Assembly: GCA_944392975.1 (NCBI GenBank)
Contig: CALXYN010000015.1
Location: 1 to 42,980, forward strand
DNA length: 42,980 nucleotides
Direction: 5' to 3'
From: an uncultured Spirochaetaceae bacterium
Lineage (GTDB): Bacteria; Spirochaetota; Spirochaetia; Sphaerochaetales; Sphaerochaetaceae
Part shown: positions 1 to 42,980 of the stretch, one piece after another
Layout: each line of letters begins with the position of its first letter
Numbering within the stretch: position 1 is the first letter of the stretch
Notes under the pieces: model-generated
The model's database searches: none
The model's input: only the letters and a program-made list of their open reading frames with translations
Told to the model about the DNA's origin: nothing
Translations under genes and position numbers: made by a program

Positions 1-81
1 GGCCATGTGAATGTGCTGTTCCATCAGTATGGAGAGATAAGTATTCTCGGTTTTGAAGGTACTGCAACTGCTTTGTTGTAA
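1..81 (+). CDS. C-terminal fragment of an unknown protein (cut by window start)
   Basis: Frame 1 is open from the first base to a TAA at 79-81 and encodes 26 residues ending GFEGTATALL. The fragment alternates hydrophobic and polar residues as in beta strands. It converges on the minus-strand lipoprotein gene, whose stop codon lies only 3 nt further on, an end-to-end packing seen elsewhere in this window. Nothing in so short a piece identifies a family. It could be a chance open frame, but the tight convergence favours a real gene end. Confidence 0.45.
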   Translation, partial: GHVNVLFHQYGEISILGFEGTATALL

Positions 82-84
82 TTT

Positions 85-1032
85 TCATTCAGAGTAAGGA
101 AAGTATTCATTTGTGGTTCCAAATGTTGATTTCCTTGCCTCTGTAATGAAGAAATCATCTGCCGAATTTGTATCCTGTCCTCCTGGTAGTCTTGCTATCA
201 CGCGGCTTGCTGTCACCAGGACGGAGGATACAGGTTCTCCTTCCCAGAGGCCTAGGCGCATGAGTTCCATTGCCGCATTACGTGTGCGGTTGTTGCCATA
301 TCCTCCGGAAAGTTCACTTTCTCCTGTTGTATAGATGATTCCGTCAATTATTTTTCCGTCGAGCTCATTGTAAATGAGCAGCGCTCCATTTGTTCCTGAC
401 AATGTGGTATCGCTTTCTCCATTGATAAAATATCCCATACGACCTTCATCAAAAACTGGCTCTAGACTCTCCGCTTCCTTGTCCCAGTAAATAACAATGG
501 TATCACCTCTGTTCACACTTATATCGGGGAGGACAACATAGTGATTCTCTTCACTTATAAGTCCATCAGAGACTATCATTCCAGCCGCGCTGCCGCTTTC
601 CATAAAGAGTATTTCCACCCTGTCCGGAGATTCTGAAGTTCCTTTTATCGAAACTTCGTTGATAAGTGCTTCTGGGATTTCCGTGTTTTTGCCAATCAGC
701 TTGAAAGATGAACGGGATGTGTTTCCTGCGTGGTCTTCTGCCATTATGGAGAATATTGCCGTCTCTCCTCGCTTCAGCGTTGTCTGGAAAGGTATGTTGA
801 AGATTGTTCCATGCATAGAGTAGTCTAGGATTTTTCCGTTGAAGACTACTTCCATTAAAGTCACATCCTCATCATAAATGATACGCATGCGTGAATTATC
901 CTCCATCTCGTATTTCAGTACTTTCGGTATTGATTTGTCCTTTCCGAAAAATGCATCGTAAACCCTTGTCCCATTCATCGGACACGAAGAGAATATAAGT
1001 GCCACTAATGCAGAAAAAGCTAACAACTTCAT
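85..1032 (-). CDS. Lipoprotein with Ig-like and lamin-tail-like domains
   Basis: A secreted, probably lipid-anchored protein of 315 residues. I chose the ATG at 1030-1032 because it begins a signal peptide (MKLLAFSALVALIFSSC) whose lipobox ends IFSSC; the longer frame starts with a GTG at 1083 and would bury the signal. After the lipidated Cys come a beta-rich Ig-like segment (roughly residues 40-110, ending GNTSRSSFKL) and then a segment starting ALINEVSIKG with a VEILF strand, which resembles the lamin-tail domain of bacterial surface proteins. The domain assignment is from pattern memory, not a search. The gene is divergent from argH. No function is known; a cell-envelope or adhesive role is inferred. 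Confidence 0.75.
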   Translation of the reverse strand: MKLLAFSALVALIFSSCPMNGTRVYDAFFGKDKSIPKVLKYEMEDNSRMRIIYDEDVTLMEVVFNGKILDYSMHGTIFNIPFQTTLKRGETAIFSIMAEDHAGNTSRSSFKLIGKNTEIPEALINEVSIKGTSESPDRVEILFMESGSAAGMIVSDGLISEENHYVVLPDISVNRGDTIVIYWDKEAESLEPVFDEGRMGYFINGESDTTLSGTNGALLIYNELDGKIIDGIIYTTGESELSGGYGNNRTRNAAMELMRLGLWEGEPVSSVLVTASRVIARLPGGQDTNSADDFFITEARKSTFGTTNEYFPYSE

Positions 1033-1072
1033 GTCAGTAATACGCTTTAAACATTCAATTATGCCAAAACTA

Positions 1073-1107
1073 TGGAAAAACACTTTGAAAATCTGTAGAT
1101 TACCGGT
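1073..1107 (+). promoter_or_regulatory. Putative leaderless promoter of argH
   Basis: TGGAAA (1073-1078), 17-nt spacer, TAGATT (1096-1101), then 6 nt to the ATG. No Shine-Dalgarno is present, so the transcript would begin at the start codon. The -35 is weak; the spacing pattern recurs at many genes here. Confidence 0.5.
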
Positions 1108-2475
1108 ATGGCAAAACTCTGGCAGAAGAATTATACGCTCGATTCAATGATGGAGCATTTTACGGTAAGAAGGGATTATATCAACGATGAGGAACTCGTG
1201 CTTTCAGATCTTATTGGTTCAGCCGCCCAGGCAAAAGGTCTAGAGAGAATCGGTATTCTCTCCCATGAAGAGACAAAAGCTCTTCTCAGTGGACTTGATA
1301 AGATTGCAGAGTTGCGGAAAGCAGACTCATTCCCGATTACTGTCTCCGATGAAGACTGCCATACAGCTATTGAAGGTTTTCTTACAGAGCAGATAGGGGA
1401 AGCTGGCAAGAAGATCCATACAGGAAGAAGCCGCAATGATCAGGTACAGACTGCACTGAGAATCTATATGAGAGAAGCTGCCCTGAAGCTTTCATCTGCA
1501 ACACTTTCTGCGGTTTCTGCTTTGATTGAACTTGCTGACAGAAACAAGGATGTGCCGATGCCTGGTCGCACACATATGCAGATTGCAATGCCATCTTCAG
1601 TAGCTCTCTGGGCTCTTTCATTTGCAGAAGAATTGCTTGAAGAGACCGGGATGCTGATGAATCTTTATAACGTACTGAATCAGAGTCCTCTGGGATCAGC
1701 AGCTTCATATGGAGTGACTCTTCCGCTGGACAGGGAATATACGGCTTCCCTTATGGGATTCAGCAAAGTCCAGAACAATGTTTTGTATGCCAACAATTCT
1801 AGGGGAAAATTTGAGGCATTCTTCCTGGATCATGCAGAGTATATTGCACTTACCCTGTCCAAACTCGCACAGGACCTGATGCTTTTTACTCTTCCTGAAT
1901 TCGGTTATTTCTCACTTCCAAGGGAACTTTGTACAGGTTCTTCAATCATGCCGCAGAAGAAGAATCCGGATGGACTTGAACTTGCACGTTCCAGAACCGC
2001 GTTGATTGGTTCATGCTCTTCGCGGGTTAAGAATATCATCAAGGCACTTCCCTCCGGCTATAACAGGGATTTCCAGGATACAAAGGAACCCCTTATTGAG
2101 GGATTCAGGAGCACGGAAGAGCTGGTGCTTATCATGGCGGAGATGATTGAGAAGCTTGAAGTGCACCCTGCCGCGCTTGAAAAAGCCTGCGTGCCGGAGC
2201 TGTATGCTACCGATAGGGTTATGGAAAAAGTGCTCTCAGGTGGTAATTTCCGCGACAGCTACAGAAATGTTGGACTTAATCTTGGAGATGTTGAAGGAGA
2301 GGATCCTGTAGCGGCTCTTGCAAAAAGAACAAGCACTGGCACAACCGGAAATCTTGGAATAGAAAAAGACAAAACATGGCTTTCAGATCTCTCTGCAAGT
2401 GTAAATTCAGAAATTGAAAGACTTTGTAATGTCTACAGAAATCTTGTTCCAGCAATTTCAGAGGTCGTTCTTTAA
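1108..2475 (+). CDS. argH: Argininosuccinate lyase
   Basis: Splits argininosuccinate into arginine and fumarate, the last step of arginine synthesis; a cytoplasmic homotetramer of the fumarase/aspartase superfamily. The 455-residue product has the expected length and all three signature blocks: HTGRSRND (104-111), the PGRTHMQIAMPSS block (152-164) and the mobile catalytic loop GSSIMPQKKNPD (277-288) with the active-site serine. The blocks MPGRTHMQIAMPSSVALW and NPLGSAASYG look to me closer to ArgH of Bacteroidota than to the usual PGYTHLQRAQP form, which hints at an unusual ancestry; this is from memory. No Shine-Dalgarno precedes the ATG. prs follows 46 nt downstream. No argG or other arginine genes are in the window. 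Confidence 0.95.
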   Translation: MAKLWQKNYTLDSMMEHFTVRRDYINDEELVLSDLIGSAAQAKGLERIGILSHEETKALLSGLDKIAELRKADSFPITVSDEDCHTAIEGFLTEQIGEAGKKIHTGRSRNDQVQTALRIYMREAALKLSSATLSAVSALIELADRNKDVPMPGRTHMQIAMPSSVALWALSFAEELLEETGMLMNLYNVLNQSPLGSAASYGVTLPLDREYTASLMGFSKVQNNVLYANNSRGKFEAFFLDHAEYIALTLSKLAQDLMLFTLPEFGYFSLPRELCTGSSIMPQKKNPDGLELARSRTALIGSCSSRVKNIIKALPSGYNRDFQDTKEPLIEGFRSTEELVLIMAEMIEKLEVHPAALEKACVPELYATDRVMEKVLSGGNFRDSYRNVGLNLGDVEGEDPVAALAKRTSTGTTGNLGIEKDKTWLSDLSASVNSEIERLCNVYRNLVPAISEVVL

Positions 2476-2485
2476 GCATACTGCC

Positions 2486-2521
2486 TTGAAACAGCACCTA
2501 TTATTGTAATAGAGTTGCTAT
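2486..2521 (+). promoter_or_regulatory. Putative leaderless promoter of prs
   Basis: TTGAAA (2486-2491), 18-nt spacer, TAGAGT (2510-2515), then 6 nt to the ATG at 2522. There is no Shine-Dalgarno. prs can therefore be transcribed separately from argH. Confidence 0.55.
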
Positions 2522-3802
2522 ATGAGCATCATCAAACCCCACAAACTCGGTGTCATTGCAGGCCCGGGCTCAGAGTATTTCACCGGCAAGGTCGTCAAAC
2601 ATCTCAGACGTCTTTATATTGATCGCTATGAAAAGCTCTCGGAAGTTCTGACAAAGCGTCATAGCATGACGGATGAGGAGCTTTTGAAAATGGTCACGTT
2701 GATTGATGACCTTGATAGCAGGAAAATACCTGCTGGAAAGCTTCCCACAGCTTTTCACTGTCCAGACCTCACTATAAACGTTAAATATACGCGTTTTGCC
2801 AATGGTGAGGAAAAAGCTGAGATAATCGACCCTGTACGCGGTTTGAATGTCTATATTGTTCATGATGTTTCAAACTCTGCACCGATAAAAGTTGCGGGAC
2901 TTGATGAACCGCAGCCACTTAGCGTGAATGATCATCTGATGTTCCTGTTTACTACGATTCACGCAGTGAAGCTTGCTGGTGCACTTTCTGTAACCCTTGT
3001 CCTTCCTACATATCCTTATGCACGTCAGCATAAGAAAGCAGGGCGCGAGGCTCTTACAGCTTCAATGTTTGCTCACTTCTGTGAGAACCTCGGAGTTGAG
3101 CGTATCATCACTCTGGATATCCACTCCAGAGAGATTGAGAATGCTTTCACGACATGTCATCTTGAAAACCTGCACGGTTCTTATCAGACACTTATTGCAC
3201 TCCGTAAACTCATTGATTTCTCTGATTCTGATCTGGTTGTCGTCTCTCCTGATACAGGTGCTGTTTCCAGAAACAAATTCTATGCACAGGGCCTCCACAG
3301 GCCTCTCGCCATGCTTTACAAGGAAAGGGATTACTCAATCGTTTCCCGCGATGCAAAAAATACTAATATCAAGAGCATCAACCTCCTTGGTGATGTCAAA
3401 GGCAAGACTGTACTGATGGCTGATGACATGATTGCAACCGGCGGTACGATGATTATCGCAATGCGTGAGCTGATGAATAGAGGCGCAAAGAGAATTATCT
3501 GTATGGTCTCTCTCCCGTTCTTCAATGGCAATGCTATCGAGAATTTTGATGCAGCTTATAAGGAAGGTGTTTTCTGGAGAATCATCGGTACTAACGCTGT
3601 TTATCAGGGAAAGGGTCTCCTTGAGAAAGAATGGTTTGTCCAGGCAGATGTGACAGAACTCTTTGCAAGAGTCATTTCACGTCTGCATCATGGCCGTTCC
3701 ATTTCTCCGCTTCTCGACAACAGACGCTTCATACAGAAGCTTATCGATACATCTCAGGCCAATCCAAGCGCACCGCTTATCCAGGAATCAAGCCAGGACT
3801 GA
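2522..3802 (+). CDS. prs: Ribose-phosphate pyrophosphokinase (PRPP synthetase), long divergent type
   Basis: Makes PRPP from ribose 5-phosphate and ATP, feeding nucleotide, His and Trp synthesis, including the PyrE step encoded in this window. The 426-residue protein is about 110 longer than E. coli Prs (315). It keeps the family core: the flexible-loop region YARQHKKAGREALTAS around residue 170, LDIHSREIENAF near 198-209, SPDTGAVSRNKF, and the PRPP-binding loop ADDMIATGGTM near 299-309 (usual form DDMIDTAGT). The extra length is an N-terminal insertion and a C-terminal extension. I associate this long form with spirochaetes. The aminotransferase gene follows 15 nt later, so the two are likely co-transcribed. 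Confidence 0.9.
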   Translation: MSIIKPHKLGVIAGPGSEYFTGKVVKHLRRLYIDRYEKLSEVLTKRHSMTDEELLKMVTLIDDLDSRKIPAGKLPTAFHCPDLTINVKYTRFANGEEKAEIIDPVRGLNVYIVHDVSNSAPIKVAGLDEPQPLSVNDHLMFLFTTIHAVKLAGALSVTLVLPTYPYARQHKKAGREALTASMFAHFCENLGVERIITLDIHSREIENAFTTCHLENLHGSYQTLIALRKLIDFSDSDLVVVSPDTGAVSRNKFYAQGLHRPLAMLYKERDYSIVSRDAKNTNIKSINLLGDVKGKTVLMADDMIATGGTMIIAMRELMNRGAKRIICMVSLPFFNGNAIENFDAAYKEGVFWRIIGTNAVYQGKGLLEKEWFVQADVTELFARVISRLHHGRSISPLLDNRRFIQKLIDTSQANPSAPLIQESSQD

Positions 3803-3817
3803 GGTTGGAGGTAGGCT

Positions 3818-5026
3818 ATGCAGATGTCTAATCGTATTTCGGGTTTTCAGTGTTCTCCGATACGCCGTCTTGTGCCTTATTCTCGCGATGCGGTGGAGAA
3901 GGGGATTCATGTCATCCATCTGAATATCGGACAGCCTGATATAAAGACTCCGAAAGAGGCTTTGGAGGCAATTCACACGTATGATAAAGATATCATAGCA
4001 TATGGTATCAGCGAAGGAGAGGTAGGACTCCGTCGTGGTCTTGTCCGCTATTATGCAAAATATGGTATCAAGGTCAGCCAGGATGATATCATGATAACAA
4101 CCGGAGGCTCTGAAGCTCTTCAGTTCGTGTTCATGACACTCTGCGATCCATATGATGAGTTCATCATACCAGAGCCTTACTATACGAATGTTGCGACATT
4201 TGCAAATATAGCAATGGTGACATTGAGACCTGTCACATCATCTTCCGATGATAATTTCGCGCTTCCTTCCATACAGGAATTTGAGAAGAAGATCAACAAG
4301 AAGACAATGGGTATCATGCTCTGCTCTCCTAATAATCCGACAGGGCATGTATATACTCAGGAGGAATTGAGAGGACTGCTTGAACTTTGCCGAAAGCATG
4401 ATATCTTCCTCGTTGTCGATGAAGTCTATAGAGAGTTCTGTTATGATGGAAAGAGTTTTACATCAATTCTTTCTTTTCCTGATTACCAGGACAGAGTAAT
4501 CTGCATTGACTCTTTTTCTAAGCGTTTTTCTATGTGTGGTGCCAGAATCGGAGCTATCGTAACCCATAATCGCGATGTTCTTGAATCCGCACTCAAACTT
4601 GCCCAGGCAAGACTTTGTCCACCTGCAGTGGAGCAGGTCGCGGCTACTGCTGCTCTTAATGCTCCTGATGAGTATGTGGAAGAGGTGAGAGCAGAGTATG
4701 AGCACAGACGCAATGTGATGATATCCCGGATGCAGCGTATACCGGGTGTCAGATGCAGCTTGCCTAAGGGAGCGTTTTACTTTGTAGTCGATCTTCCTGT
4801 GGATGATGCTGAGAAATTCGCAATCTTCATGCTTCGCGACTTCTCATATGAAGGCTGCACAACAATGATTGCTCCTGCAGAGGGCTTTTACGTTACTCCA
4901 GGTCTTGGCAAACAGCAGGCCCGTATAGCATACGTTCTTAATGAGAAGGAACTTCTGATGGCTGCTGAATGTATTGAGCGTGGCCTTAAAGTCTATCGCA
5001 GAGAAGTGATGGGCATTAAGGAGTGA
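3818..5026 (+). CDS. PLP-dependent aminotransferase, aspartate aminotransferase type (class I/II)
   Basis: A cytoplasmic fold-type I aminotransferase of 402 residues. Diagnostic features are HLNIGQPDIKTP near the N-terminus, TTGGSEALQ, the LCSPNNPTG motif that packs on the cofactor, VVDEVYREF with the Asp that contacts the PLP nitrogen, and the Schiff-base lysine in DSFSKRFSMCGARIG (Lys235). These fit aspartate or broad-specificity aminotransferases; the substrate cannot be fixed from sequence alone. The ATG at 3818 follows a strong GGAGGT, and the gene begins 15 nt after prs, so it is the distal gene of an argH-prs-aminotransferase cluster. Two terminators follow. Confidence 0.9.
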   Translation: MQMSNRISGFQCSPIRRLVPYSRDAVEKGIHVIHLNIGQPDIKTPKEALEAIHTYDKDIIAYGISEGEVGLRRGLVRYYAKYGIKVSQDDIMITTGGSEALQFVFMTLCDPYDEFIIPEPYYTNVATFANIAMVTLRPVTSSSDDNFALPSIQEFEKKINKKTMGIMLCSPNNPTGHVYTQEELRGLLELCRKHDIFLVVDEVYREFCYDGKSFTSILSFPDYQDRVICIDSFSKRFSMCGARIGAIVTHNRDVLESALKLAQARLCPPAVEQVAATAALNAPDEYVEEVRAEYEHRRNVMISRMQRIPGVRCSLPKGAFYFVVDLPVDDAEKFAIFMLRDFSYEGCTTMIAPAEGFYVTPGLGKQQARIAYVLNEKELLMAAECIERGLKVYRREVMGIKE

Positions 5027-5036
5027 TACTGTTAAT

Positions 5037-5067
5037 GAGGACTGTCGCTGAAGATGGTCCTCTTTTT
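5037..5067 (+). terminator. Rho-independent terminator after the aminotransferase gene
   Basis: GAGGAC (5037-5042) pairs with GTCCTC (5057-5062) around a 14-nt loop and is followed by TTTTT. It lies 11 nt after the stop codon. Confidence 0.7.
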
Positions 5068-5144
5068 CATTGCATTTTTGTGATGGTGAAAATTCTGGTT
5101 TTAATGACAGTGAAACATAGCTGTCCGAATGTGGTTGTCAACTA

Positions 5145-5187
5145 AAGGAGATGCCTTTGCCTTTGGCATCTCCTTGATACTTTTTTT
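5145..5187 (+). terminator. Second, stronger tandem terminator
   Basis: An 11-bp perfect stem (AAGGAGATGCC 5145-5155 with GGCATCTCCTT 5165-5175) with a 9-nt loop, then GATAC and a run of seven T. On the minus strand no T-run follows, so it mainly serves the plus-strand cluster, although it also abuts the stop codon of the convergent oxidoreductase gene. Confidence 0.8.
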
Positions 5188-6179
5188 CAGCTGTTGAGCT
5201 CGTTACCAAGCTTTATACCCCATACAGAACGCATTGCATCTGTAAGGCGGAGAACACGTAACGTTTCTCTCCAGGGCATTGCTTCAGGTTCTGTCTTTCC
5301 ATTTCTTATTGCTTCTGCTGCTGCATCCAGCTCATATTCATAGCCATTGATTTCATGCTTTATCTCAATGGTTTCCAGAAGTTGAGGATTCCTGTCAGCT
5401 GAATATACTCTGATTCTCTCAGGATTGTTTACGTTGGTGACTTCGATAGAACCTTCTGTACCGTAAATCATTCCTTTCCTGTCGGAAACACACTCAGCGT
5501 CGGAGAATATGGAAGCAGAGACTCCGGATTCGAAGACGATATTTATTGTGTTTCTCAGATCAACACCTTTATCGCTTTTTACTGCAAGACCTGAGATGGA
5601 TTTTATTGTATCTCCTTCTGCTGCCATCAGTGCAAAATTCAATGGATATACACCAATATCCATCAAAGCTCCACCTCCCAGAGCAGGATCAGAGATTCTT
5701 GGTTTATGGATTATTTTGTATCCGAGATTTGCTGTAATTGTCGTGACACGGCCTATGCGACCGGATGAAATGATATCATTGATCATCTTTCTTGATGGCA
5801 TGTAGCGTGTCCAGATTGCTTCTGCTACATAAAGCTTCTTTTCTTTTGCCAGCGCAAAGACTTTTTCAGCTTCAGCTGCATTTATGCAGAATGCCTTTTC
5901 AGCAAGTATGTTCTTGCCATGCTCTAGAGCCTCAATCATCTGTGAAGCATGGAATGCATGAGGTGTCGCTACATATACTAGATCGACATCTTTATCTTCA
6001 TAAAGCTCTGTATAAGAACCATATGCCTTGCTGACATTGAAACGGGAGGCGAATTCTTCTGATTTTGCTTTGTCCCTGCTTGCAACAGCCTCTATTCTGA
6101 TCCGATCTGCCATTTGCAGCATAGTATTTGCCAATGTTGACGCGATATTTCCGCAGCCAATGATACCAATTCTGAGCAT
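5187..6179 (-). CDS. Gfo/Idh/MocA-family NAD(P)-dependent oxidoreductase
   Basis: A 330-residue cytoplasmic dehydrogenase of the glucose-fructose oxidoreductase/inositol dehydrogenase family. It opens with the Rossmann fingerprint RIGIIGCGNIAS, followed by VASRDKAKSEEFA, the VYVATPHAFHA strand, and AEKAFCIN at the position of the family's EKP motif (Pro replaced by Ala). The C-terminal half has the usual beta-sheet domain with GGGALMDIGVYPL. The start at 6179 is supported by AAGGAG about 7 nt upstream; a longer open frame to 6395 overlaps the neighbouring gene's promoter and is rejected. Closest in feel to dihydrodiol dehydrogenase-type sugar or polyol oxidoreductases; the substrate is unknown. 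Confidence 0.88.
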   Translation of the reverse strand: MLRIGIIGCGNIASTLANTMLQMADRIRIEAVASRDKAKSEEFASRFNVSKAYGSYTELYEDKDVDLVYVATPHAFHASQMIEALEHGKNILAEKAFCINAAEAEKVFALAKEKKLYVAEAIWTRYMPSRKMINDIISSGRIGRVTTITANLGYKIIHKPRISDPALGGGALMDIGVYPLNFALMAAEGDTIKSISGLAVKSDKGVDLRNTINIVFESGVSASIFSDAECVSDRKGMIYGTEGSIEVTNVNNPERIRVYSADRNPQLLETIEIKHEINGYEYELDAAAEAIRNGKTEPEAMPWRETLRVLRLTDAMRSVWGIKLGNELNS

Positions 6180-6189
6180 TGTTAAATCT

Positions 6190-6206
6190 CCTTGCCGGGT
6201 ATTATA
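6190..6206 (-). promoter_or_regulatory. Extended -10 promoter of the oxidoreductase gene
   Basis: On the minus strand TGC is followed directly by TATAAT (complement of 6201-6206), giving a start about 14 nt before the ATG, with an AAGGAG Shine-Dalgarno in between. It is back to back with the 6261 gene promoter. Confidence 0.6.
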
Positions 6207-6236
6207 GCACATGTGGCCGAATTTCATTATTGCCGT

Positions 6237-6260
6237 TATAATCAGGCTTAGGAGTATCTT
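6237..6260 (+). promoter_or_regulatory. Promoter and ribosome-binding site of the 6261 operon
   Basis: TATAAT at 6237-6242 should start transcription near 6249. AGGAG at 6250-6254 lies 6 nt before a GTG start codon at 6261. This decides the unusual GTG start. Confidence 0.6.
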
Positions 6261-9230
6261 GTGGACCCTCTTTTTGCAGATTTTCAGTCTTTGCTTGCGA
6301 TGAGCAAGGAGAAAGCGGAGAAAAACATCCAGGAAGCGCTGAATTACATCAGGCTTGATTATAAGAACCTGAGTGTAGCCATGGGGCAATATCATCCTTT
6401 GGAAATATTGAAAATGGCTGCCTGGGAAGAAAGACGCATAACAAGGACAAGAGCTAATGACCAGTTCGCTTCTGCAACGGCCAGACTCCTTCCTGTCCTT
6501 CTTCAGTCAATAATCCAGAGTACATTATATGATGTCTCTCATGGTATTCCGTCTAACAGGGATCTCCGGGATAAAGACTGGCAGAGAATAAGAAGTCTTG
6601 TGGATGATGTCTCTAGACGGCTTCTCCGTTCTATAGAATGCTATACCGTGCTTGCAGTTAAAAGCGGTAAGATTGAAGAGGAGAATGCGCTTCGGTTTAG
6701 GGCCCTTCTTTTCGAGGAGGTTTTCCCTCCTGCAGAAGATCTGGATAGGGTAGAGCGATTGTCTTATATGACATATGCTTCCATGAAATCGGATGCAAAT
6801 GTCATTAAAGAGAAATACGGTGTAGAACCTGAAAGGCTTGTAGACCAGATGTACAGAATCATCAGGCGGGGTCTGGAGGGTATCGACAAGCTTTCAGAAG
6901 AGGCTTCAATCTACAAGAGTGAAGTTGAGACACTGATGGCGCAGAAAAGGAGCCAGGATCCTACGAGAATCATAACGGACGAGGATCTTGTTCATGAGAT
7001 AGTCAAGGAAAACGGCTGGGAGGGAAGAGTTAACAGGCTAGCTGGAGAGCGCGATGACTTCGATCTTTTCAGACCTGACTTTGTATCCAATCTTCCTGAT
7101 CTGACTTACAAGACACTTTCTGTAAGTCCTGGAACCCTTGATCTGGATGATATGATGTTGAAAAAGGGTCTCTGGCCTGCAACTATTTATCCGTTTATCC
7201 GTTTTGGTAACATGTACTTCTCATTTGTTTCTCAGCACATTCATACATACAGCCTGAGAATACTGCAGGAGACCGCAGGACTTTATCTTCGATATACAGA
7301 AGCAACGACAGAGGCTCTGAACCTTCTTTTCAGGGAAGGCGAGGAAGTGGATGTTTATGTTTTTGATGGAAATAAAATCGATGTCTCAATTCTCTCCTCA
7401 CTTGAAGAAGTAAATACCTATGTTGCTCCAGAGCTTTTCCAGTCCCGCATGGTTCGCAGGAAGGAAGAGGCAAGCAAGAAACCAAGAATAGGCCATAAGC
7501 TTCTGATAGTCGAACCTGATAATTTCGAAGGTCTAAGGCAGATTGGAGATGATATATTTGCCTGTTCTTCATACTGTATCATCAAAACATCGACCAATCC
7601 TGCTGCCAAGAAGGAGTTCTGCCGAACAATTTTCGGTCAACTCGAGATACCGGAACCTACAGAGTATGATGCCATCATCGATCCTGATGAGATTGAGAAT
7701 GAGGAGAAAATTGATGATGATATTCTTTCTGATGACATCACTGATGAGTATGAATATGAATCAGAAGACGAGGATGAATGCGAGAAGAGGATAGAGGAGA
7801 AGGAAAAACTTCTTGAACAATCCATTCCAGAAGATAATCCGAGTTATGAACGCAGCGTAGAAATTGAGAAGCTTGCAGAAAAATATGCCCTTACAAATGA
7901 AATCATCAAACGTGATGAAGAAGCTGAAGCCGAGGCTGATGAATATGAGAAGGAACTTGACGATGATGATTTCAGCTACGATGAAGAAGAGCTTCCAAAT
8001 GATATTCTGGACGATGTAGATCCGGAGGCTGAGAGTATTTATGAAGAAGCTGAAAAAGTGGATGAGTATGCAGATGATAGCTATACGGATCCTGATCAGC
8101 TTACATTCTTCGATGATTTGTTCAATGATGATGAGCTGAAAGAGGCTGATAAAATAGCAGATGAGGAATTCACGGCGGAGGATGAGGAAGAATATGAGAA
8201 ATCAGAAGAAGAGGCCATGGCATTTTCATCTTCAGATGTAGAGAGACTTCCCAATTCCATCATGGAAGAAAATTCTGCTGATTCTGCGGAAGAAACATTG
8301 GATGAATTCCCTTGTTTTAAGCCTGATGAAGAAGCTTCTGAGGATAATCAGATAGCAGAAGAACATATAACTCATGCAGAGGAAAAGACAGAGGATTCTG
8401 CCGTTGATGAGACTTGTGAAGTACTTTCTGAAAAAGCAGAAGAGGAAGCTTTGTCAGAGTCTCCTGATGAAGATCTGGTAACTGAAGAAGAACCTGCAGC
8501 ATATGCAGATGAAAAAACAGAGGATTCTGCCGTTGATGAGACTTGTGAAGTACTTTCTGAAAAAGCAGAAGAGGGAGCTTTGCCAGAGTCTTCTGATGAA
8601 GATCGGATAACCGAAGGAGAACCTGTAGCTTCTGCAGAGGAAAAAACAGAAACTCCGATAGTTAAAGAAACAACTGAGACGCTTATTGAGAAAGGCCTTG
8701 TGAAGCCTTCTGATACCGAAGAAGAGGGTGGCAGGGTTTTCGTGATGACTGAAAATGCTGTTGAAATGGTTCCTGAAGAAGAGCCTGTAAAACCATCAAG
8801 ACCAAAGCTTTCAGGTATTCTTGAAAAGATTGCCAATAGGCTAGATGAAACAGGTCCTTTCCTGAGGTTTTTATTCTCTGCAGATGAAGAGATGAAGGAT
8901 TATCTTGCAAAAGTCATAAGATCAAGCTGGGAAAGACAGCTTTCTGATGGAAAGGATAAGATGTTCTCAATTTTTGATTACTCAATTTCTGTCATTCTTT
9001 CAGCGAACAGGATAAATGATTCTCTTCGCAGAGAGACACTTCTCAATAATGCCGGTGCTGTAATGTACTCCAAGCATGAAGAGTCATGGAATGCACTTAT
9101 TCTTTCAATAGATGATGACTATGAGATAGTAGATGCATATGAAGAGAGTATAACGCCTTCTTCATTCTCTCCTTCAAACTGGAAAATATGCCGTGTTATT
9201 GGAGAGCAGCTTATTGCAAGGAGTCATTAA
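6261..9230 (+). CDS. Large acidic protein of unknown function with internal repeats
   Basis: A 989-residue protein starting at GTG with a good AGGAG site. I recognise no family. It has three parts. Residues 1 to about 470 are a mixed alpha-helical globular region without a signal peptide or obvious membrane segment. About 470-845 are extremely rich in Glu and Asp and look disordered, including two near-identical 43-residue repeats and a degenerate third (from nt 8376). The last roughly 140 residues look folded again (DETGPFLRFLFSADEEMKDYL, CRVIGEQLIARSH). It is the first gene of an operon; its TAA overlaps the ATG of the inositol-phosphatase-family gene by 1 nt. A cytoplasmic location is inferred. 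A scaffold or stress-related role is possible but unsupported. Confidence 0.85.
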   Translation: MDPLFADFQSLLAMSKEKAEKNIQEALNYIRLDYKNLSVAMGQYHPLEILKMAAWEERRITRTRANDQFASATARLLPVLLQSIIQSTLYDVSHGIPSNRDLRDKDWQRIRSLVDDVSRRLLRSIECYTVLAVKSGKIEEENALRFRALLFEEVFPPAEDLDRVERLSYMTYASMKSDANVIKEKYGVEPERLVDQMYRIIRRGLEGIDKLSEEASIYKSEVETLMAQKRSQDPTRIITDEDLVHEIVKENGWEGRVNRLAGERDDFDLFRPDFVSNLPDLTYKTLSVSPGTLDLDDMMLKKGLWPATIYPFIRFGNMYFSFVSQHIHTYSLRILQETAGLYLRYTEATTEALNLLFREGEEVDVYVFDGNKIDVSILSSLEEVNTYVAPELFQSRMVRRKEEASKKPRIGHKLLIVEPDNFEGLRQIGDDIFACSSYCIIKTSTNPAAKKEFCRTIFGQLEIPEPTEYDAIIDPDEIENEEKIDDDILSDDITDEYEYESEDEDECEKRIEEKEKLLEQSIPEDNPSYERSVEIEKLAEKYALTNEIIKRDEEAEAEADEYEKELDDDDFSYDEEELPNDILDDVDPEAESIYEEAEKVDEYADDSYTDPDQLTFFDDLFNDDELKEADKIADEEFTAEDEEEYEKSEEEAMAFSSSDVERLPNSIMEENSADSAEETLDEFPCFKPDEEASEDNQIAEEHITHAEEKTEDSAVDETCEVLSEKAEEEALSESPDEDLVTEEEPAAYADEKTEDSAVDETCEVLSEKAEEGALPESSDEDRITEGEPVASAEEKTETPIVKETTETLIEKGLVKPSDTEEEGGRVFVMTENAVEMVPEEEPVKPSRPKLSGILEKIANRLDETGPFLRFLFSADEEMKDYLAKVIRSSWERQLSDGKDKMFSIFDYSISVILSANRINDSLRRETLLNNAGAVMYSKHEESWNALILSIDDDYEIVDAYEESITPSSFSPSNWKICRVIGEQLIARSH
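8376..8696 (+). repeat. Tandem 129-bp coding repeat (2 full units plus a partial)
   Basis: Unit 1 is 8376-8504, unit 2 is 8505-8633 and a degenerate third begins at 8634. Each unit encodes 43 residues starting A(E/D)EKTE. Units 1 and 2 share 58 identical nucleotides in a row, from about 8388 and 8517, which points to a recent duplication. The third unit matches only at its start. Confidence 0.9.
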
Positions 9231-10006
9231 TGGATTCAGGTATATTGAAAGAACGCTTTGATCTTGCAAAATCAGTTTCTGAGAAAGCCGCTTCCTTCCT
9301 TCTTTCTCATGAAAATCTCCGTAAGGAAATTTCAGCGAAGGCTGAGAATGATTATGTGACAAGTGCTGATAAAGAGTGTGAGCGCCTGATAATCTCATCA
9401 ATTCGAGAAGCCTTTCCGGAAGACAGCATTTATGGAGAGGAATCAGGAGAAACAGACGGGGATGGCTGTGGAAGATGGATTATAGATCCTATTGACGGTA
9501 CTGTCGATTTCATGGCTTCTTTTCCGAACTACACAATTTCAATTGCATTTGAGGATGAGAATGGAATTGCATTTGGAATAGTCACGATTCCCCGTCAGAA
9601 TGAGACGTTCTCTGCATTTAGAGGCGAAGGTTCTTTCCTCAATGGCACTAGGATACATACTGATGAGACTACGCCACTGGAAAAGACTCTGGCAATTCTT
9701 GTTCCGCCGCATAGACAGCACGATCTTCTGCACGGATATATTGAGAAGATGGAACGCTTCTATTATTCATTTACGGATATGAGATCTCTGGGGTCTGCTG
9801 CCGTCTCTTTGTGCTATGTCGCCTCAGGGCGCTGTACAGCATATTTTGAACTCTGTTTGCATCTTTATGATATAGCTGCTGGTCTGATTATACTCAAGGA
9901 AGCTGGTGGCATATATTCGCTGAAAGAGAATGACAGAGGTTCTCTTGATGTTGCAGCCTCATCTGTTTCTGCATATGAGAAGATGATGGAGTGCATAGAT
10001 GATTAA
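9230..10006 (+). CDS. Inositol monophosphatase family phosphatase
   Basis: A 258-residue Mg2+-dependent phosphatase of the IMPase/FBPase superfamily. The metal-binding motifs are present: GEESG at about residues 68-72, DPIDGTVDF starting at Asp86, and LYDIAAG near the C-terminus in place of the usual WDxAAG. The ATG at 9230 overlaps the previous stop (TAATG) and has AAGGAG 6 nt upstream; a longer frame from 9188 lacks such a site. Possible substrates are inositol phosphates, 3'-phosphoadenosine nucleotides or sugar phosphates; the sequence does not decide. It overlaps the next gene by 8 nt, implying translational coupling. Confidence 0.88.
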   Translation: MDSGILKERFDLAKSVSEKAASFLLSHENLRKEISAKAENDYVTSADKECERLIISSIREAFPEDSIYGEESGETDGDGCGRWIIDPIDGTVDFMASFPNYTISIAFEDENGIAFGIVTIPRQNETFSAFRGEGSFLNGTRIHTDETTPLEKTLAILVPPHRQHDLLHGYIEKMERFYYSFTDMRSLGSAAVSLCYVASGRCTAYFELCLHLYDIAAGLIILKEAGGIYSLKENDRGSLDVAASSVSAYEKMMECIDD

Positions 10007-10652
10007 AGCAGTCCTTTTTGATTTTGACGGGACACTTGCAGATTCTTCTTCCGGAATCTTTCATACAGCTCTTTATACGGTGAGAAAGCTGGGAATAGAT
10101 AAGGAATACAGCAATGAGGATCTCCGTCGGTTTGTAGGACCTCCTCTTCGTCAGTGCTTTTCAGTTGCCTTCGGCCTGGATGAATCTCTTCTTGATGATG
10201 CTGTGGTGATTTATCGCGAGGAATACAACAGAAAAGGACGTTTCATGATGGAGCTTTATCCTGGTATGAATGACGTGCTTTTATCATTGAAGAATGAGGG
10301 CTTCTATTTGGCCGTTGCCTCATTCAAGCATGAGGAGCTTGTACGTTCCTGTCTTGAGTACCTCGGTATTCTTAATATCTTCGATAGTGTCCACGGTTCT
10401 TCCCTTACTACGGATCTGACAAAAGGGGATATCATGAAACTTGTACTTTCAGATTTGCAGATAAATGGCAAAGAAGCGGTGATGGTTGGAGATACTCCCT
10501 CCGATGCAAAAGGTGCAGAAGACGCCGGAACACACTTTATTGGTGTTTCATATGGATTTGGTTTCAAGCCAGGTGATGAAGGTTATCATATGGTTTCTTC
10601 CACAAAAGAACTTGTATCTGCAGTGGAGAAACTCAATGGAGGAATATTATGA
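9999..10652 (+). CDS. HAD-superfamily phosphatase (Gph/PGP-like)
   Basis: A 217-residue cytoplasmic hydrolase of HAD subfamily IA. The nucleophile motif is DFDGTLAD (Asp8 and Asp10), a helical cap follows, motif II is represented by VASFKHE, Lys occurs in the middle region, and motif IV is GDTPSDAKGAEDAG. This is the layout of phosphoglycolate phosphatases and related nucleotidases; the substrate is not determined. It starts inside the 3' end of the preceding gene (8-nt overlap) and its own stop overlaps the start of ridA, so it is the third gene of a tightly coupled operon. Confidence 0.88.
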   Translation: MIKAVLFDFDGTLADSSSGIFHTALYTVRKLGIDKEYSNEDLRRFVGPPLRQCFSVAFGLDESLLDDAVVIYREEYNRKGRFMMELYPGMNDVLLSLKNEGFYLAVASFKHEELVRSCLEYLGILNIFDSVHGSSLTTDLTKGDIMKLVLSDLQINGKEAVMVGDTPSDAKGAEDAGTHFIGVSYGFGFKPGDEGYHMVSSTKELVSAVEKLNGGIL

Positions 10653-11032
10653 TTGAGAAAATCGAGACAAAAGCAGCTCCTGCTGCTATCGGGCCATACA
10701 GTCAGGCTGTAAAGGCTAATGGAATGGTTTTTGCTTCCGGACAGATTCCAATTGATCCTGCAACTGGTGCTGTTGTAGAAGGAAGTGCTGCAGATCAGGC
10801 AAAACAGGTATTTAAGAACGTGAATGCAGTTCTCTCTGCTGCTGGAACAGATATCACAAAGGTCGTAAAGGCTACTGTTTTCCTTGCTGATATGGCAGAT
10901 TTTGCTTCTGTAAATGAAGTATACAGTGAGGCTTTCAAGGATGCATCAGTCCTGCCTGCACGCTCTGCTGTTGCAGTGAAGACCCTGCCAAAGAATGTAC
11001 AGGTAGAGGTGGAAGTCATAGCTTTGGCTTGA
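10649..11032 (+). CDS. ridA: RidA family reactive imine/enamine deaminase
   Basis: Hydrolyses 2-aminoacrylate and other reactive enamine/imine intermediates released by PLP enzymes, which protects PLP-dependent enzymes; a small cytoplasmic trimer. The 127-residue protein is full length, with IGPYSQAVKANG near the N-terminus, FASGQIPIDPATG, and the catalytic arginine at position 105 in PARSAVAV, exactly the numbering of E. coli RidA. The ATG overlaps the preceding stop (ATGA) and follows a GGAGG-like site. It is the last gene of its operon, followed by a strong terminator. Confidence 0.95.
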   Translation: MIEKIETKAAPAAIGPYSQAVKANGMVFASGQIPIDPATGAVVEGSAADQAKQVFKNVNAVLSAAGTDITKVVKATVFLADMADFASVNEVYSEAFKDASVLPARSAVAVKTLPKNVQVEVEVIALA

Positions 11033-11061
11033 GTAAAGTTAATTTTTCATTTTGCTCAAAT

Positions 11062-11101
11062 TCCCTCCGAATGGTGATGCTGTTTGGAGGGATGTTTTTT
11101 T
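11062..11101 (+). terminator. Rho-independent terminator of the 6261-11032 operon
   Basis: A 10-bp stem with one G-U pair (TCCCTCCGAA 11062-11071 with TTTGGAGGGA 11083-11092), an 11-nt loop, and a run of seven T soon after. Confidence 0.85.
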
Positions 11102-11157
11102 CCTTCTAAGAAGGATTTCTGAATTCTTCGATGACATTAATACAGAATCGAAAATGT

Positions 11158-11198
11158 TTGTCAATTTTTCAACCAGCTGTATTCTGGAGAATATACAG
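11158..11198 (+). promoter_or_regulatory. Promoter of the small lipoprotein gene, with an inverted repeat over the -10
   Basis: TTGTCA (11158-11163), 16-nt spacer, TATTCT (11180-11185). An imperfect palindrome, CTGTAT...ATACAG (11177-11198), covers the -10 and expected start, the usual place for a repressor operator. The 5' leader would be about 50 nt. Confidence 0.5.
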
Positions 11199-11243
11199 GA
11201 GATACCTTTCCTGATTCTTCTGTAATCGGATTTGGGAGAAAAT

Positions 11244-11534
11244 ATGAAGAGTTTTTTTGTTGTTTTTGTTGCTGTATTGATGCTTATCGCAATAACTTCA
11301 TGTGGGGAGCAGGCTCCTACCTATTATACTGTCACTTTTTACAATTTGGGCGATGTTGGACCTGAGGGGGTATATGTTCACCACATTCTTGAAGGTACTA
11401 ATCTGACTCCAAGGGATCCTGGGGTAATTGCAGAGCATGTCTATTTTGATGCTGAGAAGACTGAGGAGGCTTCTCTACCAATAAAAGTTGATAGAGATCT
11501 TACACTCTATATTGAATGGGTTATTGCTGAATAA
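11244..11534 (+). CDS. Small lipoprotein with one InlB/Flg_new-type repeat
   Basis: A 96-residue exported lipoprotein. The signal peptide MKSFFVVFVAVLMLIAITSC ends in an ITSC lipobox. The chosen ATG at 11244 has GGGAGA a few nt upstream; an in-frame TTG four codons earlier is less likely. The mature part, starting YYTVTFYNLGD and containing LEGTNLTP and LTLYIEW, matches the pattern of a single beta-grasp repeat of the Listeria-Bacteroides (Flg_new/InlB B) type found on many gut bacterial surface proteins. A lone repeat on a lipid anchor is small for this class. Function is unknown; it could be a surface tether or a remnant of a larger protein. It sits between an operon terminator and the tnpB element. 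Confidence 0.75.
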   Translation: MKSFFVVFVAVLMLIAITSCGEQAPTYYTVTFYNLGDVGPEGVYVHHILEGTNLTPRDPGVIAEHVYFDAEKTEEASLPIKVDRDLTLYIEWVIAE

Positions 11535-11538
11535 GGAA

Positions 11539-11575
11539 ATCCTCCAGCCAGGAAACTGGAGGATGTGCATTTTGG
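11539..11575 (+). terminator. Possible terminator after the small lipoprotein
   Basis: ATCCTCCAG (11539-11547) pairs perfectly with CTGGAGGAT (11556-11564) around an 8-nt loop. The following GTGCATTTTGG is only modestly T-rich. Confidence 0.5.
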
Positions 11576-11643
11576 ATATAAAATCTTCCGCAGATAACCC
11601 ATTATGCTTGCATATGGGCTGAATGCAGCTTTCCTATCTTTTT

Positions 11644-11662
11644 CATATAACTTTGTTATATG
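11644..11662. repeat. Left-end hairpin of the IS element
   Basis: CATATAAC-TTT-GTTATATG is an 8-bp perfect stem with a 3-nt loop, 30 nt before the tnpB start. IS200/IS605 elements carry subterminal hairpins recognised by TnpA as single strands; this is a good candidate. Confidence 0.65.
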
Positions 11663-11676
11663 AACATTCAGTTTCA

Positions 11677-11691
11677 TGGTATAATATGTAC
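11677..11691 (+). promoter_or_regulatory. Extended -10 promoter of tnpB, leaderless
   Basis: TGG directly precedes a consensus TATAAT (11680-11685), 6 nt before the ATG at 11692. No Shine-Dalgarno is seen. Confidence 0.55.
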
Positions 11692-12936
11692 ATGCAGAAG
11701 GCGTACCGTTTCAGGCTTTATCCGGCAGACGAGCAGAGAGGGCAGATGACGCGCATCATCGGCTGCTGTCGCTTTGTCTGGAACCGTCTTCTGGAATACT
11801 CTTCCAAATCATACAAGCGACGTGGCGAGAGGCATTCGGCCTATGACCTTAACAACTTCATCGCCCACACTCTCAAGCCTGCCTATCCATGGCTCACGGA
11901 TGCTCCAGCACAGACGCTGCAATGCGTATCCGCCGACCTTTCTGCCGCCTTCAAGGCGTTCTTTCGAAAAGATGCGGATTATCCTAAGTTCAAGAAGAAG
12001 CACCGCTCGAAGAAGAGCTTCAGGATTCCTCAGAAAGGCAAAGTGGATGCTGATAACAATCGTATATACGTACAGGGCGTTGGCTGGGTGGATGCTGTCA
12101 TCCACAGGAAGCCATCCGGAAAGCTCAAGAACATCACGGTAACAGTCAATCCCTCAGGTAGTGTCTATGCCTCATGCCTCTTCGAAGATGGCTTTGAGGT
12201 TCCGTCACCGGTTATTCCGGTGAAGCCGAAGGTGCTTGGCATTGACCTCAACCTTGAGCGCCTTGCCGTATGCTCGGATGGGACAGAATATGGAAATCCG
12301 AGGGTGTTGAAGCAGCATGAGAAAAGGCTGAAGCATCTCCAGCGGATGCTGGCAAAAAAGAGGAAGGGGTCGGAGAACTGGAAGAAACTGAGGACTGAGA
12401 TAGCGGTGCTTCATGAGAAGGTTGCCAACATCAGGAAGGATGCAATCCATAAGATGACGAAAAGCATTGTCTGCGACAGCCAAGCGGATGCCATAGTCAT
12501 AGAGGATTTGAATGTATCCGGAATGTTCCGCAATCACAAGCTCTCGAAGCACATACAAGATGCGTCGTTCTACGAGATAAGGAGGCAGATAGAATACAAG
12601 AGTCTCTGGTACGGGAAGACGCTCATCGCGGCGGACAGGTTCTTCGCATCATCAAGGACATGTTCCGTATGCGGCTGGCATAATGACGGCCTCACGCTCC
12701 GTGACAGGGAGTGGGAATGCCCCGTGTGCCATACCAGGCATGATCGGGACCGGAATTCGGCTCTCAATCTTGAATCCTTTGGCCTGAGTGCCCTAGCCGG
12801 GGACGCCGGCGAAGTGAAGCCTCCGGAGATGCCCGCTGTGGACGAAAGCAGGGTTTGCACCTGCATAAGAAGCATGGCATCAGTGAACGAGGAAAAAGAC
12901 CATGGATATTCCATGGAAGCCCCTAAGCTTGCTTAG
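11692..12936 (+). CDS. tnpB: TnpB, RNA-guided DNA endonuclease of an IS200/IS605-type element
   Basis: A 414-residue TnpB; members studied elsewhere are RNA-guided nucleases that cut the empty donor site and so retain the transposon. It starts MQKAYRFRLYP, typical of the family. The RuvC-like active site looks intact: Asp185 in GIDLN, Glu271 in VIEDLNVSGM and Asp351/Asp353 in HDRDRNSALNL. The zinc-ribbon cysteines are CSVC and CPVC. An in-frame ATG two codons earlier and a longer frame from 11623 exist, but homologous starts favour 11692. The final codons overlap the right-end hairpins, which in studied elements form part of the guide RNA. No accompanying tnpA. Confidence 0.93.
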   Translation: MQKAYRFRLYPADEQRGQMTRIIGCCRFVWNRLLEYSSKSYKRRGERHSAYDLNNFIAHTLKPAYPWLTDAPAQTLQCVSADLSAAFKAFFRKDADYPKFKKKHRSKKSFRIPQKGKVDADNNRIYVQGVGWVDAVIHRKPSGKLKNITVTVNPSGSVYASCLFEDGFEVPSPVIPVKPKVLGIDLNLERLAVCSDGTEYGNPRVLKQHEKRLKHLQRMLAKKRKGSENWKKLRTEIAVLHEKVANIRKDAIHKMTKSIVCDSQADAIVIEDLNVSGMFRNHKLSKHIQDASFYEIRRQIEYKSLWYGKTLIAADRFFASSRTCSVCGWHNDGLTLRDREWECPVCHTRHDRDRNSALNLESFGLSALAGDAGEVKPPEMPAVDESRVCTCIRSMASVNEEKDHGYSMEAPKLA

Positions 12937-12965
12937 GAGGTACCGTCACCTGTATAGAGTGTATA
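12780..12965 (+). ncRNA. Candidate omega RNA (reRNA) overlapping the tnpB 3' end
   Basis: In studied TnpB systems the guide RNA comes from the 3' end of tnpB plus the element's right end, and the guide is the flanking DNA. Here two perfect hairpins, CCATGG-ATATT-CCATGG (12900-12916) and CCTAAG-CTTG-CTTAGG (12922-12937), sit at the expected place and are followed by AGGTACCGTCAC, after which a guide would begin near 12948-12952. Both ends are estimates; no RNA evidence is available. Confidence 0.4.
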
Positions 12966-13040
12966 TGGGATAGAGGCTGTAAGAGTCAGTTGAAAAAACG
13001 TCCGCATCTCCTTCTCATTGAGCATGATTCTATTTGACAT
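12933..13040 (-). pseudogene. 5' fragment of a gene truncated by the tnpB element
   Basis: On the minus strand an ATG at 13040 has a perfect GGAGG 8 nt upstream (13049-13053) and a TATATT -10 candidate (complement of 13061-13066). The frame begins MSNRIMLNEKEMRTFFQL and runs 35 codons. It stops at 12933-12935, inside the right end of the IS element, so the last few codons are element-derived. I see no continuation left of the element. The expression signals look real, which suggests a gene cut by the insertion and partly deleted. The product family is not recognisable from about 30 residues. Confidence 0.5.
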
Positions 13041-13111
13041 TTTTTCTTCCTCCATATTGGAATATATCCATGATTTGATAATTCGGGTAGGGACAGAAAA
13101 GCGGTAAGTTA

Positions 13112-13140
13112 TAGACACCTTTCGCTCCTTCTGATATTCT
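13112..13140 (+). promoter_or_regulatory. Promoter of the pyr operon
   Basis: TAGACA (13112-13117), 17-nt spacer and TATTCT (13135-13140), with TGA directly before it as an extended -10. Transcription should begin near 13147, just ahead of the leader Shine-Dalgarno GGAGG at 13149-13153. Confidence 0.7.
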
Positions 13141-13160
13141 ACGGCAACGGAGGCTAAGGT

Positions 13161-13226
13161 ATGACACACCGTATTATGGATTACTATTCCATGAGTGGAA
13201 ACCTTACCTTTATTGTTTCTGAATGA
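13161..13226 (+). CDS. Leader peptide of the pyr operon (pyrL-like)
   Basis: A 21-codon ORF beginning MTHRIMDYY and ending FIVSE, with GGAGG placed exactly 7 nt before its ATG. Its stop codon (13224-13226) lies 3 nt before the stem of the attenuator. The last codons are rich in U and C in the message (CCTTACCTTTATTGTTTCT), where RNA polymerase would slow when UTP is scarce. In E. coli pyrBI, such pausing lets the leader ribosome catch up and block the terminator. The peptide itself is not similar to E. coli PyrL as far as I can tell; the likeness is one of layout. Two further in-frame ATGs lie downstream (13176, 13191). Confidence 0.7.
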   Translation: MTHRIMDYYSMSGNLTFIVSE

Positions 13227-13229
13227 TTT

Positions 13230-13252
13230 GCCGGCATTGTCCGGCTTTTTTT
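13230..13252 (+). terminator. Attenuator in the pyr leader
   Basis: GCCGG (13230-13234) and CCGGC (13241-13245) form an all-GC stem with loop CATTGT, followed by seven T (13246-13252). It sits between the leader-peptide stop codon and the pyrB Shine-Dalgarno AAGGAG (13255-13260), so it would stop transcription before the operon unless its folding is prevented. Confidence 0.8.
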
Positions 13253-13265
13253 ATAAGGAGAGGCC

Positions 13266-14858
13266 ATGTCTAATGTATTCGCTTCAAGATCGCTGAATGT
13301 AATAGACGATCTATCGATTAATGAACGCAGATACTTCTTTGAAAAAGTGAAGGAGCTCAAGGATGCAATCATTGCCGGAAATGAGGAGGTGCTGAATACT
13401 TTCCGTATTAACGATCCGGACTTCGGAATCTACGAAGTATTCCTTGAGGACAGTACAAGAACGAAAGAATCGTTCCGTAATGCTGCAAACTTCCATCATG
13501 TAAAAGTCTCAGAGCTTATTTCTTCCTCATCATCCATCAACAAGGGAGAAAGCTACGCAGACACTTTCAATATGCTCTCCGGTTACCATAATTCAATATT
13601 CATTGTCAGAAGCAAGGTCGAAGGGCTTACAAAGTGGCTTTCCGAGGAATGTACAGAATACGCTGAGCGCAATGGCCTTCCTTATAGGCCGGCTTTCATC
13701 AATGCAGGGGATGGAAAGCACGAACATCCAACACAGGAACTTCTGGATGAGTTTACGTTCCTTGAGGACATTGATATGAACTTTGACTCAATCCATGTTG
13801 CGCTTGTTGGTGATCTCTATCATGGCCGCACAGTGCACTCAAAAGCAGATGGCCTGAGAATCTTCGACCACGTCAAGGTTGATCTCATCGCACCTGATGA
13901 GCTGATGATGCCGGATTCATATATAGAGAAGATGAAGGAAAACGGATTTGAAGTTTCAATATTTTCTTCGATTGAGGAGTATCTGAAGACTGGAAATCCT
14001 GCAAAGCTATGGTATTTCACAAGACCCCAGCTTGAGAGAATGGGTGAGAGAATATTGCAGAAACAGGATATTCTCCGTGAGGCAATTACCTTCCGCCGTG
14101 ATTTTCTTCCATACCTCAAGGAGGGTACTAAGTTCTATCATCCTCTCCCTCGCCATAAAGAGCATCCAACTATTCCTACATGGCTTGATAAGACATCTCT
14201 CAATGCATGGGAGAGACAGGCTATCAATGGAATGTATTGCCGCATTGTTCTTCTTTCCCTGATCGGTGGCAAAATCGGAGATGATTACATTCCTGTTCCA
14301 GGAGACCATGTCGCAGACAGACGTAAAGAAGAGTATATCATTCAGGTAGAGCCATCAAAGGACAAGAAAAACAAGAACTATTCTGAAGGCGTTCGCCCGA
14401 TTACGGATGGAATAGTTATCGATCATATCTGCAAAGGTGATGAGCCTGGGGCGATACGTTCACACATGCGTCTTATTTCATCTGTTCTCGGCCTTGATGA
14501 TGGAAGAGGCGGCGAGTGGGTCTCAAGGGGTTCTGACGGACAGTATAAAGGCATTATCTTCCGTCCCGGAGCACGTCCTTTTGAGAGAAAGGATCTGAAG
14601 AGGCTTGCCGCTGTTGCACCTCATTGTACTCTTAATATCATCCGTGATGGCCATGTTGCAGAGAAATACAGGACACATATGCCACCTCGCATTTACAATT
14701 TCGATGATCTCTGCTGTCAGAATGAGGCATGTATCTCTAATCCTGTGAATGGAGAAGGTGTGCCTGCTGCATTCTATCGTACACCGGATGGCCATTTTGC
14801 CTGTGCTTATTGTGGAAAATTCCATTCCTTCAAGGAAATATGGAAAAAACGCTCATAA
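13266..14858 (+). CDS. pyrB: Aspartate carbamoyltransferase, catalytic and regulatory chains fused (PyrB-PyrI)
   Basis: Condenses carbamoyl phosphate with aspartate, the committed step of pyrimidine synthesis. The 530 residues hold an N-terminal PyrB catalytic region, with carbamoyl-phosphate loop STRT (63-66), the SSSSINKGES loop, and HPTQ (154-157). A C-terminal PyrI-like regulatory region follows, opening with EGVRPITDGIVIDHI. It has an intact zinc site C484-x4-C489-x23-C513-x2-C516 that in PyrI contacts the catalytic chain. Such PyrBI fusions are known in Thermotoga and some spirochaetes. The regulatory domain suggests nucleotide feedback control. AAGGAG lies 5 nt before the ATG. First structural gene of the pyr operon. 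Confidence 0.95.
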   Translation: MSNVFASRSLNVIDDLSINERRYFFEKVKELKDAIIAGNEEVLNTFRINDPDFGIYEVFLEDSTRTKESFRNAANFHHVKVSELISSSSSINKGESYADTFNMLSGYHNSIFIVRSKVEGLTKWLSEECTEYAERNGLPYRPAFINAGDGKHEHPTQELLDEFTFLEDIDMNFDSIHVALVGDLYHGRTVHSKADGLRIFDHVKVDLIAPDELMMPDSYIEKMKENGFEVSIFSSIEEYLKTGNPAKLWYFTRPQLERMGERILQKQDILREAITFRRDFLPYLKEGTKFYHPLPRHKEHPTIPTWLDKTSLNAWERQAINGMYCRIVLLSLIGGKIGDDYIPVPGDHVADRRKEEYIIQVEPSKDKKNKNYSEGVRPITDGIVIDHICKGDEPGAIRSHMRLISSVLGLDDGRGGEWVSRGSDGQYKGIIFRPGARPFERKDLKRLAAVAPHCTLNIIRDGHVAEKYRTHMPPRIYNFDDLCCQNEACISNPVNGEGVPAAFYRTPDGHFACAYCGKFHSFKEIWKKRS

Positions 14859-14879
14859 CTGATACAATTGGAAGTGATT

Positions 14880-15578
14880 ATGAAAAGACTTGAAGAAATA
14901 ACAGAATATTACGGACCGATACTGGCGAAGGGTGCATTTGAGCTTGGCGCAATCAAGCTTTCTCCTTCTCAGCCCTTCACATGGGCTTCTGGATACAGAA
15001 TGCCTATTTACAATGATAACAGGATGTTCCTCTCATCTCCTAAGTACAGAGCATTAATCCGCGATGCTTTTGCTGATATGCTCTCAGCAACTGGAGAGAA
15101 GTGTGATAATATCGCTGGTACTGCAACAGCAGGTATTCCTCATGCAACAAGCCTTGCTGATATGCTCTACAAACCGCTTTCATATGTGCGTTCCTCTTCC
15201 AAGGACCATGGTCTTGGACATCAGATTGAGGGCATTGGCAAGGATGGTTATGGAAAACAGAAGGTTCTTCTTATCGAGGATCTGATTTCCACAGGCTCAT
15301 CATCTCTGAAAGCTGTTGAGGCTATCAGAAATGCAGATGGTGATTGTTCTCTCTGTCTTGCAATATTCACTTATGGCCTTCAGGCAGCAGTGGATGCTTT
15401 TGCCGCACTGAATCCTGAGTGTGTCTTCTACACAATCCTCTCATATGACACGATGATTCATACTGCATGCGAGACAGGTTATATCTCTTCTGATGAAGCT
15501 GACATTCTTCATGAATGGAGAGAGGATCCGTTTGGATGGGGAGAGAAGAGAGGCTGGCCGAGGGAGGTAAAGGCATGA
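14880..15578 (+). CDS. pyrE: Orotate phosphoribosyltransferase
   Basis: Joins orotate to PRPP to give orotidine 5'-phosphate. The 232-residue protein has the PRPP-binding motif VLLIEDLISTGSSS, with the acidic pair E-D and the TGSS loop, and the dimer-loop segment RSSSKDHGLGHQIEG that carries catalytic residues. I chose the ATG at 14880, which has GGAAG 5 nt upstream; an in-frame TTG at 14868 is possible but less likely. It lies 21 nt after pyrB, and its stop overlaps the pyrF start as ATGA, so these genes are co-transcribed and probably translationally coupled. Confidence 0.93.
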   Translation: MKRLEEITEYYGPILAKGAFELGAIKLSPSQPFTWASGYRMPIYNDNRMFLSSPKYRALIRDAFADMLSATGEKCDNIAGTATAGIPHATSLADMLYKPLSYVRSSSKDHGLGHQIEGIGKDGYGKQKVLLIEDLISTGSSSLKAVEAIRNADGDCSLCLAIFTYGLQAAVDAFAALNPECVFYTILSYDTMIHTACETGYISSDEADILHEWREDPFGWGEKRGWPREVKA

Positions 15579-16456
15579 GCTATATCGACAAACTTAATGA
15601 GAGTGCAAAAGATGCCGGAAATATTGTATGCATGGGGCTTGATCCAGTCCTTTCTGTGCTTCCAGCATCGGATGCACCTGTAAGAGAACGTATTTCTGAA
15701 TACTTTGCCGCCATTTTCCGCCGTATGAGACTTGAAGGCGTTTCTCCTGCAGCTTTCAAGCCAAATATCGGGTATTACTCTTCTCTCGATAAACCTCGTG
15801 AAGAGGATTTCCAAGGTTCACTTGCACTTGCAGATACACTCGATCTCATCGACAACTACTTTCCGGAAGTACCTGTAATCCTTGATAGCAAAAGAGGGGA
15901 CATTGCCCGCTCCAGTGGAAACTATGCAGAAGAGGCATTCTCTGTATGGGGGGCTGATGCTGTGACAGTATCTCCTTATATGGGTACGGATTCCGTGCTT
16001 CCGTTTGCATTTGAGGGAAAGGGTATATATGTTCTCAACAGAACATCCAATCCAGGTGCTATTGACCTGCAGAATATAACGACGCTCGATGCTGTGGATG
16101 AAAAAGAGCTTTATCCGATGTATATCGCTGTCGCGCATCGTATCGCTCATTGGGCAACTGAGCATGCCGGAATCGGTGCTGTCGTAGGTGCAACCAGCAT
16201 GAAAGAGCTGGGCGAGATTGCCACATATTATGCGGGGAGGGATATCCCTATGCTTATTCCTGGTGTTGGTTCTCAGGGTGGAAGCGCTACAGATGTAATT
16301 GCAGCATTGAAGAGTGCAGGTTATTCGCTTGCTCTTGCAAGAATCAACTCATCTTCTGGTCTGACTCATCCATGGAAGAAGGGAAATGCTCCTGAAGACT
16401 GGATTGATCAGGTGATGAAAGCCATACATTCGCTCTTTGCGGAGGCAGCTCTCTGA
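15575..16456 (+). CDS. pyrF: Orotidine 5'-phosphate decarboxylase (type 2)
   Basis: Decarboxylates OMP to UMP, the last step of the pathway. The 293-residue length and the GLDPVLSVLP start match the longer type-2 PyrF rather than the roughly 235-residue E. coli type. The catalytic Asp-Lys-Asp array is in ILDSKRGDIARSS, followed by WGADAVTVSPYMG. PGVGSQGG near 230 would bind the phosphate. The ATG at 15575 overlaps the pyrE stop and follows GGGAGGT; the longer frame from 15515 lies inside pyrE and is rejected. The stop overlaps the next gene by 1 nt (TGATG). Confidence 0.93.
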   Translation: MSYIDKLNESAKDAGNIVCMGLDPVLSVLPASDAPVRERISEYFAAIFRRMRLEGVSPAAFKPNIGYYSSLDKPREEDFQGSLALADTLDLIDNYFPEVPVILDSKRGDIARSSGNYAEEAFSVWGADAVTVSPYMGTDSVLPFAFEGKGIYVLNRTSNPGAIDLQNITTLDAVDEKELYPMYIAVAHRIAHWATEHAGIGAVVGATSMKELGEIATYYAGRDIPMLIPGVGSQGGSATDVIAALKSAGYSLALARINSSSGLTHPWKKGNAPEDWIDQVMKAIHSLFAEAAL

Positions 16457-18123
16457 TGGATATTGCAAATCTCAGGAAGAATCATTTGCAGAAGTCCCCG
16501 ATACTTGCAACTGTATCGGGAGTGGCATCGACGAAGAAGGAACTGATAGAACTCTTTGATAAGAAGATTCCGAGTATAGATATCATAACAACAAAGAGCT
16601 TTCAGGTGACACCTAATCCAGGAAACAGGGAACCTATTGTATGTTCTCCTTCCCCAGGAAATTTCGGGAATTCCGTAGGGCTGAGGAACCCTGGGATGGA
16701 AGTGGTGCTTCCTGAAATAAGGGAAATAAGGGAGAATGGGATGAGAGCTCTTCTTAATATATCGCTCTCAGCTTCCAATCCTGATGACTTCATAACGCTG
16801 GTGAAGGCTTTTGATCCCTATGGTGATATGCTTGAGCTCAATTTTTCCTGTCCTCATGCAGCTGCAGGGTTTGGCGCGTCCATTGGCAGTGATGCAACCA
16901 TTGCTTCCTCTTATGTAAAGGCAATCAATGAAGCTTATCCTGAGAGAAAAGCGCTTCTTATCGTCAAGCTCACACCGAATGTTCCAGATATTGGCGGTAT
17001 TGCCAAGGCTGTGATTGAAGCTGGTGCAGATGGTATTGCCGCTATCAACACAGTAGGACCGAAACTCTATCTCGAGCCTCTGTCAGGTAAGCCGATTCTC
17101 AATAACAAGCTTGGTGGTAAAGGTGGTGCTTCCGGAGAGTGGGTTAATGCCGAGGCTCTTAAATGCATAAAGGAAATAAGAGAGGCTATTGGTGATGAAC
17201 CGATTATCCTTGGAATGGGGGGCGTTACCAGACCTGAGGATGTGAAGGCAATGCTGGATGCCGGTGCTGATAGTGTTGGAATCGGATCTGCATTCTCCCG
17301 TGTAATGCCATCTGAATGGGAAAACTATCTTTCTCTGATGAAGAGTGGAGGAGATGTTTCTTCTCTGCTTTCGAATGAGAATAAGCTTGTCTATACACCT
17401 CATACAGTACTTAGTAAGGAAATGCATAAAGGCGATGTGATGATTCTGAAGGTCTCCGGAAGCATGAATTGTCAGCCTGGAGAGTTCGTTTTCATCTGGA
17501 TACCTGGTCTTGGTGAAAAGCCATTTTCCGTAGCCGTGAATAATCCTCTTACTTTCCTTATAAAGAAGCGAGGCCAGTTCACCGAAGGTCTTTTCGATGT
17601 CAAAGAAGGAGATACTATCTATACCAGAGGCCTTTATGGTAGTCCGATGGTGTATAAGCCTTCTGCAAAAGCTCTTCTTATTGGTGGAGGAACAGGTGCT
17701 GCTGTTCTTCCTCTGATTGCCTCAAAGCTCAAGGAAGATAACACTGAGATGGATATCCGTGTCGGGCTTGTGGAGAAGGAAGATGGGAAGGACCCCCTGG
17801 AGGATGTTCTTTCCGAATATGGTTCATACCGCTCTGTCTCTGATGATGGAAAGCCTGGACGTGTTCTCGACACTATTACGGAAAAGGATATCGAAGGTGA
17901 CATCTCTGCATATATCGTGGGACCTGGGAAGATGATGGAGAAGGCTGCATGCATCCTTGAGAATCTCGGTCTTGATGATGAGCGTATATATCTTTCAATG
18001 GAAAAGAACACGATGTGTGGAATCGGTATGTGCGGAGAGTGTGTATGTGGTGGGCATCTGCCTTGTAAGGAAGGTACGTTCTTCACATGGCATACACTGA
18101 AGGAGAATGGCGCAGAACTATGA
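16456..18123 (+). CDS. pyrD: Dihydroorotate dehydrogenase class 1B, catalytic and electron-transfer subunits fused (PyrD-PyrK)
   Basis: Oxidises dihydroorotate to orotate. The first roughly 305 residues are a class-1 dihydroorotate dehydrogenase: LNFSCPHAAAG holds the catalytic cysteine of class 1B, followed by IVKLTPNV, INTVGP, GGKGGASGEWV and the FMN-binding ILGMGGV and SVGIGSAF strands. The rest is a PyrK-like ferredoxin-reductase region with KPFSV for the flavin, GGGTGAAVLP for NAD, and a [2Fe-2S] cluster motif at C521, C526, C529 and C537 (C531 is an extra Cys). In most bacteria PyrD and PyrK are separate chains, so this single 555-residue polypeptide is a real fusion. NAD+ as electron acceptor is inferred. 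It overlaps pyrF by 1 nt and pyrC by 4 nt. Confidence 0.93.
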   Translation: MDIANLRKNHLQKSPILATVSGVASTKKELIELFDKKIPSIDIITTKSFQVTPNPGNREPIVCSPSPGNFGNSVGLRNPGMEVVLPEIREIRENGMRALLNISLSASNPDDFITLVKAFDPYGDMLELNFSCPHAAAGFGASIGSDATIASSYVKAINEAYPERKALLIVKLTPNVPDIGGIAKAVIEAGADGIAAINTVGPKLYLEPLSGKPILNNKLGGKGGASGEWVNAEALKCIKEIREAIGDEPIILGMGGVTRPEDVKAMLDAGADSVGIGSAFSRVMPSEWENYLSLMKSGGDVSSLLSNENKLVYTPHTVLSKEMHKGDVMILKVSGSMNCQPGEFVFIWIPGLGEKPFSVAVNNPLTFLIKKRGQFTEGLFDVKEGDTIYTRGLYGSPMVYKPSAKALLIGGGTGAAVLPLIASKLKEDNTEMDIRVGLVEKEDGKDPLEDVLSEYGSYRSVSDDGKPGRVLDTITEKDIEGDISAYIVGPGKMMEKAACILENLGLDDERIYLSMEKNTMCGIGMCGECVCGGHLPCKEGTFFTWHTLKENGAEL

Positions 18124-19157
18124 TTGATCCCCATGTTCATCTCAGAGACTGGAATCAGAAAGATAAAGAGACAATCCGTCATGGAATGAAGGTGGCAAAA
18201 GAGCTTGGTTTCTCCCACCTTTTTGATATGCCGAACACCTCTCCTGCATGCACGGACCGTGATACAATCCTTTCTCGCCTTGCTGATGGAGGCGAGGCAG
18301 CAGAAGAGAGCGGGGTATCTTACCATCTCTACGCAGGCGTCACAAATGATACTGAACAAGTTAAGGAGATGGTCTCAGTCCATGACGAGCTTTTTCCGCT
18401 TGTCATTGGACTTAAGATGTTTGCAGGGCAGTCAACAGGGAACATGGGCATTATAGGAAAGGATAACCAGAGAAGAGTTTTCGAAGCGCTTTCTGAGGCC
18501 GGATATACAGGTGTTCTTGCTGTACATGCTGAGAAGGAAGAGCTGATGAAAAAGGATCTGTTTGTTCCAGGACGATGGGAAACTCATTCTCTTGCTCGTC
18601 CTTCTGAAGCAGAGACGGAGAGTGTCAGAGACCTGATAGATTTAGCAGAGGAGAGCGGATTTAAAGGAACTCTTCATATCTGTCATGTCTCTGCAGCTTC
18701 TACTGTGAACCTTGTAAAGGAAAGAAGGAAGACAGAGAGCATCAGAATAACAATGGGGGCAACACCTCACCATGCTCTTCTTTCTGTTTCTGATGCCGTT
18801 GTCCATGACCGATATCTGAAGATGAATCCTCCTTTAAGAAGCGAAGAGGACAGAGCCTGTATTTTCTCTTCACTTCTTGACGGTACCATCGACTGGGCAG
18901 AATCAGATCATGCACCTCATACAAAAGATGATAAGGAAAATGGAGCTTCCGGTATTCCTGGTCTTCCCGGTATGTTGCTTCTGGCATCAAAATTAAGGGA
19001 ATGCGGAGCTGATGAAAAGCGTCTTGCTGAAATATTCGGAAAGACAGCAGCTGCGGTTTTCGGTCTTGCAGATGATGACTTTTCTGTACCAGCAGATTCT
19101 TTTTCCCTATATGAAAAAGCCAGAACAGAGTATTTCTGGGATCCATTTGCTCTTTGA
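18120..19157 (+). CDS. pyrC: Dihydroorotase
   Basis: Cyclises carbamoyl aspartate to dihydroorotate. The 345-residue amidohydrolase-superfamily enzyme starts MIDPHVHLRDW, with the HxH metal ligands, then FDMPNTSP, VHAEKEEL and HICHVSA with further histidines, and the catalytic aspartate in WAESDHAPHTKDDK, a combination diagnostic of dihydroorotases. The ATG at 18120 overlaps the pyrDK stop (ATGA). The AAGGAG upstream is 14 nt away, so translation is probably coupled. It completes the set of five pathway activities; carAB for carbamoyl phosphate is not in the window. Confidence 0.93.
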   Translation: MIDPHVHLRDWNQKDKETIRHGMKVAKELGFSHLFDMPNTSPACTDRDTILSRLADGGEAAEESGVSYHLYAGVTNDTEQVKEMVSVHDELFPLVIGLKMFAGQSTGNMGIIGKDNQRRVFEALSEAGYTGVLAVHAEKEELMKKDLFVPGRWETHSLARPSEAETESVRDLIDLAEESGFKGTLHICHVSAASTVNLVKERRKTESIRITMGATPHHALLSVSDAVVHDRYLKMNPPLRSEEDRACIFSSLLDGTIDWAESDHAPHTKDDKENGASGIPGLPGMLLLASKLRECGADEKRLAEIFGKTAAAVFGLADDDFSVPADSFSLYEKARTEYFWDPFAL

Positions 19158-19190
19158 ACGCTTTTCTATTGCGTTCTTACGTTGTAAGCT
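19156..19190 (+). terminator. Weak hairpins at the end of the pyr operon
   Basis: GAACGC (19156-19161) pairs with GCGTTC (19171-19176), and CTTAC pairs with GTAAG just after (19175-19187). No real T-run follows, so termination here is uncertain. Confidence 0.3.
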
Positions 19191-19196
19191 TTGTCC
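19185..19196 (+). promoter_or_regulatory. Putative leaderless -10 for the secreted-protein gene
   Basis: TAAGCT (19185-19190) ends 6 nt before the ATG, with no Shine-Dalgarno and no clear -35. This is one of the weaker examples of the recurring pattern. Confidence 0.35.
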
Positions 19197-19649
19197 ATGA
19201 AAAAATTCGTGGTTTTGCTCTTTGTGTCAGTGCTTTGTCTATTGCCGGCTTTTTCCAATGCAATAGAAGTTGAGGACGAGGAAGGCGGTGTCTGGGCTGT
19301 TTTCATTACAGATCAGAATGCTGCCATTCCATCTGTTCAGAATCTTGTTGATGATGGGATAGACATCAATCCTGAATCAGCTGTTGTTACAGAGTATGAG
19401 ACTTTTGAGGAAGGACTTGTACGTCTCAGTTCAGCTATTGCGGAGAAGATGGTTTCCATCCTTTATGATTTCGGTCCTGGCAGTTATATGGGAGTTTATC
19501 AATACGATGGTGCTGAGGGAAAATATGCCATCGCAGCATTTGTTCCGGAAAATAAGAGAACAACACTCGATAATCTTGCTTCATTCTTCATCGGCAGCCT
19601 TGAATATGATTCTGCCGTTATGAGCTTTGAAGAGATGATGGAATCTTAA
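19197..19649 (+). CDS. Small secreted protein of unknown function
   Basis: A 150-residue protein with a classical signal peptide: MKKF, a hydrophobic core LLFVSVLCLLPAF, and a likely cleavage after SNA at about residue 25. There is no lipobox cysteine, so the mature protein of about 125 residues is periplasmic or released. The mature region is acidic and mixed alpha/beta, with the pattern GVWAVFITDQNAAIPSV and a YDFGPGSYMGVYQYD core. I do not recognise a family. The ATG at 19197 is chosen over an in-frame TTG two codons earlier because it begins the signal peptide. It follows pyrC by 39 nt but appears to have its own promoter. Confidence 0.75.
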   Translation: MKKFVVLLFVSVLCLLPAFSNAIEVEDEEGGVWAVFITDQNAAIPSVQNLVDDGIDINPESAVVTEYETFEEGLVRLSSAIAEKMVSILYDFGPGSYMGVYQYDGAEGKYAIAAFVPENKRTTLDNLASFFIGSLEYDSAVMSFEEMMES

Positions 19650-19710
19650 GGAATTCTCCTTACAATACAATTCAGATATTTTCTGTTACTACTTTTCCTC
19701 CTTCTGGTTG

Positions 19711-19734
19711 TGTGATACTATCCCCGGTGGAGGA
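19711..19734 (+). promoter_or_regulatory. Promoter and ribosome-binding site of the corA leader
   Basis: TGT followed by GATACT (19714-19719) forms an extended -10. The -35 region is weak. The predicted start near 19726 is just before GGAGG (19729-19733), which serves the leader ORF. Confidence 0.5.
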
Positions 19735-19741
19735 AAATGCT

Positions 19742-19822
19742 ATGGATGAAGGCGGCAGTATAAATCCTTTGCCTAGAAACACAGATGCAGAATTCGTGGC
19801 CTTCATCATCCTCTCTGAATAG
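19742..19822 (+). CDS. Leader peptide of corA (mgtL/corL-like)
   Basis: A 26-codon ORF with a perfect GGAGG 8 nt before its ATG. The peptide starts MDEGG and carries NPLPR at residues 8-12; it ends FIILSE. E. coli MgtL, the Mg2+-sensing leader of mgtA, starts MEPDPTPLPR. An acidic start plus prolines destabilises ribosomes when Mg2+ is low. The stop codon lies within the loop of a hairpin that competes with one sequestering the corA Shine-Dalgarno. I infer that it reports Mg2+ or translation status to corA. The resemblance could be chance in so short a peptide. Confidence 0.6.
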   Translation: MDEGGSINPLPRNTDAEFVAFIILSE

Positions 19823-19849
19823 GTGATCAGAGGGCCACAGGAGAGCCCT
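19811..19849 (+). promoter_or_regulatory. Mutually exclusive hairpins controlling the corA ribosome-binding site
   Basis: Hairpin A pairs 19811-19818 with 19827-19834 (8 bp, one G-U) around the leader stop codon. Hairpin B pairs AGGGC (19831-19835) with GCCCT (19845-19849); its loop holds the corA Shine-Dalgarno AGGAGA, and the ATG follows at once. They share 19831-19834 and cannot both form. A would free the corA site and B would hide it. No T-run is present, so control would act on translation or via Rho. Confidence 0.55.
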
Positions 19850-20878
19850 ATGATTACAAAAAGAACAGATTTGACACCAAACCAGAAATATACCTGGATT
19901 GATTGCAGGGAGATTGATAAAGAGGATGTATCAATCCTCACGGATGAGTATCTCATCTCATCTGAGCTCCTTGCTGATATAATGGATGCTGACGAGCAGA
20001 GCCGTATTGAGAAAGAGGATGAGTATACTGTCATCATCTGTCGTCTTCCCTCTGCAGAAGAAGATGACGACAAACCTCTTGAAAGGACAACCATTCCTCT
20101 CGGTATGGTGCTCTATCCGGATAAGATAATCACAATCTGCCGGGGAGACAGTGTTGTCATTGATGATTTCGCACGCCGTCGTTTCAGACAGTGTCCTGTA
20201 GAGACCAAGGAGGGTTTTGTCCTTTCCATCCTCGGCCGTGCCGCTCTTGTTTACATCAGATTCCTGAAATATATCAACAGACAGAAGGATCTTGTTGAAG
20301 AACAGCTTCATCAGTCCATTATGAACTATGAACTCATACAGCTTCTGCAGATCCAGAAATCCCTTGTTTATCTGACAACCGGTCTCACAGACAATGAGGT
20401 ACTGCTCGAAAAACTTCAGAAAACACCGTATTTCAGACTCTCAACGGATGAAGAACTTGAATTTCTGGAGGATATCATTACAGATAACAAACAGGCTATT
20501 GCCATGGCCAATATCTATTCAGATATTCTTACAGGTACGATGGATGCGTTTGCTTCTGTTATCGGAAACAATATGAACGTAATCATGAAACGCCTTACGA
20601 TAATTTCTCTTTCCCTGATGTTTCCTACATTTATCACGGGCTTTTTCGGAATGAATGTGACAATTCCTGGTATGGACGGAAAGTGGGCGTGGCTGTTCCT
20701 TCTTGCGCTCTGCGGGATTGTGGCTCTGGTCGGGACTATTGTCGTATCCGACAGGAAAAATCGTTCTGTGATTAAAGCAGGCCTTGGCGAGAAACGCAAG
20801 AAGAAAAGAGAACAGCGTTCACCTTCAGAGATTAAGTATCTCAGACGTAAGCAGCATTCTCTTGAAGGCGACGACTGA
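19850..20878 (+). CDS. corA: CorA-family divalent cation (Mg2+) transporter
   Basis: An inner-membrane Mg2+ channel/transporter; family members are pentamers with a large cytoplasmic N-terminal funnel. The 342-residue protein has the expected size and two C-terminal membrane segments (MKRLTIISLSLMFPTFITG and WAWLFLLALCGIVALVGTIV) separated by the signature FGMNVTIPG loop, with GMN at residues 267-269. A basic tail follows the second segment, as usual. The ATG at 19850 has AGGAGA just upstream; a longer frame from a GTG at 19823 would begin right after the leader ORF stop and has no good site. Cobalt or nickel transport cannot be excluded. The stop abuts the stop of the convergent methyltransferase gene. 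Confidence 0.93.
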   Translation: MITKRTDLTPNQKYTWIDCREIDKEDVSILTDEYLISSELLADIMDADEQSRIEKEDEYTVIICRLPSAEEDDDKPLERTTIPLGMVLYPDKIITICRGDSVVIDDFARRRFRQCPVETKEGFVLSILGRAALVYIRFLKYINRQKDLVEEQLHQSIMNYELIQLLQIQKSLVYLTTGLTDNEVLLEKLQKTPYFRLSTDEELEFLEDIITDNKQAIAMANIYSDILTGTMDAFASVIGNNMNVIMKRLTIISLSLMFPTFITGFFGMNVTIPGMDGKWAWLFLLALCGIVALVGTIVVSDRKNRSVIKAGLGEKRKKKREQRSPSEIKYLRRKQHSLEGDD

Positions 20879-22102
20879 TTATTTGATCACCCGGATCAGA
20901 AAACCCTTAAGATACTCACTCTCAGGGAAGGAGAGGCGTACTGGATGATCCTCCCCAGCACTGAGAGTGCGGAGTATCTGAATCTCGCATCCCGCATCGG
21001 TAGAAGCCCATCCCAGCATCATCTTAAAATCCTCTCTTGTCATGGCTCCCGAACAGGAGTAGGTGGCAATGATACCTCCGTTCCTGATTTTCATCATTGC
21101 AACGCGATTTAAATCCTTATAGGCTTTCATTGCGTTATCAAGGGCACTCTTTGTCTTTGCAAGTTTTGGCGGATCGAGAATCATCATGTCATACTTTCCA
21201 TCTTCTGATGCCCTGATGAATTCAAAGGCATCTGCTGTTGTTGTCGTGACACGCTCTCTTGAACCTTCTGGAAGGACCTTTTTATCTTCATTGAGGTGAA
21301 TCTGATACAGCAGATGACGAAGTGCACTTTCCGAAGAATCGACGGCATCTACTGACAGAGCTCCGTTTTTCAGTGCATGAAGTGTGAAACCACCGGTATA
21401 GGAGAATAGATCGAGTACCGTTTTCCCTCTTGCATATTCTCCGGTTATAACTCTGTTATCTCTCTGGTCGCAGTAAAATCCTGACTTCTGACCTTTTCCA
21501 GGTGCAGCTTCATACCATATTCCATTTTCGATGAAGCGTACATTGTCCCTGTTCTCATCCTCTTTTGTTTCCACTCCGTCCCTGAAGTGTCTGATCCGTT
21601 CCTTCAGTCCTTCAAGACCTGCAAACTGCTTATCTGTTACAGCCTCGATGACTGAAGGCTTCAGCATAGATGAAAGCTCTGAAGCGATAACTGGCAGGAA
21701 TTTATCTGCAAAACGGGATGAGATTATAAGCCTTATTTCTCTGCCATAGGCATCGCAGGCAATACCTGGAAGAAAGTCTGCTTCTCCATGAATCAGGCGG
21801 AATGCAGTCGTATCAGGAAGGGAGAAGAAATCCCTTCTTCTTGAAACAGATTCCCTTACAAGCCTTCTAATGAAATCATCATTGAGCTTTTCATTCTTTT
21901 TCCAGCTCATCAGGCGCAGTGTGATGTGGCTCTCCTCATCATACCAGCCATAGGCAATGAACATTCCTGCCTCTGATACAACCTCAGCCCAATCTGCTTC
22001 TGTAAAAGACGGTTCTGTTTTTTCAATGGCTCCTGAAAATATCCATGGGTGATGGCGTCTTGGAGCCTTATCTTTTCCTTCCTTGATTGTAATCCTGTAC
22101 AT
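20879..22102 (-). CDS. RlmI-type class I SAM-dependent rRNA methyltransferase
   Basis: Probably methylates a cytosine of 23S rRNA at C5, as E. coli RlmI does at C1962. The 407-residue protein is of family length. The N-terminal PUA-like part contains HHPWIFSGAI. The SAM-binding strand is VLDLFSYTGGFTLHALKNG, motif IV is MILDPPKLAKTK, and ATYSCSGAM carries the catalytic cysteine expected of 5-methylcytosine enzymes. A longer open frame to 22312 overlaps the divergent HAD gene and is rejected. The Shine-Dalgarno is poor. The exact target nucleotide is inferred from family membership only. Confidence 0.85.
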   Translation of the reverse strand: MYRITIKEGKDKAPRRHHPWIFSGAIEKTEPSFTEADWAEVVSEAGMFIAYGWYDEESHITLRLMSWKKNEKLNDDFIRRLVRESVSRRRDFFSLPDTTAFRLIHGEADFLPGIACDAYGREIRLIISSRFADKFLPVIASELSSMLKPSVIEAVTDKQFAGLEGLKERIRHFRDGVETKEDENRDNVRFIENGIWYEAAPGKGQKSGFYCDQRDNRVITGEYARGKTVLDLFSYTGGFTLHALKNGALSVDAVDSSESALRHLLYQIHLNEDKKVLPEGSRERVTTTTADAFEFIRASEDGKYDMMILDPPKLAKTKSALDNAMKAYKDLNRVAMMKIRNGGIIATYSCSGAMTREDFKMMLGWASTDAGCEIQILRTLSAGEDHPVRLSFPESEYLKGFLIRVIK

Positions 22103-22130
22103 AGCTTCATCGTACAGACTGTTAAAGAGG

Positions 22131-22165
22131 TGTGCAAGGTGTGTCAGAAAACATACAATAGCTGT
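22131..22165 (+). promoter_or_regulatory. Putative leaderless promoter of the 22166 phosphatase gene
   Basis: TACAAT (22154-22159) ends 6 nt before the ATG. TGTGCA (22131-22136) is a weak -35 at 17 nt. No Shine-Dalgarno is seen. Confidence 0.45.
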
Positions 22166-22828
22166 ATGAAAGCAGTATTCTTCGATCTGGATGGAACGCT
22201 TTTTGATACCCTCCCTGATATCAGAAAGGCAATGAATTATGCACTTAAGGCGTATGATGGAGAGGAAGCCTCGTTGGATGAAGTCAGACGTTATGTCGGC
22301 AGAGGACTTCATAGGGCTTTATCTATTGCAGCTTCAGAAAAAAAGGCCCAAGGGCTTGATGAAGATGAGTTTGAACTGATGTTTCAGCTGATGGTTTCTG
22401 CATATGGAAAGCATCCGGTTGAGAATACAAGGCCGTACACAGGGATTCCTGAACTTGTGGAATGGCTGAGAAATAAAGGTGTGAAACTGGGAATCGTATC
22501 AAATAAATCCGATTCTCTTGTGCAGGAAATCGTTGAGGCTCTGTTGCCTGGCTCCTTTGATTTCATCCTCGGAGAAGGAAAGGGCTATCCACTGAAACCA
22601 GATCCTTCTGGGCTACTTGCAGGAATAAAAGAAGTCGGCTCCAGCCCAGACGAAGCAATCTATGTAGGGGACAGTGAAGTGGATGCAGAGACAGGAAAGA
22701 GGGCTGGAATACGTACACTTATTGTCTCTTATGGCTTTCGTACTCCTCAAGAGCTTGAGAAGGCCGGGATCAATACTGCTTTGAATACAGTGCAAGAGCT
22801 TGGTGAATTGCTGAACAGAGTGATTTGA
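22166..22828 (+). CDS. HAD-superfamily phosphatase, phosphoglycolate phosphatase-like
   Basis: A 220-residue cytoplasmic HAD subfamily IA hydrolase. It opens FFDLDGTLFDT (nucleophile Asp7, acid/base Asp9), has a helical cap, motif II LGIVSNKSD, the PLKPDPSGLL lysine loop (motif III) and motif IV VGDSEVDAETGKRAG. These match phosphoglycolate phosphatases (Gph), which salvage 2-phosphoglycolate from DNA repair, but related specificities are possible. It is the second Gph-like gene in the window (compare 9999-10652) and only modestly similar to the first. It is divergent from the RlmI-type gene and 35 nt upstream of the phosphohexomutase gene. Confidence 0.88.
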   Translation: MKAVFFDLDGTLFDTLPDIRKAMNYALKAYDGEEASLDEVRRYVGRGLHRALSIAASEKKAQGLDEDEFELMFQLMVSAYGKHPVENTRPYTGIPELVEWLRNKGVKLGIVSNKSDSLVQEIVEALLPGSFDFILGEGKGYPLKPDPSGLLAGIKEVGSSPDEAIYVGDSEVDAETGKRAGIRTLIVSYGFRTPQELEKAGINTALNTVQELGELLNRVI

Positions 22829-22858
22829 TGTGTTAGAATATATTCAAGAAAAGGAGGT
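22811..22858 (+). promoter_or_regulatory. Promoter and strong ribosome-binding site of the phosphohexomutase gene
   Basis: CTGAAC (22811-22816), 17-nt spacer, TAGAAT (22834-22839). The predicted leader is about 18 nt and contains AAGGAGG. This is a leadered counter-example to the leaderless genes. Confidence 0.5.
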
Positions 22859-22863
22859 CATTA

Positions 22864-24579
22864 ATGGAATTCACTGAAAAGATGAAGGCCGATGTTCTTG
22901 CCGCTGCAAGAGAATATATTGCTTCGGAAACAGATGAAGTATTCAGCAGGGAAGTAGAGAATGCTGTAGGGCTTGGCGATTGGGAAGGGCTTTATGACCG
23001 GTTCTATACATCTCTTTCATTCGGAACTGCAGGTATGCGTGGAATGATTGGAGGTGGAACAAACAGGATAAACACCTTCATGGTCCGGAAAGTGACTCAG
23101 GGCCTTGCGGATTATCTTAATGCATCTTCTGCTTCTCCGACTGTTGTCATTGCTTATGATTCCAGACTCTTCTCTCCTCAGTTCGCGCTTTCTGCAGCCA
23201 AGGTGTTAGCTGCAAACGGGGTAAAGGTTTATCTCTATGATTCACTTCGTCCTGTGCCGATGCTTTCTTTTGCTGTCCGCTACATGAAGGCAACTGCCGG
23301 TATTGTCGTTACAGCTTCACATAACCCTTCGAAATACAATGGCTATAAAGTGTACTGGTCGCATGGTGGTCAGGTTACCCCTCCTCATGATATCGAGATA
23401 GCAAATCGTGCAAATGCTGTTAAGAGCGAGGATATAAAGGATGGAGAAGAGGAGGCATTGAGAGCATCCGGTATGCTCAACAGTGTTCCAGAGAATGTAG
23501 ATGAAGCTTATTACAGCATGGTCAAAGCCTCTCTTAGACGCCCGGAGCTTATCAGCAATTCAAAAATCAAGGTGGCATACACTCCGCTTCATGGCTCTGG
23601 AAACAAGCCTGTCCGTCATATGCTCGCAGAGCTTGGCATTGAGTGTCATGTAGTAAAGGAGCAGGAAGAGCCGGATGGAAGCTTCCCGACAGTAAAGCTT
23701 CCTAATCCTGAAAGTGCAGAAGCCATGCAGCGTGTCATCGCGCTTGGAAAGGAAATTGGGGCAGATATAGTCATTGGAACGGATCCGGATGCAGATAGAC
23801 TCGGTATTGCCATCCCGACAGATTCCACAAAAAGCGATTATCTTCTCCTGACAGGAAACCAGATAGCAACACTTCTTGTTGATTACCTTCTTGTCACATC
23901 CCATGAGATGAAGAGGGAAGGAATTCCGTTTGTCGCGAAGAGCCTTGTCACTACAGATCTTGTTCGCAAGATAACTGAAAAGAATGGTGGAGTATGCAAG
24001 GATGTGCTTACTGGTTTCAAGTATATCGCAGAGGAAATTGACAGAATTGACAGGGGAGAGAATCCTGGAACGTATTTCCTCTTCGGTTGTGAGGAAAGCT
24101 ATGGTTTCCTTACTGTAACCAGCGTACATGACAAAGATGCTGTCTCTTCAGCCGTTGCGGCAGTGGAAATGATGTGCTATTACGCCTCTAAAGGTATTAC
24201 ACTCCAGCAGAGACTGGATGCCATCTATGCAGGTTATGGCTATTCCACAGAGGTTGTTTTCTCTGCAGATTATGAAGGAGCTGAGGGTAAAGAGAAGATG
24301 AAGGCCATCATGGCTTCGATGAGGTCTCTGAAAAAAGGTGATACCCTTGTAAACAGAAAAATTGCTTCTGTTGAGGATCTCCTGGGTGAAAATACAGGCT
24401 TCCCGAAAGCTGATGTCATAATCATCCGCTTTGAAACTGGAGAGAAGCTTGTCGTCCGTCCATCCGGCACTGAGCCTAAAATCAAATATTATCTCTTCCT
24501 CTCTGAAGGAAAAGATGGCAGAAAAGCTCTGGAAGCAAAAGTCGGCCAGATTAAAGAGGAGTTCCAGAAAGCTCTTTGA
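22864..24579 (+). CDS. Phosphoglucomutase/phosphomannomutase (alpha-D-phosphohexomutase)
   Basis: Interconverts hexose 1- and 6-phosphates, linking glycolysis to glycogen and cell-wall sugar synthesis. The 571 residues match the long PgcA-type bacterial phosphoglucomutases. The four domains are marked by FGTAGMRGMIGGGTNRIN, the active-site phosphoserine in TASHNPSKYNGYK (Ser152), the Mg2+ loop GTDPDADRLGIA (305-316), the sugar loop GCEESYGF and the C-terminal phosphate loop RPSGTEPKIKYY. An excellent AAGGAGG precedes the ATG. The TGA overlaps the start of the next gene (TGATG). Confidence 0.93.
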   Translation: MEFTEKMKADVLAAAREYIASETDEVFSREVENAVGLGDWEGLYDRFYTSLSFGTAGMRGMIGGGTNRINTFMVRKVTQGLADYLNASSASPTVVIAYDSRLFSPQFALSAAKVLAANGVKVYLYDSLRPVPMLSFAVRYMKATAGIVVTASHNPSKYNGYKVYWSHGGQVTPPHDIEIANRANAVKSEDIKDGEEEALRASGMLNSVPENVDEAYYSMVKASLRRPELISNSKIKVAYTPLHGSGNKPVRHMLAELGIECHVVKEQEEPDGSFPTVKLPNPESAEAMQRVIALGKEIGADIVIGTDPDADRLGIAIPTDSTKSDYLLLTGNQIATLLVDYLLVTSHEMKREGIPFVAKSLVTTDLVRKITEKNGGVCKDVLTGFKYIAEEIDRIDRGENPGTYFLFGCEESYGFLTVTSVHDKDAVSSAVAAVEMMCYYASKGITLQQRLDAIYAGYGYSTEVVFSADYEGAEGKEKMKAIMASMRSLKKGDTLVNRKIASVEDLLGENTGFPKADVIIIRFETGEKLVVRPSGTEPKIKYYLFLSEGKDGRKALEAKVGQIKEEFQKAL

Positions 24580-25316
24580 TGGTTGCTTATTTTTTAAGAA
24601 GGAGGGGAGTGCCTCTGGTGCTCTCCTCTATTCCAGATGAAGATTTCTCGATATCATCCCCATTTCCACGAGCAGAAATCATCGCATCCGGATTATTGTC
24701 TGAGATGGAGAGCCTTGATGCCGTGAGAGCAATGCAAAACGATGCATATCTGAAGCTTCTTCGCTGGTTGCAGGAAAAGAGATATATCCCGAGACTTCTG
24801 TGTTCTGCCGTTGTTTTCATTGTTCTTTATCTCTTTCTTTCAATTGCAATCCCTGATCCTGTACCAATTATCGATGAGATATTGTTTTCCTTTCTCGGTG
24901 CTGCTTTTCTTTGGATAATCCTTAGTCGTCACGACGAAAAATCATCGATGATGAAAAAGATGTTTGAATGTGTGGATGATTCAATCTGCAATGCTTCTGT
25001 AATTGTTTCTGAAGGCATTAAAACCATCGAGGATTATTATGATAATCTTCTCTCTTTCTCTCCGCTTGAGACTGCCACAATGATAGCCCAGCATAGCCTC
25101 CCTCCACTTTCAGTGAGAGAAGAGTGGATAGAGGATTTCAGAATCTCGCTTTTAAGGCATCTTAAAGCTGCGGACAGCAAAATAGAACACACTTTGAAAA
25201 GAATCAGGGAAGACAAGAACAGGGAAAAATGCGTGACGTTCCTTATTCATCAGGTTACCATCGGAAATCTGGATATTCCTGATCTTGCATTATTCCTGGC
25301 ACTTTCCTCCAGATAA
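24579..25316 (+). CDS. Two-helix membrane protein of unknown function
   Basis: A 245-residue protein whose ATG overlaps the phosphohexomutase stop. It has a cytoplasmic-looking N-terminal part of about 65 residues, two hydrophobic segments at roughly residues 68-90 (LLCSAVVFIVLYLFLSIAIP) and 98-115 (ILFSFLGAAFLWIILS), and a helical, charged C-terminal domain of about 125 residues. The turn between the segments is only about 8 residues, so both soluble parts lie on the same side. No family is recognised. It sits directly upstream of comEC and may be co-transcribed with it, but no role in DNA uptake can be claimed. Confidence 0.75.
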   Translation: MVAYFLRRRGVPLVLSSIPDEDFSISSPFPRAEIIASGLLSEMESLDAVRAMQNDAYLKLLRWLQEKRYIPRLLCSAVVFIVLYLFLSIAIPDPVPIIDEILFSFLGAAFLWIILSRHDEKSSMMKKMFECVDDSICNASVIVSEGIKTIEDYYDNLLSFSPLETATMIAQHSLPPLSVREEWIEDFRISLLRHLKAADSKIEHTLKRIREDKNREKCVTFLIHQVTIGNLDIPDLALFLALSSR

Positions 25317-25352
25317 TTTAGCCATGACTGCCATCTGCGACGTATTTTCAGT

Positions 25353-26657
25353 ATGGCGTATTTATCTGTCATCGCAGCATCCTATCTTGTATGGTTTTAT
25401 CCCGGATTCTTCTCTCGTCCTCTGCTTGTCATTCCCCTTCTGGTTCTCGTCGCGATTTTCTGTTTATATCTGGAAGTCGATGCATTCCCTGTACTGATCA
25501 TTGCTCTGCTTTTCTGGGTGACACTGCATTCGATTTCTATTTCATCATTGAATCTTGGGCGGGATTCTGACAGAATCGAGAGCCTTCGTGGATATGTCAT
25601 TCAGGACAGCCAGCAGAAAAGTGGAAGGCGGACGGGATACCGCATTCTTGTTGACAGTGTCATCGATTCTGAAGGAAATGTTTTTCAGGGCAGGGGAAAT
25701 ATATATGTACTTTCCCCCCAATCAGATTTCTATTATGGAGACTTCATTGAGATTTCAGGATATTTCTCTTCTTCTGTATTTTATGCATCGGAGGCAAGAT
25801 TGGTGCATCGTCCTGTTCTTTCATCCCTCAGAGCTCATGCCATAAGCTTTATGAAAAACCGTTTCCGTGTACTTGAAGATGCTGGAGAACTTTCCTCGCT
25901 TCTTGTTTTAGGAACCGGCTGGGACGGGAGCTTTGCCCTGGCATCGGACGCAAGACGTTCGGGGCTTTCACATGTTCTTGCACTCTCCGGCATGCATTTA
26001 TCGATAATCGCTTCCGTCCTATCTCCATTTCTCTCTTTTGTTTTCGGCCGTAAGAGAGGAAACTGGATTCTCTCTATCTGTCTATTTCTTTTTTCCTTTC
26101 TTTCGGGGTGGCGGCCATCATTGATGAGAGCATTTATATTCCGCATGACAGTGAAGATGGCGGGCCAGAAAATGGCATTCATCCTCTCTTTTCTGCTTCT
26201 CCTTATAATTTTTCCTGAGTCCTCACTGGATTTAGGAGCCATCTACAGCTTCCTGTCACTTGGTGGAATATTCCTGCTGTCAGAGGAGCTTGAAAAAGCT
26301 CTCAGGTTCATTCTGCCTCTGCCTTATGCTCTTTCTCTTTCTATATCATCCTCTGTTTCTGCACTGGTTTTCTCAATACCTCTCACCATATCCGTATTTG
26401 GAAGCTATCAACTGGGAGCCGTTATCACATCATTTCCTTTCAACGCCCTGATTTCCATTTATATGATTCTCTCTCTGCTTGCTGTGTTTCTGCCATTTTT
26501 GAAGGATGTACTGAAGATATTCTTCTTCATCCTTGAAAAGGGTTTTTGTCTTGCTGGAAAATTTCCTGAATCCACAACGCTTTTCCCATATATTCTAATG
26601 CTTTTCATTGTTTTTCTTTTTCTCGTTGTGAAAAAGTATGCAGTGGCAAAGAAGTGA
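25353..26657 (+). CDS. comEC: ComEC/Rec2-family membrane protein, short form without the metallo-beta-lactamase domain
   Basis: Competence-type ComEC forms the inner-membrane channel for single-stranded DNA uptake. This 434-residue protein has N-terminal membrane helices, an OB-like soluble segment (about residues 65-150, with RGYVIQDS and YYGDFIEISGYF) and then the Competence domain, recognised by SGLSHVLALSGMHLSII and FLSGWRPSLMRAFIF, followed by further membrane helices to the end. Typical ComEC proteins are 700-800 residues and end in a metallo-beta-lactamase nuclease domain; it is absent here and no separate one is seen nearby. No strong Shine-Dalgarno. Whether it supports transformation is unknown. 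Confidence 0.85.
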   Translation: MAYLSVIAASYLVWFYPGFFSRPLLVIPLLVLVAIFCLYLEVDAFPVLIIALLFWVTLHSISISSLNLGRDSDRIESLRGYVIQDSQQKSGRRTGYRILVDSVIDSEGNVFQGRGNIYVLSPQSDFYYGDFIEISGYFSSSVFYASEARLVHRPVLSSLRAHAISFMKNRFRVLEDAGELSSLLVLGTGWDGSFALASDARRSGLSHVLALSGMHLSIIASVLSPFLSFVFGRKRGNWILSICLFLFSFLSGWRPSLMRAFIFRMTVKMAGQKMAFILSFLLLLIIFPESSLDLGAIYSFLSLGGIFLLSEELEKALRFILPLPYALSLSISSSVSALVFSIPLTISVFGSYQLGAVITSFPFNALISIYMILSLLAVFLPFLKDVLKIFFFILEKGFCLAGKFPESTTLFPYILMLFIVFLFLVVKKYAVAKK

Positions 26658-26662
26658 TTCTC

Positions 26663-26678
26663 TGCTATATTCACTTTT
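26663..26678 (+). promoter_or_regulatory. Extended -10 leaderless promoter of rsmA
   Basis: TGC directly precedes TATATT (26666-26671), which ends 7 nt before the ATG. No Shine-Dalgarno is seen. Confidence 0.55.
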
Positions 26679-27533
26679 ATGTGGAATCTGAATTACAGCA
26701 GTATCACTGAAATCGGAGAAGTACTTTCATCCCATGGACTGGCAATGACCAAGAAATTTGGCCAGAATTTTCTCATTTCACCCGAAGCCCGGGAGAAGAT
26801 AGTATCTCTTATAGATCCAGAGAAAGGTGAAGAGGTGTGGGAGATTGGTCCAGGACTTGGTGCCATCACACATCTTCTGTTGCAGAAAGGAGCTGCGGTG
26901 AAGGCTTTCGAGATTGACCATGGTTTTGCTTCTGTATTGAAAAACGAGGCATTCGCTGATGAGGATTTCACTTTGATAGAGGGAGATGCACTGGAGACGC
27001 TTTTTTCTCTTCCGCCATCTTTTTCATCCATTGTCGGAAACCTGCCATACAATGTCGGGTCTGAAATTATTGCCCGCCTGATTGAAAGGGGATATCTTCC
27101 TGAAGTAATGGTTTTCACGCTTCAGAAGGAGGTTGCAGATAGAATGACTGCACTTCCCGGTTCTCCCGATTATTCTTCTTTCTCAATCCTTACTCAGCTC
27201 GATTATGTCAATACACGTGCTTTCATCATTAAATCTGGAGCTTTCTATCCATCTCCGAATGTAGATAGCGCCGTGGTTGTGATGAGAAGAAGAAGCGAGA
27301 GCCTTGTCCCAAATGAGGAACGGGTCTTCTTTCTTTCGATGGTAAGAGCACTTTTTGCACAGAGAAGAAAGACAATAAGGAACAATCTTCTCTCTTCCAA
27401 TGCATTCTCTTCCAGCGGCCGGGAATTTATTGAAAAAGCATTTACTGCAGCATCTCTTTCCGGAAGTGAGAGGGCAGAGGCGCTCAGTTTTGATCAGCTT
27501 GTGATTCTGATGCATGCCCTGAAATCAAAGTAG
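26679..27533 (+). CDS. rsmA: 16S rRNA dimethyladenosine transferase (RsmA/KsgA)
   Basis: Dimethylates the two adjacent adenosines in helix 45 of 16S rRNA (A1518/A1519 in E. coli numbering) during small-subunit maturation. The 284-residue protein has the family N-terminal motif KKFGQNFLISP, SAM motif I VWEIGPGLGAITHLL, the acidic motif II FEIDHGF, and the catalytic NLPYNVGSEI starting at Asn121. The C-terminal small helical domain includes LFAQRRKTIRNNL. All hallmark residues are present. It lies 21 nt after comEC but appears to have its own promoter, and converges with pta. Confidence 0.95.
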   Translation: MWNLNYSSITEIGEVLSSHGLAMTKKFGQNFLISPEAREKIVSLIDPEKGEEVWEIGPGLGAITHLLLQKGAAVKAFEIDHGFASVLKNEAFADEDFTLIEGDALETLFSLPPSFSSIVGNLPYNVGSEIIARLIERGYLPEVMVFTLQKEVADRMTALPGSPDYSSFSILTQLDYVNTRAFIIKSGAFYPSPNVDSAVVVMRRRSESLVPNEERVFFLSMVRALFAQRRKTIRNNLLSSNAFSSSGREFIEKAFTAASLSGSERAEALSFDQLVILMHALKSK

Positions 27534-27544
27534 TTTTTGTTATT

Positions 27545-27591
27545 TTGAAAAGAAAAAGAGGCTGGTTGAGTTTTTTCATTCCAGCCTCTTT
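27545..27591. terminator. Terminator between rsmA and pta, stronger on the minus strand
   Basis: An 11-bp perfect stem (AAAGAGGCTGG 27555-27565 with CCAGCCTCTTT 27581-27591) and a 15-nt loop. Reading the minus strand, TTTTTCTTTTC follows; on the plus strand only the stem's own T's are available. It serves pta first and possibly rsmA. Confidence 0.75.
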
Positions 27592-27609
27592 CATCCCTGA
27601 TTTTACGGT

Positions 27610-28614
27610 TTATTTGAGAGATCCAGCCTGTGCCAGGGTGATTGCGGATGTTACAACGATATCTTCGACAGAGCATCCTCTGGAAAGGTCGGATACCGGC
27701 TTTGCAAAACCCTGAAGAATCGGGCCATAAGCTTCAGCTCCAGCAAGGCGCTGTACAAGCTTGTAACCGATATTTCCTGCCTGAAGGTCTGGGAAGATAA
27801 GCGTATTTGCATGTCCTGCGACAGTTGAACCTTTTGCTTTGAGTGCAGCAACTTCAGGAACAATTGCGGCATCAAGCTGAAGCTCTCCGTCAACTTCGAG
27901 TTCTGGGCATTTCTCCTTTACAAGTGAGAGGGCTGTTGTGACTTTGTCGATGAGGTCTCCCTTTGCAGATCCCTTTGTTGAGTAGGAGAGGAGGGCGACT
28001 TTCGGTTCAGCGCCAAGGAATGTGCGGCAGGATGCTGCAGATTCTTCTGCAATCTCTGCAAGCTGCTCAGCTGTCGGATTAGGAATTGTTGCACAATCTG
28101 CGAAAATGAATGCGCCATTGTGTCCATACTGTGTCTTGTCTGTTGCCATGACGAAGCAAGAAGATGCGCTCTTGATGCCAGGCTTGCACTTGATGATTGT
28201 GAATGCTGCGCGGAGTACATTCGCTGTTGTGGATTCAGCTCCTGCAACCATTGCATCTGCGTATCCGAGATGTACCATCATCGCACCCCATCTGAGTTCA
28301 TCTACAATATCTAGGAGGGCCTGTTCCTCTGTCATGCCCTTATGCTTTCTCATTTCATAGTATTCATGTGCAAATTCAGCTTTCTTTCCAGAAGCTTCTG
28401 GATCACTGATTTCAATACCGTCGAGAGATACTCCAAGTGAAACAGCATTAGCTCTTACTTTTTCTTCATTTCCAACAAGTGTTACAGATGAAGCAAGTCC
28501 TTCATCTACAATCTTTCTTGCTGCGCGGACGGTTCTTGGTTCAAGGCCCTCTGCGAGAACAAGCTTTTTTGCAGCTTCCTTTGCAAGACCTTTCATTTTT
28601 TCAGCGAATGTCAT
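27610..28614 (-). CDS. pta: Phosphate acetyltransferase
   Basis: Interconverts acetyl-CoA and acetyl phosphate; with acetate kinase (not in the window) it makes ATP and acetate in fermenters. The 334-residue protein matches the short Pta form that is only the catalytic PTA_PTB domain. Signatures are [19 protein letters not shown], the CoA-binding region [28 protein letters not shown] and [17 protein letters not shown]. The start at 28614 has AAAGGAG about 9 nt upstream; the open frame continues to 28839 but that extension is not family-like and overlaps the next gene. Confidence 0.95.
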
Positions 28615-28689
28615 TTTGTGTTTCTCCTTTGCAATGGATTCAATCCAGATAAATATTATAACCAAACGGCAGATGAGTGAAGTATTCTG

Positions 28690-28705
28690 TGCTATTATAC
28701 GCGCT
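28690..28705 (+). promoter_or_regulatory. Extended -10 leaderless promoter of the BspA-like gene
   Basis: TGC directly precedes TATTAT (28693-28698), which ends 7 nt before the ATG at 28706. No Shine-Dalgarno is seen. Confidence 0.55.
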
Positions 28706-29806
28706 ATGCGTATAGAAGATTTCGAGATTAAGAGAATCGGAAAGGATACATGTTCTGTCGTACAGTATAAAGGCGAGGATGAGCATATCGTGATTCCTCC
28801 TGTAATCGGAAAGTATGCACCGGTTGCCATTGAATCCACTCTGATAAAAAAGGGAAGCAGAGCTAGATGGATTTCAATTCCTGGTTCTGTTGAGGAGATA
28901 AATGAAGCGCTTTTTCCTTCTTTGAGGAATATTGAAGGCTTTGATGTTGATAAGTCATCCCGTTCATTTTCTGCTGAAAATGGTATTCTCTATGATGGCT
29001 CACGTTATAGTCTCATATTCTATCCATCAACGAAGAAGGACCGTGTTTTCCAGTCTCCAAAGAAACTTGGTCGTGTCGCCCGTACAGCATTCTGCTGCAA
29101 AGTGCATTTCTCAGAATTTGTCTACTCTTCAAAACTTGAGGAATTCCAGGTCCTTCCATCCGAATGTCCAGAGCTTGAATCATTTGTACCATCTGATGAT
29201 GCCGCGGATTATGATGGCGTTCTGATAAAAGGTAAGAAACTTCTCTTCTATCCTCCGAAAGCGGGTGGAAAAGCCTATTCGATTCCCGATGGCATAGAGG
29301 AAATTACCTCTACATCCGCAGAACCATTCTTTCCACCTTCTGTGAAGACTGTCTATGTACCTGCTTCTCTTAAGAAAGGGCTTGAGAACGCACTTGGTAA
29401 TGCATCTTCTGTTGAAGTCGATTCCCGCTCTCAGAGTTACAGGACAATCAATGGAGTGCTCTATTCCTGGAAGCGTGTCCTGCTTTCTTACCCTGGGAAA
29501 ATGGAGAAAGATGTCTATGTGACTCCGATTGGTACAGACAGAATAGGAGAAGGTGCTTTCCGCGGAGCTCCAGTTCACACACTTGTTCTCTCCAATGGTG
29601 TTACCACAATTGGTAACAATGCTTTTGAGAACAGTGACATTACCACGCTCATCATACCATCAAGTGTCACAGATATCGGAGTACATGCGCTTTTTGGCGC
29701 CAAGAAACTCAAGTGCGTAATAGTGGAAAAGGGCAGTGTGGCGGAGATTTTCCTCCGTGGAGAAAACCGCAGTGAGATAATGAGTGTTCTTCCCACTCTT
29801 TTCTGA
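28706..29806 (+). CDS. BspA-type leucine-rich-repeat protein, apparently cytoplasmic
   Basis: A 366-residue protein with LRR_5/BspA-like repeats, clearest at the C-terminus: [45 protein letters not shown]. Earlier repeats are degenerate, with recurring [17 protein letters not shown] and VLLSYPGK segments preceded by NGILYDG- or NGVLYSW-type strands. BspA-like proteins are usually secreted surface proteins, yet this one starts [14 protein letters not shown] with no signal peptide or lipobox, and the longer frame upstream offers none either. A cytoplasmic role in protein binding is inferred; the partner is unknown. tyrA follows with a promoter that overlaps this gene's stop. Confidence 0.82.
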
Positions 29807-29842
29807 TTGCCCAGTTTCGCTGTTAAAGGTATTCTTTCCGCT
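29807..29842 (+). promoter_or_regulatory. Leaderless promoter of tyrA-mtaB
   Basis: TTGCCC (29807-29812), 17-nt spacer, TATTCT (29830-29835), then 7 nt to the ATG. There is no Shine-Dalgarno. This is one of the clearest cases with both hexamers. Confidence 0.6.
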
Positions 29843-30574
29843 ATGAAAGCTGCAGTATATGGTCTTGGACGATTTGGTTCGTTTTGGGCAGAATGTTTAT
29901 ACAAGGCGGGGTGTGAGGTAATTGCATACTCCCGTTCTCCTCATGAAATGCCGGAAGGGGTCCGGCGTGCCGATGAAGAAGAGGTGCTAAATGCTCCTGT
30001 CCTCTTCTTCTGCGTCACAATCTCGGCATTTGAAAACGTATTGAAGAATGTAGGAAACAGAATTGGCCGGGATACGATTGTGATGGATACCTGTTCCGTG
30101 AAGATTCTTCCCTCTGAATGGATGAAAAGATATATTCCTTCGGATAGAACGATAATCGCGACACATCCGATGTTTGGCCCTGACTCTGGCAGAAATGGAG
30201 TAAAGGGGCTACCGATGGTCATGTGTCCTGTTTCCGGTATTGGAAGCGAATATGAGAAGCTGAAATCTTTCTTCTGTTCCATGGGACTTGATGTGCTTGA
30301 AATGAGTGCGGAAAAGCATGATGAAGAAGCCGCTTATTCGCAAGGTGTCACACACTTTGTAGGAAGAGTGCTCAATCAGATGGGAATGAAGCCGACACCA
30401 ATAGCGACACAGGGTTATAGAAATCTGATGACGATTGTGGAACAGACATGTAATGACCCGTTGCAGCTGTTCTATGATCTTCAGCGGTATAATCCATATG
30501 CCAAAGAGATGAGGCTTTCGCTTCAGGTTGCAATTGAAAAGGTCCTCAATGCTTTGAGGAGGGAGGAGAGTTGA
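29843..30574 (+). CDS. tyrA: Prephenate/arogenate dehydrogenase (TyrA family)
   Basis: Catalyses the oxidative decarboxylation of prephenate (or arogenate) in tyrosine synthesis. The 243-residue protein has the NAD(P) fingerprint VYGLGRFGSFWAECL, the VMDTCSVK strand, THPMFGPDSG (the family's substrate-pocket histidine motif), and QGVTHFVGRVLNQMG in the dimerisation region. It is a compact, monofunctional form without chorismate mutase or ACT domains. The THPMFGPxSG form reminds me of plant and cyanobacterial arogenate dehydrogenases, so arogenate is a possible substrate. The start at 29843 begins the Rossmann fold; a longer frame from 29807 is rejected. Its TGA overlaps the TTG start of mtaB. 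Confidence 0.88.
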   Translation: MKAAVYGLGRFGSFWAECLYKAGCEVIAYSRSPHEMPEGVRRADEEEVLNAPVLFFCVTISAFENVLKNVGNRIGRDTIVMDTCSVKILPSEWMKRYIPSDRTIIATHPMFGPDSGRNGVKGLPMVMCPVSGIGSEYEKLKSFFCSMGLDVLEMSAEKHDEEAAYSQGVTHFVGRVLNQMGMKPTPIATQGYRNLMTIVEQTCNDPLQLFYDLQRYNPYAKEMRLSLQVAIEKVLNALRREES

Positions 30575-31863
30575 ACGTATACATCTACACGCTTGGCTGC
30601 CGTCTTAATCAGGCGGAGAGTGAGGCGATTGCAGATAGTTTTTCCCGTAATGGTTTTACCATGACAGGGGGAGATGAGGCAAACCTTGTCATTGTGAATT
30701 CCTGTACTGTCACACAGAAAGCAGAGCAGAAGGCAAGGAGGATGATAAGGCTCTTTGCCCGTCATGCAGAAGTTATTGTCACAGGCTGCTATGCGGCAGT
30801 GAATCCTCAGGAGGTGAAAGCTCTCTCGGACAGAGTTACGGTTTTTTCCCTGAAGGAAAAAGCTTCCATACTTTCTCTGCCTGCTCACATCTCGCTTTCC
30901 TTGGATTCCGGTTTGTCTTTGCATGAGGCAATTGAGTCATTCTCTTTCCGAAGTGCAGATCCGTTTGCTTTCGATGCATCTTCTTTTCAGTATCATTCGC
31001 GGGCATATCTTAAAATACAGGATGGTTGCGATAACCATTGCGGTTATTGCAGGACGACAATTGCCAGAGGTGATTCTGTTTCGCTCTCTGCTGATGAAGT
31101 CGTGGAGAGAGCTTTGAAGCTTGAAGCTGAAGGATTTCATGAAATAATGCTTACAGGAGTCAATCTCACTATGTATGACCATAGCGGAGAAGGGCTAGGA
31201 GGCCTTGTTGAAAAGCTTCTGAAAGCAGTTGGCAGCGGCGTTCGCTTCCGTCTTTCCTCAATGGAGCCGGATCATGTTGATGACAGGCTTCTGGATGCAA
31301 TTGCTGATAGCAGAATGCAGCCTCACTTTCATATCCCAATCCAGTCTGCATCGGATAAGGTCCTGAAAAGAGCTGCCAGACGTTATTCGATAAGCCATGT
31401 TGATTACATCATCTCGCGTCTTAGGGCATGCAAGGATGATCCATTCATCGCATGTGATGTAATTGCAGGCTTGCCAGGAGAGGGCGAGAAAGAATTTCTG
31501 GAAACATACGACTTCCTTTCTTCTCATGACTTTGCCGCTATGCATGTCTTCCCGTATTCTCCTCGTCCTGGTACACCTTTGTATGGTGCAAAGGACAAGT
31601 GCGAAGAAAGAGTCAGGGATGAGCGTGCGGAAAAACTCAGGAAGCTCTCAGCAGAGCAGAGTTCACGTTATCTTGAAAGGCAGCTTGGAAAGACAAGGGA
31701 AGTCCTTGCAGAGAAAAATGATACAGGTACGACTGGAAATTATCTGAAAGCAAGAATCCTTCTTCCTGATAACCGCATACCTGTATCCGGAATGATATAT
31801 AGCGGGAAAATTACAAGTATAAATCCTGTTGAAATCAGTGTTGAACGCTGGACTCAACCGTGA
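30571..31863 (+). CDS. mtaB: tRNA methylthiotransferase MtaB (t6A37 C2-methylthiolation)
   Basis: A radical-SAM enzyme that adds a methylthio group to N6-threonylcarbamoyladenosine at tRNA position 37. The 430-residue protein has the N-terminal [4Fe-4S] ligands in TLGCRLNQAES, NSCTVT and VTGCYA, the radical-SAM motif C153-x3-C157-x2-C160 in DGCDNHCGYC, and a short C-terminal TRAM region. GCRLNQ and TVTQKA are typical of MtaB rather than MiaB or RimO. Translation starts at a TTG overlapping the tyrA stop (TTGA), with GGAGG 5 nt upstream. The 3' end overlaps the convergent cysE by 29 nt. Confidence 0.92.
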   Translation: MNVYIYTLGCRLNQAESEAIADSFSRNGFTMTGGDEANLVIVNSCTVTQKAEQKARRMIRLFARHAEVIVTGCYAAVNPQEVKALSDRVTVFSLKEKASILSLPAHISLSLDSGLSLHEAIESFSFRSADPFAFDASSFQYHSRAYLKIQDGCDNHCGYCRTTIARGDSVSLSADEVVERALKLEAEGFHEIMLTGVNLTMYDHSGEGLGGLVEKLLKAVGSGVRFRLSSMEPDHVDDRLLDAIADSRMQPHFHIPIQSASDKVLKRAARRYSISHVDYIISRLRACKDDPFIACDVIAGLPGEGEKEFLETYDFLSSHDFAAMHVFPYSPRPGTPLYGAKDKCEERVRDERAEKLRKLSAEQSSRYLERQLGKTREVLAEKNDTGTTGNYLKARILLPDNRIPVSGMIYSGKITSINPVEISVERWTQP

Positions 31864-32716
31864 TATCCGTATTGGCATTTCTGACAACGGAGCAGGGTGG
31901 AATATCCTGGGTTATCATGGTGCCGGCGTAAATTGTGCTGTTTTTCCCGATTGTTATGTTTCCAAGAATTGTTGCATTGGCATAAATCCATACCCCATCC
32001 TCAATGGTGGGGTGTCTTTTCTTTCCTTGTATGGATGCTCCGTGATCTTCTACGGATAACGCTCCTAGTGTCACTCCATGATAAAGTTTTACATGGCTGC
32101 CGATGACAGTTGTCTCTCCAATCGATACTCCTGTTCCATGATCGATGAAAAAGCTCTCGCCGATTTCTGCACCTGGATGGATATCGATTCCGGTTTCAGA
32201 ATGGACAGCTTCACTCATCATTCTCGGGAGCAGGGGAATACCGAGTTTATGCATTAAATGTGCCGTACGGTGTACAGCCATTGCTTTCATGTATGGGTAA
32301 CAGAGAATGACTTCATGCACAGAAAGAGACGCGGGATCTCCTTCATAGCCTGCAGCTGCATCCGTTTTCAGTATTCTTCTTATTTCAGGAAGCTTGTCCG
32401 CTATCCTGTCTGCAAGTTCAACGGCTTTTCTCTCTCCGTCTTCCTCGCTCATACCTTCGTTTTCATAACGCAGAGCCAGGGCTGTGGAGTCATAAATGAG
32501 GTGCATCGTGTTTTCCATCTGGAACTGAACGGCATTTCTCAGACTTTTGGGACTATCTCCAAGATGGCCGGGGAAAAAAAGCTGCATGAGACAGTCATTG
32601 AGTGTCTTTATATCGTCCATACGTGGTAGTGGACTTGTTCTTTTTACGAAATTTTCTCTTTTTGTTCTGGAAAATGATGAAAGAAAAGGATCAACAAATC
32701 TGCTTGGGTCGTACAT
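31835..32716 (-). CDS. cysE: Serine O-acetyltransferase
   Basis: Acetylates serine with acetyl-CoA to O-acetylserine, the first step of cysteine synthesis; a cytoplasmic trimer or hexamer of left-handed beta-helices. The 293-residue protein has an alpha-helical N-terminal domain of about 165 residues, then hexapeptide repeats: GIDIHPGAEIGESFFIDHGTG with the catalytic Asp-His pairs, GETTVIG, LYHGVTLGA, RHPTIEDGVWIYANA and LGNITIGKNSTIYAG. The long N-terminal domain suggests the EpsC-like group. I chose the ATG at 32716, which has a promoter at leaderless spacing; the 12-codon longer start at 32752 has no better signals. No terminator separates it from mtaB. Confidence 0.92.
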   Translation of the reverse strand: MYDPSRFVDPFLSSFSRTKRENFVKRTSPLPRMDDIKTLNDCLMQLFFPGHLGDSPKSLRNAVQFQMENTMHLIYDSTALALRYENEGMSEEDGERKAVELADRIADKLPEIRRILKTDAAAGYEGDPASLSVHEVILCYPYMKAMAVHRTAHLMHKLGIPLLPRMMSEAVHSETGIDIHPGAEIGESFFIDHGTGVSIGETTVIGSHVKLYHGVTLGALSVEDHGASIQGKKRHPTIEDGVWIYANATILGNITIGKNSTIYAGTMITQDIPPCSVVRNANTDITVESSVQH

Positions 32717-32752
32717 ATGAAAAATTATGTTCTTCTTTTGTGAGCCTTGCAA
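32717..32752 (-). promoter_or_regulatory. Leaderless promoter of cysE
   Basis: On the minus strand TTGCAA (complement of 32747-32752), 17-nt spacer, CATAAT (complement of 32724-32729), then 7 nt to the ATG. It interleaves with the plus-strand promoter of the 32774 gene. Confidence 0.6.
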
Positions 32753-32773
32753 TATGAGTAGTAGAATGATGCC
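32738..32773 (+). promoter_or_regulatory. Leaderless promoter of the 32774 gene
   Basis: TTGTGA (32738-32743), 18-nt spacer, TAGAAT (32762-32767), then 6 nt to the ATG. Divergent from the cysE promoter and overlapping it, so the two genes probably compete for polymerase. Confidence 0.6.
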
Positions 32774-33025
32774 ATGAAAAAGAATGCTGAAAAGAAAATG
32801 CTGGAAATGCTTGCATCTGGAAGGATTCCAGATATGGAAAACCTGAAACTCGGGAAAGAGGAATTTGTGCTCCTTGTCTCAAAAGCATTGTCTGAAGGTC
32901 TGATTGCAGGTGTTTATATTTCTTTCTGTGATAATGAAAACGTGGAGAACCTTCTTGCTTCTGCAGTACTCACGGAAAAGGGAAAGGCTCAGCTTTGTAA
33001 AAAGCATGGTATTTTCAGAAGATGA
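32774..33025 (+). CDS. Small cytoplasmic protein of unknown function
   Basis: An 83-residue protein, mostly helical at first (KKNAEKKMLEMLASG, GKEEFVLLVSKALSEG), then a short beta-like stretch GVYISF and a C-terminal VLTEKGKAQLCKKHG. The last part, a short strand followed by LTxKGxxxL, resembles the wing of small winged-helix proteins such as the phage YjcQ family, but this is weak. No signal peptide. It is divergent from cysE and 65 nt upstream of the DUF4867 gene. A possible DNA-binding role is a guess. Confidence 0.65.
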   Translation: MKKNAEKKMLEMLASGRIPDMENLKLGKEEFVLLVSKALSEGLIAGVYISFCDNENVENLLASAVLTEKGKAQLCKKHGIFRR

Positions 33026-33090
33026 TTAATATTGCTTTACACTGCTAGACAGTTCATCATTGGAGTTACTTATATGGAGGTATGTTAAAG

Positions 33091-33726
33091 ATGATTATCA
33101 AGAGTGTTTTCGATAAGGAGTTTGCTCCATACGGAACTGTTATTGATTACCTTGATACAAAAGGACTGGTTGAGAAGATGAAGCGTATTGGTTATGAGGA
33201 TGGCGTGAAGTACATTCCTTCCATCGCTGAACTTGAATCCGATGATGTTTTTAGTATTCTTCAGAATAATGTCTACGGAGGCATGCCTATCCAGATAGGA
33301 ATGTGCTATGGCCACAATACAAAGCTCAATTGTCTTGAGTATCATCGAGACAGTGAAATCAACATTGGAGAGAATGATTTCATTCTGCTTCTCGCAAAGA
33401 AGGAAGCCGTTATTGACGGTAAGCTTGATACTTCTGCGGTAGACGCGTTCAAGGTCCCTGCAGGAGTTGCGGTGGAAGTATATGAGACAAGTCTTCATTA
33501 TGCGCCATGCCAGGCCTCCCTTTGTGAGGGCTTTAGGGTTGCAATAGTCCTTCCGAAAGGTACTAATACTGAAAGGCCTTCATCTCCGGTATTGTGTTAT
33601 GAGGATTCGCTCATGACAGCTAGAAACAAGTGGCTTCTCGCACACTCAGAAAGTGATGAGGCAAAAGGTGGAGCTGTTGTCGCCCTTACCGGAGATAATA
33701 TAGATATAAGGAACTTTTTGGGTTAA
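33091..33726 (+). CDS. DUF4867-family protein (cupin-like)
   Basis: A 211-residue cytoplasmic protein that I recognise as DUF4867 by YGGMPIQIGMCYGHNTKLNCLEYHRDSEINIG, VPAGVAVEVYETSLHYAPC and ARNKWLLAHSES. The HxxxLNxLEYH and LHYAPC histidines suggest a cupin-type metal site like that of ureidoglycolate lyase and related sugar-metabolism proteins; the reaction is unknown. I start it at the ATG at 33091, which has GGAGG (33076-33080) 10 nt upstream; the ATG at 33082 is only 1 nt from the GGAGG and so unlikely. A probable terminator follows. Confidence 0.85.
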   Translation: MIIKSVFDKEFAPYGTVIDYLDTKGLVEKMKRIGYEDGVKYIPSIAELESDDVFSILQNNVYGGMPIQIGMCYGHNTKLNCLEYHRDSEINIGENDFILLLAKKEAVIDGKLDTSAVDAFKVPAGVAVEVYETSLHYAPCQASLCEGFRVAIVLPKGTNTERPSSPVLCYEDSLMTARNKWLLAHSESDEAKGGAVVALTGDNIDIRNFLG

Positions 33727-33744
33727 TCATCATGACCTGCAGCT

Positions 33745-33772
33745 GGGCAGTGAATTAAAAAATTTTCTGCCC
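33745..33772 (+). terminator. Probable terminator after the DUF4867 gene
   Basis: GGGCAG (33745-33750) pairs with CTGCCC (33767-33772), and after one mismatch five more pairs close an AAAA loop. The following TCTGTTCATTTCG is only moderately T-rich. Confidence 0.5.
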
Positions 33773-33812
33773 TCTGTTCATTTCGTTTTCCTTGAGATAA
33801 GATTAGCAGGCT

Positions 33813-35534
33813 ATGCAAGAATTCGAGAAAAAAGATTTTGCCAAGCTCCTTAAGCATGGTGCTCTTGAAGGGCATCGCTGGATGAAAAATACCGATTCTA
33901 CTGCTGTAAGGGTCTATGACAGGAATCTTTCATCATTTCCCGTTACTGTGGATTTCTATGGTCCTTATGCCCTCGTCGTTGATTATGCCGATGGAGGAAT
34001 GAGCGATGATGACAGAACTGTCGCAATTGATCTGATTTCCCGATACATGTATGTCGAACACGACAGGATTATCTGGAAAGAGAGAAAGAAGAGAGAAGGC
34101 CGTGAGCAGCATGAGAAGAGCGAGGATTCTCTTCGCCTTGATGTGAGGGAGAATGGTCTTGTATTTGAGACAGAGCTTAGAAGCTATACAGATACAGGTC
34201 TTTTCCTCGATCAGGCCATAACCCGTTCGATGGTTATGGATTTGTCCCGTTCGATGCGTGTTCTGAATCTTTTTTCCTATACGGGTTCTTTCTCAGTCTA
34301 TGCTGCCGCTGGAGGCGCGGAAACAGTTGTTTCTGTTGATCTTTCGAATGTCTACACTGCATGGTGTGAGAGAAATCTGGAAAAAAACGGATTCCTTGAT
34401 GGTGGAAAGTATAAGACGGTTTCTTCCGATGCAAAGACCTATTTGAGGGAAGCTGATGAGAAGAACGAGCGTTATGATATAGTAATATTTGATCCTCCTG
34501 CATTCTCGAATTCACATAAGGCTGATGATTTTGATGTGCAGAAGGATTATCTGGAATACCTTTTCCTGATCAGCAAGATACTCGTACCTGGAGGTTGCGT
34601 GGTATTTTCTGAGAACCTGAAGGATTTCAGTTTTGCGAAGATGCTTTTGAAGCCTTATTGGAAAACGGCTGAGATAACTGGTGATGTTCATGCTCAGGGA
34701 TTCTCTGTAAAGAGAAGCGGACTCAGGGTATGGCTCTTGAAGAAGACGGCGGATATGAAGGAAATAAGAGAAAGATACGCCGAGAAAAAGAGAAGAAGAA
34801 TGGACGAAGAGAAAGTAGAGAGACTGTCATTTGAAGAGACAGCGGAGAACGTGGAGGTCAGAGAACCTCAGAAAGAAGAAACTGCCGGTGAAAAATGGAC
34901 GGAGAAACGTCCTCATGAAAGAAGGAATGGAGGCAGAGACAGAAGCGGGTCCTATGAGAGAAGAGGCCGCGATGGCTGGAGAGGCGGAGAGAGAAGAGAT
35001 AACCGCTACAGCGACAGAAGAGGCCGTGACCGTGGTTATGATGAGCGTCCGAGACGCTATGATGACGACTATGACAGACGACCTCGCTACAGTGACCGTG
35101 ATTATGACAGGCCCCGCTATCGTGATGATTATGGCAGAAGAGATCGCCGTGATGATGGCTATTACTCAGAGAGACCTCGTTATCGTGATGATTATGAGAG
35201 ACGTGAAAGACGTCCATACGGAGACAAGGAAAGCTATAGGCAGAGGGATAACTGGCCAGGAAGGCGTGATGATGAGCGTGGAGAATTTTCCCGTTCTTCC
35301 CGTCGCCGTGACTGGGATAACGATACCGGTCGCATGTATCGTAGTGAAAGAGACAGAAGGTCTCCTAGATATTCTGAGACAGGAGAAGACAGACGTCCAT
35401 TTGGGGAAAGGCGCAAAAGAAATGCTCCTAAACCGTATGGCTATGATTCGTTCATGATTACAAAGAATCGTGATACTGCTGATGTCGGCTGGTTGAAGAA
35501 CACTGAAATCAGAGATGATGGAGAGAACAGCTGA
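33813..35534 (+). CDS. RlmK-type rRNA methyltransferase with a long Arg/Asp/Tyr-rich disordered tail
   Basis: Residues 1 to about 315 form a class I SAM-dependent RNA methyltransferase of the RlmI/RlmK group. FLDQAITRSMVMDL, the SAM strand VLNLFSYTGSFSVYAAAGG, SVDLSNVYTAWCERN and motif IV IFDPPAFSNSHK (Asp227) with FDVQKDY, then VVFSENLKDF without the SCS cysteine, resemble E. coli RlmK (23S rRNA m7G2069) rather than a cytosine-5 enzyme. From about residue 340, and most strongly 365-535, the chain is a low-complexity tail dominated by Arg, Asp, Tyr and Gly, with PRYRDDY twice and many YDR/RRD steps; it ends in an ordinary-looking YGYDSFMITKNRDTADVGW. The tail is over a third of the protein and not part of the usual family. 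RNA binding or condensation is inferred. Confidence 0.88.
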   Translation: MQEFEKKDFAKLLKHGALEGHRWMKNTDSTAVRVYDRNLSSFPVTVDFYGPYALVVDYADGGMSDDDRTVAIDLISRYMYVEHDRIIWKERKKREGREQHEKSEDSLRLDVRENGLVFETELRSYTDTGLFLDQAITRSMVMDLSRSMRVLNLFSYTGSFSVYAAAGGAETVVSVDLSNVYTAWCERNLEKNGFLDGGKYKTVSSDAKTYLREADEKNERYDIVIFDPPAFSNSHKADDFDVQKDYLEYLFLISKILVPGGCVVFSENLKDFSFAKMLLKPYWKTAEITGDVHAQGFSVKRSGLRVWLLKKTADMKEIRERYAEKKRRRMDEEKVERLSFEETAENVEVREPQKEETAGEKWTEKRPHERRNGGRDRSGSYERRGRDGWRGGERRDNRYSDRRGRDRGYDERPRRYDDDYDRRPRYSDRDYDRPRYRDDYGRRDRRDDGYYSERPRYRDDYERRERRPYGDKESYRQRDNWPGRRDDERGEFSRSSRRRDWDNDTGRMYRSERDRRSPRYSETGEDRRPFGERRKRNAPKPYGYDSFMITKNRDTADVGWLKNTEIRDDGENS

Positions 35535-35544
35535 TTATTCCATC

Positions 35545-35590
35545 GAAAAAAGACCTCATGTCCATTGGATGTGAGGTCTATTATTTTCAG
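35545..35590. terminator. Bidirectional terminator between the methyltransferase and MFS genes
   Basis: AGACCTCA (35551-35558) pairs with TGAGGTCT (35572-35579). The minus strand then reads TTTTTTCG, and the plus strand reads ATTATTTTC. Both converging genes can use it. Confidence 0.75.
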
Positions 35591-35675
35591 AAGATGTGAA
35601 ATTAAAATTGTCCTATTTGTTCTGGTCTCAGTAGCACCCATGCTGATCGTTCTGGAAGCTGGAGAGACCTCCCAG

Positions 35676-36860
35676 TCATTTCTTTCTTTCAGCCCTTCTC
35701 ATCTTCGTTTCAACAGCGATTATATTGATAATGAGAATTAGGATGATATATGGAGGAAAGAGGTTCATTGAAACACTTCTTCCCAATACTCCGAAAAGAG
35801 CAGGCAGCAGTGCGCTTCCGATATATGCTGAGCTCATTTCCAGTCCCATGATCCTTGCCGAGTATTCTTCTCCAAAAAATTCCGGTGTCTGATGAAGCAT
35901 TGTCGGATAGATAGGAGCATATCCAAGGCCAAGGAAGAACAGAGCATATCCAGCAAAACGTTCAGGCACGAATATGACTAGCATTATACCAAGTAGTATT
36001 GATAGCTGCGAAACCCTGATTATAGTCTTTCCGTTTACCCTGTAAGCGATAAGTCCGGAGATTATTCTGCCAGCAGTGACACCCCAGAAAAGAAGTCCGG
36101 CAGATGCTGCCGCAGAACTTTCTGAGAAGCCTTTGACACTGACAAGGAATGTGGATGCCCAGAGCATTGATGACTGTTCCATGGCGCAATAGGACAAAAA
36201 GCCGAGCATTGCGGCAATTGCCCCTTTCTGCTTGATGGCATCTGAGAGCTTTGAGCTGTTTGCTTTTGCAAGCTTTGGCTTGTCTCCAGACTCTGTAATC
36301 GTGCTCTCTCCGGCTTTTTTCCAGAGTCCATGGGAAAGAAGCAGTACAATACAGATTGCGCTTTGTATGCTTCCGATAGTGAAATAGCCATTTCTCCATG
36401 ACATTCCATTTGCGAAAAAATATGAGAGCAGGAATGGTCCGACAAGTGTCCCCACGCCCCAGAATGCGTGGAGGAAATTCATTGCACGAGCCTTATAGTG
36501 AAGAGCTACATAATTATTAAGGCCTGCATCCACAGCTCCTGCTCCGATTCCAAGAAGGAGAGCAGCTGCAATCAATACTGGGAATGAGTGGATGAGAGAG
36601 AATGAGATAAGTGCAAGCGCAGTGCACGCAACTGAGACCAGTGTGATAAACCATGTTGAAAATTTGTTGTTGACTTTTGCGTATATCAGGCTGGCAAGCG
36701 TTGTTCCAAGACATGTTGTCACAGATATGAACCCTGCATATGAAACAGGAACACCCAGATCTGAGAACATCATCGGCCAGGCTGCTCCGAGCATTGAATC
36801 AGGTAAACCCAATGAAATGAAAGCAAGATATATTACAATCAGCAAAAGAAGTGAGAACAT
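35676..36860 (-). CDS. Major facilitator superfamily transporter
   Basis: A 394-residue inner-membrane transporter with about 12 hydrophobic segments. The first helix LLLLIVIYLAFISLGLPDSMLG, GAGAVDAGLNNYVA, and HAFWGVGTLVGPFLL resemble the fucose-permease-like branch of the MFS. The substrate is unknown; a sugar or small metabolite is plausible from the family and from the adjacent AraC regulator. It is divergent from the AraC gene (142-nt intergenic region), a common arrangement for a regulator and its target. The start has no Shine-Dalgarno but a promoter at leaderless spacing. Confidence 0.88.
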   Translation of the reverse strand: MFSLLLLIVIYLAFISLGLPDSMLGAAWPMMFSDLGVPVSYAGFISVTTCLGTTLASLIYAKVNNKFSTWFITLVSVACTALALISFSLIHSFPVLIAAALLLGIGAGAVDAGLNNYVALHYKARAMNFLHAFWGVGTLVGPFLLSYFFANGMSWRNGYFTIGSIQSAICIVLLLSHGLWKKAGESTITESGDKPKLAKANSSKLSDAIKQKGAIAAMLGFLSYCAMEQSSMLWASTFLVSVKGFSESSAAASAGLLFWGVTAGRIISGLIAYRVNGKTIIRVSQLSILLGIMLVIFVPERFAGYALFFLGLGYAPIYPTMLHQTPEFFGEEYSARIMGLEMSSAYIGSALLPALFGVLGRSVSMNLFPPYIILILIINIIAVETKMRRAERKK

Positions 36861-36895
36861 AGCTGGAGTCTAGCTCAGAAGGGATGGAATGAGAA
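36861..36895 (-). promoter_or_regulatory. Leaderless promoter of the MFS gene
   Basis: On the minus strand TTCTCA (complement of 36890-36895), 17-nt spacer, TAGACT (complement of 36867-36872), then 6 nt to the ATG. Confidence 0.5.
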
Positions 36896-36967
36896 TCAAG
36901 GAATAAGACTATCAGTTGATGAATATGGACAGAATCCACTCATTTTTCCTCTATTGCTGTATTAATG

Positions 36968-37002
36968 TTGTAAATTAGCGCCTTTGATGATATTAAACAG
37001 TT
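36968..37002 (+). promoter_or_regulatory. Leaderless promoter of the AraC-family gene
   Basis: TTGTAA (36968-36973), 17-nt spacer, TATTAA (36991-36996), then 6 nt to the ATG. Confidence 0.5.
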
Positions 37003-37806
37003 ATGATTGGGCATGGAATGAGCATTGAGGAGAAAACTATAGGTGAGAGTGCTGAAAGTTCATGGGATTTCTCCGATGAGGCGGAGTTCATTGTTGCATA
37101 TCGCTCTTCTTTGAGAGTACTCGCCGCCGATGGTTTTCAGGCATTTACACTTAGGGAAGGCGAGGGTGTATTTATCCCACCAAGAACAATTTCTTCCGTG
37201 ATTGCCTCAGAAAGGAGTGCCATCATTCACAAAATATCCTTTCCGCTTTCAATTCTATGGGGCGATGCAGAGAGTATGATTTATAAGAAGTATTCTGAAG
37301 CTCTGCTTGCTCTTCATGGGGCTGTTTCTCTGTCACAGTCAGCAGCAGCGAATGCTGAAAAAGCATATTGCGTACTATGTGAGAAGAATTACTGCTACGA
37401 GATAATTGCCAGAAATCTTATCTCTTCTGTTCTTGTTACAGTATTGACTGAGAATGAGGGGACTTCATCTTCGGGAAAGATGTTTTCAAATGAGCGGATT
37501 ATCCGGATGATGACATTCATTAAAGAGCATTACAGCCAGAATATAAAACTGCAGGATATTGCAGCTGCAGGTAATGTCTCAGAGCGCGAATGCCTGAGAA
37601 GTTTCAGGAAAACGCTTGGAACATCTCCTGTGCATTATCTCATCTCATACCGCCTTTCTGAAGGAACGAAACTACTTGAGAACAGTACTTTGCAGGTTGC
37701 TGAGATATCATATAGAGTCGGGTTTGATAATCCTGCTCATTTCTCTCGCTCTTTCAAGTCTCTTTACGGGTTTTCCCCGTCGAAGTGGCGTTCCCGTTTT
37801 CTCTGA
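37003..37806 (+). CDS. AraC/XylS-family transcriptional regulator
   Basis: A 267-residue DNA-binding regulator. The N-terminal part is cupin-like: FQAFTLREGEGVFIPPRTISSV is the typical sugar-binding-domain strand pair. The C-terminal 100 residues hold two helix-turn-helix units: NIKLQDIAAAGNVSERECLRSFRKTLGTSPVHYLISYRL and VAEISYRVGFDNPAHFSRSFKSLYGFSPSKWR, the AraC signature. It probably controls the divergent MFS gene and perhaps the convergent amidohydrolase; the inducer is unknown. Its last 99 nt overlap the amidohydrolase frame on the other strand, and the well conserved HTH end shows that this gene is the real one across the overlap. Confidence 0.9.
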   Translation: MIGHGMSIEEKTIGESAESSWDFSDEAEFIVAYRSSLRVLAADGFQAFTLREGEGVFIPPRTISSVIASERSAIIHKISFPLSILWGDAESMIYKKYSEALLALHGAVSLSQSAAANAEKAYCVLCEKNYCYEIIARNLISSVLVTVLTENEGTSSSGKMFSNERIIRMMTFIKEHYSQNIKLQDIAAAGNVSERECLRSFRKTLGTSPVHYLISYRLSEGTKLLENSTLQVAEISYRVGFDNPAHFSRSFKSLYGFSPSKWRSRFL

Positions 37807-39048
37807 TAACCCAAGGAATCTGATTACATTCGTGCTGCCAAAGGCCTCTATTTCATCATCTGTAAAAGGTGAGTGTTCAAAGATTGAGAAATATTCGGTA
37901 TATGACTCGACTTTGAAGAGATTGACGGAAAAATCAGAACCAAAGAGAATCCTTTCGGTTATTCTCCTTCTCTTTTCCTCTTTCTGGTCATGAAGGAATG
38001 TCTGAAGCTCGTTATAGAATTCAGGCGTGCATCCTGTGAATGAAAGGTCTGCATAGACATTGTCAAAATCCATCATCAGGGAAATGATGGAGTAAAACCA
38101 GGGACTGTCAGGATGATGCTTGAGCCTGGCCGATATACTCTGCACGTTGCTGCGGGGTGCGATGGCATATTGCTTGCCAAAATGCGCAAAATCTATTTTA
38201 AGTGACGGATAGTTTTCCAGCACGGTTCTCCATGCTGCTGGATCAGTATTTGCCCATGCTTCTTCAGCAGAAACGCCTCTGAAACCCTGGTCATCTGCAT
38301 GTGTGATTATCGGAACGCCATTTTTTTCGCAGAATGAGTAAAGCACTCTGTTCTTTTCAAGTTTTTCCTTATCATTCGGCCATGGTCTGAAACCAAGAGG
38401 AGGGTAGATTTTTATTCCGAAGCATGGCTTTGCATCTTTTTCTGTGGCGCTGTGAAAATGGGGCTCTGTGTTCACATATTCAAAAAGAATCTTCTCCAGA
38501 AAACTCATCGAATGGAGTCCCGGATCGATTCCGATGAAAGGATAGAAATCGAAAAGGCCGTCCGGTCTTTTCCTTTGATATTCCCTTATTCCTTCCAAGG
38601 TTGCTTCTGTATATGGTATCAGCCTGTCACTGATTGGCAGTTTGTAGTAAATCTTCTCCATTTTCTCCGGATCCTGGGAGAAATCCATTATCAGTGGCAC
38701 CATGAGAAGCTTTTCAGCCTCCATTCCACGGATATGGAAGCGACCATCGTGTATATATGGAAGAAGCGGTGCGTATTCAGCTTTCCGTGGGGATGAATAC
38801 ATCCCCATCAGATCATCTTCCATCATCATGAGTGTCTCATCTATAGGACGGGAAAATGCAGAGAGGGTGTTTGTCAGCGCATTCAGGAAATTATCTCCCT
38901 TCATCATCTGCGGCGTTATGATGTAATTGGTCGCTGCATTTGCAGATAGAAGGCCAGATGCGGAGTCGTAAAACGAATTGAAAAAAGCCGCAAAGTTCGG
39001 TTCTTTCATCGTCATTACATGAAAATGGCAATCAGAGAAGTACTTCAT
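37708..39048 (-). CDS. Amidohydrolase (TIM-barrel metal-dependent hydrolase)
   Basis: A 446-residue cytoplasmic protein of the amidohydrolase_2 type. DCHFHV at residues 6-11 supplies the first metal histidines, GIKIYPPLGFRPWP a mid-barrel strand, ITHADDQGF and DFAHFGKQYA further ligands, and ILFGSDFSVN the catalytic aspartate near the end. The substrate is unknown. The recognisable fold ends around STNVIRFLGL; the last 33 residues are encoded antisense to the AraC HTH and are basic and atypical, so the gene seems to have lost its original stop and run on. Divergence of metal ligands from a specific subfamily cannot be judged here. The ATG overlaps a run of AT dinucleotides with no Shine-Dalgarno. 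Confidence 0.8.
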   Translation of the reverse strand: MKYFSDCHFHVMTMKEPNFAAFFNSFYDSASGLLSANAATNYIITPQMMKGDNFLNALTNTLSAFSRPIDETLMMMEDDLMGMYSSPRKAEYAPLLPYIHDGRFHIRGMEAEKLLMVPLIMDFSQDPEKMEKIYYKLPISDRLIPYTEATLEGIREYQRKRPDGLFDFYPFIGIDPGLHSMSFLEKILFEYVNTEPHFHSATEKDAKPCFGIKIYPPLGFRPWPNDKEKLEKNRVLYSFCEKNGVPIITHADDQGFRGVSAEEAWANTDPAAWRTVLENYPSLKIDFAHFGKQYAIAPRSNVQSISARLKHHPDSPWFYSIISLMMDFDNVYADLSFTGCTPEFYNELQTFLHDQKEEKRRRITERILFGSDFSVNLFKVESYTEYFSIFEHSPFTDDEIEAFGSTNVIRFLGLSEKTGTPLRRGKPVKRLERAREMSRIIKPDSI

Positions 39049-39059
39049 ATATATATATC

Positions 39060-39082
39060 AAAAGGCGCCATTTTCAGGCGCC
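39060..39082 (-). terminator. Terminator after glnS
   Basis: On the minus strand GGCGCC-TGAAAAT-GGCGCC forms a 6-bp all-GC stem followed by TTTTGAT. It lies 6 nt after the glnS stop, and the amidohydrolase start is only 15 nt further on. Confidence 0.6.
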
Positions 39083-39087
39083 GTAAA

Positions 39088-40788
39088 TCATATACCCATT
39101 TTCATTTTCATCTTCGACCATGAATCTTTGAGAGTCACAGTTCTGTTGAAAACGAGGTGATCTGGGCGTGAATCCCTGCTGTCTGCCATGTAATAGCCAT
39201 TGCGGATGAACTGCAGATATTCACCAGGCTTTGCTGTTGCAGCTTCTTCTTCGATATAAGCCTCAGGAATGACAATAAGCGAATCAGGATTGAGGTCATC
39301 GAGATAGTTTCCTGTGGTAGCCCCTGGATTCTCTGCCTTGAAGAGCTTGTCATACTGTCTGACTTCAGCCTTGATTGAGTGTTCGATTGATACCCAATGG
39401 CTTGTGCCCTTGACCTTTCTTCCATCTGCTGTTGTACCACCCTTTGACTCCGGGTCATATGTACAATGAACTGCTGTCACATTCCCATCTTCGTCTTTTT
39501 CCACGGAAACTGCAGTAATGTAATAGGCATGCTTGAGTCTTATTTCATTGCCTGGATACAGCCTGTGATAGCCTTTGACAGGAACTTCCATGAAATCTTC
39601 TCTTTCAATGTAGATTTCTCTGGAGAAAGCCACTTTATGTGTTCCAGCATTAGGATCTTCTGGATTGTTCTCAGCTTCGAAATACTCAACCTGTCCTTCA
39701 GGATAGTTATCGATGATGATTTTCAAAGGATCGAGAACAGCCATCAGTCTCTTGGCTCTCTTGTTCAGGTCTTCTCTTACACAGAACTCCATCAGGGAGT
39801 AATCGACGACAGATTCAACTTTCGCGACACCTACACGCTGTACGAAATCCTTCATTGATTCAGGTGAGTATCCTCTTCTTCGGATACCTGCGATGGTAGG
39901 CATTCTTGGATCATCCCAGCCTGTGACATAGTTATTGTTCACGAGGTAGAGAAGTTTGCGCTTTGACATGAGAAGATAATTTATGTTAAGTCTTGCGAAC
40001 TCGTACTGATGCGGTGTGTGTTCAATGCCATCAATTGACGTAGCCCAGTCATATGCAGGTCTGTGATCTTCAAATTCAAGCGTACAGATTGAGTGTGTGA
40101 TACCTTCAATCGCATCAGAGATTGGGTGCGTGTAGTCGTACATCGGATAGATGCACCACTTCTTTCCTGTTCTTGGATGCTCTGCATATTTTATTCTGTA
40201 AAGAGCGGGGTCCCTCATGTTGATATTAGGACTTGCCATGTCAATCTTGGCGCGGAGTGTGTATTCTCCTTCCGGGAATTCCCCGTTTTTCATTCTCATG
40301 AAGAGATCGAGATTCTCTTCAATGCTTCTGTCTCTGTCAGGGGAATTCTTTCCAGGCTCAGTAAGTGTTCCCCTGTATTCCTTCATTTCCTCAGGTGAAA
40401 GGGAATCAACATAAGCTTTTCCTTCTTTTATCAAATTAACTGCGATATCGAAAAGCTGATCATAGTAATCCGAGGCGTAATAAGTTTTCTCTCCCCAGTC
40501 AAATCCAAGCCAGTGAATACAGTCCTTAATTGAATCAATGTATTCCTGTTCTTCTTTTTCAGGGTTGGTATCATCAAGCCTCAGATGGCAGGTTCCGCCA
40601 TATTTTTCAGCAAGACCGAAATTGATGCAGATTGCTTTGATATGTCCTATGTGGAGGTATCCATTCGGTTCTGGAGGAAAGCGTGTGACGATTTTATTGC
40701 CAGGCACTCTTCCCGCTTTCAGGTCATCCTCGATGATCCTCTCAATGAAATTGAGCGGACGCTCTTCTTTGTTTTCCATTTTCACCAT
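39088..40788 (-). CDS. glnS: Glutaminyl-tRNA synthetase
   Basis: Charges tRNA-Gln with glutamine; a cytoplasmic class I synthetase. The 566-residue protein matches E. coli GlnS in length (about 550). Motifs are RFPPEPNGYLHIGH (the HIGH motif, residues 46-49), RLDDTNPEKE, LMSKRKL in the KMSKS position, and the C-terminal anticodon-binding beta-barrels with VEYFEAENNPED. Possessing GlnS implies direct charging rather than relying only on the GatCAB route. Two starts are possible: ATG at 40788, directly after GAAGG, or ATG at 40779, with GAAGG about 9 nt upstream; the second has better spacing and would shorten the protein by 3 residues. Confidence 0.95.
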   Translation of the reverse strand: MVKMENKEERPLNFIERIIEDDLKAGRVPGNKIVTRFPPEPNGYLHIGHIKAICINFGLAEKYGGTCHLRLDDTNPEKEEQEYIDSIKDCIHWLGFDWGEKTYYASDYYDQLFDIAVNLIKEGKAYVDSLSPEEMKEYRGTLTEPGKNSPDRDRSIEENLDLFMRMKNGEFPEGEYTLRAKIDMASPNINMRDPALYRIKYAEHPRTGKKWCIYPMYDYTHPISDAIEGITHSICTLEFEDHRPAYDWATSIDGIEHTPHQYEFARLNINYLLMSKRKLLYLVNNNYVTGWDDPRMPTIAGIRRRGYSPESMKDFVQRVGVAKVESVVDYSLMEFCVREDLNKRAKRLMAVLDPLKIIIDNYPEGQVEYFEAENNPEDPNAGTHKVAFSREIYIEREDFMEVPVKGYHRLYPGNEIRLKHAYYITAVSVEKDEDGNVTAVHCTYDPESKGGTTADGRKVKGTSHWVSIEHSIKAEVRQYDKLFKAENPGATTGNYLDDLNPDSLIVIPEAYIEEEAATAKPGEYLQFIRNGYYMADSRDSRPDHLVFNRTVTLKDSWSKMKMKMGI

Positions 40789-40847
40789 CCTTCAGGTCTT
40801 TCATAGGACCCTTTAGAGTTGATGGAAGTTTAACATAAAAGAAAGGC

Positions 40848-41261
40848 TTAGAATACCTCGAGGAATACTTCGCCTTCGCCTTTTGCCGCAAAACCGAAGG
40901 ATGCGGAAGACTGGAAGGCATCTTTCTCGATTGTGAGAATTTCCTTCTCTCCCGATGTGAATATGAGCGTCTTTCCTTTTTTCACTAGTTTCAGTGTTGT
41001 GATTTCATTACCCGGCATTGATGTTCTTACATTGCCAAATTCAATCACAATCCTGTTATCTCCGAAGACGATATATTCTTCAGGTGTGTGCAGGAGAATA
41101 AAGGCTGTATGCGTCCCAGCTTGTTTTGTGAGTGTTATCTCTCCCTCGTTTCCCAGAAGAAAGAATACTGAATGTGCACTCTCCGAGCGGAAGGAAAATG
41201 AATGTAGAGTTGTTTTCATTTTTTCCGGTTTTGATATCCATACAGCTTTCTTTGTGTTCAT
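40848..41261 (-). CDS. Small beta-rich protein of unknown function
   Basis: A 137-residue protein, starting MNTKKAVWISK, built almost wholly of short strands (HSVFFLLGNEG, TAFILLHTPEEYIVFG, TLKLVKKGKTLIFTSG, GFAAKGEGEVFLEVF). The pattern is that of a small jelly-roll or concanavalin-like sheet domain, without a signal peptide. No family recognised. A longer open frame to 41552 would overlap the divergent gene and contains the antisense of a PfkB-like sequence, so I reject it. The chosen ATG lies 7 nt after a consensus TATAAT on the minus strand. Confidence 0.7.
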   Translation of the reverse strand: MNTKKAVWISKPEKMKTTLHSFSFRSESAHSVFFLLGNEGEITLTKQAGTHTAFILLHTPEEYIVFGDNRIVIEFGNVRTSMPGNEITTLKLVKKGKTLIFTSGEKEILTIEKDAFQSSASFGFAAKGEGEVFLEVF

Positions 41262-41274
41262 ACCAGCGATTATA
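41262..41274 (-). promoter_or_regulatory. Leaderless promoter of the 41261 gene
   Basis: A consensus TATAAT on the minus strand (complement of 41269-41274) ends 7 nt before the ATG. No clear -35 at 16-18 nt. Confidence 0.55.
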
Positions 41275-41280
41275 ACCAGC

Positions 41281-41316
41281 TTGCGGAAAGCAATCCATAG
41301 CGATAGACTTCGTTGC
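41281..41316 (+). promoter_or_regulatory. Leaderless promoter of the 41317 gene
   Basis: TTGCGG (41281-41286), 17-nt spacer, TAGACT (41304-41309), then 7 nt to the ATG. Back to back with the divergent leaderless promoter of the 41261 gene. Confidence 0.6.
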
Positions 41317-41880
41317 ATGATTGCAGTAATAGGTGAGATGACAGTCTCTTTCAGAAAAAATGGTGATGTATGGGCAAGGCGCTTTTCAGGACTTGGATAT
41401 AATTGGGCAAAGAAGCTGAAGGAAGAGAAAAAGGATGTACTCCTTCTTACAGTCCTGCCTTTTGGTGGTCTTGGAAAGGAGATGGCAGATGATCTTGTTT
41501 CAAATTCAATCGTCTTCGATCCGGACATGCATATGCCGCTAAATCCTGTCATTGAAGTTGAGGATGAATGTTTTTTGCGCTCTTCATCATCTCTTGCACT
41601 CTCTACTGAAAGGCTTTCAGACGCTCTTTCTTATTTCAGTGATGTGAAGAGCGTTGTGGTATCTTCCAACCTCCTTTCTTATAATCCTGTGTCATCTGCT
41701 ATTCTTGATTCGCTTTCTTTCATGTATCCGCAGCCTCGGGTTGCTGTGGATACGGGATTCAATCCAAAAGCAATAGGGCAGGAGGAAATGATGAGAAGAA
41801 GATTTGAGGAGCTTTCCTCTTGTATTTCTTCTTTCCTTGCTACAGATGACAAGGACGCCATTCTGGATTTTCTCAGATAA
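41317..41880 (+). CDS. PfkB-like protein lacking the catalytic C-terminal half
   Basis: A 187-residue protein whose N-terminal half looks like a PfkB/ribokinase-family sugar kinase: AVIGEMTVSFRKNGD, FSGLGYNWAKKLKEE at the GGxxxNxA position, VLLLTVLPFGGLGKEMADDL and NPVIEVEDE. Family members are about 300-330 residues and carry the catalytic GxGD motif and ATP site in the C-terminal third; these are absent here. The signals upstream look functional, so it may be a decayed or repurposed protein rather than a recent truncation. It overlaps the convergent HAD gene by 8 nt. The longer frame from 40933 is rejected because it is antisense to the 41261 gene. Confidence 0.7.
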   Translation: MIAVIGEMTVSFRKNGDVWARRFSGLGYNWAKKLKEEKKDVLLLTVLPFGGLGKEMADDLVSNSIVFDPDMHMPLNPVIEVEDECFLRSSSSLALSTERLSDALSYFSDVKSVVVSSNLLSYNPVSSAILDSLSFMYPQPRVAVDTGFNPKAIGQEEMMRRRFEELSSCISSFLATDDKDAILDFLR

Positions 41881-42679
41881 TTCCAAATTCCTTCAGGGCA
41901 TGAGGTATGCCATCTTCCTCATTTGAGAGTGTGATGAAATCTGCAGCTTTCTTCGCATTTTCAGATCCGTTCTTCATCGCAATACCAAGCCCAGATGCTT
42001 TTATCATTCCAGCATCGTTATCCCAATCCACAAAAGCTACTGTATCCATAATATTTATTCCAAGATAGGAAGAAACTATCTGTATTGCATCTCTTTTGTC
42101 GATTCCGGGTGGCAGCACTTCAAAATTATTCGGACTTGAACTGACGACGAAAGCCTCGTCTCCCAGAATTCCTTGCAGTTCAGTCAGCAGGGACTCGATT
42201 TTATTCCTGTCATTATCCTTTACAAGAATCTTATATGGATATTCTCCGGTCTCTTCAAATACGTGTTCTGCACTTGTGATATCCATACGCACGCCTTTGT
42301 CTCTGCAGATTCTTTCCTGAAGCTCATACCATTCATCATTTGCGTCGATTGCATATCTGTTTTCACAGAATGCGATCAGGGATGAGACCTTTCCCTTTAG
42401 ATATGCAGCAGCTTCCCTGTAAACCTCCCTGTCAATACGTTCTTCCCTCAGGTAATAATTTCCATCTTTTATTAGGGCGCCATTTATGGCTGCGAAGATG
42501 ACAGGAATGTCCAGCTGTTCTCTGGCTCTCTCTATTCCTGGTATGTAGCGTCCTGAACAGAGAATTATCCTGATACCTTTTTCATGAGCTTTTCTTATTG
42601 CTTCTTTTGTTCCTTGGCTAATAGTGAGGTCATCTCTGAAAAGGGTCCCGTCTATATCGGAGAAAATTGCTTTGTACAT
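41873..42679 (-). CDS. Cof-type HAD-superfamily phosphatase
   Basis: A 268-residue cytoplasmic phosphatase of HAD subfamily IIB. It starts MYKAIFSDIDGTLF (Asp8, Asp10), followed by ILCSGRYIPGI (motif II), AINGALIKDGNYY, a large alpha/beta cap, and a C-terminal GIDKRDAIQIVSSYLGI plus VAFVDWDNDAGMIKASGLGIAMKNG, motifs III and IV of the Cof/YidA group (usual GD.ND is here WDND). Such enzymes dephosphorylate sugar phosphates or flavin/PLP precursors; the substrate is not determined. The start at 42679 begins the nucleophile strand; the 15-codon extension to 42724 is rejected. Confidence 0.88.
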   Translation of the reverse strand: MYKAIFSDIDGTLFRDDLTISQGTKEAIRKAHEKGIRIILCSGRYIPGIERAREQLDIPVIFAAINGALIKDGNYYLREERIDREVYREAAAYLKGKVSSLIAFCENRYAIDANDEWYELQERICRDKGVRMDITSAEHVFEETGEYPYKILVKDNDRNKIESLLTELQGILGDEAFVVSSSPNNFEVLPPGIDKRDAIQIVSSYLGINIMDTVAFVDWDNDAGMIKASGLGIAMKNGSENAKKAADFITLSNEEDGIPHALKEFGII

Positions 42680-42714
42680 GGCATGATGATAACTTCTGGC
42701 AGGAAAATGTAGAA
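42680..42714 (-). promoter_or_regulatory. Leaderless promoter of the Cof-type HAD gene
   Basis: On the minus strand TTCTAC (complement of 42709-42714), 17-nt spacer, TATCAT (complement of 42686-42691), then 6 nt to the ATG. Confidence 0.5.
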
Positions 42715-42722
42715 GAGGTTGC

Positions 42723-42980
42723 ATGAAGTGCTGTGCTGTGGTAAATCCTCTGTCTGTGAAGATCCTGAAGTTGATAGCGGTATCCCTTATATTCTTGGTA
42801 ACTTCATGTTCCCAGGGTTATGTGTCTGATTCCCGCATTGCGCTTGGAACACTTGTGACTGTTACAATACCGGAAAAAGATGAGGAAATGATGGATGAGA
42901 TTTTCTCGTACATCTATGAAATTGAGAACGATATTTCGTCCCATATTCCTTCATCATGGGTGGGAAAGATAAACAGCAAT
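42723..42980 (+). CDS. apbE: N-terminus of an ApbE-like FAD:protein FMN transferase lipoprotein (cut by window end)
   Basis: ApbE attaches FMN covalently to threonines of exported redox proteins such as the Rnf and Nqr complexes. The 86 codons present show a signal peptide with lipobox FLVTSC, then SRIALGTLVTVTIPE, EIFSYIYEIENDISSH and WVGKINSN, the N-terminal strand, helix and S...IxxIN pattern of ApbE. The rest lies beyond the window. Two starts are possible: ATG at 42723 with AGAGG nearby, or an in-frame GTG at 42756 that would give a more typical signal peptide (KILKLIAVSLIFLVTSC). The catalytic and metal-binding residues are not in view, so the call rests on the N-terminus. Confidence 0.7.
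   Translation, partial: MKCCAVVNPLSVKILKLIAVSLIFLVTSCSQGYVSDSRIALGTLVTVTIPEKDEEMMDEIFSYIYEIENDISSHIPSSWVGKINSN

Follow-up and report, generated by a model that had tools for sequence, protein, structure and literature searches.

The pyrB gene of an uncultured Spirochaetaceae bacterium is preceded by a short open reading frame (ORF) and an intrinsic terminator, which raises the question of how the operon behind them is controlled and how the pace of transcription could be turned into loading of a ribosome. The window analyzed here is the whole 42,980-nt stretch of contig CALXYN010000015.1. The source genome is a 2.07-Mb draft; among named organisms it is closest to Candidatus Ornithospirochaeta MAGs, whereas Bullifex porci and Candidatus Aphodenecus are more distant. 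The genes 3' of the putative attenuator make up a UMP operon, in which pyrB follows the attenuator directly and the fused pyrD combines dihydroorotate dehydrogenase with an electron-transfer domain (Table 1). In E. coli pyrBI, polymerase runs ahead and terminates when UTP is abundant; when UTP is low, it pauses on a U-rich leader, where the coupled ribosome prevents the terminator (PMC10135430; also PMC4824070, PMC5021804). The locus described here is probably a ribosome-coupled transcription attenuator of this pyrBI type with a gated leader. All support comes from sequence comparison and calculation, and the transcription start is a predicted one.

Table 1. Features of the putative attenuator and of the operon behind it, in window coordinates.
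Feature	Position	Strand	Basis and details
Extended -10 promoter, TAGACA-17-TGaTATTCT	13112..13140	+	Read in the sequence (TAGACA 13112-13117, 17-nt spacer, TG 13132-13133, TATTCT 13135-13140); same type before nearly all congener leaders despite differing flanks
Predicted transcription start	13147	+	Spacing inference, 7 nt past the -10 box, +/- 2
Leader Shine-Dalgarno (SD) GGAGG (13149-13153) and start codon, 5' arm of the putative gate hairpin	13148..13163	+	Sequence, folding, swap test
Leader ORF, 21 codons, MTHRIMDYYSMSGNLTFIVSE	13161..13226	+	ATG 13161, TGA 13224-13226
C/U-rich anti-SD segment around ACCUUACCUUU, forming the 3' arm of the putative gate hairpin	13200..13211	+	Covaries with the 5' arm
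U-rich tract around UUUAUUGUUUCUG, putative UTP-sensitive pause site	13209..13222	+	T enrichment across 43 leaders
Intrinsic terminator, 5 G-C pairs, 7 T	13230..13252	+	Begins 3 nt past the leader stop (three T after TGA); stem GCCGG/CCGGC 13230-13245, loop 6, seven T 13246-13252
pyrB SD AAGGAG	13256..13261	+	Sequence; pyrB ATG at 13266
Fused pyrB-pyrI, aspartate carbamoyltransferase catalytic and regulatory chain	13266..14858	+	NF009916, 807.8 bits, cut-off 800
Remaining operon: pyrE, pyrF, fused pyrD with electron-transfer subunit, pyrC	14868..19157	+	Gene annotation

A preliminary description of the window had placed the promoter, GGAGG, leader ORF, terminator and pyrB SD, and direct reading confirms these positions to the base. 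The predicted 5' end of the RNA is ACGGAGG, and in congeners the SD likewise begins a few nt past the predicted transcription start. The terminator fold beats 197 of 200 shuffles. The promoter match by itself is at chance level (11 found, 13.1 expected in shuffles), as it would be if a leftover constitutive intergenic terminator merely had a chance ORF before it. This explanation is scarcely credible, however, as divergent leaders jointly retain the ORF frame, the position of the ORF end at the stem, the promoter and the terminator. The arrangement is beyond chance because it is kept in relatives.

Regions upstream of pyrB were gathered from genomes of the same genus, family and class. The genus is the Candidatus Ornithospirochaeta group of the Sphaerochaetaceae, with 44 pyrB loci outside a five-genome clade that carries PyrR. 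Leaders were searched automatically by finding the promoter first and then the earliest start codon having an SD. Promoter, leader ORF and terminator are kept in 43 of these 44 loci, 39 found automatically and 4 placed by eye (L040 and L043 with GTG, L042 with TTG and L045 with ATG starts); the leader of the remaining locus, L048, is doubtful. Upstream neighbors vary among species, with a divergent dehydrogenase-like gene in some, and the promoter-leader-terminator block persists. In genomes G094 and G114 (L058, L061) the ORF has 18 codons, lies behind a TTGACA-17-TAAAAT promoter and is followed by a terminator.

Further counts refer to a non-redundant set, also of 43 leaders, with similarity below about 78% and with some members from other genera; ten of Bullifex/Aphodenecus type were placed by hand outside the automatic set. 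An early stop, at least 12 nt upstream of the stem, occurs in none of the 43 in the ORF frame and in 34 and 30 of them in the other two frames, a count that partly reflects selection, since inclusion required a found leader and clearly misplaced starts were dropped; in the automatic subset the start was picked regardless of the ORF. The length from start to stem is 18.7–29.3 codons. In 27 of the 43 the stop lies between -2 and +7 nt relative to the stem, most others run into or through the stem, and in about a quarter of leaders the ORF passes through it toward the pyrB start, as pyrL of E. coli does. A ribosome finishing either type of leader would sit on the 5' arm of the terminator. The preliminary description had proposed this for a ribosome at the leader end in the window, and leader SD, ORF and stop position fit the proposal. 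It had also named comparison of relatives' leaders as a check that could refute its reading; that comparison was run, and the leader ORF is retained alongside the terminator. Its claim of ribosome-coupled attenuation is thus well supported by co-conservation of SD, short ORF, U-rich tract and terminator while the peptide drifts, and we regard translation-coupled attenuation as very probable.

The U-rich tract lies between leader start and terminator, as expected for the pyrBI type. The T fraction at -20 to -11 from the stem is 54–57%, against 29% in the early leader (43 leaders), and C is enriched to 36% at -25 to -21, just upstream of the tract. UTP is a likely signal, by analogy and from the tract and the function of the operon. 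Leader-coupled terminators ahead of amino-acid operons work through an amino-acid signal, and one could imagine that here, too, the signal is not UTP but, for instance, one specific amino acid or a peptide that arrests the ribosome. This is very improbable: leader peptides share almost no sequence outside close relatives and no common residue run, and no amino acid has its codons enriched and kept in relatives as in an amino-acid-type leader. Just the frame, the tract and the pairing described below are kept. This pattern shows that selection acts on frame, timing and pairing rather than on the peptide.

The terminator directly before pyrB would also suit a PyrR-type or riboswitch attenuator, the more so as a clade of five congeners has PyrR. 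The preliminary description saw no pyrR in the window, and this result extends to the whole source genome, where the best PyrR score is about 22 bits against a cut-off of 138. Of 48 congeners, 5 have a PyrR above the cut-off, which leaves the source genome and 42 other congeners below it; the 49 other spirochaetes searched have none. No Rfam family, PyrR-binding RNA included, reaches the gathering score in the window, and Rfam gives no match on ten related loci. A PyrR or riboswitch mechanism is accordingly most improbable for this locus.

The earlier pyrBI-like reading stands as to architecture and ribosome coupling; it overlooked sequestration of the leader SD by the distal leader, which probably changes how the switch works. 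In the window the distal leader at about 13200–13222 is the pairing partner of the SD/start region, which gives a further and stronger structure (z -2.5 to -3.0). In divergent leaders the SD/start region folds onto the segment immediately upstream of the U-rich tract. RNAalifold on a MAFFT alignment of the closest 12 leaders gave a covariation term of 0 and chose instead the pairing of the SD with UGUUUCUG, which lies within the U-rich tract and is an alternative partner by folding. The lack of covariation is probably due to the arms shifting relative to each other. Because this close group gave no covariation term, we used a partner-swap test: each SD region was set against the distal leader of its own locus and against those from other species, in order to exclude bias from a G-rich SD and a C/U-rich tract. 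With 34 leaders, own partners give -15.1 and swapped partners -12.2 kcal/mol, and none of 20,000 permutations is as low; with 43 leaders, the own duplex gives -15.9 and the swapped one -12.8 kcal/mol (0 of 20,000 permutations, z -7.46). When the 5' segment is moved downstream the effect is gone (z -0.02 and +2.0), which argues against a mere G+C effect. For example, the pair formed by the base that follows AAGG, compared by eye, is U-A (GGU/ACC) in L005 and L007, G-C (GGG/CCC) in L008, L013 and L015, and A-U (GGAU/AUCC) in L009, L012 and L035. As judged by these comparisons, the SD/anti-SD pairing is maintained by covariation. Random synonymous recoding lowers mean closure from 10.3 to 6.9 kcal/mol (Fisher 4e-11) and codon reshuffling lowers it to 7.0 kcal/mol (Fisher 9e-13). 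Significance per leader is limited, with p < 0.05 in 16 of 43, and excess closure is absent in L023, L031, L034, L137 and L141.

The cost of opening the region from SD to AUG was computed with 14 nt hidden in polymerase. Its median is 3.7 kcal/mol when polymerase still has 18 nt to go to the stem and 11.2 when it is at +2, against 4.6 and 6.6 for swapped partners (p about 1e-12); the cost remains close to 4 kcal/mol up to a polymerase position about 10–14 nt ahead of the stem. In the window, closure comes as polymerase passes 13218–13226, right behind UUGUUUC, and this point moves by only a few bases when 10–16 nt are hidden. The leader SD is therefore predicted by the calculation to close as polymerase exits the U-rich tract. 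A leader SD that folds shut at this exit suggests a timer reading the UTP-dependent rate of RNA synthesis, and we put the hairpin's role as a timing gate at close to evenly balanced. Comparison or calculation supports the promoter, leader ORF, U-rich tract, terminator, SD/anti-SD pairing and predicted closing moment.

In plain E. coli-type pyrBI attenuation the same hairpin would be a pause hairpin steadying polymerase in the U-rich tract, its overlap with the SD being incidental. Its 3' arm does end just ahead of the tract, at a spacing close to that of classical hairpin-stabilized pauses. However, the 5' arm is the SD/start region in lineage after lineage, rather than a nearer segment (neighboring segments give z 0 and +2), and hiding the SD would hinder the very ribosome awaited. 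We consider a pause hairpin unlikely here, even with one described on E. coli pyrL (PMC10135430). The same low probability applies to pairing that shuts the leader after the decision, with about one translation per transcript and no sensing role. Something of this kind was suggested early on for the leader of the E. coli trp operon, and the pairing indeed closes only once polymerase has left the U-rich tract; the closing, however, coincides with the decision point and does not come later.

With the hairpin as a gate, the switch might work as follows. Polymerase would start at about 13147, with the leader SD almost at the RNA 5' end. As long as it is in the leader or U-rich tract, the anti-SD segment would still be inside the enzyme and the leader SD open. 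At low UTP, polymerase would linger in the tract while a ribosome loads and translates about 20 codons; this ribosome, at or near the leader stop, would cover the 5' arm of the terminator, and transcription would continue into pyrBI-E-F-D-C. At high UTP, polymerase would exit the tract at once, the anti-SD would emerge and shut the leader SD, no ribosome would follow, and the terminator would fold and end transcription. We infer the polymerase pause at this place, UTP as its signal and exclusion of ribosomes by the hairpin in time. Our tentative proposal, a shade short of an even prospect, is that the switch reads polymerase speed by a race, the SD being open only while polymerase, in or near the U-rich tract, hides its complementary segment, and that the same gate may exist in E. 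coli pyrBI.

In E. coli K-12 pyrL (L149), the U-rich pause region contains UCUUCCCG, a complement of the leader SD CGGGAGGA, and with the passage of polymerase the computed cost of opening the SD climbs from about 2 kcal/mol to 16. The statistics are weak (p 0.025 in the synonymous, 0.15 in the codon-order and 0.06 in the dinucleotide test), and the calculation is only suggestive of a shared SD gate. The spirochaete locus resembles E. coli pyrBI in the absence of a regulator protein and in those ORFs that traverse the terminator. The spirochaete leader, however, has about 19–29 codons to the stem and usually ends before it, whereas pyrL has 44 codons and runs through the stem. The 5' end is much shorter, and the covarying SD-closing arm is a feature of the spirochaete leader. 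A U run for reiterative transcription, in E. coli a separate second control outside attenuation proper, is absent at the predicted start site. PyrR attenuators of Bacillus and others share the terminator before pyr genes; here a translated leader replaces the protein-binding loop and PyrR is lacking. As in the trp and his attenuators, the leader ribosome would decide between termination and read-through; in contrast to them, no codon run and no competing antiterminator is needed, the ribosome blocking the stem directly. E. coli pyrC and pyrD use start-site switching with an SD hairpin that hides the enzyme gene's own SD. They likewise tie a pyrimidine signal to an SD-hiding hairpin, whereas the hairpin here would hide the leader SD, ahead of a terminator.

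The literature searched holds no prior account of spirochaete pyr attenuation or of SD gating in pyrL, and our claim of novelty is limited to it. What appears new here is the pairing of a leader's own SD/start region with the part of the leader that immediately precedes the U-rich tract. The comparisons indicate protein-free, ribosome-coupled pyrimidine attenuation in spirochaetes, far from the enterobacteria in which it was worked out. The covarying SD gate, if true, is a concrete answer to how slow transcription becomes ribosome loading, and the idea is also applicable to the reconstituted E. coli pyrL system.

The PyrR clade has leaders of another form. About 100 nt upstream of pyrB, its loci L062 and L064–L067 carry a near-leaderless ORF of 13–15 codons (MTQRHRRDIDFLK), the end of which precedes the terminator by about 10 nt; the promoter is of TGnTAGATT type. 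A rule of PyrR or leader, never both, is weakened by these five congeners, which have the terminator and, where read, a short ORF near the RNA 5' end. In L054, L148, L072/L073 and L083, short ORFs begin where the RNA is predicted to start, or no more than a few bases away, and mostly end shortly before the terminator. The near-leaderless ORFs of the PyrR clade and of these distant genomes are possibly leaderless versions of the same device. In the clade, pyrR (L094:1453-2043) is divergent from a uracil-permease-like gene, and its contig is not that of pyrB.

Upstream of the attenuator, the minus strand at 12937–13040 holds a 35-codon stump of a divergent gene start (MSNRIMLNEKEM...), adjoining an IS605-type tnpB gene (11623–12936). 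In relatives (L008, L021, L075) its counterpart spans 382 aa and, as judged by the N-terminus, may encode an iron-type alcohol dehydrogenase. No extra copy of the leader/terminator junction occurs elsewhere in the source genome at up to 3 mismatches. Genome G044 carries full-length pyrB-pyrI twice (L006 and L035), with a separate leader before each copy. One of the two is almost identical to its counterpart in the window, so that the MAG may be a mixture of strains. At carA of the genus we saw no leader ORF with terminator of the pyrB kind. Repeated GTTGCA/TGCAAC motifs, perhaps an operator, lie 45–100 nt before carA in the genus (L150–L169).

Follow-up and report, generated by a model that had tools for sequence, protein, structure and literature searches.

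Acidic leader peptides and mutually exclusive RNA stems ahead of corA in Spirochaetaceae: a probable ribosome-operated attenuator

The corA locus and its leader

The window analysed here is a stretch of 42,980 nucleotides from an uncultured Spirochaetaceae bacterium (GenBank assembly GCA_944392975.1, contig CALXYN010000015.1). The genome assembly around it (G000) comprises 2.07 Mb in 109 contigs, and its closest named relatives, judged by CorA, are Candidatus Ornithospirochaeta. On the plus strand, the window carries a corA gene preceded by a leader with a short upstream open reading frame (uORF) and several RNA segments able to pair with one another:

19693..19698, plus strand: putative -35-like hexamer TTTTCC, 17 nt before the -10; the CTTTTCC block is kept in the genus alignment
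19713..19721, plus strand: extended -10, TG-A-TACTAT
19729..19733, plus strand: Shine-Dalgarno of the uORF, GGAGG, 8 nt before the ATG, as read from the sequence
19742..19822, plus strand: leader uORF of 26 codons, MDEGGSINPLPRNTDAEFVAFIILSE, with ATG at 19742 and TAG at 19820-19822
19745..19753, plus strand: segment 1, GATGAAGGC, codons 2-4, i.e., the acidic pair itself; pairs with segment 2
19796..19807, plus strand: segment 2, GTGGCCTTCATC, 3' codons of the uORF; its partner is segment 1 or segment 3
19823..19828, plus strand: outer arm of hairpin 3:4, GTGATC, pairing with GATTAC at the corA start; kept in 26 of 27 genus leaders
19830..19838, plus strand: segment 3, GAGGGCCAC; with segment 2 corA is open, with segment 4 it is closed
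19839..19843, plus strand: Shine-Dalgarno of corA, AGGAG, in the loop of hairpin 3:4
19843..19857, plus strand: segment 4, GAGCCC plus GATTAC, overlapping the corA start codon
19850..20878, plus strand: corA, a CorA-family divalent cation channel with GMN motif

The CorA translation matches PF01544 with 186.9 bits and includes FFGMNV, i.e., the GMN motif, which places it in the CorA family. Its score with TIGR00383, the CorA equivalog model, is 108.5 bits, below the curated cut-off of 200.75, so that the assignment stays at the level of a divalent cation channel. Because no match to MgtE was found in the window's genome, this CorA may be the main channel of such kind in its host. The genome contains bL31. 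No genuine EttA was found in it, as the best score of 372 bits lies below the cut-off of 807. A CorA orthologue is present in 43 of the 48 genomes of the genus, and a CorA match is absent from the other five (G003, G004, G005, G029, and G030). Directly ahead of corA lies an ORF of 152 amino acids (19191-19649) with a signal-like N-terminus, which no NCBIfam model matches.

The extended -10, the GGAGG, and the 26-codon ORF with an acidic start, which an earlier note had read from this DNA, are all present. The -10 (TTGTGnTACTATC) is kept in the genus, its spacing from the downstream Shine-Dalgarno of the uORF being nearly constant, although a strict sigma-70 consensus scan gave no hit; judged from these elements, a transcript would start at approximately 19727-19729, at the Shine-Dalgarno of the uORF. 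In the clade with MDDGSYPLP peptides (L029, L030, L057, L116, and others), a small, sequence-variable hairpin is found between the -10 and the uORF Shine-Dalgarno, approx. 15-40 nt before the uORF, where it might serve as a 5'-end stabiliser.

The uORF N-terminus is a genuine coding sequence under strong constraint

The leader set was compiled from the regions upstream of CorA orthologues in the genus, in public genomes, and in the rest of the family, and it comprised 88 distinct leaders. In all of them, a short ORF occupies the same place, with a Shine-Dalgarno of at least 4 nt ahead of it and a stop codon 17-75 nt before corA. The N-terminus of this uORF is a genuine coding sequence under strong constraint. 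Codons 1-11, MDEGGS(I/T)(N/K)PLP, are nearly invariant at the amino acid level in the window's part of the genus, whereas their third positions vary: for codons 2-11, pS is 0.380 and pN is 0.038 (pN/pS 0.099), and for the DEGGS codons pN is 0 and pS is 0.437, compared with pN/pS values of 1.56 and 1.71 in the two other frames, which served as a control. The earlier note had proposed aligning the corA upstream regions of related spirochaetes; in such an alignment, the start codon, the acidic residues, and PLP are indeed kept through synonymous changes.

Across the family, the core of the peptide is D-[DE]-G-[GS]-S; Sphaerochaeta halotolerans (L076), for instance, has MSTVDDGGSINPLPRN, and Bullifex porci (L072) has MSTKDDGNPLPS. 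An adjacent acidic pair occurs in 87 of the 88 leaders, the lone exception being L086 with DAD, whereas PxP occurs in 74 and is absent from most of one clade (MSTSDDGGSIRYRPS and similar); the acidic part is thus the core of the peptide. The length of the peptide varies from 14 to 32 residues, and its C-terminal half is free, being barely alignable even inside the genus.

The motif is also specific for corA. Searched as DNA, the N-terminal motif never had more than one site in a genome; 24 of the 48 genomes of the genus have it, each time at corA, and the reversed control was never found. Among family loci, a similar motif precedes 38/45 corA genes but only 2/203 other genes. The leader motif is absent upstream of both distant CorA paralogues inspected (L164 and L165). 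The uORF and corA share a reading frame in the window's species; among relatives, however, all three frames are seen (38/36/14), so the uORF is not an N-terminal extension of CorA. Readthrough of its stop codon to give a longer CorA was rejected on the same ground.

Exclusive stems and the position of the ribosome

The leader of the window folds with -46.8 kcal/mol compared with -35.5 in shuffled sequences (z -2.7). Three conserved stems can be drawn: stem 1:2 joins 19745-19753 with 19799-19807, stem 2:3 joins 19796-19803 with 19831-19838, and stem 3:4, which shuts both the Shine-Dalgarno and the start codon of corA, joins 19823-19828/19832-19835 with 19845-19848/19852-19857. According to the computations, these stems are mutually exclusive, i.e., the leader adopts either 1:2 plus 3:4, with the ribosome-binding site and start of corA shut, or 2:3, with both open. 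In sister clades, the sequences of the segments differ and the pairing is kept. Thus, 2:3 is formed by GGCATCC/GGATGCC in L151 and by GGCTTTCGG/CCGGAAGCC in L149, and 3:4 by CATGCC/GGCATG in L116 and by TGTGTCCTTC/GAAGGACACA in L031; across the genus, the outer-arm pairs of hairpin 3:4 include GC, GU, and AU types.

RNAalifold applied per clade recovered 3:4 and parts of the other stems, but not all of them, because the alignments slip at variable loops; partner swaps and folding with a positioned ribosome were used in its place. Across 71 leaders, every one of the three stems reached P 0.0002 in the partner-swap tests. Inside clades, 2:3 was significant in clade E (own -23.5 vs. swapped -17.9 kcal/mol, P 0.0002) and 3:4 was significant in clades A, B, and D (in B, a sister clade, own -19.7 vs. 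swapped -14.1 kcal/mol, P 0.0002). In the window's genus clade, the test gave P 0.0018 for 3:4 and a weak result for 2:3 (P 0.08), the latter because the sequences are too alike and a fixed cut misplaced some arms.

These results modify the picture drawn in the earlier note, which had described two competing hairpins, A around the stop codon of the uORF and B around the corA Shine-Dalgarno. Hairpin B can form (GGGC/GCCC, with AGGAG at 19839-19843 in its loop). Hairpin A can form as well (CTCTGA at 19814-19819 with TCAGAG at 19828-19833, and the stop codon in the loop); however, it is not a conserved stem but rather a local option in the window's species. What relatives keep, with turnover of the sequence, are the exclusive stems around the ribosome-binding site of corA.

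With a 30-nt ribosome footprint placed on each codon of the uORF in turn, we computed how much energy is needed to open the ribosome-binding site of corA. In these computations, the corA site is open with early ribosomes and closed with ribosomes near the 3' end of the uORF. In the window, the cost is 10.5 kcal/mol without a ribosome, approx. 7 with a ribosome at codons 1-7, approx. 10 in the middle of the uORF, and 14.0 at codon 23; with a ribosome at the stop codon it falls again, to 6.7, and likewise in some other species. The late-minus-early opening cost was compared with that of dinucleotide shuffles in two sets of leaders, which are given separately since the first 40 were hand-picked after their curves were known and the other 48 were run apart from them. 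In the first set, the difference is 5.6 compared with 1.0 in shuffles and is larger in 40/40 leaders (P 1e-11); in the second, it is 3.6 compared with 1.1 and is larger in 42/48 (P 6e-9), although leaders share kinship and both P values thus overstate their independence. Overall, the effect exceeds that in shuffles in 82 of 88 leaders and does not in 6, and it appears in clades whose segments have little sequence in common.

Mechanism, alternatives, and distribution

Taken with the literature on enterobacterial leaders, the anatomy described above makes it probable that ribosomes operate the leader as an attenuator of corA translation, with the acidic nascent peptide as the sensor. At low Mg2+, ribosomes making the acidic N-terminus would pause or drop off within the first codons, and the strong Shine-Dalgarno would keep loading new ones, so that segment 1 stays covered; segment 2 would then be available for pairing with segment 3, which would allow translation of corA. 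When Mg2+ is ample, ribosomes would travel through to the 3' codons of the uORF and mask segment 2, 3:4 would form, and corA would be shut. If no ribosome is present, 1:2 and 3:4 are predicted to form, and corA would likewise be shut. The PLP part probably contributes further slowing. Spirochaetes carrying this leader thus probably sense Mg2+ by whether ribosomes finish a small peptide, a reading that we infer from the motif, the downstream gene, and published work on MgtL and mgtQ. In the Salmonella mgtQ leader, Asp2 and Glu5 lower translation of the uORF and raise that of mgtB (PMC8092293). In E. coli, early acidic repeats, including those of mgtL, stall or eject ribosomes, and low Mg2+ favours drop-off; nonetheless, a di-acidic pair alone is not always sufficient (PMC11282234), and the DEGG motif of the window differs from the experimentally tested EPDP motif.

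The closest parallel in design is the mgtQ leader of mgtB, with which the spirochaete leader shares a short uORF with a strong Shine-Dalgarno and acidic residues at its start, the choice between 1:2 plus 3:4 and 2:3, a stem 3:4 that shuts the ribosome-binding site of the main gene (as computed for the leader described here), and probably also translational control (PMC8092293). An acidic pair in 87/88 leaders, a Shine-Dalgarno in 88/88, and stems that are mutually exclusive by computation make it a probable attenuator of the mgtQ type. It is not mgtQ proper, an 8-codon uORF that is located between the mgtC and mgtB genes and acts for the MgtB transporter, whereas the spirochaete uORF has 14-32 codons, is promoter-proximal behind its own likely promoter, serves corA, and belongs to another phylum; no common descent is claimed. 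With enterobacterial mgtL, the leader of mgtA, it shares an N-terminal acidic/proline motif beside an Mg2+ transporter gene. The window's peptide reads DEGGSINPLP, however, rather than EPDP at residues 2-5 (the MDPDPDS and MDSDPGS of class relatives come close to the EPDP of E. coli MgtL), and the target gene and the RNA architecture differ, mgtL acting via transcription termination. Enterobacterial corL and the gammaproteobacterial corA motif likewise combine a uORF with alternative structures ahead of corA, but corL is reported to have fewer acidic or proline residues and to act via Rho (PMC11552253), and the corA motif has been reported only in Gammaproteobacteria (PMC6429828). The M-box (ykoK) riboswitch is also a leader of Mg2+ transporter genes, but it binds its ligand as an aptamer and has no sensing peptide; in mycobacteria, an M-box accompanied by a uORF has been described (PMC12810186). 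Within this context, the earlier interpretation that a spirochaete corA leader follows the strategy of known Mg2+ leaders is supported. In the open-access literature, no earlier description of an acidic-peptide corA leader was found for spirochaetes, for clostridia, or elsewhere outside gammaproteobacteria, although such absence is not proof.

The same switch might be tuned to a different signal, i.e., the supply of proline-tRNA or EF-P, ATP via an ABC-F factor, or general translation stress, with CorA rising whenever early elongation is slow. Such tuning would suit the retention of PxP in 74/88 leaders, and there are precedents in the Salmonella mgtM and mgtP leaders, which sense ATP and charged tRNA-Pro (PMC8092293), and in the action of EttA, an ABC-F ATPase, on the translation of MgtL (PMC11282234). 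However, a whole clade and many relatives lack PxP and retain the acidic pair, the gene that follows always encodes a divalent cation channel, and the window's genome has no EttA above the cut-off, all of which makes a different signal rather unlikely. A uORF that does no sensing and simply holds corA translation steady, by coupling or insulation, would account for stop codons that in some species lie close enough to corA for re-initiation (17-75 nt); yet it is the N-terminal residues that are conserved, more than the mere presence of an ORF, together with exclusive stems whose balance is set by ribosome position, and we consider this explanation distinctly improbable.

The earlier note had left the choice between control of corA translation and of Rho access. 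Rho-dependent or other transcriptional control, in which the stems would gate Rho and not the ribosome, has its model in corL and mgtL, which work via Rho in Salmonella, as corL also does in E. coli (PMC11552253). Nonetheless, the stems directly shut the Shine-Dalgarno and start codon of corA, and do so via different sequences in sister clades. Because the anatomy resembles that of Salmonella mgtQ (PMC8092293) and no intrinsic terminator was found on the plus strand, translational control is favoured, and control through Rho appears very unlikely. An Mg2+ riboswitch or another ligand-binding RNA with an incidental ORF is harder still to credit: the leader is structured, and RNAs such as the M-box and the gammaproteobacterial corA motif are known, but Rfam covariance models, including M-box, gave no relevant match in the leader with E values allowed up to 5, the conservation lies in coding sequence, and among clades the RNA sequence turns over with pairing alone kept. 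As for a small functional protein acting on CorA, its conserved N-terminus would be expected, but a peptide so variable in length, with a C-terminal half that hardly aligns within the genus, leaves this possibility almost no credence; the candidate was rejected on the free C-terminus.

Related uORFs also precede corA beyond the family. Among 40 CorA loci taken from other families of the class, 18 passed the uORF test, and L185 and L199 were added by eye; their peptides start with MDSDPGS, MDADPGS, MDPDPDS, MSDPDGG, MTEDDTGP, or MDETPGS. The remaining loci, mostly distant CorAs plus some closer ones, had no such uORF, and several Treponema and similar CorA genes also lack it (L087-L090; L189, L194, and L214-L216). 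At five loci (L180, L182, L183, L186, and L188), the MDSDPGS/MDPDPDS uORF reaches corA without meeting a stop codon and extends 29-86 nt past the corA start, so that completing the uORF would itself hinder corA initiation. Such an overlapping uORF would be a different output device with the same predicted sign of control, reached by a simpler route. In the clostridial order of L093, uORFs of the MDxDP type precede 16/29 corA genes (L254-L281, L217, and L093), for example MDADPRS, MDPDEDN, and MEGDPGS, and MDPDPRP in L093 itself. At firmicute loci, the motif lies ahead of 11/31 corA genes compared with 0/91 other genes; in the Bacillota phylum at large, only 3/27 top-scoring CorA genes carry such a uORF, and the clostridial occurrence is thus confined to certain lineages.

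The chances seem about even that acidic leader peptides (MDxDP, D-[DE]-GGS) represent a widespread form of ribosome-based Mg2+ sensing, old or repeatedly invented, that serves corA and perhaps mgtE in Spirochaetia, corA in a clostridial order, and mgtA and mgtB in enterobacteria, the peptide being constant and the RNA output device rebuilt (four-segment attenuator vs. overlapping uORF). Thus far, we have found Mg2+ sensing by an acidic nascent peptide demonstrated only in enterobacteria. If the peptide logic holds at corA in the spirochaete class and a clostridial order, it would be a general bacterial sensor and no enterobacterial oddity. The approx. 100 natural peptides constitute a library of the residues that matter (the acidic pair, then G/S, proline being optional), and this is relevant to the destabilisation of ribosomes by acidic chains. 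Moreover, little-studied gut and anaerobic bacteria, here one without MgtE, would gain a concrete model of how Mg2+ uptake is controlled.

Acidic uORFs were also observed ahead of mgtE. In L232 (genome G071), a family member without a CorA match, a MDTDPLSSLCLLAV uORF lies 152 to 74 nt before mgtE, which reads as if this kind of leader had followed the Mg2+ channel gene. Conserved acidic uORFs are found upstream of further mgtE genes, with MESEKLYYFTINILNKKEKTLPIPSGRCSMLLDKL in L238, L241, L247, and L249, and MSEPSRPN..EDPLL/MSEQSKSPADDPFL in L225, L231, L234, and L250.
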